Source: Synergistaceae bacterium (lineage in GTDB: Bacteria; Synergistota; Synergistia; Synergistales; Synergistaceae). From it: DNA of 49,203 nucleotides. This document shows positions 1 to 49,203 of this stretch, piece by piece. The notes beneath the pieces were generated by a model. It searched no databases, was not told the DNA's origin, and saw nothing but the letters and a program-made list of their open reading frames with translations. The stretch spans positions 1-49,203 of the forward strand of contig JAUNJZ010000019.1 in the NCBI GenBank assembly GCA_030533085.1. Direction: 5' to 3'. A program made the translations under genes and the position numbers. How positions within the stretch are numbered: the stretch's first letter is position 1; each line of letters opens with the position of its first letter.

Positions 1-54
1 CATCGCGGAAACCGCGCCGTACGCGATACGGTTATGCTCATAAAGCTCTATCAT
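1..54 (-). CDS. 5' end of a leftward gene, possibly an SF2 helicase (partial)
   Basis: Only the first 18 codons are inside the window; they read MIELYEHNRIAYGAVSAM. The start is well supported: an ATG at 54 is preceded by a GGGAGG ribosome binding site at 65-70 with about 10 nt of spacing. The pattern LYxHNxxAYxA..M resembles the N-terminus of DEAD/DEAH (SF2) helicase-like proteins found in accessory islands, where an ATP-binding HPTGTGKS loop usually follows shortly after. This is recalled from the family, and 18 residues cannot prove it. The gene lies directly downstream of the promoter in the invertible cassette at 93-255, so its expression is predicted to depend on the orientation of that cassette. 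Confidence 0.5.
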   Translation of the reverse strand, partial: MIELYEHNRIAYGAVSAM

Positions 55-92
55 GTCGCTCTTGCCTCCCACTTCGTTCCTGTCATCCTGAC

Positions 93-118
93 GGCTAACA
101 AGGTGTACCTTTTTAGCC
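93..118. repeat. Recombination site 1 (26 bp, core GT)
   Basis: The left arm is GGCTAACAAGGT (93-104), the centre is GT (105-106) and the right arm is ACCTTTTTAGCC (107-118). The arms are inverted repeats with a single mismatch at position 99. It lies in the predicted leader of the leftward gene, 38 bp from its start codon. Confidence 0.7.
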
Positions 119-191
119 ACTTAACAATTACATTCTTTTCTTTTCAAATCACCGACATAAGCCTTATCTATAAGCTTCCGACGACTCATTA

Positions 192-220
192 TTAATACAC
201 CGAACCGCTTTTTTTGTCAA
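192..220 (-). promoter_or_regulatory. Sigma-70-type promoter inside the invertible segment
   Basis: On the minus strand a perfect -35 box TTGACA (215-220) is followed by a 17-nt spacer and a -10 box TATTAA (192-197; 4 of 6 consensus bases). Transcription would start near 185 and run left through site 1 to the ATG at 54, giving a leader of about 130 nt. A near-palindrome at 159-177 (AAGCCTTAT, CT, ATAAGCTT) lies just downstream of the predicted start and could form a leader hairpin or bind a regulator. Confidence 0.65.
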
Positions 221-229
221 TAACTGCAT

Positions 230-255
230 GGCTAAAAAGGTACACCTTTTTAGCC
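230..255. repeat. Recombination site 2 (26 bp, core AC)
   Basis: The left arm is GGCTAAAAAGGT (230-241), the centre is AC (242-243) and the right arm is ACCTTTTTAGCC (244-255); the arms are perfect inverted repeats. Read on the minus strand its core is GT, like site 1 on the plus strand. The two sites are therefore inverted with respect to their overlap dinucleotides, which favours inversion over deletion. A 2-nt loop and no T-tract argue against a terminator. Confidence 0.7.
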
Positions 256-303
256 ACTTTGATGTGTTGGGATTATGTGTCTGCTTGATTCTCGGCTTGC
301 TTA

Positions 304-894
304 TCAGCCCGGCATTGCCCAGCGTTTGAAGGTCGTGTGGGTTATTTGGAGCTTGAGAGCGGCTTTGCGGGCGGAGATGTCTCCTTTTTCCCAGGCGCTT
401 TTGATCGTTTCAAATTCTTCGGGGCGTTCTTTGGGAGGGCGGCCGAGGGTGCGGCCGTTTTCTTTTGCCGCGGCTATTCCCTCCGCCTGTCTTTGGCGGA
501 TAAATTCGCGCTCTGTCTCAGCGACGTAGCTGAGCAGCTGGAGTACGATGTCGGCAATCAGTATGCCTGTGAGGTCGCGGTTCTGTCTTGTGTCGAGCAG
601 CGGCATGTCGAGAACGACGATTGCGCTCTGCTTTTCTTTTGTCAGTATCCTCCACTGTTCCAGAATTTCTCTGTAGTTGCGGCCAAGGCGGTCGATGCTT
701 TTTATCACGAGAAGATCTCCGGCTTTTAATTTTTTCAGCAGCCTTTTGTAGCCGCTGCGTTCAAAATCCTTGCCAGACTGTTTGTCGAGGAAGATGTTTC
801 TTGCCGGGATGCCGTATTCAAGCATGGCGGCTCTCTGTCTCTCTTCGTTCTGATCTCTGGACGAGACCCGGATATAAGCGTATTGTTTGCTCAT
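304..894 (-). CDS. Serine recombinase (resolvase/DNA invertase family)
   Basis: This 196-residue protein is a small serine recombinase of the Hin/Pin/Tn3-resolvase type. The N-terminal catalytic domain starts with YIRVSS; the nucleophile is Ser11 by alignment with the family RVS motif. It also carries the conserved DRLGR segment. A helical segment follows, rich in R, Q and E (TEREFIRQRQAEGIAAAK), and the C-terminus has a helix-turn-helix (ARKAALKLQITHTTFKRW) for binding site arms. Length is typical of invertases and resolvases. The ATG at 894 has a GGAGG site at a 6-nt distance. It is read toward the inverted 26-bp sites at 93-255, which are its obvious candidate substrate. It could instead be a resolvase of a lost transposon. 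Confidence 0.9.
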   Translation of the reverse strand: MSKQYAYIRVSSRDQNEERQRAAMLEYGIPARNIFLDKQSGKDFERSGYKRLLKKLKAGDLLVIKSIDRLGRNYREILEQWRILTKEKQSAIVVLDMPLLDTRQNRDLTGILIADIVLQLLSYVAETEREFIRQRQAEGIAAAKENGRTLGRPPKERPEEFETIKSAWEKGDISARKAALKLQITHTTFKRWAMPG

Positions 895-913
895 TGATCT
901 GCCTCCAATGGTT

Positions 914-956
914 GTTTAACATTTTCTTCTCTTTGCTATATAAAGAGCCGTTAAAC
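914..956. promoter_or_regulatory. Inverted repeats upstream of the recombinase gene
   Basis: GTTTAAC (914-920) and GTTAAAC (950-956) form an inverted repeat. Nested inside is CTCTTT (929-934) with AAAGAG (942-947) around a TATATA-like stretch. This is where the recombinase promoter should lie, so the repeats may be an operator. I could not assign a convincing -35 box. Confidence 0.3.
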
Positions 957-981
957 ACTAACATGAGGCAGGCGGTCGGCG

Positions 982-1040
982 CCTGAATAAGGGAAAAATT
1001 TGGAATGTATTCAGAAATGATCAAATTTTGTTGATTCAGG
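982..1040. repeat. Two-block inverted repeat between recombinase and BRO-N gene
   Basis: CCTGAAT (982-988) pairs with ATTCAGG (1034-1040), and AAAATTTG (995-1002) pairs with CAAATTTT (1022-1029). The two-block spacing looks like a pair of inverted binding sites or an element end. It does not resemble the 26-bp sites at 93-255. Confidence 0.35.
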
Positions 1041-1061
1041 GCAAGACGGCTGCTTATGCAG

Positions 1062-1117
1062 AAAAAATTACAAGCGGCGCTTCTGCATTGAACACGCGCA
1101 GCAGCGCCGCATTTTTT
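1062..1117. terminator. Bidirectional terminator after the BRO-N gene
   Basis: GCGGCGCT (1074-1081) and AGCGCCGC (1103-1110) form an 8-bp GC stem. An A-tract at 1062-1067 and a T-tract at 1112-1117 let it act in both directions. On the minus strand it directly follows the stop codon of the gene at 1127-1984. Confidence 0.7.
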
Positions 1118-1126
1118 AAACTTTTC

Positions 1127-1984
1127 TTATTTATCTTTATCCGCTTCCCGCCCTATTTCTGCTACCAGCTCTATCACGTTGGTAAAATCCAGGGCGTTTT
1201 GTCTGGTAATCACGGGACGCCCTGAGGTGGCTTCTATGGATTTTCTTGCCTCTCCGGCGACTGCCCCGCCTTTTTGCGCCACCTGAATGTTCTCGCTAAG
1301 GGTTTCAGGTTCGATGGCCTTTGAAAATTCCGTTGTCGTCGCTTCGGCGAGCATATTCAATACCAGTTCAAGGTCGCTCATGTTGTCGCGGAGATTTTCT
1401 TTTTTCAGCCCTTTAAGGTTCTTATACTGGCGCGTCGTCATACCCGCCCATGCTTTCGTTATCTCGTCGGTGAGTATGGCGTATTCCATGCCTTTTCTGA
1501 CGCCGCGAGTATCCCATTCGGCCGTGAGGTCGTTACGGATGCGGATCGAGAGCAGCCGCTGATGAATCCATTCCTTCGTATAGCCCTTTCTCAGATACGT
1601 TTCAAAGGCGCGGTCGATGGCAAGCTCCGGATCCGCCGTTTCTTCGATGCGCTCCGCCCCGACGCGCGCGAGCCATAGTTTGAAAGGCTCGGCTTTTGGG
1701 GAGGGGATGGACTGAATCAGGCGTAAGAGCTGTTCTGTCGTGGCGGCGTCGGTCAGGCGCATTTTGCCGTCAGCGGCCTGTAATTTCAACTGGTGACAAT
1801 TTGTCACCGTTTCATTTCCTTCCTCTTTTAGGCGCTGTTTCAGTTTATTCCAGTATTTTCTGCCGTCAGCGCTGTCGGTCAGCGCACTCACGACGTCCAC
1901 AACGGAAAAATACCACTCTTCCTCCGCCTCTACCCATACGGAGCGTATTTTCTTGTTCTCAAACAGCGCTGTTTTGTCTGACAT
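1127..1984 (-). CDS. BRO-N domain protein, phage antirepressor-like
   Basis: A 285-residue protein whose N-terminal ~110 residues match the Bro-N/antirepressor fold (IRSVWVEAEEEWYFSVVDVV, then a YWNKLKQRLKEEG segment). The rest is a helical region of the kind found in bacterial BRO-family proteins of this length. Such proteins are common in prophages and genomic islands; they are thought to bind DNA, but the function of this subgroup is not established. The ATG at 1984 is preceded by a GGAGGAG site. It lies in the same leftward direction as the serine recombinase and immediately downstream of cysS, which probably marks one edge of the accessory patch. No phage structural genes are visible. 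Confidence 0.75.
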   Translation of the reverse strand: MSDKTALFENKKIRSVWVEAEEEWYFSVVDVVSALTDSADGRKYWNKLKQRLKEEGNETVTNCHQLKLQAADGKMRLTDAATTEQLLRLIQSIPSPKAEPFKLWLARVGAERIEETADPELAIDRAFETYLRKGYTKEWIHQRLLSIRIRNDLTAEWDTRGVRKGMEYAILTDEITKAWAGMTTRQYKNLKGLKKENLRDNMSDLELVLNMLAEATTTEFSKAIEPETLSENIQVAQKGGAVAGEARKSIEATSGRPVITRQNALDFTNVIELVAEIGREADKDK

Positions 1985-2072
1985 TTACATCTCCTCCGCG
2001 CGGACTGCCCCCATAGCTGCAGTGATCTACGGGCTTCTCACAAATTATGGCGTTATTGGCCTCGGATTTCCT

Positions 2073-3482
2073 TTAAGCGAGCGTTCTTTTCCAACGCGGC
2101 CCCTGTGGGGTGTCTTCTATTATTATGCCCATTGCCGCAAGCCGGTCGCGTATTTCGTCGGAGCGTTTAAAGTTTTTTGATTTTCTGGCCTCCGTGCGTT
2201 CGGCCACGAGCGCGTCTATCTCCGCGTCGCCGCTCTCTTTCTGTCTTTCTTCAGGCAGGTAGCCGAGTATGGCGTTTGTTTTTTCAAATATCGTCTTTGC
2301 GTCGCGCAGCCCTTCTGTATCGATTTCCTGATTCTCAGTCAGATGTACGTTGACCGCCCTGACAAGCTCGAAAAGGCTGCCTATGGCGCCGGCAGTGTTG
2401 AAGTCGTCGTTCATGGATTCGGTGAAGCCATCCCATGCCCCCTTTACCGCCTCGCGCAGCGTTTCGTCGGCGGCTCCGGCGCTTCTGTTTTCCAGCGCGA
2501 AACGGAGATCCGCCCAGCAGTTGTGCAGCCGTTCTACCGCGGCTTTGGCCTGCTCGATGCCCTCCTGCGAGAAGTTGAGCGGAGAACGGTAGTGGGCGCT
2601 CATCAGGAAGAAGCGCAGAACGAGCGGGTTGACATGTTTGCGTATGTCGCGCACCGTGAGGAAGTTGCCCAGAGATTTTGACATTTTCTCTTTGTCTATC
2701 AGCAGGTATGCGTTGTGCAGCCAGTATTTTACGAATTGGGCGTCGTTGGCGCATTCGGACTGGGCTATTTCGTTCTCGTGATGGGGGAAGATGAGGTCGC
2801 TGCCGCCGCCGTGAATGTCTATGGATTTGCCGAGATATTTTGTCGACATAGCGCTGCACTCGATATGCCAGCCGGGACGTCCCGGCCCCCACGGGCTTTC
2901 CCAGAACGGCTCGCCGGGCTTGGCGGCTTTCCAGAGGGCGAAATCAAGCGGCCTCTGCTTGCGTTCGTCAACGTCTATCCGCGCTCCGGCCAGCAGTTCG
3001 TCTACGCTCTGCTTTGAGAGCTTTCCGTATTCGCCGAAGCTTGCGACGTTGAAGTAAACGTCGCCCTGAACTTCGTAGGCGTGCCCCTTTTCTATCAGAG
3101 TTTTGACGATTTCGATTATCGGCTCCATCTCGTGGGTCGCGCGCGGGTTGACCGTCGCACGTGAGACGCCCAGCGCGTCCGCGTCCTCGTAGTATTCCGC
3201 GATGTATTTTTCCGCCAGCTCAGCGACGGTGATGCCCATCTCATTCGCGCGCCTTATCATTTTGTCGTCTATGTCGGTGAAGTTCTGGACGTAAAAGACC
3301 TTGTAGCCTATGCTTTCAAGGTAGCGCCTGAATATGTCGAAGAGGACGAAAGGGCGCGCGTTGCCGATATGGAAAAAGTCGTAGACTGTAGGGCCGCAGA
3401 CGTAAAAGCGCACTTTGCCCGCCTCTATCGGGATAAATTCCTCTTTCTTTCTGGTCAGGTCGTTGTATACTGTTAATGACAT
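2073..3482 (-). CDS. cysS: Cysteinyl-tRNA synthetase
   Basis: This cytoplasmic class I aminoacyl-tRNA synthetase charges tRNA-Cys with cysteine. The 469-residue length is normal. It has the HIGN form of the HIGH motif at residues 38-41, the zinc ligand Cys29 in FYVCGPT, the GWHIECS and HHENE segments that supply further zinc ligands, and a KMSKS loop (EKMSKSLGN). The ATG at 3482 follows a GGAGG site about 10 nt upstream. It is divergent from uvrC across 91 bp. There is no T-box-sized leader, so charged-tRNA-sensing control by a T-box is unlikely. Confidence 0.97.
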   Translation of the reverse strand: MSLTVYNDLTRKKEEFIPIEAGKVRFYVCGPTVYDFFHIGNARPFVLFDIFRRYLESIGYKVFYVQNFTDIDDKMIRRANEMGITVAELAEKYIAEYYEDADALGVSRATVNPRATHEMEPIIEIVKTLIEKGHAYEVQGDVYFNVASFGEYGKLSKQSVDELLAGARIDVDERKQRPLDFALWKAAKPGEPFWESPWGPGRPGWHIECSAMSTKYLGKSIDIHGGGSDLIFPHHENEIAQSECANDAQFVKYWLHNAYLLIDKEKMSKSLGNFLTVRDIRKHVNPLVLRFFLMSAHYRSPLNFSQEGIEQAKAAVERLHNCWADLRFALENRSAGAADETLREAVKGAWDGFTESMNDDFNTAGAIGSLFELVRAVNVHLTENQEIDTEGLRDAKTIFEKTNAILGYLPEERQKESGDAEIDALVAERTEARKSKNFKRSDEIRDRLAAMGIIIEDTPQGPRWKRTLA

Positions 3483-3524
3483 CTGATTCGCACCTCCGCG
3501 ATACTTTCTGACATATAATGTGTT

Positions 3525-3553
3525 ATCCTATACCATGTAATGCGGAACTGCAA
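3525..3553 (-). promoter_or_regulatory. Candidate cysS promoter
   Basis: On the minus strand TTGCAG (3548-3553), a 17-nt spacer and TAGGAT (3525-3530) form a plausible sigma-70 promoter. It gives a leader of about 36 nt before the cysS ATG. The uvrC operon promoter must lie in the same 91-bp gap, but I see only weak candidates for it. Confidence 0.4.
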
Positions 3554-3573
3554 TCGCTGAAAGGATAATTTTT

Positions 3574-5085
3574 TTGAACAGAGATGAACTGGTAAATTTT
3601 GTAAAAGGTTTTCCTGACAGGCCGGGCGTCTATCTTATGCGCGACGGCGGCGGCAATATTATTTATATCGGCAAGGCAAAATCTCTGAAGAAGCGAGTTA
3701 TGTCCTATTTCCGCCACAGCAATTTTGCCTCTCCGCGGCTGCGCAGGCTGGTTTCGGATATTCGCGACATTTCGACGATGCGCACTGAGAGCGAGATCGA
3801 GGCGCTGATTTTGGAGAATAGGCTGATAAAGCTCTATCAGCCGTTTTTCAACGTCGATCTGAAGATGAACGAACGCTACGCTTATATAAAGATAACGGCG
3901 GAGAAGCATCCGCGCATTCTGGTTACGCGGGTGAAGCTGGATGACGGAGCGGCCTACATCGGCCCTTATGTCCGCGTGCAGGAGGTGCGCGCGCTGCTGC
4001 GCCTTGTCGAACGTTACCTGCCGCTGCGCTCCTGCGGGGGGGCGGAGGCTAAGGCAGCCGGCGGACGTCCGTGCATGAAGTATTCTCTCGGGCGATGCCT
4101 CGCCCCCTGCTGCGGATTGTGTACGGAGCACGAATATCGCGACCGCGTCGCTGACGTCGCGCTGCTTTTGCAGGGGCATGGCGCTGAGCTGGTGGAGAGG
4201 CTGCGCGGGAGGATGGACGCCGCGGCGCGCGATATGCGCTTTGAGGAGGCGGCTCATCTGCGCGACACGATACGCGCCATCTGGCGCGTGAGCAGGCAGC
4301 AGAATACGATACCTGAGATACCGTCCGGGGAGGACAATTTCTGGGAGGTGCTGAACGCCATGCAGCGCGTCTTTAATCTTCCGATATTGCCCTGGCGCAT
4401 AGACGGCTTTGACATATCGCACAGCGCGGGAAACTTCACTGTCGGCGTCGCCGTCGTCTTTGAGCAAGGCTATCCCAATCCATCCCTTTACAGAAAGTTC
4501 AACATTAAAACGGTCGAGGGGATAGACGATTTTCGCTCGATGAAGGAAACGCTGACGCGCCGCTACAGCCGCTGCCTGGAAGGGCAGGAGCCGCTGCCGC
4601 AGCTGATATTGATCGACGGCGGACCGGTACAGCTTGATTTTGCCATGCAGGCGCTGCAAGAGCTGAATATACATAATATCCCCGTCATATCGCTGGCGAA
4701 GGAATTTGAGGAGGTCTATCTCCCCGACAGGAAAGAGCCGCTGCGTCTCGATCATACCGACCCTGTGCTCCGGCTGCTGCAGCATGTGCGCGACGAGTCT
4801 CACCGCTTCGCGATAAGTTCGCACCGCATACGGCGCGGCAAGAGCTTTACAAGAAGCAAGATAGAGGAGGTCCCCGGCATCGGCAGGGCGAAAGCGGCTA
4901 TGCTTATCACGCGCTTTGGCAGCGTTCGGGCCGTAAAGGATCTCTCCGCGGATGAGCTGGCGGCCGCCCCCGGGATTGGCCCGGCTCTCGCAAAAAGGAT
5001 ACTGGCGAAGCTCAACGAAGATGACGACAATGCTAAATCCGTTAAGGAGGCGCGTGAAGATGACGCTGCCGCAGGGCAGGATTGA
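3574..5085 (+). CDS. uvrC: Excinuclease ABC subunit C
   Basis: UvrC makes the two incisions around a lesion in nucleotide excision repair, after UvrA/UvrB recognition. Domains in order: GIY-YIG nuclease (PGVY at 17-20, YIG at 31-33), a Cys-rich linker (CMKYSLGRCLAPCCGLC), a UVR UvrB-binding segment (MRFEEAAHLRDTI), the RNase H-like nuclease domain (DGFDISHSAG, ILIDGG, HRFAISSHR), and tandem helix-hairpin-helix motifs (VPGIGRAKAAML, APGIGPALAKRIL). At 503 residues it is shorter than many UvrC proteins (about 600), but all domains are present. The start is a TTG with an AAAGGA site. Its 3' end overlaps ribD by 26 nt, so it heads the riboflavin operon. Confidence 0.95.
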   Translation: MNRDELVNFVKGFPDRPGVYLMRDGGGNIIYIGKAKSLKKRVMSYFRHSNFASPRLRRLVSDIRDISTMRTESEIEALILENRLIKLYQPFFNVDLKMNERYAYIKITAEKHPRILVTRVKLDDGAAYIGPYVRVQEVRALLRLVERYLPLRSCGGAEAKAAGGRPCMKYSLGRCLAPCCGLCTEHEYRDRVADVALLLQGHGAELVERLRGRMDAAARDMRFEEAAHLRDTIRAIWRVSRQQNTIPEIPSGEDNFWEVLNAMQRVFNLPILPWRIDGFDISHSAGNFTVGVAVVFEQGYPNPSLYRKFNIKTVEGIDDFRSMKETLTRRYSRCLEGQEPLPQLILIDGGPVQLDFAMQALQELNIHNIPVISLAKEFEEVYLPDRKEPLRLDHTDPVLRLLQHVRDESHRFAISSHRIRRGKSFTRSKIEEVPGIGRAKAAMLITRFGSVRAVKDLSADELAAAPGIGPALAKRILAKLNEDDDNAKSVKEAREDDAAAGQD

Positions 5086-6157
5086 CGAGTATTATATGAG
5101 CTGCGCGCTGGAGCTGGCGGCGCGCGGCAGGGAGTGCGCCCCTAATCCGCGCGTAGGCTGCGTGATAGTGCGCGGAGGGGAAATAGTTGGGCGCGGCTGG
5201 CATGAAAAATGCGGCGGCCCGCACGCGGAGGTAAACGCTATCCGCGACGCGGGAAGCGCGGCGGAGGGAGCATCTGTCTACGTCACGCTGGAGCCATGTT
5301 CGCACTACGGCAGAACCCCGCCATGCGCCGACCTGCTTATTAAAAGTAAGGCCGCGCGCGTAGTAGCCGGAATGCGCGACCCGAATCCGAAGGTTGACGG
5401 CGGCGGCCTCGAAAAGCTGAGGAGTGCCGGCGTCGAGGTCAAGTGCGGAGTGCTTGAGGATGAGTGCCGCCGGATGAATCGCGGCTTCCTGCGCCGAATG
5501 AAGCTTGGCCGCCCGTGGGTAACGCTGAAGGTCGCTTCCTCCTTTGACGGAAAGATAGCGCTGGGAAACGGCGAGAGCAGGTGGATAACCGGCTCGGAGG
5601 CGCGCGCGCGCGTTCATCTGATGCGCGCGGAAAGCGACGCTCTGCTGACCGGCGTCGGTACGATTCTTGCGGACGACCCGATGCTTACTGTCCGCGACGC
5701 GCCGGGCTGTACGCCGCGCCGCGTTGTGCTGGATCGCGCACTGCGCACGCCGCCGGAGGCTAAGCTGCTGGCCGGAGGATGCGTCACGATATTCACCCTG
5801 GACTCCGCGCCGCAGGAGAGGGCGGAGGCGCTTGAGGCCGCCGGCGCGGCAATAGAGCGCGTCGATAAAGGGGCGGATTTCCTCCGCGAAGTTCTTGAAA
5901 GGCTCTGCGCCTCGGGGGTAAACTATCTGATGGTGGAGGCAGGGGCAGCGCTGACCGGCGCCTTTATCGCCTCCGGCCTCTGCGACGAGCTGGCCCTTTT
6001 TCTCGCCCCCAAACTGATGGGGCGTGGAATATCATATACAGACGGCCTCTCCTTCGCCTCGATGGAAGCTGTCGCGCGGCTCAAAAATACAGAATATACG
6101 AAATGCGGGGAAGACCTGCTGGTAAGGGGAGTGTTCGCATGTTCACCGGACTTATAG
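5060..6157 (+). CDS. ribD: Bifunctional diaminohydroxyphosphoribosylaminopyrimidine deaminase / reductase
   Basis: RibD carries out the second and third steps of riboflavin synthesis: zinc-dependent deamination, then NADPH-dependent reduction of the ribose. The deaminase domain has HAE at 55-57 and zinc cysteines 80 and 89 in EPCSHYGRTPPC. The reductase domain begins near VTLKVASSFDGKIA and has the SRWITG and GVGTILADDP motifs. I chose the ATG at 5060 (365 residues) because an AAGGAGG site lies 9 nt upstream. A longer in-frame reading into uvrC lacks similarity to the family. The gene overlaps both uvrC (26 nt) and ribE (19 nt), which indicates translational coupling. Confidence 0.96.
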   Translation: MTLPQGRIDEYYMSCALELAARGRECAPNPRVGCVIVRGGEIVGRGWHEKCGGPHAEVNAIRDAGSAAEGASVYVTLEPCSHYGRTPPCADLLIKSKAARVVAGMRDPNPKVDGGGLEKLRSAGVEVKCGVLEDECRRMNRGFLRRMKLGRPWVTLKVASSFDGKIALGNGESRWITGSEARARVHLMRAESDALLTGVGTILADDPMLTVRDAPGCTPRRVVLDRALRTPPEAKLLAGGCVTIFTLDSAPQERAEALEAAGAAIERVDKGADFLREVLERLCASGVNYLMVEAGAALTGAFIASGLCDELALFLAPKLMGRGISYTDGLSFASMEAVARLKNTEYTKCGEDLLVRGVFACSPDL

Positions 6158-6804
6158 AGACAGTCGGAACGATATCGGCGATCCGCGCCAAGGGAGAGGT
6201 GGTCGAGCTTTCTATCCTGGCTCCAGCGATCGCGCCGGAGCTGAAAACGGGCGATTCTGTAACTGTGGCAGGTTCGTGCAGCACGGTAACGGCCTCCGAC
6301 GCCGGCTCCTTCTCCATTGAGATGATGCCGGAGACGCTGGCCCGCACGAAGCTTGGAGCGCTGCGCGCAGGTTCGCGCGTGAACCTTGAACGCGCGATGC
6401 GTCTCGACTCGCGGCTGGACGGCCATCTGGTGGCCGGACATGTGGACGGGCTGGCTGAGGTGACAAGGATCGAAGCGCTGGAAAATACGCGCAAAATATA
6501 TTTCAGCGCGCCGCCGGAGCTGCTGGAGGGGATAGTCCCAAAAGGCTCCGTGACGATCGACGGAGTGAGCCTCACCGTGATAGACGCGGAGGCGGAGTTT
6601 TTCTCCGTCGGCGTTATCCCGACCACGCTGGCCGACACCACGATAGGCGCGTTGAAGTCGGGCGACCGGGTCAACATCGAGACTGATATGATGGGAAAAT
6701 ATATAAAGAAATTCCTAGACGCGCGTTTTGGAGAAAAAAAGGGCGGCGAAATAGTGAAAAATTCGCTGACTTGGGATAAACTTAGCGAGTATGGCTGGAA
6801 TTAA
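6139..6804 (+). CDS. ribE: Riboflavin synthase alpha chain
   Basis: This enzyme dismutates two 6,7-dimethyl-8-ribityllumazine molecules to riboflavin plus a pyrimidine that is recycled. The 221-residue protein has the hallmark MFTGLIE start and two tandem lumazine-binding barrels; the second starts near GHLVAGHVDGLAEV. The start at 6139 is fixed by the family N-terminus and by a GGGGAG ribosome binding site within the ribD 3' end. A 15-nt gap separates it from ribBA. Confidence 0.97.
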   Translation: MFTGLIETVGTISAIRAKGEVVELSILAPAIAPELKTGDSVTVAGSCSTVTASDAGSFSIEMMPETLARTKLGALRAGSRVNLERAMRLDSRLDGHLVAGHVDGLAEVTRIEALENTRKIYFSAPPELLEGIVPKGSVTIDGVSLTVIDAEAEFFSVGVIPTTLADTTIGALKSGDRVNIETDMMGKYIKKFLDARFGEKKGGEIVKNSLTWDKLSEYGWN

Positions 6805-6819
6805 GTTGGAGGGGAAAAA

Positions 6820-8058
6820 ATGTTCAACACTATAGAAGAGGCAATAGCGGATATCAGGGACGGAAAGATGATAGTCGTCGTGGACGACGAAAACCGCGAG
6901 AACGAGGGAGACCTTGTCATGGCCGCGGATCATTGCCGAACGGAAGACCTCAATTTCATGATTACAAAGGCGCGCGGCCTTGTCTGCGTACCGCTCTCAT
7001 GCCAGCAGGCCCAGCATCTCGGCCTTACTCCGATGGTGGAGCACAATACCGACGCGCACGGCACTGCCTTCACGGTCAGCGTTGACCATCTCAGAGGGAC
7101 GACGACCGGCATATCGGCCGCCGAACGCGCCTTCACCGCGCGCGCCCTCGCCGACCCGCTGTCGGTTGACGGCGATTTCAGGAGGCCCGGCCACATATTC
7201 CCGCTTATCGCCCGTCCCGGCGGCGTCTTACAGCGCGCCGGACACACAGAGGCGGCGGTGGATCTGGCACGTCTCGCCGGACTTAATCCCGCCGGTACCA
7301 TCTGTGAGATAATGAACGAGGACGGAAGCATGGCGCGTCTGCCGCAGCTACTTGAATTTGCCGACAGAGAGGGGCTGAAAATCGTCTCCGTCGAAGAGCT
7401 TATCCGCTACCGCGTGATGCGTGAGAAGTTCGTCAAAAAAGAGGTCAGCGTCCACATGCCGACGCAGTGGGGCGATTTTGTATGCCACGCCTACACGAGC
7501 CCCTACGGCGACAACCCCGGCGCTCTTCACATCGCGCTCGTCAAGGGCGATATCTCCGGCGACGAGGCTGTGCTGACGCGCGTACATTCAGAGTGCTTCA
7601 CAGGAGACCTTCTCGGCTCGCTGCGCTGCGACTGCGGCCAGCAGCTTCACACGGCCATGTCGATGATAGAAAAGGAAGGGCGCGGAGTGCTGCTCTATCT
7701 GCGTCAGGAAGGGCGCGGCATCGGCCTGCTTGCCAAGCTCAAAGCCTACGGCCTTCAGGACAAGGGAATGGACACGGTCGAGGCGAATGTCGCCCTCGGT
7801 TACGCCCCGGACCAGCGCGACTACGGCATCGGCGCGCAGATACTGGCGGATCTCGGCCTCAGCAAGCTGCGCCTGATGACGAACAACCCGGTCAAAATAA
7901 CCGGACTCTCCGGCTACGGCATCGAGATAACGGAGCGCGTGCCGATTGAAATAGCTCCTAATCCCTACAATGAAAAGTATATGAACACCAAGCTCTGCAA
8001 GATGGGACACATGCTCCACGACAAATCATACTGCAAAGAGTGCGGCCAGAGCTGCTGA
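6820..8058 (+). CDS. ribBA: Bifunctional DHBP synthase / GTP cyclohydrolase II
   Basis: RibBA makes both riboflavin precursors: dihydroxybutanone phosphate from ribulose 5-phosphate (N-terminal half) and the pyrimidine from GTP (C-terminal half). The RibB part shows [10 protein letters not shown] and the HTEA segment near residue 143. The RibA part shows the zinc site [15 protein letters not shown] and RQEGRGIGL. The 412-residue length is normal. An oddity is the C-terminus: after the family-typical MGHMLH it continues with a Cys-rich tail ([10 protein letters not shown]) that looks like half of a zinc ribbon. Confidence 0.96.
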
Positions 8059-8095
8059 CGGATTTTTATAAAAATTACAGGAGGAGGAATTTTTT

Positions 8096-9852
<1,757 letters not shown>

Positions 9853-9882
9853 GAAAAAAATACAAAAATTAATTGTAAGGAC

Positions 9883-9915
9883 GCCGCAGAATTTATCTTG
9901 CGGCTTCCTCTTTTT
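9883..9915 (+). terminator. Terminator of the uvrC-rib-serS operon
   Basis: GCCGCA (9883-9888) and TGCGGC (9899-9904) form a hairpin followed by the T-rich stretch TTCCTCTTTTT (9905-9915). Confidence 0.65.
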
Positions 9916-9974
9916 GTGGTAGGATATAAGGATATAGCGCGGCTTTATTACAGACGATGGAGGCTTGGCCTTAT

Positions 9975-11726
9975 ATGTTCAGCAGCTCTTATATGACGAC
10001 GGCGGTAATGATCGCAATGGTTGCGGCGATTTGCGTCCTGATACAGAAATTTTTTAAAAAATACCTTGAGAGCGACCAGTATTATTATCTGAAGGACATA
10101 ACTCTGATCGGCGCGTGGGCGCTCTGCGGCATCTGGATGCCGGACGGCCCGCTCCGCATTACTGTGGCCGCCGGAGTGGCCGCCGCCTGCATCGGTTTTT
10201 GCCAAAAGGCGACGAAGGGACGTTATCTGCGTTTTTCCTACTTTCTTGTCGGCCTCGTATTCTCGCTCTTCGGCCCCCGTATAGCCTTTATAGAATTTTC
10301 CGGCGGAGAATACTATTACCTCTCCTATTTTGCCTCTGTAGTCATAAGTACGCTCTGGGTCGGTCTTTTCCCCATATTCTTTCAGGAGATAGACGAAATA
10401 CCGGGACTATGCGGCCTCCTGCTGACGGTAAGCTGGACGATGATATCAGTTGTGATACTCTCCTCCTCGCAAAGCCTGCGCGACGCCTCGCAGATATGCA
10501 TCATCGGGCTGGTCTTTCTGCTCGTATTCTGGAGCAGGCACATTTACGCCTACCGCCGCCTCACGGAGCCGCTGACCGCGCTGTGGGGAACGCTCTTCGC
10601 CGGACTTTCGATCCTCGGCGTCAGCAAGGGGATAACCTTCTACACGCTGGCGCTGCTGCCGCTGGGCTTCTTCGCGCTGCCGCTGACCGAGACCTCCATG
10701 GGGATCATCAGCGCCGCGCTCTCTCCAAAGCCGACAGGCAACCTGATACTCTACAGGAAGCTGATAACGCGCGGCTTCACGCATCCGATAGCGATATATC
10801 TGGTCGTCACCGTCTGCGCCATAACAGGCTGCCTGGTCTCCGCCATCCAGATAGGAATGCCGGATTTCCTATATCTCATAGCCGCCGTCGCGGGGGTTTT
10901 CGCTCTTATATGGACGATATACACATTCAAATACAAAAGACCTAAGATGAACGAAGCCTGCCGCAATCCGCGCCTCTGGGGCGTAACTGTAGACAACATA
11001 TCCCTCAATTACGCTCTTATAAAGGTGCAGCACTGGATAGAGAACGAGCGCCTTCCGCATATCATCGTCACGCCGGACGCGCTCGCGGCGCTGCGCAGCC
11101 GCACGGACGGCGACTACAGCCGCATAGTCAAGAACGCCGGTCTTGTGCTTCCCGACGGCGCAGGGCTTATCGGCGCGCTGAAGCTTATCGGAACTCCAAT
11201 ACAGGAGCGGATACCGGGGGTGGAATTTACCGAGCATCTCTGCAAAAGGGCTGCCTGCGAGGGCTGGCGCGTCTGGATGCTGGGCGGAGCGCCAGGCGTT
11301 GCGGAGGCCGCCGCGGCGAAGCTGGCGGAAAAATTTCCGGGACTCGTAATCGCTGGCGTCTGCGACGGATACTTTAAAGAGGAAGAGACGGAAAATGTCT
11401 GTTCCGCGATAAGGGCGGCGAAAACGGATATACTTTTTGCCGGACTCGGCGTTCCCAAACAGGAATACTGGCTTGATAAACATCTTGAATCCTGCGGCGC
11501 GGTCGTCGGCATGGGGATAGGAGGCAGCATGGATGTGATATCCGGCCGGCTCACTCGCGCCCCCAAGGGCTGGCAGCGCTGCGGCATGGAATGGCTCTAC
11601 CGCGTGATACAGGAGCCGTGGCGCTGGAAGCGTCTGAAAAAGCTTCCGCTCTTCGTATGGTATCTGCTTCTGACATATCTGCATATCGACAGCTATAAAA
11701 ATGACGATATAAGCGTTGAAAAGTGA
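9975..11726 (+). CDS. WecA-like membrane domain fused to a WecG/TagA/CpsF (GT26) glycosyltransferase
   Basis: The first ~330 residues are about ten hydrophobic segments. Their pattern (EIDEIPGLCG, then a long LSILGVSKGITFYTLALLPLG block) follows the WecA/MraY polyprenyl-phosphate sugar transferase fold. The usual GDSGS catalytic motif is replaced by EPLTALWG, and no DD motif is visible. The C-terminal ~240 residues are a GT26 domain with the HIIVTPDAL Thr and LPDGAGLIGA Asp expected in its active site. GT26 enzymes add ManNAc-type sugars to lipid-linked GlcNAc. I infer a role in a cell-surface glycan, with the membrane part acting as anchor or partner. The ATG at 9975 is preferred because GGAGG precedes it by 11 nt; the in-frame ATG at 9957 lacks a ribosome site. 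Confidence 0.85.
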   Translation: MFSSSYMTTAVMIAMVAAICVLIQKFFKKYLESDQYYYLKDITLIGAWALCGIWMPDGPLRITVAAGVAAACIGFCQKATKGRYLRFSYFLVGLVFSLFGPRIAFIEFSGGEYYYLSYFASVVISTLWVGLFPIFFQEIDEIPGLCGLLLTVSWTMISVVILSSSQSLRDASQICIIGLVFLLVFWSRHIYAYRRLTEPLTALWGTLFAGLSILGVSKGITFYTLALLPLGFFALPLTETSMGIISAALSPKPTGNLILYRKLITRGFTHPIAIYLVVTVCAITGCLVSAIQIGMPDFLYLIAAVAGVFALIWTIYTFKYKRPKMNEACRNPRLWGVTVDNISLNYALIKVQHWIENERLPHIIVTPDALAALRSRTDGDYSRIVKNAGLVLPDGAGLIGALKLIGTPIQERIPGVEFTEHLCKRAACEGWRVWMLGGAPGVAEAAAAKLAEKFPGLVIAGVCDGYFKEEETENVCSAIRAAKTDILFAGLGVPKQEYWLDKHLESCGAVVGMGIGGSMDVISGRLTRAPKGWQRCGMEWLYRVIQEPWRWKRLKKLPLFVWYLLLTYLHIDSYKNDDISVEK

Positions 11727-11812
11727 TAATAATATAAGTTAAGTAATTATCTTAATGCGCTTAGCGATGATTTATGATATTTTTCTTACATATATGAAAG
11801 GGTGATCTATCA

Positions 11813-12124
11813 ATGAAGATGGACAAAATAATCAAACAGGCTCAAAGGATGCAGGCGCAGATGGCGCTGGCGCAGGAAGAGCTGGAAAACGCCGTTCTGG
11901 AAGGCGCGGCCGGCGGCGGCGCTGTGAAGGCGACGGCCAGCGGCCACGGCAATATACTTTCTATATCGATAGATAAAGAGGTCGTCAATCCGGACGATGT
12001 CGAGATGCTGGAAGATCTGGTTCTTGGAGCGGTGAAAGAGGCTCTCACCAAAGCGAAGGCTCTCTCCGATGAGAAGATGAACAGCGTCACCGGCGGCATG
12101 GGCGGCCTTTCCGGCCTGATGTAA
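11813..12124 (+). CDS. YbaB/EbfC family nucleoid-associated protein
   Basis: A 103-residue member of the YbaB/EbfC family, small dimeric DNA-binding proteins. It shows the family pattern: an N-terminal amphipathic helix rich in Q, A and M (KQAQRMQAQMALAQEEL), a central strand block (VKATASGHGNILSISIDKEVV), and a C-terminal helix ending in a G/M-rich tail (VTGGMGGLSGLM). A GAAAGGGTGAT ribosome region precedes the ATG. It is followed 12 nt later by recR, the common ybaB-recR arrangement. The 86-bp gap upstream is AT-rich; I see no confident promoter in it. Confidence 0.93.
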   Translation: MKMDKIIKQAQRMQAQMALAQEELENAVLEGAAGGGAVKATASGHGNILSISIDKEVVNPDDVEMLEDLVLGAVKEALTKAKALSDEKMNSVTGGMGGLSGLM

Positions 12125-12136
12125 AGCTTTCTGAAA

Positions 12137-12736
12137 TTGGCACTTCCAGGTCCCGTTTACAATCTGATAAAGCAGTGGAGCAAACTGCCGGGAGTAGGAG
12201 AGAAAAGCGCCCGGCGGATGGTCTTTCACCTTTTGCGTCAGGAGCCAGATAAAATACGCGATTTCGGCGAGGCTGTCATAGCGCTCACAAAGAATATCCG
12301 CCATTGCAGCGAATGCGGAGCGATAACAGACGTCGACCCCTGCTCCGTATGCACTGACCCGCTGCGCAACAGGAAGCTGCTCTGCGTGGTGGAGAACGAA
12401 GAAGACTGCGTCGCGATGGAGCAGGCAGGGATATTCAACGGCCTCTATCACGTTCTCGGGGGACGTCTATCTCCTCTTGACGACGAAGACATACCGGAGG
12501 AGAGCATAGAACGGCTGCGCGAGCGCGCGGCGGCCGGCGGCATAGAGGAGATAATCCTCGCCACTGCCCCGCGTATAGAGGGAGACCTCACGGCCTACGC
12601 CATACAGGAGGCGCTATCCGGGCTTCCGGTAAAGGTTTCGCGCCTCTCCTACGGCCTTCCGGTAGGAGGCAGTATCGGCTTCGCCGACCGCGTGACGCTG
12701 CACATGGCGATGGAGGCCAGAAAGGAGATGAGCTGA
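12137..12736 (+). CDS. recR: Recombination mediator RecR
   Basis: RecR works with RecO (and RecF) to load RecA on gapped DNA. The 199-residue protein has the helix-hairpin-helix LPGVGEKSARRM at 17-28, a four-Cys zinc finger (Cys57, 60, 69 and 72), and a Toprim domain (VVENEEDC to DDEDIPEE). The start is a TTG with only a weak ribosome site, and the 12-nt gap after ybaB suggests coupled translation. Length and motifs are fully typical. Confidence 0.96.
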   Translation: MALPGPVYNLIKQWSKLPGVGEKSARRMVFHLLRQEPDKIRDFGEAVIALTKNIRHCSECGAITDVDPCSVCTDPLRNRKLLCVVENEEDCVAMEQAGIFNGLYHVLGGRLSPLDDEDIPEESIERLRERAAAGGIEEIILATAPRIEGDLTAYAIQEALSGLPVKVSRLSYGLPVGGSIGFADRVTLHMAMEARKEMS

Positions 12737-12798
12737 CATAAATAATAATAAACGAAATCTGCTGCTGAAATAAAAAACTTTGAAAGGAGGAAAAAGAA

Positions 12799-13947
12799 AT
12801 GCGTCATGACATGGAACTATCAAAAGTGATGAAAAGACTGGTAATAGCGGTCATGGTATTTATCTGCGGCGCCGCCGGATATCAGTTTTCGCTGCTTATG
12901 CTGGCTGAAAACTGGTGGCCCTCGATAACCGCGGCACACCCTATAGGAGCCAGCGTTTTTATCGTACTTTTGTCATCAGCTCTCGGCTTTATTCTTGCAC
13001 CTCTGTTTTGGTGGGCGATAATTAAATTCGGACAGTTTTTCGAATCCAGAATGCAGAATGTGAGCGTGCCGGATCTGATAGTAAGTATGGTAGGGCTGAT
13101 CCTTGGCCTTCTTCTGGCGAACCTGATAGCGATCCCGCTCGCCAAAATACCGGGAGGGCTGGGCGTATATATCGCAGTGCTTCTCAACGTCGCGCTCGGC
13201 TACTGGGGGCTGCGCTTCTTCGCGAAGCGCGGGGACGACTTCTGGAACATGCTGACCAACATGGACTTAAAGGGAAAGCTGACACGCTCCAAAAAGAAGG
13301 GGGAAAGCGCGCAGCTTGACGAATTGCAGGCCGCGGGAGGAGTGATCTCCTACCCTAAGATCCTCGACACGAGCGCGATAATCGACGGCCGCATCCTCGA
13401 CGTGGCCAGCACCGGCTTCCTTGAGGGGACGATAGTGCTGCCGCGCTTCATACTCGCGGAGCTTCAGGGGGTGGCGGACTCTACGGACTCCCTTCGCCGC
13501 ACGCGCGGCCGCCGCGGACTTACGGTCGTCTCCGACCTGCAAAAAATCAAGGGGCTTACCATAGAGATACCGGAGGTAACGCTGCGCGAGCTGGGACGCG
13601 ACAAGGTTGACGAGGCGCTCGTCGTGCTGGCGCGCAGACTCAACGGAAAGGTCATCACCACGGACTACAACCTCAATCAGGTAGCTCAGATAGAGGGCGT
13701 CGAGGTGCTCAACGTCAATGACCTCGCGAATTCTCTGAAGCCGATGTTGCTGCCCGGCGAAAAGGTCGAGATAGACATCATCCGGCTGGGAAAGGAAAAT
13801 CATCAGGGCATAGGCTACCTTGACGACGGAACTATGCTCGTCGTCGAAGACGGACACCGTCATGTCGGAGAGAGGGTAAAGGTAACGGTCACATCTATGC
13901 TTCAGACCTCGGCCGGCAGAATGGTATTCGGCCGCATACATCTCTAA
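12799..13947 (+). CDS. Membrane-anchored PIN-TRAM domain protein (YacL-like)
   Basis: The 382-residue protein has about four N-terminal transmembrane helices (residues ~10-140). A PIN-type nuclease domain follows with the acidic signature LDTSAIIDGRI, ELQG and the late TTDYNLN segment. A C-terminal TRAM domain (about 320-382; GEKVEIDIIRLGKENHQGIGYLDDG) would bind RNA. This layout matches YacL-like proteins, often encoded beside ispD as here. PIN domains are metal-dependent RNases; the physiological target of this family is not settled. An AAAGGAGG site precedes the ATG. The next gene starts 1 nt after its stop. Confidence 0.9.
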   Translation: MRHDMELSKVMKRLVIAVMVFICGAAGYQFSLLMLAENWWPSITAAHPIGASVFIVLLSSALGFILAPLFWWAIIKFGQFFESRMQNVSVPDLIVSMVGLILGLLLANLIAIPLAKIPGGLGVYIAVLLNVALGYWGLRFFAKRGDDFWNMLTNMDLKGKLTRSKKKGESAQLDELQAAGGVISYPKILDTSAIIDGRILDVASTGFLEGTIVLPRFILAELQGVADSTDSLRRTRGRRGLTVVSDLQKIKGLTIEIPEVTLRELGRDKVDEALVVLARRLNGKVITTDYNLNQVAQIEGVEVLNVNDLANSLKPMLLPGEKVEIDIIRLGKENHQGIGYLDDGTMLVVEDGHRHVGERVKVTVTSMLQTSAGRMVFGRIHL

Positions 13948-13948
13948 G

Positions 13949-15127
13949 ATGAAGCAGTCCGCTCCGCGCTGGTCGTTTCTCATAGCGGCGGGAGGCTCAG
14001 GCAGCCGTCTCGGGGGCGTTCCAAAGCAATTCCGCCGCCTTGGAGGCAGGGCCGTATGGCGCTGGTCGTTCGATCTTGCCGACAGCCTCAGAGATAAAGG
14101 AAAGATTGCGGACATCGTGCTGGTCGTTCCGTCCGGAATGGAAGAAGAGATCGCGGCGGAGGCTGAGGGAAAGGAGCTCATTGTCGTTCCCGGAGGGCTT
14201 ACGCGCGCGGGGTCTGTCATCAACGGACTGAAAAAATGCAGCGGGTCGCACGTGCTTGTGCACGATGGGGCCCGCCCTTTTATAAGCGAAGATCTGTGCC
14301 TGCGTCTGATGGAGGCCGCGGAACGGGAAAAGGTCGGCGCGATACCGCTGCTTCCCTCCGCCGACTCGCTCAAAAGAATCACCGGGGCGAAGATGGAATG
14401 CGCTGACCGCTCCATATACTTCCGCACGCAGACGCCGCAGGCTTTCCGCAAAGACGAGCTGGCCGCGGCCCTCGCGGAAAAGGGAGAGGGCGGAACAGAC
14501 GAAGCCTCCGTCTGGCTCGCCGCCGGCCGCCCAATCGTTTCAGTGGAGGGCGAAGAAAAGAATTTCAAGATAACGACTCAATTCGACTGGGAGATGGCCT
14601 GCGCATTGACTGGAAAAGATATTGAAAAAAGAACCGGACACGGCTATGATATCCATCAGCTTGCCGAAGGGCGTCCGCTGATAATTGCCGGCGTCGAAGT
14701 CGCGGGAGAGGGCTTCGGACTGCTTGGCCATTCAGACGCGGATCTTGTGACCCATACAGTGATGGACGCGCTGCTCGGAGCGGCGGGAGAGCCGGACATC
14801 GGCACGCTCTTCCCCGCCTCAGATGAAAAGTGGCGCGGGGCGAACAGCGTCGCTCTGCTCCATTCTGTGCTGGAAATGCTCGCCTCAAAGGGCTGGCGCG
14901 TGGAATGGGTAGACGTTACGCTCAACGCGCAGAGGCCGAGGCTTGGGCATCTTGTGCCGCTCTTCATCGAGAATATGAACAGAGAGCTTGGGGCGAAAGG
15001 AAAAAAACTCTTCAACATGAAGGTAAAATCGGCAGAACAGTGCGGAAGTGCCGGACGCGGAGAATGCATGATATGTCACGGAGTGGCGACGATATCCCGC
15101 TTCACCGCGCAGGGCGGCCGCTGCTGA
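13949..15127 (+). CDS. ispDF: Bifunctional IspD-IspF isoprenoid enzyme
   Basis: This fusion carries two non-adjacent steps of the MEP isoprenoid pathway. The N-terminal ~225 residues are IspD (MEP cytidylyltransferase), with the nucleotide loop AAGGSGSRLGGVPKQF and VHDGARPF. The C-terminal ~165 residues are IspF (2-C-methyl-D-erythritol 2,4-cyclodiphosphate synthase), with the metal site GYDIH, the GHSDADLVTH loop, and a QCGSAGR/ECMICHGVATI end. Linker and reading frame are continuous. IspDF fusions are known from alpha- and epsilonproteobacteria and some other groups. The final IspF loop contains extra Cys residues. Confidence 0.95.
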   Translation: MKQSAPRWSFLIAAGGSGSRLGGVPKQFRRLGGRAVWRWSFDLADSLRDKGKIADIVLVVPSGMEEEIAAEAEGKELIVVPGGLTRAGSVINGLKKCSGSHVLVHDGARPFISEDLCLRLMEAAEREKVGAIPLLPSADSLKRITGAKMECADRSIYFRTQTPQAFRKDELAAALAEKGEGGTDEASVWLAAGRPIVSVEGEEKNFKITTQFDWEMACALTGKDIEKRTGHGYDIHQLAEGRPLIIAGVEVAGEGFGLLGHSDADLVTHTVMDALLGAAGEPDIGTLFPASDEKWRGANSVALLHSVLEMLASKGWRVEWVDVTLNAQRPRLGHLVPLFIENMNRELGAKGKKLFNMKVKSAEQCGSAGRGECMICHGVATISRFTAQGGRC

Positions 15128-15146
15128 AATTTTATAAATATAATAA

Positions 15147-16646
<1,500 letters not shown>

Positions 16647-16660
16647 ATTTTCATACGCTT

Positions 16661-16690
16661 CGTAAGGCCGTCCGCGCGGGCGGCCTTACG
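16661..16690. terminator. Hairpin after guaB
   Basis: CGTAAGGCCG (16661-16670) and CGGCCTTACG (16681-16690) form a perfect 10-bp stem. No long T-tract follows, so it may be a weak terminator or an mRNA-stabilising hairpin. Confidence 0.5.
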
Positions 16691-16722
16691 AATATATCTC
16701 AGCGACAGGAGGCCTCCGCTGC

Positions 16723-17523
16723 ATGTCGATAATAAAAATAGCCACATTTAACGTGAACTCAGTGAAAAGCCGGCTGCCGATACTTGACCTCTGGCTCTCC
16801 GGCGAAAACGCGCCGGATATACTCTGCTTACAGGAGACGAAATGCCGCGACGAAGAGTTTCCCGCAGCCTTTTTTGAAGAAAAGGGCTATATCTGCGCAT
16901 TTCGCGGAATGAAAAGCTACAACGGCGTGGCCATGATATCCCGCCGCAAAGCCGACGAAATAAGCTTCGGCCTCTGCGACGACGGGGAAGAGGGGCGCGA
17001 GGAGTCGGAGGGGGCGCGTGTCCTCATGGCCCGCCTCGGTTCGCTGACGCTGCTCAACACATATATCCCGCAGGGGAAAGAGATAAACCATCCAGACTAC
17101 TCATACAAGCTGCGCTTCTTCAGCCGGCTGCGCGCGCTGCTTGAGAAAAAAGTCTCCCCGGAGGATGAACTGCTTTGGGTAGGAGATCTCAATGTCGCCC
17201 CAACGGATATCGACGTTACCAATCCTAAAAACAAAAAAGAACATGTCTGCTTTCACGAGGATGTGAAAGCGGCGCTCGCCGGAGTGATGGAATGGGGACT
17301 GATCGATATTTTCCGCGAACAGCGCCCCGGCGAGGGGGAATTCACCTTCTGGGACTACCGTATAAAAAACGCGCTGGAGCGGAACATCGGCTGGCGCATA
17401 GACCATATACTCGGCACACGTAGCGCCGCAAGCCGCTGCCGCGCCGTGCGCGTGGAGCGCGAGCTGAGGGCGATGGAACGCCCCTCGGACCACACGGCTG
17501 TGGTCGTGGATTACGAATTGTAA
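16723..17523 (+). CDS. xthA: Exodeoxyribonuclease III
   Basis: XthA is an AP endonuclease and 3'-5' exonuclease of base-excision repair. The 266-residue protein carries the exonuclease-endonuclease-phosphatase fold: TFNVNS at the N-terminus, metal ligand Glu38 in LCLQETK, GDLNVAPTDIDV, WRIDHILG and the catalytic SDHTAVV His near the C-terminus. A GGAGG site lies about 11 nt before the ATG. Confidence 0.95.
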   Translation: MSIIKIATFNVNSVKSRLPILDLWLSGENAPDILCLQETKCRDEEFPAAFFEEKGYICAFRGMKSYNGVAMISRRKADEISFGLCDDGEEGREESEGARVLMARLGSLTLLNTYIPQGKEINHPDYSYKLRFFSRLRALLEKKVSPEDELLWVGDLNVAPTDIDVTNPKNKKEHVCFHEDVKAALAGVMEWGLIDIFREQRPGEGEFTFWDYRIKNALERNIGWRIDHILGTRSAASRCRAVRVERELRAMERPSDHTAVVVDYEL

Positions 17524-17558
17524 CGCGCGGTCGATAGCGCCGCCGCGGAAGCACACAG

Positions 17559-17587
17559 CAGGCAGGGGAATCTCCCCTGCCTGTTTT
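17559..17587. terminator. Terminator between convergent xthA and the ureohydrolase gene
   Basis: CAGGCAGGGG (17559-17568) and CCCCTGCCTG (17574-17583) make a perfect 10-bp stem with a 5-nt loop, followed by TTTT on the plus strand. Confidence 0.75.
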
Positions 17588-17636
17588 CATAAGGAGCCGC
17601 CGCCCGCTCTTCGCGGCGAGCGAAGCTCAGTCGCTG

Positions 17637-18608
17637 TTATCTTTCGCAGAGTCCGCGGAAGAAGGAAAAGAGGGCTGAGGCGGCCAGCGCGGCGGTGCGG
17701 TGGTCTTCGTCCAGTATCGGCGAGACTTCCATGACGTCAAGATATTTGACCTTGACGCTGCGCCCCGCGAGGTAGGCTATTTTGTCCAGCTCCGGCGCTT
17801 TGAGACCGCTGGGATTGCTTGCGGAGGCTCCCGGCGCCTCCGTGCTGCGCACCGCGTCAATGTCGAGAGATACGGCTACTGCGCGCCCGTTTTTTCCGGC
17901 GGCGTTGAGCGCCTGAAGGAAAAATTCCATCACACGCTCCGAGACCTCGCGCAGCGTAATCACATGCCCGCCCTGTTCGAGTACCCAGTTGTAATAATAG
18001 GGTGAATTGTACTGCTCCTGAATGCCAAATTCTACAAAGGCTCCGCCGGAAAGCGCCCCGTTTGGAAGCTGCGTCAGCGCGCGGTAGAATGAGGTGCCGC
18101 TGTTGATGCCGTTTTCGTCGCTGCGCACATCCAGATGCGCGTCAACATTTATCAGCCCCATTCCGCCGCGCCCGATATCCGCCCCTCTCACGAGCCCTTC
18201 CAGACCGGGGTAAGTGAGGTCGTGCCCGCCTCCCAGCACTATGGGCAGAGCGCCGCACGAGACGATTTCCGCGACAGCTTCGCTCTCCGCTTCGTGTACC
18301 TCGGCAAGCGACAGCCCCTTGACCGCGACATTCCCGACGTCGATTATTCTAAGGCGCTGAAAGTCAGCGCTGAAGCCCGGCGTCAGCCTGTAAAGCCGCC
18401 GCCTGATATCATCCGGCCCCTCCGCCGCGCCTGCGCGCCCCTTGTTCGCCGTTATCCCCCTATCCTCGGGAACACCGATTATCGCGACGCTCCCCGGCGT
18501 TATATCATCTATATTTGCGCGCGCGACCAGCTCGCCCAGACGGCGGTCTTTCGGGTCGTTCCTGCTGTAGAAAAGCTCTCTCCCCGCCGTCTCGATCTTA
18601 TACTTCAT
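17637..18608 (-). CDS. Ureohydrolase, probably formimidoylglutamase
   Basis: A 323-residue manganese-dependent ureohydrolase of the arginase/agmatinase/formimidoylglutamase family. The metal ligands are visible: GGGHD (His129, Asp130), NVDAHLD (Asp156, His158, Asp160) and SLDIDAVRS (Asp249, Asp251). The N-terminal IIGVPEDRGITANKGRAGAAEGPDDIRR block resembles formimidoylglutamase (HutG), which releases formamide in histidine breakdown; this sub-family assignment is inferred. No other hut genes are adjacent. The gene stands alone on the minus strand, convergent with xthA. Agmatinase or arginase activity cannot be excluded. Confidence 0.75.
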   Translation of the reverse strand: MKYKIETAGRELFYSRNDPKDRRLGELVARANIDDITPGSVAIIGVPEDRGITANKGRAGAAEGPDDIRRRLYRLTPGFSADFQRLRIIDVGNVAVKGLSLAEVHEAESEAVAEIVSCGALPIVLGGGHDLTYPGLEGLVRGADIGRGGMGLINVDAHLDVRSDENGINSGTSFYRALTQLPNGALSGGAFVEFGIQEQYNSPYYYNWVLEQGGHVITLREVSERVMEFFLQALNAAGKNGRAVAVSLDIDAVRSTEAPGASASNPSGLKAPELDKIAYLAGRSVKVKYLDVMEVSPILDEDHRTAALAASALFSFFRGLCER

Positions 18609-18766
18609 AATAAAAACGCCTCCCCGAAGCGATTTTCCGCCCCGCTAATTTTATATCCCGCCCTTTTAGAGCGCAAGGCGTCATTATAGTATGGATGGCG
18701 CAGCCCCATCGCCGTAAAGGTTATATAATAAAGGCGAAGTACAAAGCGAAAGGAATGGTGACGGAA

Positions 18767-19030
18767 ATGAAGGAATTGAAGCTGTTTATGTTTGAGGGCT
18801 GTCCGCACTGCAAACGCGCGGAGGAGATGATTTCGGAGCTGTTCGCCGAACACCCGGAATATAAAGAGGTGCCCTTTGTGAGGATAGACGAGAAGAAGGA
18901 GCCGGAGCTGGCTGATAAGTATGATTACTATTACGTGCCGACCTTCTTTGCGGGAGACGAGAAGATCGCCGAGGGAGCGCCGACGAAAGAGGGCGTTGAA
19001 AAGGCATTCAGCGCCGCCTATAACGGCTGA
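18767..19030 (+). CDS. Small thioredoxin/glutaredoxin-fold protein
   Basis: An 87-residue thioredoxin-fold protein with a CPHC redox motif (Cys12, Cys15) and a cis-Pro-type YYVPTFF segment. I chose the ATG at 18767 because the protein then begins directly with the first strand (MKELKLFMFEGCPHC). An ATG at 18755 is possible, but its purine-rich site is too close. It ends 14 nt before cysK, so it may supply reductant or protect thiols in cysteine metabolism; this is inferred from context only. Confidence 0.8.
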   Translation: MKELKLFMFEGCPHCKRAEEMISELFAEHPEYKEVPFVRIDEKKEPELADKYDYYYVPTFFAGDEKIAEGAPTKEGVEKAFSAAYNG

Positions 19031-19044
19031 GGAGTGAAAAAACT

Positions 19045-19968
19045 TTGCTGAAAAATGTCGATGATATTGAAATAATGCAGCTTGTAGGCGGTACGCCGCT
19101 CTACAGGCTGAACGTTGATACAGGCGGCGCGGAGCTATGGATAAAGCTTGAAGGCGGAAATCCCGGAGGCTCGATAAAGGACCGCGCCGCGTGGGGTATG
19201 CTGAAAGACGCGCAGCTTAAAGGCCTGCTTACGGAAAAGAGCGTCATTGTGGAGCCGACGAGCGGCAACACAGGCATCGGACTTGCGATGCTGGGGCGCG
19301 CGCTTGGGCTGTCCGTCGTCCTGACGATGCCTGAATCGATGTCCGAGGAGCGCCGCGCCGTGCTTGCGGCCTTCGGCGCGCGGCTGGTTTTGACTCCCGC
19401 TGCGGAGGGAATGTCCGGCGCGGTGGAGGCGGCGAAGCGTATGCTCGCGGAAGATAAAAACGCTCTGATGCTCGACCAGTTCTCCAATCCGGGCAATCCT
19501 CTGGCGCATGAGCTGACGACCGGCCCGGAGATATTGGCGCAGCTTCCCGACGGTAAAAGGCTTGCCGCATTCGTCGCCTCTTTCGGTACAGGCGGCACAG
19601 TGACCGGAATCGGCCGCGCGCTGCGCAAGGAATTTTCAGATGTAAAGGTGATCGCGGTGGAACCGGCTGCAAGTCCGCTGCTGACGCAGGGTCGGGCCGG
19701 CGCGCACAAGATACAGGGAATAGGAGCAAATTTTATACCGGCTAACCTCGCCGTGAGCGAGATAGACGAATTTGTCACAGTCAGCGACGACGAGGCTCTC
19801 TCAACCGCCAGATGGCTGGCGAATGAGCAGGGGCTTTTCAGCGGCATATCGACCGGGGCGAATGTCAGCGCGGCGATAAAAGCGGCAGGAAAGCTGCCCA
19901 AAGACAGCGTTGTCGTTACAGTCCAGCCTGACCGCGGGGATAAATATCTCAGCGTATTTTCCGACTGA
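19045..19968 (+). CDS. cysK: Cysteine synthase (O-acetylserine sulfhydrylase family)
   Basis: A PLP-dependent fold-type II enzyme that makes cysteine from O-acetylserine and sulfide. The 307-residue protein has the PLP lysine Lys45 in GGSIKDRAA, the substrate loop TSGNTGIGLA, the FSNPGNPLAHELTTGPEI region, and the GTGGTVTGIGR phosphate-binding loop. The start is TTG with GAGGAG upstream. A CysM or cystathionine-synthase-like specificity is possible, but length and motifs fit CysK best. Confidence 0.88.
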   Translation: MLKNVDDIEIMQLVGGTPLYRLNVDTGGAELWIKLEGGNPGGSIKDRAAWGMLKDAQLKGLLTEKSVIVEPTSGNTGIGLAMLGRALGLSVVLTMPESMSEERRAVLAAFGARLVLTPAAEGMSGAVEAAKRMLAEDKNALMLDQFSNPGNPLAHELTTGPEILAQLPDGKRLAAFVASFGTGGTVTGIGRALRKEFSDVKVIAVEPAASPLLTQGRAGAHKIQGIGANFIPANLAVSEIDEFVTVSDDEALSTARWLANEQGLFSGISTGANVSAAIKAAGKLPKDSVVVTVQPDRGDKYLSVFSD

Positions 19969-20047
19969 ACGTCAAAAGGGGCTGTACAAAAAAGCCGATT
20001 GCTGATAATTTATCATGACAGATTACGTTGTCGGGGGATGCTTAGCG

Positions 20048-20620
20048 GTGCAGGTCGATAAAAATTTGCGGGAAAAGATGCTTTTCATAAAAAAATTTGT
20101 CACCGAGCCGCGCACCATCGGCAGCGTCACGCCAAGCTCCACGCAGCTTGTCGATTCCATGCTCTGCAATATCGACTGGGGGCGCGTGGAGAGCATAGCG
20201 GAGCTGGGAGCTGGAACGGGCGTGATGACGAAGGCGATAATGAAGCGCAAATCAAAGGGCAGCAGGCTCTTTGTTTTTGAGATAGAGGAAGATTTGAGGC
20301 GTATGCTGCGCTATGACACCGGCCTTGAAATATACGACGACGCGCGCTTCCTCCCCGGAGTGCTTGACAACAACGGCTTGAGCAAGGTCGATCTTATAGT
20401 TTCAAGCCTCCCCTATGCGGTGCTGCCTCACGGCGTCACGGAGGCGGTACTGCGCGGCGTATCCGCGAGCCTCGCGGAAGACGGGCGCTTTGTCGCCTTT
20501 CAGTATTCGCTGCACATGAAAAGCTCCTTTGAAAAGCTCTTCAAAGAGGTCAAAACAAGATTCGTCATGATGAACATTCCCCCTGCATTCGTCTACGAAT
20601 GCAGGGGAATCAGAAAATAA
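20048..20620 (+). CDS. Class I SAM-dependent methyltransferase (phospholipid N-methyltransferase-like)
   Basis: The protein has a class I methyltransferase fold with the SAM loop ELGAGTG and an acidic strand (VFEIEED). The N-terminal FIKKFVTEPRTIGSVTPSSTQL block is characteristic of PmtA-like phospholipid N-methyltransferases and rRNA-dimethylase relatives. Its substrate is unknown. The GTG at 20048 (190 residues) is preferred because GGGGGA lies 9 nt upstream; the ATG at 20015 has no ribosome site. The last codons contain a perfect 13-bp-arm palindrome (see 20580-20607). Confidence 0.7.
   Translation: MQVDKNLREKMLFIKKFVTEPRTIGSVTPSSTQLVDSMLCNIDWGRVESIAELGAGTGVMTKAIMKRKSKGSRLFVFEIEEDLRRMLRYDTGLEIYDDARFLPGVLDNNGLSKVDLIVSSLPYAVLPHGVTEAVLRGVSASLAEDGRFVAFQYSLHMKSSFEKLFKEVKTRFVMMNIPPAFVYECRGIRK
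20580..20607. repeat. Perfect 28-bp palindrome inside the 3' end of a gene
   Basis: CCCCTGCATTCGT (20580-20592), CT, ACGAATGCAGGGG (20595-20607): arms of 13 bp without mismatch. It is coding, 13 nt before the stop codon, and no T-tract follows. It may be a coding terminator-like hairpin or a protein-binding site. Confidence 0.7.
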
Positions 20621-20646
20621 GGCCGCGCAGCTCATTGGCGTTTTTT

Positions 20647-21012
20647 CTATGGAATGTATTTGCAGCCCCATTTTGTAATCGCGTAAAAGACAGGGAGCAG
20701 CGCCTCTCCCTTTTCCGTCAACGAGTATTCGACATGTGGCGGAATCTCGTTAAATTGAATTCTTGATACAAGCCCGTCACGTTCCAATTCGCGCAGAGAA
20801 GCGCTAAGCATGGTACTTGTTATTCCGTTGAGCGTCTTTTTTAACAGCCCGAATCTCATCGGAGATTTTATGCATAGTTCATAGATGAGCTGGAATTTCC
20901 ATTTTCCCTGCAGCATTTCCAGTAAAGGTGTTACCGGACAATTCCCCGCGTCTGTTAGAATGCCCTCTTTTACCCTGTTTACATATTCCTCGTAGCTCAT
21001 TTCGCCGTCCAT
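20647..21012 (-). CDS. HxlR family transcriptional regulator
   Basis: A 121-residue winged-helix regulator of the HxlR/YodB family. Diagnostic features are a Cys near the N-terminus (NCPVTPLLEMLQGKWKFQLIYEL), the recognition helix (MRFGLLKKTLNGITSTMLSASLRELERDGLV) and the wing (VEYSLTEKGEALLPV). HxlR proteins often sense electrophiles or oxidants through that Cys and repress a neighbouring oxidoreductase. The ATG at 21012 has a GGAGGGAG site. It is divergent from the flavin reductase gene at 21183, its likely target. Confidence 0.93.
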   Translation of the reverse strand: MDGEMSYEEYVNRVKEGILTDAGNCPVTPLLEMLQGKWKFQLIYELCIKSPMRFGLLKKTLNGITSTMLSASLRELERDGLVSRIQFNEIPPHVEYSLTEKGEALLPVFYAITKWGCKYIP

Positions 21013-21061
21013 GATTTTTATCTCCCTCCGGCATCGCCATATCAGGCGGTACGCTTTCTAA

Positions 21062-21114
21062 TACTAAGTAAGAATAATCTGCGTACTTGCCTGTCAAAAA
21101 ATATAAGGTATGAT
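21062..21114 (+). promoter_or_regulatory. Flavin-reductase promoter with candidate HxlR operator
   Basis: TTGCCT (21087-21092), a 16-nt spacer and TATGAT (21109-21114) form a promoter for the gene at 21183. Just upstream are the palindrome TACTAAGTA (21062-21070) and the spaced inverted repeat AAGTA (21066-21070) / TACTT (21084-21088), the latter touching the -35 box. These TACT/AGTA elements resemble binding sites of HxlR-type regulators. The operator call is inference. Confidence 0.45.
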
Positions 21115-21182
21115 AAATATATCAACGAATTGCTGAAATGACAACGTTGAAAATCTGATGTTATAGAAAGGATGTACTTTGA

Positions 21183-21686
21183 ATGAAAGAAATCAATATT
21201 GGCAAAGCGACCGAATTGACATCTCCCAACCCGCTTGTCTTGATTTGCACGAAGAAGGAGGACGGTTCGGCAAATCTCGCTCCTGTCTCGTTTGTGAGCT
21301 ACCTATCCTTCAATCCTGTGATGGTAGGATTTGCAATGGGCAAAGCGGCTTACAGCGGGGAGGCTGTGAAGAAAAACGGCAAAGCCGTTATCGTGGTTCC
21401 TGGCGAAAGCTTACGCGAGGCTGCCATCTCCTGCGGCACGTGCAGCGGCAGGGACACAGACAAGGCGGCAAAATTCGGCGTAGAACTTGTTGAACTTCAG
21501 GGAAGCGATATTAAAATTCCAGCAGACAGCAAACTCGCCTTTGCGGCGACGCTTAATAAAACGATAGAGATTGGCGACCATTTTCTCTATGTTTGCAATA
21601 TCGACAAAATTTATGCCGACGAATCCAAGGATGGGCTGTTTGCGTGGAACGGTTACGCCAAAGCGGCTCCGGCGCGCGAGAAATAA
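21183..21686 (+). CDS. Flavin reductase-like FMN-binding protein
   Basis: A 167-residue member of the flavin reductase / FMN-binding split-barrel family. It shows the typical N-terminal block (LVLICTKKEDGSANLAPVSFVSYLSFNPVMVGFAMG), the conserved GxAV strand (NGKAVIVV), and a His-containing DHFLYVCNI strand. Family members reduce flavin or transfer electrons (hydrogen-peroxide- or oxygen-detoxifying roles occur). An AAAGGA site precedes the ATG. The adjacent divergent HxlR gene suggests stress-induced expression. Confidence 0.88.
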   Translation: MKEINIGKATELTSPNPLVLICTKKEDGSANLAPVSFVSYLSFNPVMVGFAMGKAAYSGEAVKKNGKAVIVVPGESLREAAISCGTCSGRDTDKAAKFGVELVELQGSDIKIPADSKLAFAATLNKTIEIGDHFLYVCNIDKIYADESKDGLFAWNGYAKAAPAREK

Positions 21687-21747
21687 TCGATACGGCATAA
21701 AGAAGATCCGATGAACGGCACTTTGCGCCGTCTGTGCGTAAGTATGA

Positions 21748-21788
21748 AAGCGGGCCATGCCGCCGTCTGAGCGACAGACCCGCTTTTT
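21748..21788 (+). terminator. Terminator after the flavin reductase gene
   Basis: AAGCGGG (21748-21754) and CCCGCTT (21779-21785) form a stem that encloses a second hairpin (GTCTG/CAGAC). A short T-run follows on the plus strand. It also separates this gene from the end of the convergent pur operon. Confidence 0.65.
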
Positions 21789-21806
21789 AAATCTTTGCGG
21801 CTCTTT

Positions 21807-22331
21807 TTAGCGGGAGGAGCTGTATGCCTCCGCCGGAGCTGCGGGTAGCGTTTCGAGTTTTTTACGGCTCTCGCGCACCTTTTGAGCCTCTTTTTCCGCG
21901 TATGCTTCGAGCTTAGCAGTCAGCGCGTCGTCTCCGGCGGCTACGATGCGCGCCGCCATCAGGCAGGCGTTTTTCGCTCCGTTAAGGCCGACTGAGGCCG
22001 CCGGAACGCCTGGGGGCATCTGCGCTATTGAGAGCAGCGCGTCGAGGCCGTCCAGCGCGCCCCCCTTGACCGGAACTCCTATGACTGGCAGCGTCGTGCA
22101 GGCCGCGACGACTCCGGGAAGAGCGGCCGAAAGACCGGCTACCGCGATAAGCGCCCCTATGCCGCGCCCTCTGGCCCCCTTCGCGTAGCTTTCCACGTCG
22201 GCGGGAGTGCGGTGGGCGGAGGCTATCGCCACTTCAAATTCTATGCCCAGCTCTTCAAGGACCGGCGTTCCCTTTTCCACTACAGGGATGTCCGAGGCAG
22301 AGCCCATGATTATGCCTATTTTTGCGGCCAT
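21807..22331 (-). CDS. purE: N5-CAIR mutase / AIR carboxylase PurE
   Basis: PurE forms CAIR, the carboxylated imidazole intermediate of IMP synthesis. The protein (174 residues from the ATG at 22331) has IIMGSASD, SAHRTP and the VKGGALDGLDALLSIAQMPPGVP loop. A GGGGGA site precedes ATG 22331 by about 8 nt; an in-frame GTG two codons earlier is too close to it. The gene overlaps the purD stop region. No purK lies in the operon, so either N5-CAIR synthetase is encoded elsewhere or this PurE carboxylates AIR directly. It is the last gene of the operon and has an extended, charged C-terminal tail. Confidence 0.95.
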   Translation of the reverse strand: MAAKIGIIMGSASDIPVVEKGTPVLEELGIEFEVAIASAHRTPADVESYAKGARGRGIGALIAVAGLSAALPGVVAACTTLPVIGVPVKGGALDGLDALLSIAQMPPGVPAASVGLNGAKNACLMAARIVAAGDDALTAKLEAYAEKEAQKVRESRKKLETLPAAPAEAYSSSR

Positions 22332-22333
22332 TT

Positions 22334-23611
22334 TCACTTCCCCCTTTTCAGCGACTTGTCGCCGATGTCATTTCTGTAATGCGCCTTTTCAAAGCTTATC
22401 TTTTTTACCCGTTCGTAGGCGCGTTCCCTCGCCGTTGGGAGGTCGTCCGCGATGCCGACGACGGTGAGGACGCGGCCGCCGTTTGTCACGAGCCTGCCTC
22501 CGTCGTCGAGCTTTGTGCCTGCGTGGTAGACGAAGCTGTTTTCCGTCTCTTCCTCCGCGCCGCTGATAGGATAGCCCTTCTCAAAGGCGCCGGGGTAGCC
22601 GCCGGAGGCGATGACTACGCCCAGAGCGACGCATTTTGCGCCTGGCCAGTCCGCCTTTGCCAGCTCTCCCCTGGCGCAGGCCAGCGCCGCTTCTCCGAAG
22701 TCGCCGCCGAAGGCCGGCAGCACTACCTGAGTTTCAGGGTCGCCGAGGCGCACGTTATATTCGAGTACGGAGAGCGAGCCGTCCGGCTTGACCATTATTC
22801 CGGCGTAGATGACGCCGCGGAATGGGATATTTTCAGCCTTCAGCCCTTTGACGGTGGGGGTGAGAACTTCGTCCGTCACCTTTTTCATAAAGGCGTCGCC
22901 GACCCACGGAACGGGGGAGTAGGCTCCCATGCCGCCGGTGTTGTTTCCCTTGTCTCCGTCAAGCGCGCGCTTATGGTCCTGGCTTGAGGGCAGTATGCGC
23001 ACAGTCTCGCCGTCCGTCAGGGCAAGCACTGTCATTTCCATGCCCTCCACGTAATCTTCCACGACGATGAGATTTCCTGCCGCGCCGAGCTTTTGCTCTT
23101 CGAGCATCATGCGGCATGTCTCAACCGCCTCTTCGCAGCTTTCGGGGAGGAAAGCCCCTTTGCCCGCCGCGAGGCCGTCCGCCTTGACGACGAAGGGGGC
23201 GGAGCGCTTTTTGAGGGCGGCGCGGCATTCTTCAAGGTTTGTGCAGAGGTCGAAGTCTGAGGTCGGAATGCCGTGCTTTTTCATAAACTGCTTTGAGAAG
23301 GCCTTGCTTCCCTCAAGGCGCGCGCCGGAAGCGCCGGGGCCTACGACCGGTATCCCTGCCTCGCGCAGCGCGTCTGCCGTGCCGGCCACAAGCGGGGCCT
23401 CGGGGCCGATGAATACAAGGCCGATCGAAAGCTTTTCGCACAGCTCGCGCATTGCCTGAGGGTCGCACGGATCTCCGGCGTGGCATTCAGCCAGCTTCGC
23501 TATGCCGGGGTTGCCGGGACAGCAGTGCAGTTCGCCGCAGATTTTTGATTTTGATAGGGCATGGACGACGGCATGTTCCCTTCCGCCGCCGCCGAGTACC
23601 ATTATTTTCAT
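22334..23611 (-). CDS. purD: Phosphoribosylamine-glycine ligase
   Basis: PurD is an ATP-grasp enzyme joining glycine to phosphoribosylamine. The 425-residue protein starts with MKIMVLGGGGREHA and contains GPEAPLVAG, the ATP-grasp loop VKADGLAAGKGA, the QDHKRALDGDKGNNTGGMGAY segment and the metal site LEYNVRLGDPETQ. It starts 11 nt after the purNH stop codon. Confidence 0.97.
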   Translation of the reverse strand: MKIMVLGGGGREHAVVHALSKSKICGELHCCPGNPGIAKLAECHAGDPCDPQAMRELCEKLSIGLVFIGPEAPLVAGTADALREAGIPVVGPGASGARLEGSKAFSKQFMKKHGIPTSDFDLCTNLEECRAALKKRSAPFVVKADGLAAGKGAFLPESCEEAVETCRMMLEEQKLGAAGNLIVVEDYVEGMEMTVLALTDGETVRILPSSQDHKRALDGDKGNNTGGMGAYSPVPWVGDAFMKKVTDEVLTPTVKGLKAENIPFRGVIYAGIMVKPDGSLSVLEYNVRLGDPETQVVLPAFGGDFGEAALACARGELAKADWPGAKCVALGVVIASGGYPGAFEKGYPISGAEEETENSFVYHAGTKLDDGGRLVTNGGRVLTVVGIADDLPTARERAYERVKKISFEKAHYRNDIGDKSLKRGK

Positions 23612-23622
23612 CTCAGATGCTC

Positions 23623-25752
23623 CTAATGGCGGAAGGTGCGGCTGCCGCCGGCGAAGAGGCTCAGGCCGAGCTCTTCCGCTTTTTTGAATACCTCGCTGTC
23701 GCGTATCGAGCCGCCCGGCTCTATGACGGCGGCGACTCCGGCCTTATGCGCGAGCTCTATCGAATCCGCGAAGGGGAAGAAGGCGTCCGAGGCCATCACA
23801 GCCCCTTTGGCTTTCTCTCCCGCCAGCTTCAGCGCGTATTCCGCCGCGTCCACGCGGTTGGTGAAGCCGCCGCCTATGCCGACTGCCGCCCCGTCTTTGA
23901 CGAGGACTATCGCGTTGCTTTTCGTTATAGCAGCGGTCTTCCAGGCGAAGATGATATCATCCCATAGCTCCGGGCGCGGCGTGCCGTGCCACTCTCCGCC
24001 GGCCTCTGTCGGAAGGGCTGGGAGCATGTCTTCCTGAACCAGGAAGCCGCAGCGGTTGCCGATTATCTGAAGGCTGGGGGCGTAGCCCTGAACTATTTTC
24101 AGCACACGGAGGTTGGGCTTCTTTTCACTGAGATATTCGACGACGCCATCTTCAAAATCCGGAGCGGCCAGTATTTCAAAGAATGTTTCGCTGATTGTCT
24201 TTGCCGTTTCAAGATCGACCTTGCGCGTCATGCCGATTATGCCGCCGAAGGCGGAGACAGGGTCGCAGGCGAGCGCCTTCTTGAAGGCCTCCAGCGGCGA
24301 GGCTCCGCAGGCCGTTCCGCAGGGGGTCGTATGCTTTACTATCGTGCAGGCGCATCTGTCCTGGAATACGGAGCAGCCGCGCAGCAGCGTGTCGAGGTCC
24401 AGCAGGTTGTTGTAGGAAAGCTCTTTGCCCGACAGCTGTTCAAAGGGACGCCGTTCGAGCGGCGGCATGAAGAGCGCCGCCTTCTGGTGCGGGTTCTCTC
24501 CGTAGCGAAGCTTCTGCTCCATGCGCAGCGGCAGAACCTTCTCTCCCTCTGTCTCGTCTGCTTTGCCAAGCTCGCGGCAGAGTCCGCGGTATATTATTGA
24601 ATCGTAGGAGGCTGTGCAGCGGAAGGCTTTCAGCGCCAGCTCCTGTTTGAATTCAAGGGAGAATTCCTCTTTTTTGTCAAGCTCGTCGAGTACGCGCGGG
24701 TAGTCGGCGATGTCCGTGACTACCGCGACATGATAATAATTTTTCGCGGCGGCGCGTATCAGCGACACTCCGCCGATATCTATCTTTTCTATCAGTCCGT
24801 CGAGGTCGGCTCCGCTCTTTGCCGTTTCCTCAAAGGGATACAGCGTGCAGACGACGACGTCGATAAGCGGAATGCTGAACTTTTCCCTGTCCTCTTCGTC
24901 CTGGGCCAGGCCGCGTCTGGCGAGGATGCCGCCCATTATCGTCGGGTGGAGCGTCTTGACTCTGCCGCCCAGTATCGCCGGCAGCCCCGTCATTTCAACG
25001 ACCTCCGTTACCTTGACGCCGCCCTCTTCGAGATGCTTCGCGGTTCCGGAGCTTGAGACTATTTCATATCCGTGCGCGGCCAGCCCTTTCGCCAGCTCCA
25101 GTATGCCCGTCTTGTCCCAGACGGAGATGAGCGCCTTTCTCGTTTCCATTTTTTCATCCTCCCATTGGCCTGCTTCCACAGGATTATTTTCAAAAAATTC
25201 TTTCAGTGTGCGCTTGTACAGAATGTGCTCTACCGCGTGTATTTTAGCTTCAAGCGTCTCTATCGTATCCTCCGGCGTGCGCGCGACCCTTTCCTGAGCC
25301 AGTATCGGCCCGTGGTCGACCTCTTCATCGACGAGGTGGACGGTGACTCCGGTCTCCGTCACTCCGGCTTCCCATGCGTCGCGTATGCCGTGCGCGCCGG
25401 GAAAGGAGGGCAGCAGCGCGGGGTGTATGTTGATTATGCGTCCCTTGAAACGGCGAACGAATTCCGGCGAGAGAATGCGCATGAAGCCCGCCAGCACTAT
25501 CCAGTCGCTCTGCGTCTCTTCGACGGCTCTGGCTATCGCCTCTTCGGCGGCAGCGCGGCCGTCGCGCTTATAAAAAAACAGCCGCGTCTGAGCGCCGAGC
25601 GCCGCCGCCGTTGAGAGTCCCTTCGCCTCAAGCCTGTCGCTTCCGACAAAGGAGACCTGCGCCGGAAGCTCGCCGCTGACGGCGGCCTTCAGTATGGCCT
25701 CCATGTTGCTCCCCGTGCCGGATATGAGTATCGCTATTCTGGGGAGCCGCAT
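23623..25752 (-). CDS. purNH: PurN-PurH fusion: GAR transformylase plus AICAR transformylase / IMP cyclohydrolase
   Basis: One uninterrupted 709-codon frame encodes two enzymes. Residues 1-201 are PurN, with SGTGSN, the catalytic trio Asn108, His110 and Asp146 (INIHPALLP, VDEEVDHGPI). Residues 202-709 are PurH, with the MGS-like cyclohydrolase half (KALISVWDKTGI, SSGTAKHL) and the AICAR transformylase half (RYGENPHQ, IVKHTTPCGTA, AFGGI). The start is ATG 25752, 19 nt inside the purM 3' end, with a GAGGT site. The PurH part also has its own ATG (25147-25149) preceded by GGGAGG at 25158-25163, 8 nt away. Free PurH may therefore be made in addition to the fusion. Linker: FFENNPVEAGQWEDEK. Confidence 0.93.
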   Translation of the reverse strand: MRLPRIAILISGTGSNMEAILKAAVSGELPAQVSFVGSDRLEAKGLSTAAALGAQTRLFFYKRDGRAAAEEAIARAVEETQSDWIVLAGFMRILSPEFVRRFKGRIINIHPALLPSFPGAHGIRDAWEAGVTETGVTVHLVDEEVDHGPILAQERVARTPEDTIETLEAKIHAVEHILYKRTLKEFFENNPVEAGQWEDEKMETRKALISVWDKTGILELAKGLAAHGYEIVSSSGTAKHLEEGGVKVTEVVEMTGLPAILGGRVKTLHPTIMGGILARRGLAQDEEDREKFSIPLIDVVVCTLYPFEETAKSGADLDGLIEKIDIGGVSLIRAAAKNYYHVAVVTDIADYPRVLDELDKKEEFSLEFKQELALKAFRCTASYDSIIYRGLCRELGKADETEGEKVLPLRMEQKLRYGENPHQKAALFMPPLERRPFEQLSGKELSYNNLLDLDTLLRGCSVFQDRCACTIVKHTTPCGTACGASPLEAFKKALACDPVSAFGGIIGMTRKVDLETAKTISETFFEILAAPDFEDGVVEYLSEKKPNLRVLKIVQGYAPSLQIIGNRCGFLVQEDMLPALPTEAGGEWHGTPRPELWDDIIFAWKTAAITKSNAIVLVKDGAAVGIGGGFTNRVDAAEYALKLAGEKAKGAVMASDAFFPFADSIELAHKAGVAAVIEPGGSIRDSEVFKKAEELGLSLFAGGSRTFRH
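25147..25163 (-). promoter_or_regulatory. Internal ribosome binding site and start codon for PurH
   Basis: On the minus strand GGGAGG (25158-25163), an 8-nt spacer and ATG (25149-25147) lie exactly at the PurN/PurH domain boundary, in frame with the upstream PurN sequence. This is as good as any ribosome site in the operon. Confidence 0.65.
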
Positions 25753-26747
25753 TTTATTACCTCTCCGATGACGACCGGCTTTTCCCCGAGAGCTTCCAGC
25801 GCATTTTCCAGCTTCTTGAGCTCTTTGGGGCTTATGATAAAAACGAAGCCGATGCCGAGGTTGAATACCCTGCGCATCTCCTCTTCCTCTATTCCGGCGC
25901 TCTGGATAAGGTCGAAGATGGCTGGACGTTTCCACGAGCCGAAATCCACGTTGATATCCAGATGTTTGGGAATGACGCGGATGATGTTTCCGTACATTCC
26001 GCCGCCTGTGATATGCGCCATGCCGCGCAGCTCGCAGCCGGCTATCGCAGCGAGCGCCGCTTTGACGTACAGCTTCGTCGGGCGCATCACCGCCTCCGCC
26101 ACGCTTTCATTCCAGCCCTCCGGCGTCATTTCCAGATCTATGTTCAGCCCCTCCGCCCCCAGCGCGCTGCGCACGAGGCTGTAGCCGTTGCTGTGGACGC
26201 CTGAGCTTGGAAGGCCGACTAGAAGATCCCCCTCCTGAATATCCCTGCCGTCGATTATCTTATCCTCGTCAACGATACCCACGGAGAAGCCTGCGAGGTC
26301 GAAGCCATCCGCGCCGTAGACCCCGGGCATTTCGGCAGTCTCGCCGCCGAGCAGCGCGCAGAGGCTTTCGCCGCAGGCGTCGATTACGCCTTCAACTATC
26401 GGGGTCAGTATCTTTTCGTCCAGCCTGCCGCAGGCGGCGTAGTCTAGGAAGAAGAGCGGGCGGGCGCCGACCGTTACAAGGTCGTTGACGTTCATTGCCA
26501 CAAGATCCTGCCCCAGCCCCCTGTACAGCCCCGTCGCCTTCGCCAGTTCTAGCTTTGTTCCAACGCCGTCGCAGCAGGCGGCTATGCACTGACCGCCGCC
26601 TATGCGGTACAGCCCGGCAAAGCCGCCTACCCCTCCGACGCAGTTCCCGTCTTTGGGGGCTTTGGCGAGAAGTCCCTTTATAGTCTCCACCCATGCGTCG
26701 CCGCCTGAGATGCTTACTCCTGATTTTTCGTAACTGAGCTTGCCCAT
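25734..26747 (-). CDS. purM: Phosphoribosylformylglycinamidine cyclo-ligase
   Basis: PurM closes the imidazole ring, turning FGAM into AIR with ATP. The 337-residue protein shows YEKSGVSISGGD, GVGTKLELA, NVNDLVTVGARPLFFLDY, LLGGETAEMPG and the MAHITGGGMYGN motif. The start at 26747 is fixed by the family N-terminus. Its 3' end overlaps purNH by 19 nt. Confidence 0.97.
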   Translation of the reverse strand: MGKLSYEKSGVSISGGDAWVETIKGLLAKAPKDGNCVGGVGGFAGLYRIGGGQCIAACCDGVGTKLELAKATGLYRGLGQDLVAMNVNDLVTVGARPLFFLDYAACGRLDEKILTPIVEGVIDACGESLCALLGGETAEMPGVYGADGFDLAGFSVGIVDEDKIIDGRDIQEGDLLVGLPSSGVHSNGYSLVRSALGAEGLNIDLEMTPEGWNESVAEAVMRPTKLYVKAALAAIAGCELRGMAHITGGGMYGNIIRVIPKHLDINVDFGSWKRPAIFDLIQSAGIEEEEMRRVFNLGIGFVFIISPKELKKLENALEALGEKPVVIGEVIKCGSPE

Positions 26748-26762
26748 CCGCTTACCTCTTTC

Positions 26763-28112
26763 TTATCCTTCCAGATATTTACCGGAAAAACAGGCGGTGC
26801 AGAGCCTTTCCTCCGGCAGCCCTATCGCGGCGACGAGATCTTCTTCCGTGAGGTAGTCGAGCGAGTTCGCGCCGACCTTTTTGCATAGCTCGTCAAGCGT
26901 CATGCGGACGGCCGCCAGCGTCTCCTCTTTTCTCGTGTCTATCCCGTAGCGGCAGGGATGAAGCACGGGGGGAGAGGCTATGCGAAGATGCACCTCTCCC
27001 GCGCCGCAGTTGCGTATCATTGAGACGATGCGCTCCGCTGTGGTGCCGCGAACTATTGAATCGTCGACGATGACGGCGCTTCTGTCCTTGAACAGCTCGG
27101 CTATCGGGTTAAGCTTTATCCTTACCCCCAGCTCCCGCACCTTCTGCGTCGGCTGGATAAAGGTGCGTCCGACATAACGGTTTCGCACTACGGCCATTTC
27201 AAAGGGTATCTCCGCCGCCTGAGCGTATCCTATCGCGGATATGGTGCCGCTGTCCGGCATCCCGGCCACAAGCTCCGCTCCGGGGCAGGGGGCCTTCCGC
27301 GCAAGACGCCGTCCCATCTCTTTTCTTGCCTCGTAGACGGAACGTCCGTCGATGATGCTGTCCGGACGCGCCGTATATACATATTCAAAGGAGCAGTGCA
27401 TACGGCGTTCGCCGTTATCCTGGCGGACGCGCAGGCTCTTCATCCCCTTCGCGCCGATGACGACTATTTCACCCGGCTCCACGTCGCGCAGCAGCCTCGC
27501 GCCGACGATGTCCAGCGCGCAGGATTCGGAGGCGGCGTAGTATGTGCCGTCGCGCTCGCCGAGCACCAGCGGCTTGAAGCCCCAGGGATCGCGCGCCGCT
27601 ACAAGGGCGTCCTCCAGCAGTACGACTATCGCGTAGGAGCCTTGCAGCTTTTTCAGCGCGTCCACAAGCGCGTCTACAGGTTCCATGTGGGACTTCTGCG
27701 CCATCATATGAAGAATGGCCTCAGAGTTGGTCGTCGACTGGAATATCGCGCCGCGCGCCTCAAGCTGCCGCGAAAGCTCCGTGATATTTGTAACAAGCCC
27801 GTCGTGGGCGATAGCCACCGGGCCGCGCGCGTAATTGGCGCATATCGGCAGAATGTTGTGAAGCTGAGAGCTTTCGATCGGCACATATCTGACGTGGCCT
27901 ATGGCGCAGCGTCCCTCTTTCAGCGACAGCCCATGCTGATCGACGGCGTTGTGGAGCAGCCCCATGCCGCGCGCCGAGGCGACATGACCGTTTTCGGCCC
28001 ATGCTATGCCAGCCGATTCCTGTCCCCTGTGCTGAAGCGCGTAAAGCCCCAGATAGACCTCTTCAAGGACTGTCTTGCCGGCGGCGCTGTAAGCTCCGAA
28101 TATTCCGCTCAT
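26763..28112 (-). CDS. PurF paralogue with Ser in place of the catalytic Cys
   Basis: The 449-residue protein aligns end to end with the PurF at 28907-30280 but begins MSGIFGAYS: the glutaminase nucleophile that should be Cys2 is Ser (codon AGC). Other glutamine-site residues differ too: RYVPIE instead of RYATAG (Thr78 to Pro), HDGLVTN instead of HNGNLTN (Asn104 to Asp), and Asn129 where the active copy has Asp129. The PRPP site VIVDDSIVRGTT, the flexible loop NRYVGRTFIQP, and the four Cys positions used for the Fe-S cluster in Bacillus PurF (HCSFEYVY, HPCRYGID, CTAC) are kept. It may be an ammonia-dependent synthase or a partner subunit. It has no clear ribosome site and starts 6 nt after purC. 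Confidence 0.9.
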   Translation of the reverse strand: MSGIFGAYSAAGKTVLEEVYLGLYALQHRGQESAGIAWAENGHVASARGMGLLHNAVDQHGLSLKEGRCAIGHVRYVPIESSQLHNILPICANYARGPVAIAHDGLVTNITELSRQLEARGAIFQSTTNSEAILHMMAQKSHMEPVDALVDALKKLQGSYAIVVLLEDALVAARDPWGFKPLVLGERDGTYYAASESCALDIVGARLLRDVEPGEIVVIGAKGMKSLRVRQDNGERRMHCSFEYVYTARPDSIIDGRSVYEARKEMGRRLARKAPCPGAELVAGMPDSGTISAIGYAQAAEIPFEMAVVRNRYVGRTFIQPTQKVRELGVRIKLNPIAELFKDRSAVIVDDSIVRGTTAERIVSMIRNCGAGEVHLRIASPPVLHPCRYGIDTRKEETLAAVRMTLDELCKKVGANSLDYLTEEDLVAAIGLPEERLCTACFSGKYLEG

Positions 28113-28118
28113 GGCAGG

Positions 28119-28832
28119 CTAAGCTGATATCCTCTTCCAGATCTCTCTGTAAGCGCCGAGCACGTCGCCGAGATCCTTGCGGAAACGGTCCTTGTCAAGA
28201 TGATCGCCGGTCGAGCTGTCCCAGAAACGGCAGGTGTCAGGCGATATCTCGTCCGCAAGGATAAGATTGCCCTGCATATCCTTGCCGAATTCAAGCTTGA
28301 AGTCCACGAGCACCACGCCGAGCTTAGCGAAATATTCTTTCAGTATCGCGTTGACGCGCAGCGATATATCTTTGATCTTGTCCAGCTCTTCCTTCGTGGC
28401 CCAGCCGAAAAGCAGCGCGTGATCTTCGATGATGAAGGGGTCGCCCAGCTCGTCGTCCTTGTAGCACATCTCAAATAGCGGGCGGGGCAGTACCTTGCCC
28501 TCTTCCACGCCGAGGCGCTTGCAGAGGGAGCCTGTGGTGATATTGCGGACGATGACCTCCAGCGGCACTATCTGAACGCGTTTGACTATCTGATGCGTGT
28601 CGTCTATCCGCTCTACGAAGTGCGATTCAACGCCGTTGTCCGCGAGGACGCTGAAAAGCTTCGATGAAATATTGTTGTTCAGCACGCCTTTGCCGTCCAT
28701 CGTAGCCTTTTTCTGCCCGTTAAAGGCGGTGAAGCTGTCCTTATATTCGACGATCACGTAATTCGGATCCTCAGTCGTGAAAAGTCTCTTTGCCTTGCCC
28801 TCGTAGATGAAATCCTTCTTTGTCAGTTCCAT
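28119..28832 (-). CDS. purC: SAICAR synthase
   Basis: PurC joins aspartate to CAIR with ATP. The 237-residue protein has the short bacterial form: YEGKAKRLFTTEDPNYVIVEYKDSFTAFNG, the RNITTGSLCKRLGVEEG core, DFKLEFG, and LADEISPDTCRFWD. A GGAGG site precedes the ATG. It lies between the two purF copies; the 74-bp gap to the upstream purF is the widest in the operon. Confidence 0.97.
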   Translation of the reverse strand: MELTKKDFIYEGKAKRLFTTEDPNYVIVEYKDSFTAFNGQKKATMDGKGVLNNNISSKLFSVLADNGVESHFVERIDDTHQIVKRVQIVPLEVIVRNITTGSLCKRLGVEEGKVLPRPLFEMCYKDDELGDPFIIEDHALLFGWATKEELDKIKDISLRVNAILKEYFAKLGVVLVDFKLEFGKDMQGNLILADEISPDTCRFWDSSTGDHLDKDRFRKDLGDVLGAYREIWKRISA

Positions 28833-28906
28833 TTCAATGCGCCTCCATGATATAAAAATTATCAGTTTCTAAACTTTAATGACGAAATATCCAGCTCCGA
28901 GGCATG

Positions 28907-30280
28907 TCATACCTCGAGCAGATTGTCCTCTTCCTCTTCTTCCATATAGTCGCCGTCAAAACAGGCGGTGCACAGCTCGCCGCGCGGCAGGCCTATCGCG
29001 CGGCACAGTTCGTCGCAGCCTATATATTCCAGTGAATCCGCATCTATCTTTTCGCACAGCTCAGCTATCGTCGTCTGAGCCGCTATCAGCTCCTCGGAGC
29101 TTGGCGTGTCTATGCCGTAGTAGCAGGGATAGCGGACCGGCGGCGACGCGATCCTCATATGTACCTTTGCGGCCCCGCTTTCGCGTATCATAGATACTAT
29201 GCGCCCCGCCGTCGTGCCTCTTACGAGGCTGTCGTCGACCACGACGGCTTCCTTGCCTTTGAAAATGCCAGTCTGCGGGTTCAGCTTTATCTTCACGCCG
29301 GCCTCGCGAACGCGCTGCGTCGGCTGTATGAAGGTGCGCCCGACGTAACGGTTGCGCACGACGCCGGCCTCGAAGTCCATGCCTGCCTCTTCCGCCAGCC
29401 CCAGAGCCGCCAGCGTGCCGCTGTCCGGCATTCCGGCCACGACGGCGTCTTTCGTGAGGCCGCCGTGTCTGGCAAGAGTCGCCCCCAGCTCTTTTCTCGC
29501 CCTGTAGACGGAGCGCCCGTCTATTACGCTGTCGGGGCGCGCGAAATATACATATTCAAAGGCGCACTTAAAGTGGCGGCGCGCCTTCCTCCGCATCTTT
29601 CGCGATATCATGCCGCGCCTGTCTATCACCAGGATCTCTCCCGGCTCCACGTCGCGTATCAGCTCCGCTCCTATTATGTCGAGAGCGCAGGATTCGGAGG
29701 CGACGAAATATGTCTCGCCGCGCCGTCCGACCACCAGCGGGCGGAAGCCCCATGGGTCGCGCGCCGCTATGAGGCAGTCCTCCAGCAGCACCGCGAGACT
29801 GTAGGCTCCCTGAACTCTGGCAAGCGCGCTCTCCAGCGCCTCAAGCTGCACTGTCCCCGGCTGGTGCGCCATCAGCTGGATGATCGTCTCAGAATCGCAG
29901 GTGGTCTGAAATATGGCCCCTCTGTTCGCAAGGTAGCTGGAAAGCGCCCTCGCGTTTGTAAGGTTGCCGTTATGGGCGATGGCGACAGGCCCCTGAGCGT
30001 AATTCGCGCCCAGCGGCTGGCAGTTCTCCGGCCGCGTGCCTCCGGCCGTTGCGTAGCGCACATGGCCGATGGCGGTATGCGCCGGTATCGCTGCCAGCTC
30101 GCTCTGGCAAAGAGCCTCGTGAACAAGCCCCAACCCCTTTTTTATATGTACGGAGCCTCCGTCCGTCCAGGCGGCGCCGGCCGATAGCTGTCCCCTGTGC
30201 TGTAAGGCGCAGAGTCCGAGATATATGTCCTCCAGAACAGGGGAGCCGTCCTGACTGTAGGCTCCAAATACGCCGCACAT
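28907..30280 (-). CDS. purF: Amidophosphoribosyltransferase, canonical copy
   Basis: PurF commits PRPP to purine synthesis, using glutamine as the ammonia donor. The 457-residue protein starts MCGVFGAY, so Cys2 becomes the N-terminal nucleophile once Met is removed; no propeptide is needed. Glutamine-site residues are standard (HVRYATAG, HNGNLTN, CDSE). The PRPP loop is VVVDDSLVRGTT. Fe-S cysteines are present (KCAFEYVYFARPDS, YPCYYGID, CTAC), as in the Bacillus-type enzyme. It starts 3 nt after purL, with a GGGGGA site. The tail is very acidic (EEEEEDN). Confidence 0.97.
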   Translation of the reverse strand: MCGVFGAYSQDGSPVLEDIYLGLCALQHRGQLSAGAAWTDGGSVHIKKGLGLVHEALCQSELAAIPAHTAIGHVRYATAGGTRPENCQPLGANYAQGPVAIAHNGNLTNARALSSYLANRGAIFQTTCDSETIIQLMAHQPGTVQLEALESALARVQGAYSLAVLLEDCLIAARDPWGFRPLVVGRRGETYFVASESCALDIIGAELIRDVEPGEILVIDRRGMISRKMRRKARRHFKCAFEYVYFARPDSVIDGRSVYRARKELGATLARHGGLTKDAVVAGMPDSGTLAALGLAEEAGMDFEAGVVRNRYVGRTFIQPTQRVREAGVKIKLNPQTGIFKGKEAVVVDDSLVRGTTAGRIVSMIRESGAAKVHMRIASPPVRYPCYYGIDTPSSEELIAAQTTIAELCEKIDADSLEYIGCDELCRAIGLPRGELCTACFDGDYMEEEEEDNLLEV

Positions 30281-30283
30281 TCT

Positions 30284-32434
30284 CTATTTTTCCCCCGCGA
30301 AGGCCTTTTCCAGCTTCGCAAGCGGCAGCGTCATAATCCCGCGCCAGTTGAAATCAGAGCCGCCGGCCGTTCCGATCTTTACGCAGCCGGCCTCTTTCCA
30401 TTCCTTTTCAAATTCCGCGCTTTTTTCCGGCGATACGGCGTATACCGCGCGAGCGCCGCCCTCCGAGAAAAGCAGCGCCTCGACGGAGCTTTCAGGCGCA
30501 AGCGTCAGCGTCATTCCGATAGAGGAGGCGACCGCCTCGTTCGCAAGCGTCGCGGCAAGGCCGCCGCCGGCGACGACTCGCCCTGACTTCGCGAGCTGCC
30601 TGTGAGCGGTGGAAAGCGCCGCCTCGCGGAATTTTTTCTCCGCCGCATAGTTCGGCGCGACGCTTTTGCCCAGCGGCTTTCCGTCCTTCGACTGCTGATA
30701 GCGAGACGCCCCCAGCGAGCCTTCCGCCGCCCCCGCGAGATAGAGGATGTCTCCCTCTTCCGCGCGTCCTGCGCGTATCACTTTGTCGCGGTCGACGACA
30801 AGTCCGGCTGTGACGACGAGCGGAGTCGGGTATATCCGGTCGTTCGCGGTCTCGTTGTACAGGCTGACATTGCCGGATACGACGGGGCATTCCAGCGCGC
30901 GGCAGGTATCCGCCAGGCCGCGCAGGCATTCCTTAAGCTCGAAGAATTTTTCCGGCGACTCCGGCGATGCGAAGTTGAGGCAGTTCGTCATGCCAAGCGC
31001 CTCAGCTCCGGTAAGCCACAGCCCGCGCAGTGAGAGAGCCATCGCCTCCGCCGCTCCCGTGTATGGGTCTGTCCAGCATTTATACGGCTCGGCCTCCATT
31101 GTCAGCACGCAGGCGCGGCGCGTCTCCGGCACCTCGACTATCGCCGCCGGTTCTCCGGGGCCGGCTATCGTGTGCAGCTGCACCATCGAGTCGTACTGCT
31201 CCCAGATGGCCTTTTTGCTTCTTCCGTTCGGGCAGGAGAGCATTTCCAGCAGCGCCTTCGCAGGGTCGCAGCAGGCGAGCGCGGCCGGATCGAGCGCCTG
31301 ACGCGCGGGCAGATCCTTCGGCTCTTCAGAGGGCCAGAATATTTCCGGCGTGTCGCCGAGTATCGAGGTAGGCAGCTCCGCCTCCAGCGCGCCGTTCTTG
31401 TAGACCCGGTAAAGTTTATTGTCCGTCATAGTCCCGACGATGGCGCAGTCAAGCCCGTAATGGCTCGCCATGTCGAAAACCGCCTTTAATTTTTCTTCCT
31501 CGACGATGAGAAGCATACGCTCCTGCGACTCGGAAAGGAATATCTCCCAGGGAAGCATATCCGCTTCGCGAAGAGGGATTTTTTCAACCTCAATGTCAAT
31601 GCCGCAGCCGCTTTTGTGGGCTATCTCGCTGGAAGATGAGAGGATGCCGGCCGCCCCCATGTCCTGCATCGAGGCTATCAGCTTTTTGTCCAGCAGATCC
31701 ATGCAGCATTCTATCAGCAGCTTTTCCTCGAATGGGTCTCCTATCTGTATCTGAGGCTTGCTTGCTTTGGAATCTTCGTCAAGCTCGCGTGAGGCGAAAG
31801 AGGCTCCGGCTATGCCGTCGCGCCCGGTTTTGGAGCCGAGCAGCACAGCGTAGTCTCCGGCCTTGGCGGTCTGCGAGCTTGCCATCTTGTCAAGGCGCAC
31901 AAAGCCCGCGCTGAAAGCGTTTACGAGCGGATTGTCGTTATAACAGGGCGAATAGAAGGTCTTGCCTCCGACTATCGGCACTCCGACCGCGTTTCCGTAA
32001 GCGCCTATCCCTTCCACTATCCCCTTTGCCAAATTCTGCGTCTTGCGCAGCTCCGCGTCGCCGAAGAAAAGCCCGTCCATCGATACGGACGGACGCGCCC
32101 CCATCGCTATGATGTCGCGGATTATGCCGCCGACGCCTGTCGCCGCTCCCTGAAAGGGCGCGACGGCCGACGGGTGATTGTGGCTCTCCACCTTGAAGGC
32201 GAAGCCCCAGCCCTCTCCCATGTCTACAACGCCGGCGTTCTCTCCCTGTCCCTGAAGCACATACTTCCCCTTTGAGGGGAAGGTGCGCAGCAGCGGGCGG
32301 GTCGACTTATAGCTGCAATGCTCCGACCACATTACGCCGATAAGCTCAAGCTCAAGCTCGTTCGGCTCGCGGCCAAGCAGCTCTATTATTCTTTTATACT
32401 CTGATTCGGAGAGTCCAACCTCGCGAAAGCCCAT
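30284..32434 (-). CDS. purL: FGAM synthase, large subunit (small PurL type)
   Basis: PurL, with PurQ and PurS, converts FGAR to FGAM using glutamine-derived ammonia. The 716-residue length is that of the short, three-subunit type. Motifs: MWSEHCSYKSTRPLL, VESHNHPSAVAPFQGAATGVGGIIRD, GGKTFYSPCYNDNP, MQDMGAAGILSSSSE, SESQERMLL. Start and stop codons overlap with purQ (TAATG). The PurM-like tandem fold and the absence of an amidotransferase domain agree with the presence of separate purQ and purS. Confidence 0.97.
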   Translation of the reverse strand: MGFREVGLSESEYKRIIELLGREPNELELELIGVMWSEHCSYKSTRPLLRTFPSKGKYVLQGQGENAGVVDMGEGWGFAFKVESHNHPSAVAPFQGAATGVGGIIRDIIAMGARPSVSMDGLFFGDAELRKTQNLAKGIVEGIGAYGNAVGVPIVGGKTFYSPCYNDNPLVNAFSAGFVRLDKMASSQTAKAGDYAVLLGSKTGRDGIAGASFASRELDEDSKASKPQIQIGDPFEEKLLIECCMDLLDKKLIASMQDMGAAGILSSSSEIAHKSGCGIDIEVEKIPLREADMLPWEIFLSESQERMLLIVEEEKLKAVFDMASHYGLDCAIVGTMTDNKLYRVYKNGALEAELPTSILGDTPEIFWPSEEPKDLPARQALDPAALACCDPAKALLEMLSCPNGRSKKAIWEQYDSMVQLHTIAGPGEPAAIVEVPETRRACVLTMEAEPYKCWTDPYTGAAEAMALSLRGLWLTGAEALGMTNCLNFASPESPEKFFELKECLRGLADTCRALECPVVSGNVSLYNETANDRIYPTPLVVTAGLVVDRDKVIRAGRAEEGDILYLAGAAEGSLGASRYQQSKDGKPLGKSVAPNYAAEKKFREAALSTAHRQLAKSGRVVAGGGLAATLANEAVASSIGMTLTLAPESSVEALLFSEGGARAVYAVSPEKSAEFEKEWKEAGCVKIGTAGGSDFNWRGIMTLPLAKLEKAFAGEK

Positions 32435-33147
32435 TAAAGAATCCCCCTCTTTGCAAAATCGTCCGCGATGGAAAGCCAGAAAGCCCCGCCGTCAGAACCG
32501 CCGTTGAGATGCGCGACGGTGGCTCGCTCCGGGTGCGGCATCAGCCCCAGAATATTTCCAGCCTCGTTGCAAATGCCCGCGATTCCGTTGAGAGAGCCGT
32601 TGGGAGCGTATTCCGCGCCCGCCTCTCCCGTTTCAGGGTCAGCGTAGCGAAAGACGACGCGCCCAGCCTCTTCAAGAGCCTTGAGCTCCGCCGGCGGCAG
32701 GAAATAAAGCCCCTCGTGATGCGCTATCGGATACTGCACGACCTCGCCCTTTTTGAGGCCGGAGGTGAAGCGGTTGTCCGTACTCTCCACGCGGATATGG
32801 CATTTTCTGCATATAAAGGTCGTCGTCGTGTTTGCGAGCAGCGCGCCCGGCAGCAGCTTCGTCTCCGTCAGCACCTGAAAGCCGTTGCAGATGCCGAGCA
32901 GCAGCCTGCCCTCGGCGGCATGCTTCCTTACCGCGCCGATGATCGGGGAGCGCGCCGCCATTGCGCCGGAACGCAGATAATCCCCGTAAGAGAAGCCTCC
33001 GGGGAGTATCACGAGGTCCGGAGCCGACGGAAAATCCCTCTCCTCATGCCAGACCATATCGACAGAGCATTTCAACGTTTCGGAGACTGCGCGCTGAACG
33101 TCGCGGTCGCAGTTGCTCCCGGGAAAAACGACTACGGCTGTCTTCAT
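32434..33147 (-). CDS. purQ: FGAM synthase, glutaminase subunit
   Basis: PurQ is the class I glutamine amidotransferase of the PurLQS complex. It has VFPGSNCDRD, the oxyanion loop LPGGFSYGDYLR, the nucleophile Cys in LLGICNGFQ and the His-containing LMPHPERA. The ATG at 33147 shares its A with the purS stop (TGATG), and I preferred it over the GTG one codon upstream. Extra CxxC cysteines (FICRKCHI) are common in this family. Length is 237 residues. Confidence 0.97.
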   Translation of the reverse strand: MKTAVVVFPGSNCDRDVQRAVSETLKCSVDMVWHEERDFPSAPDLVILPGGFSYGDYLRSGAMAARSPIIGAVRKHAAEGRLLLGICNGFQVLTETKLLPGALLANTTTTFICRKCHIRVESTDNRFTSGLKKGEVVQYPIAHHEGLYFLPPAELKALEEAGRVVFRYADPETGEAGAEYAPNGSLNGIAGICNEAGNILGLMPHPERATVAHLNGGSDGGAFWLSIADDFAKRGIL

Positions 33148-33401
33148 CACTGCGCTTCCCGCACGGATATTTTATAAGTCTCTATCAGGTCGTTGGCCAG
33201 CAGATCCTGACACATGTTCTTCACGGCCTCCGCCGCTTCTCCTTCGTCCCGCGCCTCAAGGCGCATCGTAACGATACGTCCGACACGCACCTCATTCAAT
33301 CCCTTATAACCGAGACTCGCGAGCGTCTTTTCAACGGCCTTGCCCTGAGTGTCAAGAACTCCCTCGCGCGGAGTGATTACGGCCTCTGCATGGAATAACA
33401 T
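33147..33401 (-). CDS. purS: FGAM synthase, PurS subunit
   Basis: PurS is the small (84-residue) structural subunit that links PurL and PurQ. It shows the family pattern VITPREGVLDTQGKAVEKTLASLGY followed by VRVGRIVTMRLEA. It is the first gene of the operon; the ATG is preceded by a GGAGG site 10 nt upstream and by the promoter at 33469-33497. Confidence 0.95.
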   Translation of the reverse strand: MLFHAEAVITPREGVLDTQGKAVEKTLASLGYKGLNEVRVGRIVTMRLEARDEGEAAEAVKNMCQDLLANDLIETYKISVREAQ

Positions 33402-33442
33402 TGAATAACATCCTCCTTGAGATGTTTATTTAATTTTGCCAT

Positions 33443-33456
33443 GTGGAATTGTCCAC
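33443..33456 (-). promoter_or_regulatory. Inverted repeat in the pur operon leader
   Basis: GTGGA (33443-33447), 4 nt, TCCAC (33452-33456), a few bases downstream of the predicted transcription start. It is a candidate operator or leader hairpin. The whole leader is only about 60 nt, too short for a purine riboswitch. Confidence 0.4.
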
Positions 33457-33468
33457 TTAGATGCTAAG

Positions 33469-33497
33469 AATATACCCTTCTTATCTATAAATGTCAA
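33469..33497 (-). promoter_or_regulatory. Promoter of the purine operon
   Basis: On the minus strand TTGACA (33492-33497), a 17-nt spacer and TATATT (33469-33474; 5 of 6 consensus). It lies about 60 bp before purS and is the strongest promoter sequence in the window. Confidence 0.75.
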
Positions 33498-33530
33498 CAA
33501 TATATTGATTCAGAAAAAATAAACAAAAAA

Positions 33531-33558
33531 TTGACGCTGCGTCAATAAACAGTATAAT
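33531..33558 (+). promoter_or_regulatory. livK promoter with palindromic operator
   Basis: TTGACG (33531-33536), a 16-nt spacer and a perfect TATAAT (33553-33558) precede livK by about 55 bp. A 15-bp palindrome, TTGACGC-T-GCGTCAA (33531-33545), covers the -35 box, an ideal place for a repressor. It is back to back with the pur promoter. Confidence 0.7.
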
Positions 33559-33613
33559 AATGCACGTGGCGAAAAATATTCGCACAAACATATCATGGGA
33601 GGATGATGTAGTT

Positions 33614-34879
33614 ATGAAACTGAGCAAGCGCACCGCCGTATTCGTTATGTTGATTTTGTGCAGCGCCCTTTTCGCCTCTTCCGCCGCCTTTGCCGCGGAA
33701 GAGATAAAGATCGGCGCTCTCTTCCCGCTGACAGGCCCCGCCGCGGTCTCAGGGCAGAACTGTGTTAATTCCGTTCTCGCGGCCGCCGACGTCATCAATC
33801 AGAAAAACCCCGACATCAACGCCCCTCTCGCGGCAGGCGAGGGACTTCTGGGCGGGAAATATGTCATCAAGGTAGTCGCCGCCGACCATCAGGGCAAGCC
33901 GGACGTAGCGAAGTCAGAGGCCGAGCGCCTTTATAACCAGGAGAAGGTTTTCGCGATAATCGGCTGCTACAACAGCTCAGCCACGAAGCCGGCCAGCGCC
34001 GTCGCGGAGCGCGCGAAGAAGATATTCATGTGCGGCTGCTCCAGCTCCGCGGCTCTGACGGAGCGCGGCTACAAATATTTCTTCCGCCACGCCCCGACCG
34101 ACGCTATCGAATCCGTTGAATTTGTAGACTACATTGAATATCTCAACAAAGAAAAGAACGCCGGCGTCAAGACGCTCGGACTGATCTACGAGAATACGGA
34201 GTTCGGAAAGCACGCGGCGGAAGAGGCAAGAAAAGCCGCGAAGAAGATAGACCTTAAAATCGTCGCCGACGTTCCCTTCAACAACGGCGCGACGAATCTC
34301 AACAGCGAAGTCCAGAAGCTCAAGTCTGCCAATCCCGACGCGGTATTCGGCGCGGCTCTCGGCGGCGACTATTCGCTCTGGGTGCGCACGATGAAGCAGG
34401 TCAACTGGCTCCCGAAGATCGCCATCAACTACTGCACCGGCTATCAGAACCCCGCGGTACAGAAAGAGCTTGCCGGAGACGGCAACTACTTCATGGGCGG
34501 CATGGGCTATTCGCCGGAGCTGGCGAAGCTCTTCATGCCCGAAGCGATAAAGATTCAGGATAAATACTACACGCCGAGAAGCAGCCAGCCTTTCGACAGC
34601 GACTCCATTCAGGAAGCGGTCATGCTGATGGTCATAGCGCAGGCTATCGAAAAGGCCGGCGGCCCCGACACAGAAAAGGTTCTGAAGATAATTCAGACAG
34701 AAGAATTCACGTCAGTCATGTCGTTGAGCGGCACTGTCAAATTCGGCCCCGACGGACAGAATGTCAACGCCCTTTCCGTCATCACGCAGATCGAAAATCA
34801 GAAGTACAACACGGTATTCCCGCTCAAATACAAAGACACGGAGCCTGTCTACCCGATGGTTCCGTGGGATAAGAGATAA
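33614..34879 (+). CDS. livK: Branched-chain amino acid ABC transporter, substrate-binding protein
   Basis: A periplasmic leucine/amide-type binding protein (Periplasmic_binding_6 fold). The 421-residue protein starts with a clear signal peptide: KR near the start, a hydrophobic stretch to about residue 25, and an ASSAAFA-AEE cleavage region. The mature part opens with IKIGALFPLTGPAAVSGQN. The ATG at 33614 has GGGAGGATG upstream; an earlier ATG at 33560 would overlap the -10 region. The real ligand (Leu/Ile/Val, other amino acid or amide) is not determined. Confidence 0.9.
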   Translation: MKLSKRTAVFVMLILCSALFASSAAFAAEEIKIGALFPLTGPAAVSGQNCVNSVLAAADVINQKNPDINAPLAAGEGLLGGKYVIKVVAADHQGKPDVAKSEAERLYNQEKVFAIIGCYNSSATKPASAVAERAKKIFMCGCSSSAALTERGYKYFFRHAPTDAIESVEFVDYIEYLNKEKNAGVKTLGLIYENTEFGKHAAEEARKAAKKIDLKIVADVPFNNGATNLNSEVQKLKSANPDAVFGAALGGDYSLWVRTMKQVNWLPKIAINYCTGYQNPAVQKELAGDGNYFMGGMGYSPELAKLFMPEAIKIQDKYYTPRSSQPFDSDSIQEAVMLMVIAQAIEKAGGPDTEKVLKIIQTEEFTSVMSLSGTVKFGPDGQNVNALSVITQIENQKYNTVFPLKYKDTEPVYPMVPWDKR

Positions 34880-34932
34880 CTTTTCAATTCCGGAAAGCGC
34901 CGCTGTACGCCGCGCTTTCGCAGCAGAAATGC

Positions 34933-34963
34933 GGCGGGGCATGCTCTTTGCCCCGCCTTTTTT
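34933..34963 (+). terminator. Terminator/attenuator between livK and livH
   Basis: GGCGGGGCA (34933-34941) and TGCCCCGCC (34949-34957) form a perfect 9-bp stem followed by six T. Partial termination here would make more binding protein than permease. Confidence 0.85.
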
Positions 34964-34979
34964 CCGAGGAGGTTTTTGC

Positions 34980-35840
34980 ATGAGTGATTTTTTGCAGGTT
35001 CTGATCGACGGAATCCTGAGCGGCCTCTTATACGCTCTCGTCGCCGCGGGACTGAGCATGATATGGGGCGTTATGGACGTTATAAACTTCGCTCACGGTG
35101 AATTCCTGATGGTGGCGATGTACATCTGCTACTGGATGGGCTTCATGCTTGGGCTGGATCCGATATTTACATGGATAGCCTCCGGCATATTCCTTTTTAT
35201 ACTGGGCGGCCTGACCTACAAATGGATAATAAAGCGAAGCCTCGGAAAGGCGGCTATGGCGCCGCTGCTTGCGACCTTCGGCCTTTCGATGCTGCTTAAA
35301 AATTTCTGTATGAACCGCTTTTCGCCAAACTTCCGCCTGCTTTCGGGAACGCTGCTTGACGGCAAGACCTTTGAGGTGGGAGGGGCGATAGTTTCCGTTC
35401 CTCAGCTCGTCACCGGGATATTCGCGCTCGTCATACTGGCGGCGCTTTACTGGCTCATCAAGAAAACGCGCCTCGGCTGGGCAATACAGGCCACAGCGAT
35501 GGACAAGGAGGCGGCGGAGCTGATGGGCATCGACACTGAAAAAATCTATCTGCTGGTATTCGGTATCGGCGGCGCATGCGTCGGAGTCGCTGGCGGCCTG
35601 ATGACGACCTACCTCGCCGTTCACCCGGAGGTGGGCGGGCTTTTCAGCCTTATCGCCTTCGTCGTGGTAGCGCTGGGAGGCTTCGGCAGCATTACCGGCG
35701 CGCTCTTCGCCGCGCTGCTTATCGGTCTCGTAGAGTCCTTCACCGGCTTCTACGTCGCGGCTGTGCTTAAATATGTCGCCGTCTTCGCCATATACCTGAT
35801 AGTGATACTTGTGCGCCCCAAAGGGCTCTTTGGGTGGTGA
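34980..35840 (+). CDS. livH: Branched-chain amino acid ABC transporter, permease LivH
   Basis: An inner-membrane permease of 286 residues with about eight hydrophobic segments. It has the LivH-type start (LIDGILSGLLYALVAAGLSMIWGVMDVINFAHGEF) and the EAA-like loop around ATAMDKEAAELMGID. The ATG at 34980 follows GAGGAGGT; longer readings run back across the terminator and livK. It partners LivM in the channel. Confidence 0.95.
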   Translation: MSDFLQVLIDGILSGLLYALVAAGLSMIWGVMDVINFAHGEFLMVAMYICYWMGFMLGLDPIFTWIASGIFLFILGGLTYKWIIKRSLGKAAMAPLLATFGLSMLLKNFCMNRFSPNFRLLSGTLLDGKTFEVGGAIVSVPQLVTGIFALVILAALYWLIKKTRLGWAIQATAMDKEAAELMGIDTEKIYLLVFGIGGACVGVAGGLMTTYLAVHPEVGGLFSLIAFVVVALGGFGSITGALFAALLIGLVESFTGFYVAAVLKYVAVFAIYLIVILVRPKGLFGW

Positions 35841-35845
35841 CGGCC

Positions 35846-36844
35846 ATGCGGATGAATAAAAGAGATAAATTATGGTATGGCTTCATCGCAGCCGCGCTGG
35901 CGCTTCCATGTATCCCCGGCGTTATAGAAGGCTCCTTCTTCGGACATGTCGCGACGATGGTGCTGCTTTACGCCGCTATGGCGCAGTCATGGAACATCAT
36001 CAGCGGCTACGGGGGGCAGGTCTCCTTCGGACATTCCGTATTTTTCGGGATAGGAGCCTACGGCGCGGCGCTCGCAGTCGTAACCTTTGAGTCGCTGCCA
36101 TGGTACGGCGCTCCGCTGGGAATGCTCGCGGCGGCGCTTGTGTCAGTGCTTATCAGCTATCCCTGCTTCCGCCTTAAAGGGCATTACTTCGCAATCGCGA
36201 CCTTTGCCATAGTGGAGATATTCAACCGCCTCTTTATGATATGGGACGCGGTTGGCGGGGCGTTGGGGCTGGACTATCCGATACTGCCTGACGGCTGGAA
36301 GAATTTCTCCTGGTCCGACACAAAGACAGGCTATTACATCGGAGCGCTGGCTATTTTCCTGCTGGTATTCGGCATAGTGCGCTGGATAGAGAAAAACAGA
36401 ATGGGCTACTACCTGCTCGCTGTGCGCGAGGGGCAGGAGACGGCGGAATCCCTCGGCGTCAACAGCGCCGTGGTAAAGCTCGGCGCGATGGCCCTCTCCG
36501 CGGCGCTTGCCGCGCTCTGCGGAGCCTTCTTCGCGCAGTACAACTACCGCGTTGACCCGCCGATGGTGATGTCCCTCGATATGTCGATGAAGTTCGTCCT
36601 CATCACCATACTGGGCGGCCTCGGCACATTCTGGGGGCCATTCCTCGGCGCGCTCGTGCTCATACCGCTTCAGGAATATACGCGCGCCTACCTTTCGCAC
36701 CTCGGCGCCGGGATAGACCTTATCATATTCGGCCTTATAATCATCGTCGTGATGATAAAGGAACCGCGCGGGATAATGGGGCTGCTCGGCTACTTTGGAA
36801 GAAAGGCCGCGGGGGCGGCGGAAGAAGAGGGGGAGGATCGCTGA
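35846..36844 (+). CDS. livM: Branched-chain amino acid ABC transporter, permease LivM
   Basis: The second permease subunit, about 332 residues and roughly nine hydrophobic segments. It has the family NIISGYGGQVSFGHSVFFGIGAYGAA block and the cytoplasmic loop AVREGQETAESLGVN. I prefer the ATG at 35846, preceded by GGGTGGTG; a GTG at 35834 inside livH is also in frame. Stop and next start overlap (TGATG) with livG. Confidence 0.95.
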   Translation: MRMNKRDKLWYGFIAAALALPCIPGVIEGSFFGHVATMVLLYAAMAQSWNIISGYGGQVSFGHSVFFGIGAYGAALAVVTFESLPWYGAPLGMLAAALVSVLISYPCFRLKGHYFAIATFAIVEIFNRLFMIWDAVGGALGLDYPILPDGWKNFSWSDTKTGYYIGALAIFLLVFGIVRWIEKNRMGYYLLAVREGQETAESLGVNSAVVKLGAMALSAALAALCGAFFAQYNYRVDPPMVMSLDMSMKFVLITILGGLGTFWGPFLGALVLIPLQEYTRAYLSHLGAGIDLIIFGLIIIVVMIKEPRGIMGLLGYFGRKAAGAAEEEGEDR

Positions 36845-37587
36845 TGGCGCTGCTTGAGGTAAAAAATTTAACGATGAAATTCGGCTCTCTCCCCGCGAAC
36901 AGCGACGTTTCTTTCGACGTTGAAAAGGGGCAGATAGTGGGACTCATAGGCCCCAACGGCGCGGGGAAGACGACTCTCTTTAACTGCGTCGCCGGTCTTT
37001 ACAAACCGACGGAGGGAAAGGTCTTCTTCAAGGGAGAGGACGTTACCGACCTTCCGGCGTATAAGATGGCGCGCCTCGGCGTCGCGCGCACCTTTCAGGT
37101 CGTTCGGCCGCTGAAGGAGATGTCCGTCTTTGAAAACATCATGGTCGGCGCGTACATGCGCACGGGAGACAGCGCAAAGGCCAGAGCCGTGTCGGAAAGG
37201 TGCATGGAGCTGTGCTTCCTCTCGGAGCATCGCGACAGGCCTGCCGGCGGGCTGACAATAGGAAACAAAAAACGCCTTGAAGTCGCGCGCGCGCTGGCCA
37301 TCGACCCTGAGCTGATACTGCTTGACGAAGCCGTCGCGGGGCTGACCTCGTCGGAGGTCAGAGAGATGGTAGAGGTCATAGTGCGGCTGAAAAAAGAGGG
37401 GCTGACCATATTGATGGTCGAACATATCATGGAGGCAATAATGCCGATAGCCGACAAGATAGTCGTGCTGGCCGGAGGTAAAAAGATAGCCGAAGGCAGC
37501 CCGGCCGATATAGTCAAAGACCCTGTGGTCATCACCGCCTATTTTGGCGAAAAATTCAGCAAACGGCTGCACGGGGAGGAGAAATAA
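36844..37587 (+). CDS. livG: Branched-chain amino acid ABC transporter, ATPase LivG
   Basis: A 247-residue ABC ATPase with Walker A GPNGAGKTT, Q-loop region FQVVRPL, signature-type LTIGNKKRLEVARAL, Walker B LILLDEAVAGL and the switch His in MVEHIME. The signature is the divergent LivG form rather than LSGGQ. Its start overlaps the livM stop codon and its stop codon overlaps the livF start. Confidence 0.95.
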   Translation: MALLEVKNLTMKFGSLPANSDVSFDVEKGQIVGLIGPNGAGKTTLFNCVAGLYKPTEGKVFFKGEDVTDLPAYKMARLGVARTFQVVRPLKEMSVFENIMVGAYMRTGDSAKARAVSERCMELCFLSEHRDRPAGGLTIGNKKRLEVARALAIDPELILLDEAVAGLTSSEVREMVEVIVRLKKEGLTILMVEHIMEAIMPIADKIVVLAGGKKIAEGSPADIVKDPVVITAYFGEKFSKRLHGEEK

Positions 37588-38300
37588 TGACTGCTCTGCT
37601 TGAAGTGAAAGATATCCGCTGCTCTTACGACCACGTTCCGGTCATTCACGGCATATCCCTCCATGTGGACGAAGGGGAGACCGTCGCGATACTGGGGGCG
37701 AACGGAGCGGGAAAATCGACGCTGATGAGAACCATCGCCGGACTTATGCACCCCGCCTCCGGCTCGATAACCTTTGAAGGCAGAGAGATAGGAAAAACTC
37801 CGGCCTCCGAAAGCATAAAGCACGGCATCAGCTACGTCCCGGAGGGGAGACGCCTCTTCTCGAAGCTGACGGTACGCGAAAATCTTGAGCTTGGCGCATT
37901 CAGCGTCACAGACAAGAGCGTCGTCGCGGAACGGCTGGACGAGATGTACGAGCTTTTTCCGATTCTTAAAAGCCGCTCCGGCCAGACCGCCGAGACCATG
38001 AGCGGCGGCGAACAGCAGATGTGCGCCATCGCCCGCGGGCTGATGTCAAAGCCGAAGCTGATATTGCTTGACGAGCTTTCTCTCGGCTTACAGCCCAGCC
38101 TCGTTGAAAGAGTGCTGGCGACGGTGGCGGAGATACGCAGGCGCGGAGTAACGGTGCTGCTGGTTGAACAGATGGTGCAGGAAGCGCTGGAAATCGCCGA
38201 CCGCGGCTATGTCCTTCAAACCGGGCGCGTAGTTCACGAGGGGAGTTCGCAGGAGCTTCTTGACTCCGAAGAGGTCCGCCGCGCCTACATGGGAATGTAG
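37587..38300 (+). CDS. livF: Branched-chain amino acid ABC transporter, ATPase LivF
   Basis: A 237-residue ABC ATPase, partner of LivG. Walker A is GANGAGKST, the signature is MSGGEQQM, Walker B is LILLDELSLGL and the switch His region appears as LLVEQMVQEAL, the usual Gln form of LivF. It is the last gene of the liv operon, followed by a terminator. Confidence 0.95.
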   Translation: MTALLEVKDIRCSYDHVPVIHGISLHVDEGETVAILGANGAGKSTLMRTIAGLMHPASGSITFEGREIGKTPASESIKHGISYVPEGRRLFSKLTVRENLELGAFSVTDKSVVAERLDEMYELFPILKSRSGQTAETMSGGEQQMCAIARGLMSKPKLILLDELSLGLQPSLVERVLATVAEIRRRGVTVLLVEQMVQEALEIADRGYVLQTGRVVHEGSSQELLDSEEVRRAYMGM

Positions 38301-38316
38301 CGCGGACACAAAAAAT

Positions 38317-38351
38317 AATAAAGGGGCCTCCGCGCGGGGCCTCTTTATTTT
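38317..38351 (+). terminator. Terminator of the liv operon
   Basis: AATAAAGGGGCC (38317-38328) pairs with GGCCTCTTTATT (38338-38349) with one mismatch, followed by TT. The A- and T-rich ends make it usable in both directions. Confidence 0.75.
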
Positions 38352-38406
38352 AAGGAAAGCTCTATCAAATAAGGCTTGCATATAATCGGCGGCCGCGTAT
38401 CTTCGG

Positions 38407-38922
38407 CTATTCTTCCTCCGCGCAATCCAGACAGAGAAGCTTTCCCTCCTTGACTCGCAGCCAGGGTTCGGCTGTGACTTCGCCGCAGTTGGCGCAGGGC
38501 ATTGAGCGGTAGATACGCGCTTCGCGCGGAAGCTCAAAGCGCGCCTCTTCGACGCTGAATATATCAGCTGAAGCCGCCTCGCGCATGAATTTTTGTTTTT
38601 CCTCTTTGGAGGCGAATTTCTTTTCTTTCAGCACGATGCGGAAGGCTTTGCCGCTTTTCCTGTCGAAGAAGCTGAAAGCCTGCTTGCCGCGCAGTCTGAA
38701 TATCAGGTTGCCTTTGCCCGCCGTGCAGCCGAGCAGCGCCTGTATCGCGTCCACGCCGCAGGCGTCGTTTTCGGCGACGCAGACCAGCTCCTCGTCTCCC
38801 GCTCTCTCCTCTATGCCCAGCAGCTCCATGGCGTACAGCGCGGCGCGGAAGCCGACGAGCAGCCCGCCGCAGGAATGGCCGTGGAAGGCGGCGCAGGCGG
38901 AGTACATTTCTTCTTTGTTCAT
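38407..38922 (-). CDS. FmdE-like protein with C-terminal zinc ribbon
   Basis: A 171-residue protein of the FmdE family (named after formylmethanofuran dehydrogenase subunit E). The N-terminal domain has the conserved FHGHSCGGLLVGFRAALYAM block, with His14, His16 and Cys18 probably binding metal, and ENDACGVDAIQALLGCTAGKGNL. The C-terminus has two CxxC pairs (CANC, CLDC) forming a zinc ribbon. No formylmethanofuran dehydrogenase genes are present, so the role here is unknown; bacterial homologues often accompany molybdenum or metal metabolism. A GGAGAGG site precedes the ATG. Confidence 0.88.
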   Translation of the reverse strand: MNKEEMYSACAAFHGHSCGGLLVGFRAALYAMELLGIEERAGDEELVCVAENDACGVDAIQALLGCTAGKGNLIFRLRGKQAFSFFDRKSGKAFRIVLKEKKFASKEEKQKFMREAASADIFSVEEARFELPREARIYRSMPCANCGEVTAEPWLRVKEGKLLCLDCAEEE

Positions 38923-39033
38923 ATCCTGCCTCTCCTTTCAAAAAATCACCGTTAAAATTGCCGCTAATTATACGCATCCTTCGCGTTCCGCGGTACGTTT
39001 ATAATATTATATACAAATGCTACTTAATAAGCG

Positions 39034-39077
39034 TTTCACTCAGTCATTTTTAGTATTATAATTTCATGTAAATGAAA
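39034..39077 (+). promoter_or_regulatory. Candidate malic enzyme promoter and palindrome
   Basis: A perfect -10 TATAAT (39057-39062) lies 17 nt after a poor -35 (TTTCAC, 39034-39039), so an activator may be needed. TTTCAT (39062-39067), GTAA, ATGAAA (39072-39077) form an inverted repeat over the predicted start site. Confidence 0.4.
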
Positions 39078-39141
39078 GAGTGCCTTATGGCGTGAGGGGC
39101 TTGTAAAAAAATTATTCGCGGGGAGCGCGGGGGTAAAGGTT

Positions 39142-40323
39142 ATGAAGGAAGATATTTTCAATCGTTCGCTTGATATGCACAGGGAGAAGAAGGGGAAGCT
39201 CAGCGTGGAGTGCCGCGCTGGGATAGAGAGCATGGAGGATCTATCGCTGGTATATACGCCGGGCGTCGCGGAGCCTTGCCGCGCCATCGAGCGCGACCCT
39301 GAGGAGCTTTGGAATGTTACGATAAAGAATAATCTTGTCGCCGTGATAACGGACGGCTCGGCGGTTCTGGGGCTGGGCGATATCGGCCCCGCCGCGTCGA
39401 TGCCTGTGATGGAGGGGAAGAGCTGCCTTTTCAAGCGCTTCGCCGGTATTGATTCCATCCCGATAGCTGTATCGACTAAAGACGTTGACGAATTTGTCAA
39501 TGTCGTGTCGAAGATAGCGATATCCTTCGGAGGGATCAACCTTGAGGATATTTCCGCGCCGCGCTGCTTTGAGATAGAGCGCAAATTGCAGGAACGGCTG
39601 GACATTCCCGTCTTTCATGACGACCAGCACGGCACGGCGGTGATAGCGCTGGCGGCCTATAAGAACGCGCTGCGTCTTACGGGGCGGCGTCTTGAGGATT
39701 CCACGCTCGTGATAAACGGCGCGGGGGCGGCGGGCAGCTCCATTGCGCGCTATTTCCTCTCGGCAGGCGTGAAAAATATTATTATGTGCGATATAAACGG
39801 CGCGCTCTGCGACGGATATCCCGATGGGCTGAATCCGGCGCAGGCAGAGCTTTCAAAGGTTACTAATCCTGAGCGCCGCCGCGGCGCGCTCTCTGAGGTG
39901 ATAAAGGGGGCGGACGCCTTTCTCGGTGTTTCGCGTCCCGGCCTGCTGACTGGGGAGATGGTGCGCTCTATGGCTCCGTCGCCGGTGGTATTCGCTATGG
40001 CGAACCCGACGCCGGAGATTTTCCCGGATGAGGCGCTGGCAGCCGGCGCTGCCGTGGTCGCCACCGGCAGGAGCGACTTCCCGAATCAGGTGAATAACTG
40101 CCTTGGCTTTCCGGGTATATTCCGCGGCGCGCTCGATGTGCGCGCGCGCCGCATCAACGAAGAAATGAAGCTCGCCGCCTCCGCGGCGCTGGCCTCCCTC
40201 GTATCTGAGGATGAGCTTTCAAAGGAATATATCATACCCTCCGCCCTTGACGAGCGCGTAGTCCCCGCCGTCGCGAAGGCCGTGGCGGAGGCCGCGCGGC
40301 GCACCGGAGCCGCGAGACTGTAG
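39142..40323 (+). CDS. Malic enzyme (NAD(P)-dependent oxidoreductase)
   Basis: It oxidatively decarboxylates malate to pyruvate. The 393-residue protein is the short bacterial form without the phosphotransacetylase tail. Visible motifs: SLVYTPGVAEPC (catalytic Tyr38), the catalytic Lys region KSCLFKRFAG, metal-binding HDDQHGTA, the dinucleotide loop INGAGAAGSS and ANPTPEI. Cofactor preference cannot be told from sequence alone. A GGGGGTAAAGG stretch precedes the ATG. It is followed 18 nt later by lysA. Confidence 0.93.
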   Translation: MKEDIFNRSLDMHREKKGKLSVECRAGIESMEDLSLVYTPGVAEPCRAIERDPEELWNVTIKNNLVAVITDGSAVLGLGDIGPAASMPVMEGKSCLFKRFAGIDSIPIAVSTKDVDEFVNVVSKIAISFGGINLEDISAPRCFEIERKLQERLDIPVFHDDQHGTAVIALAAYKNALRLTGRRLEDSTLVINGAGAAGSSIARYFLSAGVKNIIMCDINGALCDGYPDGLNPAQAELSKVTNPERRRGALSEVIKGADAFLGVSRPGLLTGEMVRSMAPSPVVFAMANPTPEIFPDEALAAGAAVVATGRSDFPNQVNNCLGFPGIFRGALDVRARRINEEMKLAASAALASLVSEDELSKEYIIPSALDERVVPAVAKAVAEAARRTGAARL

Positions 40324-40341
40324 CTGTGGGGGGCTGGTATT

Positions 40342-41550
40342 ATGATTTTTCTTAACCATGACGAAGCGGCGGAGCTGACAGCGGAATATGGCTCGCCGAT
40401 ATACGTTTACAGCGAGGAGATCCTGAGAGATCGCTGCCGCGCTCTGCTGGAGGCCTTTCAGGGGCGCGTCGCGCCGAGCTTTTCCATCAAGGCCAATTCC
40501 AACCTGACGCTGCTGAAAATCATCCGCGAGGAGGGCTTCGGCGCTGACGCCATGTCGCCGGGCGAGATATTTATCCTCGAAAAAGCCGGCTTCCAAAGCG
40601 ACGAGATCTTCTATATAGGAAACAACGTATCCACGGACGAATTGAGATACTGCATCGACAGAGGCATACTGGTGAGCGTGGATTCAATCTCACAGCTTGA
40701 GAAGCTGGGGAGGATAAACAGAGGCGGCCGCGTGGCTATACGTTTCAACACAGGCATAGGCGCGGGGCACTGCGACAAGGTCGTTACCGCAGGACACAAG
40801 ACAAAGTTCGGCGTGGACCCGGCCTTCTGCCGCGAGGTGAAGGAAGCTCTCTCGCGCTACGATATGAAGCTGGTCGGCGTGAATCAGCATATCGGTTCGC
40901 TCTTCCTGTCGCCGGAGCCTTATCTGCGCGCGGCGGAGGGGCTTCTTGATCTGGTGGCGGAGAATTTCCCCGGCCTTGATTTCGTAGATTTCGGCGGCGG
41001 CTTCGGCGTCCCCTACCGCCCCGGAGAAGAGCCGCTCGAGCTGGCCGCGCTCGCGGAGGGGCTTTTCCCGATTCTCGACGCCTTCACCGCCCGCTACGAT
41101 AACAAATATGTGCATTTCAAATGCGAGCCGGGGCGCTACATCTGCGCCGAGTGCGGCCTGCTGGTCGGAAAGGTGCGGGCGGTGAAGGAAAATTACGGAG
41201 AGCTGTATATCGGCACTGACATTGGCTTCAACGTGCTGATGCGTCCGGTGCTTTACGACTCCTATCACGAGGTCGCCCTGCTTGGCAAAGATGGCGCGGG
41301 CGACGGCCGGCTGGCGACTGTGGTTGGGAATATCTGCGAAAGCGGGGATATTTTGGCCAAAGATCGCGCGCTGGCAGGGGCGAAGGAGGGAGATCTGCTT
41401 GTCGTCGGCAACGCCGGCGCTTACGGCTACTCCATGGCCTCGAATTACAACAGCCGCCTGCGTCCGGCGGAGCTGCTGAAGACGCGGCAGGGAGACTTCC
41501 GCCTCATCCGCGCCTCGGATACGCTGGAAAGCCTGACGCAGAATTTTTAG
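40342..41550 (+). CDS. lysA: Diaminopimelate decarboxylase
   Basis: LysA makes lysine from meso-diaminopimelate, using PLP. The 402-residue alanine-racemase-type fold III enzyme has the PLP lysine Lys50 in FSIKANSN, HIGSLF, the phosphate loop DFGGGFGVPY, EPGRYI, and the CESGD motif with the catalytic Cys from the partner subunit. The GNAGAYGYSMASNYN end is typical of DAPDC. No lysine riboswitch can fit in the 18-nt gap upstream. Confidence 0.93.
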   Translation: MIFLNHDEAAELTAEYGSPIYVYSEEILRDRCRALLEAFQGRVAPSFSIKANSNLTLLKIIREEGFGADAMSPGEIFILEKAGFQSDEIFYIGNNVSTDELRYCIDRGILVSVDSISQLEKLGRINRGGRVAIRFNTGIGAGHCDKVVTAGHKTKFGVDPAFCREVKEALSRYDMKLVGVNQHIGSLFLSPEPYLRAAEGLLDLVAENFPGLDFVDFGGGFGVPYRPGEEPLELAALAEGLFPILDAFTARYDNKYVHFKCEPGRYICAECGLLVGKVRAVKENYGELYIGTDIGFNVLMRPVLYDSYHEVALLGKDGAGDGRLATVVGNICESGDILAKDRALAGAKEGDLLVVGNAGAYGYSMASNYNSRLRPAELLKTRQGDFRLIRASDTLESLTQNF

Positions 41551-41694
41551 CCGCTCTCCGGCCTGACTGCGCGCGGATGCGGCAGCGGCGCTGAACTGCA
41601 TAGGCCGGCTGTGATAAAATAGAACGGTTCGCTATCCGTCATAGAATATTGCGCTTTGTCTTTTACAGCTTCGACAGCGAAAGGGTTGATAGAG

Positions 41695-42048
41695 ATGAAT
41701 AAAGAGAAACTGACAGCCGCGGGGATTGCTTACGACGAAGGGCTCGACCGCTTTATGGGCAACTCCGCCCTCTATGAAAAGATGCTGGCGAAATTCGCCG
41801 CCGACGGCTCCTTTTCAGCGGCGCGGGCGCGCTTCGCGGAAGGAGACTGGAAATCCTTTCAGGAGAGCATACACACGCTGAAGGGCGTCAGCGGCAACCT
41901 CAGCCTGAACGGCATATTCGCCGTCACCTCCGAGATAATGCGGCTGCTGCGCGCTGGTGAAAGGGCGGAAGTGCCTGCTTTGATGGATAAACTCGAAAAG
42001 GAGTACGCCGCGGCCCTCGCAGCGATAGACTCTCTGCGAGGCGAGTAA
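41695..42048 (+). CDS. Histidine phosphotransfer (Hpt) protein
   Basis: A 117-residue Hpt domain protein; the phosphoacceptor is His60 in SIHTLKGVSGNL. The ATG at 41695 has an AAAGGG site 9 nt upstream. The next gene, an REC-PAS-GGDEF-EAL protein, begins 6 nt after its stop, so Hpt is the obvious phosphodonor for that receiver. The cognate kinase is not in the window. Confidence 0.88.
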   Translation: MNKEKLTAAGIAYDEGLDRFMGNSALYEKMLAKFAADGSFSAARARFAEGDWKSFQESIHTLKGVSGNLSLNGIFAVTSEIMRLLRAGERAEVPALMDKLEKEYAAALAAIDSLRGE

Positions 42049-42054
42049 ACAGCG

Positions 42055-44607
42055 ATGGCGTCGAAAAAAAACGTACTGATAGCGGACGACCTTGACATCA
42101 ACCGCGCTCTTTTGGCGGAGATATTCAAGGAAGAATACAACATTTATGAGGCGGCGAACGGAGCGGAAACGCTCGAAGTGCTGCGGCGTGAGGGCAAGAA
42201 CATCGCCCTCGTCATTCTGGATCTGCTGATGCCGGAGATAGACGGCTTTGAGGTGCTTTCCGTAATGAGGAGGCAGCCTGAAATTGCCGATATTCCGGTG
42301 GTAGTGGTAACGGCGGCCTCCGATCCGGCAGACGAGGTGCGCGCGCTGGAGCTTGGGGCTACGGACTTCATATCAAAGCCTTACGTTCCCAGAGTCGTCA
42401 TCGGGCGCGTGCGCAATATAATCGCCCGGGGCGAGATAGAGGCCGTAAGGCTGGAAAACAAGATACTGCGCGAACGCACGATGGCGCAGCTTCAGTTGCA
42501 GGCGATACTTGACAATATGGTCGGCTGTGTCTTTCTCGTCGAGCTTGGCGAGAAGCCCAGAGAGCTTTTCATCAGTAAGGGCTTTTACGATTTTGTAGGC
42601 ATAAGCAAAGAAGCCTTTGAAAAAAACGGAAACGACTTTTTCTTTTCCGTGGCAGAGGAAGACCGCGGCGAGCTGCTCTCCGCGCTGCAATGCGCGGCGG
42701 AGAGCAGGGAGTCCTTCTGCGTTGAGTTCCGTTCCTACAAAGAAGACGGCTCCCTTATGTGGCTGCATATGCAGGGGGCGCGGATAGAGTATCCTGAGAG
42801 CGAGCTGCCGGTGATAGTCGCTATCTGCTCCGACGTGACCAACGAGAAGCTGAGCGAACAGAAGCTGAAAGAGGCCAACGCCAGGCTGCGCGTCAAGGCA
42901 TACTACGACCCGCTTACCTCTATATTCAACCGCGAGGCTTTCTTCGATATGACGGCGGAGCTGCTTAAAAAGAACCGCGGCGGCTCCTATTCCCTCATAA
43001 CGTGGAATATCGAGCGTTTTAAATTCATCAACGAGCTATTCGGCAAGGAGATGGGCGACAGAATACTGATAGATCTGGCCCAGCTTCTGAAAAAACTCTT
43101 CGGCGGCGTCGGGACATACGGCAGGCTCGAGGCCGACAGATTCGCGGCCTGTCTGCCGACAGCGCTGCTGGAGCCGGAGAGTATGGTGAAGGGGCTGCGC
43201 CCCTGCGAGGATTTTCAGCGCGAACAGTACGAGATAGTCATTCACGCCGGCATATATGAAATAACGGATTGCGATATGCCCATAGACCAGATGTGCGACC
43301 GCGCCAATCTGGCGCTGCGTTCGGTCAAGGGGAAGTATATGCAGAGATATGCCAGCTTCACGGAGAACATGCGCCTGCCGCTGCTGATCGAACAGCAGGT
43401 CGTGCGGGAGATGAATCAGGCGGTAGAGGGCGGGCAGTTCCGCGCGTGGCTTCAGCCGCAATACGACCATTCGACCGGCAAAATCATCGGGGCGGAGGCT
43501 CTTGCGCGCTGGGTACATCCCGTGCGCGGGTTGATATCTCCGGCCGAGTTTATACCGGTCTTTGAAAAAAACGGCTTTATCGCCGCCCTCGATGAATATA
43601 TATGGGAACAGGTATGCGCGATGATCCGCCGCTGGCTGGACGAGGGGCGTCCAGTCGTGCCGGTCTCCGTGAACCTGTCGCGGGTGGACACCTACAATCC
43701 GCTCCTTGAAAAGACGCTGCTGGGGCTTATAAAAAAATATGATATCCCCATAGAGCTTCTTCGGCTGGAGATAACGGAGTCCGCCTACGTCGAGAATCCG
43801 GAGCAGCTTATAAGCGTTCTCAGCTCGCTGCGCGAACGCGGCTTTTTCATCGAGATGGACGACTTCGGCAGCGGCTTTTCTTCGCTCAACTCCCTCAAGG
43901 ATATGCCTCTTGACCTGCTGAAGCTGGATCTGAAATTCCTTTTGGGCGAGGATCGCTACGAGCGCGGCGGCAGCATACTGGCCTCGCTGGTGCGCATGGC
44001 AAAACGGCTGGGGCTTCCGGTGATAGCGGAGGGGGTCGAGACGCAGGCTCAGGCCGACTTCCTGCTCACCATCGGCTGCCGCATCGTGCAGGGTTATTTC
44101 TACGCCAAGCCGATGCCTGTCGAAGACTTTGAGCGTCTGATCGAGCTATCCGTTTTCTCGCCGCAGCTTCCGGACAGGTCGATAAGGGCGAAGGGAGATC
44201 TGGATATAGAGGGGCTCTGGCGTCCTGACTCGCAGACCTCGCTTTTCCTCAACTTCATTCCGTGGCCGGCGGTCATCTTCTCGAACAACAACGGCACATT
44301 CGAAATAATGCTGGCAAATAAAAGGTTCATAAAATTACTGCGTGACTGCGGCCATGCGGATGCGGACTATATGTTCCGCCTGTCGGAGTACATGTGCGAC
44401 CCAGAGCGTTTCAGGGAGCAGATCGACCTTATCCGCGAGTGCGCGCAGGAACGCTCGTTCTTTATGAGATGGAAAACGCCCGGCGACAGCCAGGCGCTGC
44501 TGATGAGATGCAGGGCGGCAATGATTGCCGAGAGCAGCGAACAGCAGATATTCTTCGCCGCGCTTGGAACGGCGCCGGAATCAGACGGCGAGATCCGGCA
44601 ACATTAA
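42055..44607 (+). CDS. REC-PAS-GGDEF-EAL protein, probable c-di-GMP phosphodiesterase
   Basis: An 850-residue signalling protein. Domains: receiver 1-120 (Asp11, Asp12, phosphoacceptor Asp56, Lys108); PAS about 145-265; degenerate GGDEF about 280-430, where the active motif is replaced by YGRLEADRF (residues 355-363); EAL about 440-700 with EAL at 481-483, NLSR, EITES, DDFGSG at 602-607, KLDLKFL and AEGVET; and a C-terminal PAS-like domain (about 720-840). The EAL domain keeps its metal and catalytic residues and so should hydrolyse c-di-GMP. The GGDEF domain cannot be an active cyclase. No membrane segment is evident. Confidence 0.93.
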   Translation: MASKKNVLIADDLDINRALLAEIFKEEYNIYEAANGAETLEVLRREGKNIALVILDLLMPEIDGFEVLSVMRRQPEIADIPVVVVTAASDPADEVRALELGATDFISKPYVPRVVIGRVRNIIARGEIEAVRLENKILRERTMAQLQLQAILDNMVGCVFLVELGEKPRELFISKGFYDFVGISKEAFEKNGNDFFFSVAEEDRGELLSALQCAAESRESFCVEFRSYKEDGSLMWLHMQGARIEYPESELPVIVAICSDVTNEKLSEQKLKEANARLRVKAYYDPLTSIFNREAFFDMTAELLKKNRGGSYSLITWNIERFKFINELFGKEMGDRILIDLAQLLKKLFGGVGTYGRLEADRFAACLPTALLEPESMVKGLRPCEDFQREQYEIVIHAGIYEITDCDMPIDQMCDRANLALRSVKGKYMQRYASFTENMRLPLLIEQQVVREMNQAVEGGQFRAWLQPQYDHSTGKIIGAEALARWVHPVRGLISPAEFIPVFEKNGFIAALDEYIWEQVCAMIRRWLDEGRPVVPVSVNLSRVDTYNPLLEKTLLGLIKKYDIPIELLRLEITESAYVENPEQLISVLSSLRERGFFIEMDDFGSGFSSLNSLKDMPLDLLKLDLKFLLGEDRYERGGSILASLVRMAKRLGLPVIAEGVETQAQADFLLTIGCRIVQGYFYAKPMPVEDFERLIELSVFSPQLPDRSIRAKGDLDIEGLWRPDSQTSLFLNFIPWPAVIFSNNNGTFEIMLANKRFIKLLRDCGHADADYMFRLSEYMCDPERFREQIDLIRECAQERSFFMRWKTPGDSQALLMRCRAAMIAESSEQQIFFAALGTAPESDGEIRQH

Positions 44608-44610
44608 ACT

Positions 44611-44650
44611 AAGATAGAAAGAGGGCGCGTCCGCGCCCTCTTTCTATCTT
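44611..44650. terminator. Bidirectional terminator, 19-bp perfect stem
   Basis: AAGATAGAAAGAGGGCGCG (44611-44629), TC, and its exact complement (44632-44650). It lies between convergent genes and includes the stop codon of the minus-strand gene. The A-rich and T-rich ends serve both directions. Confidence 0.85.
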
Positions 44651-45747
44651 ATCGCGCAGATATTTCCTCCCGCCGTCGGTACGATGAGCCTTCCGGCTGT
44701 GACCGCCGGCGTGGCTATGACGTCGCCTTCAAGGTCGAGCTGCCACGCGGGAGCTCCGCTTTCCATATCGAGGGCGAAAAGTCTGTCGCTGTTTGAGCCG
44801 ATGTAGATCCTTCCGCCGTATGCCGCCGCCGAAGAGAATACGGAGCCGCCCGTCTGATATTTCCAGAGGGGGGAGCCGCTCAGCGCGTCGAGCGCCGTCA
44901 CGTTTCCTGAAATGTCGCCGAATACCACTCTGCCGCTATGGACGAGCGGAGATGTCTCTATCTGCGCCTTCGCGTCGTAATTCCAGATGACGGCCTGATG
45001 CTTGATGCGGGCGCAGTAAATTTTCCCGTCCTGGCTTGTGAAGTAGAGATGTCCGTTCGCGACGGCCGGAGCGGAGGTGATGGGGCCGCCGACGATGGCG
45101 CGCCAGCTCAGCTGACCGTCGGCGGCGTTTATGGCGTACATCTTGCCGTTGCGGTTGCCTATGTAGACTATGCCGTCAGCGACGACGGGGGAGCCTGTTA
45201 CGGCGGCGTCTGTCTTAAACTTCCACTTTTGCCAGCCTGTTTTGATCGTTACTGCGTAGACATAGCCGTCGTTGGAGCCGAAATATACCACTCCGTCGGC
45301 GACGGCCGGCGACGACTGTATGCTGTTCGATGTGGTGAATTTCCATATCTGCTCGCCTGTGTCGGCGTTCAGGCAGTAGAGTCTGCTGTCAAAGCCGCCT
45401 ATAAAGATTCTCCCGTTTACCGCGGCCGGCGACGTCGTTACCCAGTTGTCGGTCTCGAACTTCCAGCGCTGTTTTCCAGTCTCTGCGTCCAGCGCGTAGA
45501 CGGCTCCGTCGTTGGAGCCGAAATATACCATGCCCCTGTAAACGGCCGGGGATGAGGCTATATTCTGCCAGAGCTGTGTAGTCCATTCGCGGACGCCGCC
45601 GATGGCGGGCGCGCCGCGAAGCTCCGCTGACATCGTCCCATTGCGCAGTTCGTTGTTTTTGAAGAAGGGCCAGTCCTCCGCGCGGGCCGCGGCAGAGGCC
45701 GACAGCAGCGCAGCCGCCGCTATCATGACTGCTATTTTTTTGTGCAT
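44644..45747 (-). CDS. Secreted PQQ-type beta-propeller repeat protein
   Basis: A 367-residue secreted protein: signal peptide (MHKKIAVMIAAAALLSASAAARA), then about seven blade repeats of the form SSPAVxxGxVYFGSNDGxVYALDAxTGxxxWKF. Such PQQ-like (quinoprotein-type) propellers are found in BamB and in many periplasmic proteins. Enzyme activity is not implied, and no PQQ-dehydrogenase catalytic residues were recognised. The ATG at 45747 has GGAGGA 9 nt upstream; an in-frame ATG at 45768 has no site. It may be an outer-membrane or cell-surface scaffold. Confidence 0.88.
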   Translation of the reverse strand: MHKKIAVMIAAAALLSASAAARAEDWPFFKNNELRNGTMSAELRGAPAIGGVREWTTQLWQNIASSPAVYRGMVYFGSNDGAVYALDAETGKQRWKFETDNWVTTSPAAVNGRIFIGGFDSRLYCLNADTGEQIWKFTTSNSIQSSPAVADGVVYFGSNDGYVYAVTIKTGWQKWKFKTDAAVTGSPVVADGIVYIGNRNGKMYAINAADGQLSWRAIVGGPITSAPAVANGHLYFTSQDGKIYCARIKHQAVIWNYDAKAQIETSPLVHSGRVVFGDISGNVTALDALSGSPLWKYQTGGSVFSSAAAYGGRIYIGSNSDRLFALDMESGAPAWQLDLEGDVIATPAVTAGRLIVPTAGGNICAIR

Positions 45748-45882
45748 TTTTATATTTCCTCCGTTCATAGCTTATTTTATCCGATTATATTCTCTTCCAG
45801 CCGGAAAAGCCTCTGCCCTCTCAGTAAAATTCATGCGCCGCAGGCGGATTTTTTAAGCTTCTCCGGTATTCTTCTCAGTTTT

Positions 45883-46926
45883 TTAATCCGCGTAGTCGCC
45901 GCGCTCGCTTACCACCCTGTAGCCTATCTTTTCCATTCGCCGTTCAAGCGACGCCCTTGCCTCCGCCGCCTCGTCGCCGGTGCTTATTTTGTTGTCGTAG
46001 AGCATATATTTTTTCCGCACGCTGATCGGCGACAGATTCGGCATCACTACATTGCAGCCGGCCAGCATGCCAAGCTCGCGCCCGTTGTCCTCTATGGTGC
46101 CGAGCGCCGTCGTAGCAGGCAGCAGCACCTTCGGATTCATCAGGCGCACGATGGCGAGCAGAAAGAGCGTCAGCTCCGCCGTGCCGGCCTTCTCCCGCGC
46201 GAAGGGGGTGTCGTGGTGCGGAATGAATGGCCCCATGCCTACCATCTGCGGCCCGAAGCTCTTTATGAAGATCAGGTCTTCAACGATGTTGTCCAGCGTC
46301 TGATAGGGGGAGCCGATCATGGAGCCGCAGCCCACCTGGTAGCCTATCTCTTTCAGCACGCGCAGGCACTCGATCCTGTTTGCCAGAGACAGCTCTGCCG
46401 GATGCAGCTTCGCGTAGTGTTCGGGAGTCGCAGTCTCGTGGCGCAGCAGGTAGCGGTTCGCGCCGGCGTCAAAGAATCTCCGGTAGCTCTCAGCGCTTTT
46501 TTCTCCGAGAGAGAGCGTAATGGCGCAGTCCGGGTATTTACCCCTGATAGCTCCGATGATATCGACCATTATGTCGTCTGTGTAAAAGCTGTCCTCTCCC
46601 CCCTGAAGGACGAAGGTGCGGAAGCCGAGTCTGTAGCCCTCTTCGCAGCAGTGCATTATGTCTTCTTTTGTGAGGCGGTAGCGCTGAGCCGCGCCGTTGC
46701 TCCGGCGTATGCCGCAGTAATAGCAGTCGTTGCGGCAGTAATTTGTCATCTCAATGAGGCCGCGCACATAGACCTTATTTCCGTAGTGCCGCCGCGCTGC
46801 CTCCCGCGCCCGTTCAAAGAGTCTCTCCGCGCTCTCTGCGTTCCTGTTTTCTATCAGGAAACGAAGCTCTTCGCGCGAGGCATTTTCATTCCTGTACAGC
46901 GAATCTGTTATTTTGGCCGATTCCAT
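45883..46926 (-). CDS. hydE: [FeFe]-hydrogenase H-cluster maturase HydE
   Basis: A 347-residue radical SAM enzyme that helps build the H-cluster of [FeFe] hydrogenase. The SAM cluster site is NYCRNDCYYCGIR (Cys64, Cys68, Cys71). Further blocks typical of HydE/BioB-like enzymes are FVLQGGEDSFYTDD, LRHETATPEHYAKLHP and MVGMGPFIPHHDTPFA. HydF, HydG and the hydrogenase are not in the window. PylB is a relative, but the HydE-type end fits best. Confidence 0.88.
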   Translation of the reverse strand: MESAKITDSLYRNENASREELRFLIENRNAESAERLFERAREAARRHYGNKVYVRGLIEMTNYCRNDCYYCGIRRSNGAAQRYRLTKEDIMHCCEEGYRLGFRTFVLQGGEDSFYTDDIMVDIIGAIRGKYPDCAITLSLGEKSAESYRRFFDAGANRYLLRHETATPEHYAKLHPAELSLANRIECLRVLKEIGYQVGCGSMIGSPYQTLDNIVEDLIFIKSFGPQMVGMGPFIPHHDTPFAREKAGTAELTLFLLAIVRLMNPKVLLPATTALGTIEDNGRELGMLAGCNVVMPNLSPISVRKKYMLYDNKISTGDEAAEARASLERRMEKIGYRVVSERGDYAD

Positions 46927-47109
46927 AATCGTTCACTCCAGTCATGCCGATTCTCCGCGCTGATTATATCTCATATCGCCGCTATTTTACCGAAAAGGGT
47001 CGGATAAAGGCGCGCCCGGTCTCTGAAAAATACGTAATTCAGAGGGGCGGAAAACAGGTATAATTGCCGAATGACAGACGACGATACTGTTCGCGGGGGA
47101 GGATGAAAA

Positions 47110-47523
47110 ATGCAGACAGTGGAGACATTTCTGGAAAATTATAAAACGCTGATATTTTTCTGCGCGCTGCTGGTATTCGGCGCGCGCAGGATATATCTTA
47201 TACGCAGAGAGATGAGCGACGTTTTGCGCGGAAGCGCCCGCGCCCTTTCCGCCGCCGTCATCTTCGGAGGAACGAGGCGCTTTCGCGCAGCTTCTGAGGC
47301 GGCGCGCGGTATTCCCTTTGTTGAATTTATGCGCGAGAACGCGCTGACAGAATACGCCGGGCCGCTTATGGCCGAGCCTTACGCCTCTTTTATCAGGGTG
47401 CTGACGCGGCGCGGAGCCGACGACGAAATAATATCAATCGAGCTGAGAGCCGGCCTGGGGCTGGCCCCAGTGGAGGTCTACAGAAGCGGGGCGCTTGCCA
47501 GAGTAACCGCGGGTTTGCGATAG
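47110..47523 (+). CDS. Small protein with an N-terminal membrane helix, unknown function
   Basis: A 137-residue protein of unknown family. Residues ~11-30 (YKTLIFFCALLVFGARRIYL) form one hydrophobic segment with a positive flank, so it is probably membrane-anchored with the rest in the cytoplasm. The remainder is rich in Arg and Ala, with no motif I recognise. A strong GGGGGAGG site precedes the ATG. It is 108 bp upstream of the siroheme reductase gene on the same strand, but no functional link can be shown. Confidence 0.7.
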   Translation: MQTVETFLENYKTLIFFCALLVFGARRIYLIRREMSDVLRGSARALSAAVIFGGTRRFRAASEAARGIPFVEFMRENALTEYAGPLMAEPYASFIRVLTRRGADDEIISIELRAGLGLAPVEVYRSGALARVTAGLR

Positions 47524-47630
47524 ATATCTCACACTAAAAACACACTAAACCGTCAGCTATGCGGAACTTAACCTCACAGGAATGGAAAGCGAACAAACAA
47601 ATTCAAGGAATTTAAGGAGAGAAATAAGCT

Positions 47631-48560
47631 ATGACAAACGGCTCTGTTACGACCGAGGAAGAGAAATCAGTTAAGGCTCTTGGCTTTCTGAGGAACAGGG
47701 GGACGAATAATTTTTCAGGACGCGTAATCACAGTAAACGGCAAAATCACGGCAGAGCAGATGATTTGCCTGTCGGAAGCGGCGAAGCTCTACGGGAACGG
47801 CGTCGTCACGATGACGACGCGCCAGACAATCGAGTGCCAGGGAATACCCTTTGACAAGATAGAAGATTTTCGCGCCTGCATAGCGAAGGCCGGGCTCGCC
47901 TCCGGAGGTACTGGGCCTAAAGTGCGCCCCGTCGTCTGCTGTAAGGGGACGACCTGCCAGTATGGCCTTATCGACGCCTTCGCGCTTTCGGAGGAGATAC
48001 ACGAGCGCTTCTACAACGGCTACCGGACGGTGAAGCTGCCGCATAAATTCAAAATTGCCGTCGGCGGCTGTCCGAATAACTGCGTCAAACCTGAGCTTAA
48101 CGACGTTGGCGTCATCGGCCAGCTTATCCCGAATTTTGACGCCGGCAGCTGCAAAGGCTGTAAAAAGTGCGCCGTGGAAATGTTCTGCCCGATAGGGGCG
48201 GCGAAGCTGAAGGACGGGCTGATGGAGATAGACGAGAAGAAATGCAATCACTGCGGACGCTGTATCGGCAAGTGCGGCTTTGGCGCCATAAAGGATGGAA
48301 CTCTTGGCTATAAAATATATATCGGCGGCCGCTGGGGAAAATCCACAGCCGTGGGGGAGGCTCTCGGCAAAATCTTCACAGATAAGGAAGAGGCCCTTAC
48401 CGTCATAGAGCGGGCGATTCTTCTCTTCCGCGAGCGGGGCAAGGCTGGGGAGCGTTTCGCCTCTGTCATCTCGCGCCTAGGCTTTGAATATGTCGAAAGA
48501 GAGCTGTTGGAAAGGGATATAATGTCAAGAAAAGAAGCTATCCTTGAGTCCGCCCTCTAA
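47631..48560 (+). CDS. Siroheme/4Fe-4S reductase with ferredoxin domain (sulfite/nitrite reductase-like)
   Basis: A 309-residue protein of the nitrite/sulfite reductase 4Fe-4S superfamily. The N-terminal half is the ferredoxin-like half-domain with TRQTIECQGIP. The siroheme-linked cluster site is Cys103-x5-Cys109 with Cys147-x3-Cys151 (GGCPNNCVKP). A two-cluster ferredoxin insert follows: Cys174, 177, 180, 186 and Cys205, 208, 211, 215. This resembles the AsrC subunit of anaerobic sulfite reductase and related short dissimilatory-type enzymes in anaerobes. asrA and asrB are not adjacent, so the electron donor and real substrate are uncertain. An AAGGAGAG site precedes the ATG. Confidence 0.85.
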   Translation: MTNGSVTTEEEKSVKALGFLRNRGTNNFSGRVITVNGKITAEQMICLSEAAKLYGNGVVTMTTRQTIECQGIPFDKIEDFRACIAKAGLASGGTGPKVRPVVCCKGTTCQYGLIDAFALSEEIHERFYNGYRTVKLPHKFKIAVGGCPNNCVKPELNDVGVIGQLIPNFDAGSCKGCKKCAVEMFCPIGAAKLKDGLMEIDEKKCNHCGRCIGKCGFGAIKDGTLGYKIYIGGRWGKSTAVGEALGKIFTDKEEALTVIERAILLFRERGKAGERFASVISRLGFEYVERELLERDIMSRKEAILESAL

Positions 48561-48603
48561 ACAATTGGCGGCGCGGCACGCTAACGGCCTGTATCCCGTA
48601 CAG

Positions 48604-48636
48604 AAGGCGGCGGACAGCGAAATTGTCCGCCGCCTT
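48604..48636 (+). terminator. Hairpin after the siroheme reductase gene
   Basis: AAGGCGGCGGACA (48604-48616) and its perfect complement (48624-48636), 7-nt loop, then TTTG. A probable intrinsic terminator, although the T-tract is short. Confidence 0.65.
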
Positions 48637-48660
48637 TGCCGCGCGCTTCCGCCAGAGGGC

Positions 48661-48689
48661 AAAAAAATAACCCGGCCTTTAGAGCCGGG
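48661..48689 (-). terminator. Terminator of the ferredoxin-tRNA unit
   Basis: On the minus strand CCCGGC/GCCGGG (48671-48676 and 48684-48689) is followed by TTATTTTTTT. It lies 11 bp beyond the tRNA 3' end. Confidence 0.8.
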
Positions 48690-48700
48690 ATTTACATCAA

Positions 48701-48777
48701 TGGTGGGCCCATCAGGAATCGAACCTGAAACCATCCGGTTATGAGCCGGGAGCTCTAACCAATTGAGCTATGGGCCC
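48701..48777 (-). tRNA. tRNA with CAU anticodon, probably tRNA-Ile2
   Basis: A 77-nt cloverleaf with a 7-bp acceptor stem (GGGCCCA/TGGGCCC), D-arm GCTC/GAGC, anticodon loop CTCATAA (anticodon CAT), T-arm TCAGG-TTCGAAT-CCTGA, and encoded CCA. The anticodon stem has one outer C-A mismatch. A G1-C72 pair excludes an initiator tRNA. C4-G69 and C5-G68 are the pairs by which TilS recognises tRNA-Ile2 in E. coli, favouring Ile(CAU, lysidine) over elongator Met. This assignment is moderate. Confidence 0.93.
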
Positions 48778-48797
48778 TTTTGCTGCTGCTTCTTGCC

Positions 48798-48977
48798 TTA
48801 TTCCGCCGTTATCGCGGAGACGGGACAGCTGTCTGCCGCTTCCTTGGCCGACTGGGTAAGCTCCTGGTCAATTACCATAGACTTACCCTCTATCTCGTCG
48901 AGCTTGAAGTTCTGTGGGCAAAGCTCGGCGCACACGCCACAGCCGATGCAATCATCCAAATTGATTTTGATGCTCAT
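48798..48977 (-). CDS. Single-cluster [4Fe-4S] ferredoxin
   Basis: A 59-residue ferredoxin closely resembling Thermotoga-type monocluster ferredoxins. Cluster ligands are Cys10, Cys13, Cys16 (CIGCGVC) and Cys51 (SCPVSAI). Cys20 is also present; in the Thermotoga protein the matching Cys pairs in a disulfide, but the partner Cys is absent here. The ATG at 48977 has GGGAGGT 8 nt upstream. A probable carrier of low-potential electrons for oxidoreductases and hydrogenase. The tRNA gene begins 20 bp downstream on the same strand. Confidence 0.93.
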   Translation of the reverse strand: MSIKINLDDCIGCGVCAELCPQNFKLDEIEGKSMVIDQELTQSAKEAADSCPVSAITAE

Positions 48978-49005
48978 GGCGGTCACCTCCCTTCCACGGG
49001 GTATG

Positions 49006-49034
49006 ATTCTACGACATTTTTCGCGATACGTCAA
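49006..49034 (-). promoter_or_regulatory. Promoter of the ferredoxin gene and tRNA
   Basis: On the minus strand TTGACG (49029-49034), a 17-nt spacer and TAGAAT (49006-49011; 5 of 6 consensus). It gives a leader of about 25 nt before the ferredoxin ATG. Confidence 0.7.
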
Positions 49035-49152
49035 ACGCTTTTTACAATTTTGTCATTGTTCGTTAATTGCAAAAGTAACCGCGAGTACTATTTTCTCAAA
49101 GTCTCCTTTAGTTTTGCAACTGACATAGACCAATAAACCTCGCCATTTCCTG

Positions 49153-49203
49153 TGTCAATAGCCAGAGAAAATGTCACCTTAAAAGTTCAGAGAAAATGTC
49201 ACA
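49153..49203. mobile_element. Probable end of an IS21-type insertion sequence (truncated by the window)
   Basis: The sequence starts TGTCAATAGC and contains two copies of CAGAGAAAATGTCAC (49163-49177 and 49188-49202), 25 bp apart. Multiple internal repeats of this kind at a 5'-TGT end are a mark of IS21-family transposons, whose transposase binds them. The istA gene should lie beyond the window edge. The 49035-49152 stretch before it holds no gene; an 8-bp inverted repeat (TTGCAAAA 49067-49074, TTTTGCAA 49112-49119) is the only structure seen. Confidence 0.6.

Follow-up and report, generated by a model that had tools for sequence, protein, structure and literature searches.

The window, meaning the whole 49,203-bp stretch of DNA analysed here, is the entire contig C25 of a Synergistaceae genome assembly (G000; 2.63 Mb in 76 contigs). 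At its start lie the 5' end of a helicase gene, a promoter between two inverted 26-bp sites, and a serine recombinase gene whose open reading frame lies 48 bp from site 2 (Table 1). The positions that an earlier note on this DNA gave for both sites with their cores, the intervening 111 bp, the promoter and the recombinase gene all hold. Each site is a 26-bp near-palindrome, and the two together form a 27-nt inverted pair that is 96% complementary, with a start-to-start distance of 137 bp, or 13.0 turns at 10.5 bp. Site 2 was also flagged as terminator-like and folds into a hairpin.

Table 1. Features of the promoter switch and its neighbours at the start of the window.
Feature	Position	Strand	Details	Basis
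Helicase gene, 5' end (DEAD/ResIII with HA domains)	1-54	-	18 codons, cut by contig end	homologue comparison
Probable ribosome-binding site of helicase gene	65-70	-	GGGAGG	sequence
Site 1, helicase-gene side	93-118		12-bp arms GGCTAACAAGGT / ACCTTTTTAGCC; core GT at 105-106	sequence
Invertible segment	119-229		111 bp between site 1 and site 2	
Sigma-70-type promoter	192-220	-	TTGACA-N17-TATTAA; -35 at 220-215, -10 at 197-192; facing helicase gene (ON)	
Site 2, recombinase side	230-255		perfect 12-bp arms GGCTAAAAAGGT / ACCTTTTTAGCC; core AC at 242-243	sequence
Serine recombinase, probable invertase	304-894	-	196 aa	Pfam Resolvase, E=2e-29

The arrangement is that of an inverton, a promoter-bearing segment flanked by short inverted repeats, and the sites are of the Hin/Gin type, being inverted 26-bp sites with a 2-bp core that allows inversion only. 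With one core GT and the other AC, the cut ends could be rejoined only with the segment inverted, and the cores likewise led us to reject a direct-repeat reading in which the segment is deleted. The pair scored 36.5, compared with a top score of 26.5 among 2110 dinucleotide-shuffled recombinase-downstream regions, and a control with the reversed site pattern gave zero sites in the window's own genome and in 100 relatives. The best PDB relatives of the recombinase are Sin (2r0q) and Gin (3uj3), and it is the single recombinase homologue found in G000. A gene for a BRO-N domain protein lies upstream of it (1127-1984, minus strand) and is not beside the recombinase in the related genomes G015, G029 and G020.

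The site pattern was found at one further locus of G000 (C34:82-107 and 219-244). The flanks of this locus and of the window are colinear, with 76/80 positions identical on the gene side (95%) and 55/67 on the recombinase side (82%), and the interior of C34 matches that of the window only as its reverse complement (103/110 identical). On C25 the promoter points toward the helicase gene (ON), and the promoter on C34 points away from it (OFF). Judged from these alignments, the two loci differ by inversion in place and not by a different insertion. C34 has no recombinase gene; it retains a short sequence similar to the 3' end of the recombinase gene, and the next gene is one that we take, from reading its translation, to be metG. 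The lone recombinase of G000 probably also flips the C34 cassette in trans.

Allowing up to 3 mismatches, the site pattern was present in 5 of 101 related genomes (G000 counted). G015 and G029, both single-contig assemblies, and G020 share the order recombinase, switch, helicase, polysaccharide genes. At the orthologous helicase loci, which span other genera, the promoter is ON in G029 and OFF in G015, G020 and on contig C8 of G013. G000 has one recombinase gene and two cassettes; G013 carries a standalone recombinase, alone on C12, and several cassettes elsewhere, among them those at the helicase on C8 and at an MBOAT acyltransferase gene on C5. The G013 interiors are 97-98% identical, that of C15 being inverted relative to C8 (103/105) and that of C1 having the same orientation as C8 (95/98). 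Because the cassettes in G013 and on C34 lie apart from the recombinase, this enzyme probably acts in trans. The G013 contigs C1, C15, C18, C23 and C5 end at or near a site, which would fit either repeated cassettes or mixed orientations. An end of C5 (L135) and the starts of C18 (L139) and C23 (L140) fall within one base of a recombination site.

The promoter is thus kept in the relatives in both orientations. A comparison of related strains for flipped versions had been proposed in the earlier note as a check; across the related genomes both orientations were seen, between paralogous as well as orthologous loci. The prediction that recombination would invert the segment and not lose it is supported by near-identical interiors in both orientations between colinear flanks, and by the inverted cores of the wider recombinase family.

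This family was surveyed with 211 non-redundant, testable homologues drawn from genome contigs, the window recombinase's own family, two further bacterial families and viral contigs. The 350 bp after each stop codon were searched, with a score of at least 26.5 required of a pair. An inverted 26-bp site pair was present directly downstream in 44 of the 211 homologues as against 2 of 2110 shuffles, and the hix-like site geometry proposed in the earlier note therefore recurs, with the rest of the architecture, in dozens of homologues. In about four fifths of the 211 no clear pair lay within this 350-bp stretch, and the sites of these homologues may be located elsewhere or be too diverged. When pairs were picked with the core left out of the score, the cores of 36/49 allowed inversion only, 2 allowed deletion only, 4 were palindromic and 7 were neither. 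The site arms vary with recombinase lineage. Most interiors hold promoter-like sequence, with 11-12 of 12 matches in 6/44 compared with 0.3% of shuffled interiors.

Genes downstream of the module are mostly surface and defence genes. In other family members it stands in front of genes for peptide synthetases, an S-layer protein, restriction-modification, a HerA-like ATPase and TnpB-like proteins. MmeI-type/Eco57I-type restriction-modification genes and a viral-contig HerA-like ATPase follow the module at L288:2284-3438 (+), L073:4637-6592 (+) and L170:4709-7981 (+). Site pairs were also seen directly upstream of TnpB/Cas12f-like genes (L086:6134-7318, plus strand; L081:6307-7488, minus strand), and from this position a relative of RNA-guided nucleases may be phase-variable.

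Distance played no part in the selection of pairs, and yet the site-to-site distances cluster near 95, 116, 126, 137, 147 and 157 bp. The best spacing period was 10.5 bp with a phase near zero (R=0.75, n=44), and none of 20000 jittered sets was as high. When the set was restricted to recombinases sharing less than 70% identity (n=21), R was 0.68, a value reached by 1 of 20000 jittered sets; a limit of 62% leaves 8 recombinases, at which the periodicity test loses power. Low-scoring pairs, used as a negative control, gave R=0.09 (n=119). The simplest reading is that pairing in a short loop would require both sites to lie on one face of the helix. The 10.5-bp periodicity is a testable signature of site pairing and helps to recognise such switches when only sequence is at hand.

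The earlier note had the gene in front of the promoter leaving the window. A gene does start at the window end, but contig C25 itself begins at base 1, and it is the assembly that cuts the gene after 18 codons. The first 55 bases of the window also open contig C34 without a mismatch, a pattern that fits an assembly break at a repeat; both contigs end at this common 55-mer, and the G000 assembly is fragmented. The same helicase start occurs on contig C44 with 2/55 mismatches. A search of G000 for the rest of the helicase found 63 matching codons on C44 only, the helicase body and its operon being missing from the assembly. This C44 copy (L090:11168-11357) is a third HA-helicase start; the promoter-like sequence that precedes it is fixed and lacks recombination sites.

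Complete relatives of the helicase have the Pfam domains ResIII and Helicase_C together with four to six HA domains, and most of them also match DEAD. Polysaccharide genes follow the HA-helicase in 17/20 loci (including G013-C8, whose next genes were read separately), and the genes downstream encode sugar transferases, DegT aminotransferases and glycosyltransferases. By analogy with these relatives, a polysaccharide operon would lie behind the truncated helicase of the window. No site pair was found upstream of the second helicase copies in G015 and G029 or of the C44 copy, and therefore switching appears to be an option added to some helicase-led operons. A role of the helicase in a defence system was rejected, given no more than weak helicase-domain matches in PADLOC and polysaccharide genes as neighbours. 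No paper that connects an HA helicase with invertible promoters turned up in literature searches; a helicase family has been linked to mucin-carrier enrichment, which is a lead only (PMC10267222).

Other explanations of the locus were considered. The 26-bp palindromes could be paired operators, of a repressor or of an autoregulating recombinase, looping the DNA over the promoter with no inversion at all, a reading in keeping with near-perfect palindromes that stand in helical phase and recur at several loci. However, it leaves unexplained how near-identical interiors come to lie in opposite orientations between colinear flanks, and why the non-palindromic cores are inverted (36 inverted versus 2 direct). 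We rejected it on the inverted interiors and consider it highly improbable. An origin in transposon or plasmid resolution, with the sites as a res-like system or as the ends of a mobile element, is extremely improbable, even though the nearest solved relative of the recombinase is the resolvase Sin and some homologues are on viral contigs. Resolution by resolvases needs direct repeats, and instead of direct repeats with several sub-sites we found single inverted 26-bp sites with non-palindromic cores and no res-like cluster; the surface and defence genes downstream also speak against this reading, and it was rejected.

It could also be that the switch is real but is flipped in trans by another recombinase, the neighbouring gene being a bystander. 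We think this very unlikely: the cassettes of C34 and G013 do lie away from any recombinase gene, but only one homologue was found in G000, and site pairs are strongly linked to the neighbouring recombinase's family, with arms that follow its lineages. The neighbouring recombinase is the probable enzyme that flips the segment.

The repeats of the Bacteroides fragilis invertible promoters are reportedly similar to hin repeats, going by the title of Patrick et al. 2003. The statement of the earlier note that no switch with this exact layout had been described was too strong, as Mpi (FinA) of B. fragilis flips polysaccharide promoters (PMC5903667, PMC4747536, PMC3090145). Mpi is a serine recombinase that inverts at least 13 regions, including seven polysaccharide loci (PMC5903667), and the likeness extends to a single serine invertase, small promoter segments between genes, several loci that are here probably served in trans, and polysaccharide operons led by regulatory genes (PMC5903667, PMC4747536, PMC3090145), which in B. 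fragilis are up(a-h)Y and up(a-h)Z (PMC3090145). In the window system, by contrast, the leading gene is an HA-domain helicase and not UpxY/UpxZ, the promoter is sigma-70-like, and in most relatives the recombinase gene is the neighbour of the switch. The two layouts are closely parallel, although the top NCBIfam match of the recombinase, the Mpi master invertase family (NF009949), scores 56.9 bits against a curated cut-off of 272, too low for assignment to that family. Hin of Salmonella, of the same group as Gin and Cin, is a serine recombinase that inverts a promoter between two inverted 26-bp sites; it acts on a segment of about 1 kb and depends on an enhancer bound by Fis (PMC3798978), whereas the window segment is 111 bp with the recombinase gene outside. 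The RecV switches of Clostridioides difficile and other gut invertons likewise control surface traits through short invertible segments between genes (PMC5903667, PMC11892184), but RecV is a tyrosine recombinase and the window has a serine recombinase with 26-bp sites. An earlier survey reported inversions in 1/2 Synergistetes species (PMC5903667).

Taken as sequence evidence, the two orientations, the inverted cores, the helical spacing and the family-wide linkage to the recombinase make it very likely that the locus is a phase-variation switch, in which the neighbouring recombinase inverts the promoter segment and turns a helicase-led, most likely surface-polysaccharide, operon ON and OFF. 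The recombinase would bind the two sites as dimers, and the sites, separated by an integral number of helical turns, would be paired in a short DNA loop, followed by cleavage at the 2-bp cores, rotation and rejoining. In the orientation of the window the promoter, presumably active, would drive the HA-domain helicase gene and the polysaccharide cluster behind it; after a flip it would face the recombinase gene from its 3' end, leaving the operon OFF. Where the recombinase gene adjoins the switch, the geometry would permit antisense control of it, but the terminator-like site 2 lies between the two. Such feedback cannot be a general requirement, because several cassettes (C34, G013) have no adjoining recombinase.

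Perhaps these are enhancer-independent serine invertases that rely on helical phasing of two sites across a loop some 9 to 15 turns long, with the HA-domain helicase serving as an operon-specific transcription elongation factor for long polysaccharide operons, in the role that UpxY has in Bacteroides; this joint reading is tentative, and we regard it as rather unlikely to hold as a whole. The helicase heading polysaccharide operons is a concrete candidate for a hitherto undescribed regulator specific to its operon. The switch proposed here would extend the control of surface polysaccharides by serine invertases beyond Bacteroides to the lineage of the window and to many Clostridia, with one switch module placed before very different genes, for polysaccharides, peptide synthetases, S-layer, restriction-modification and TnpB.
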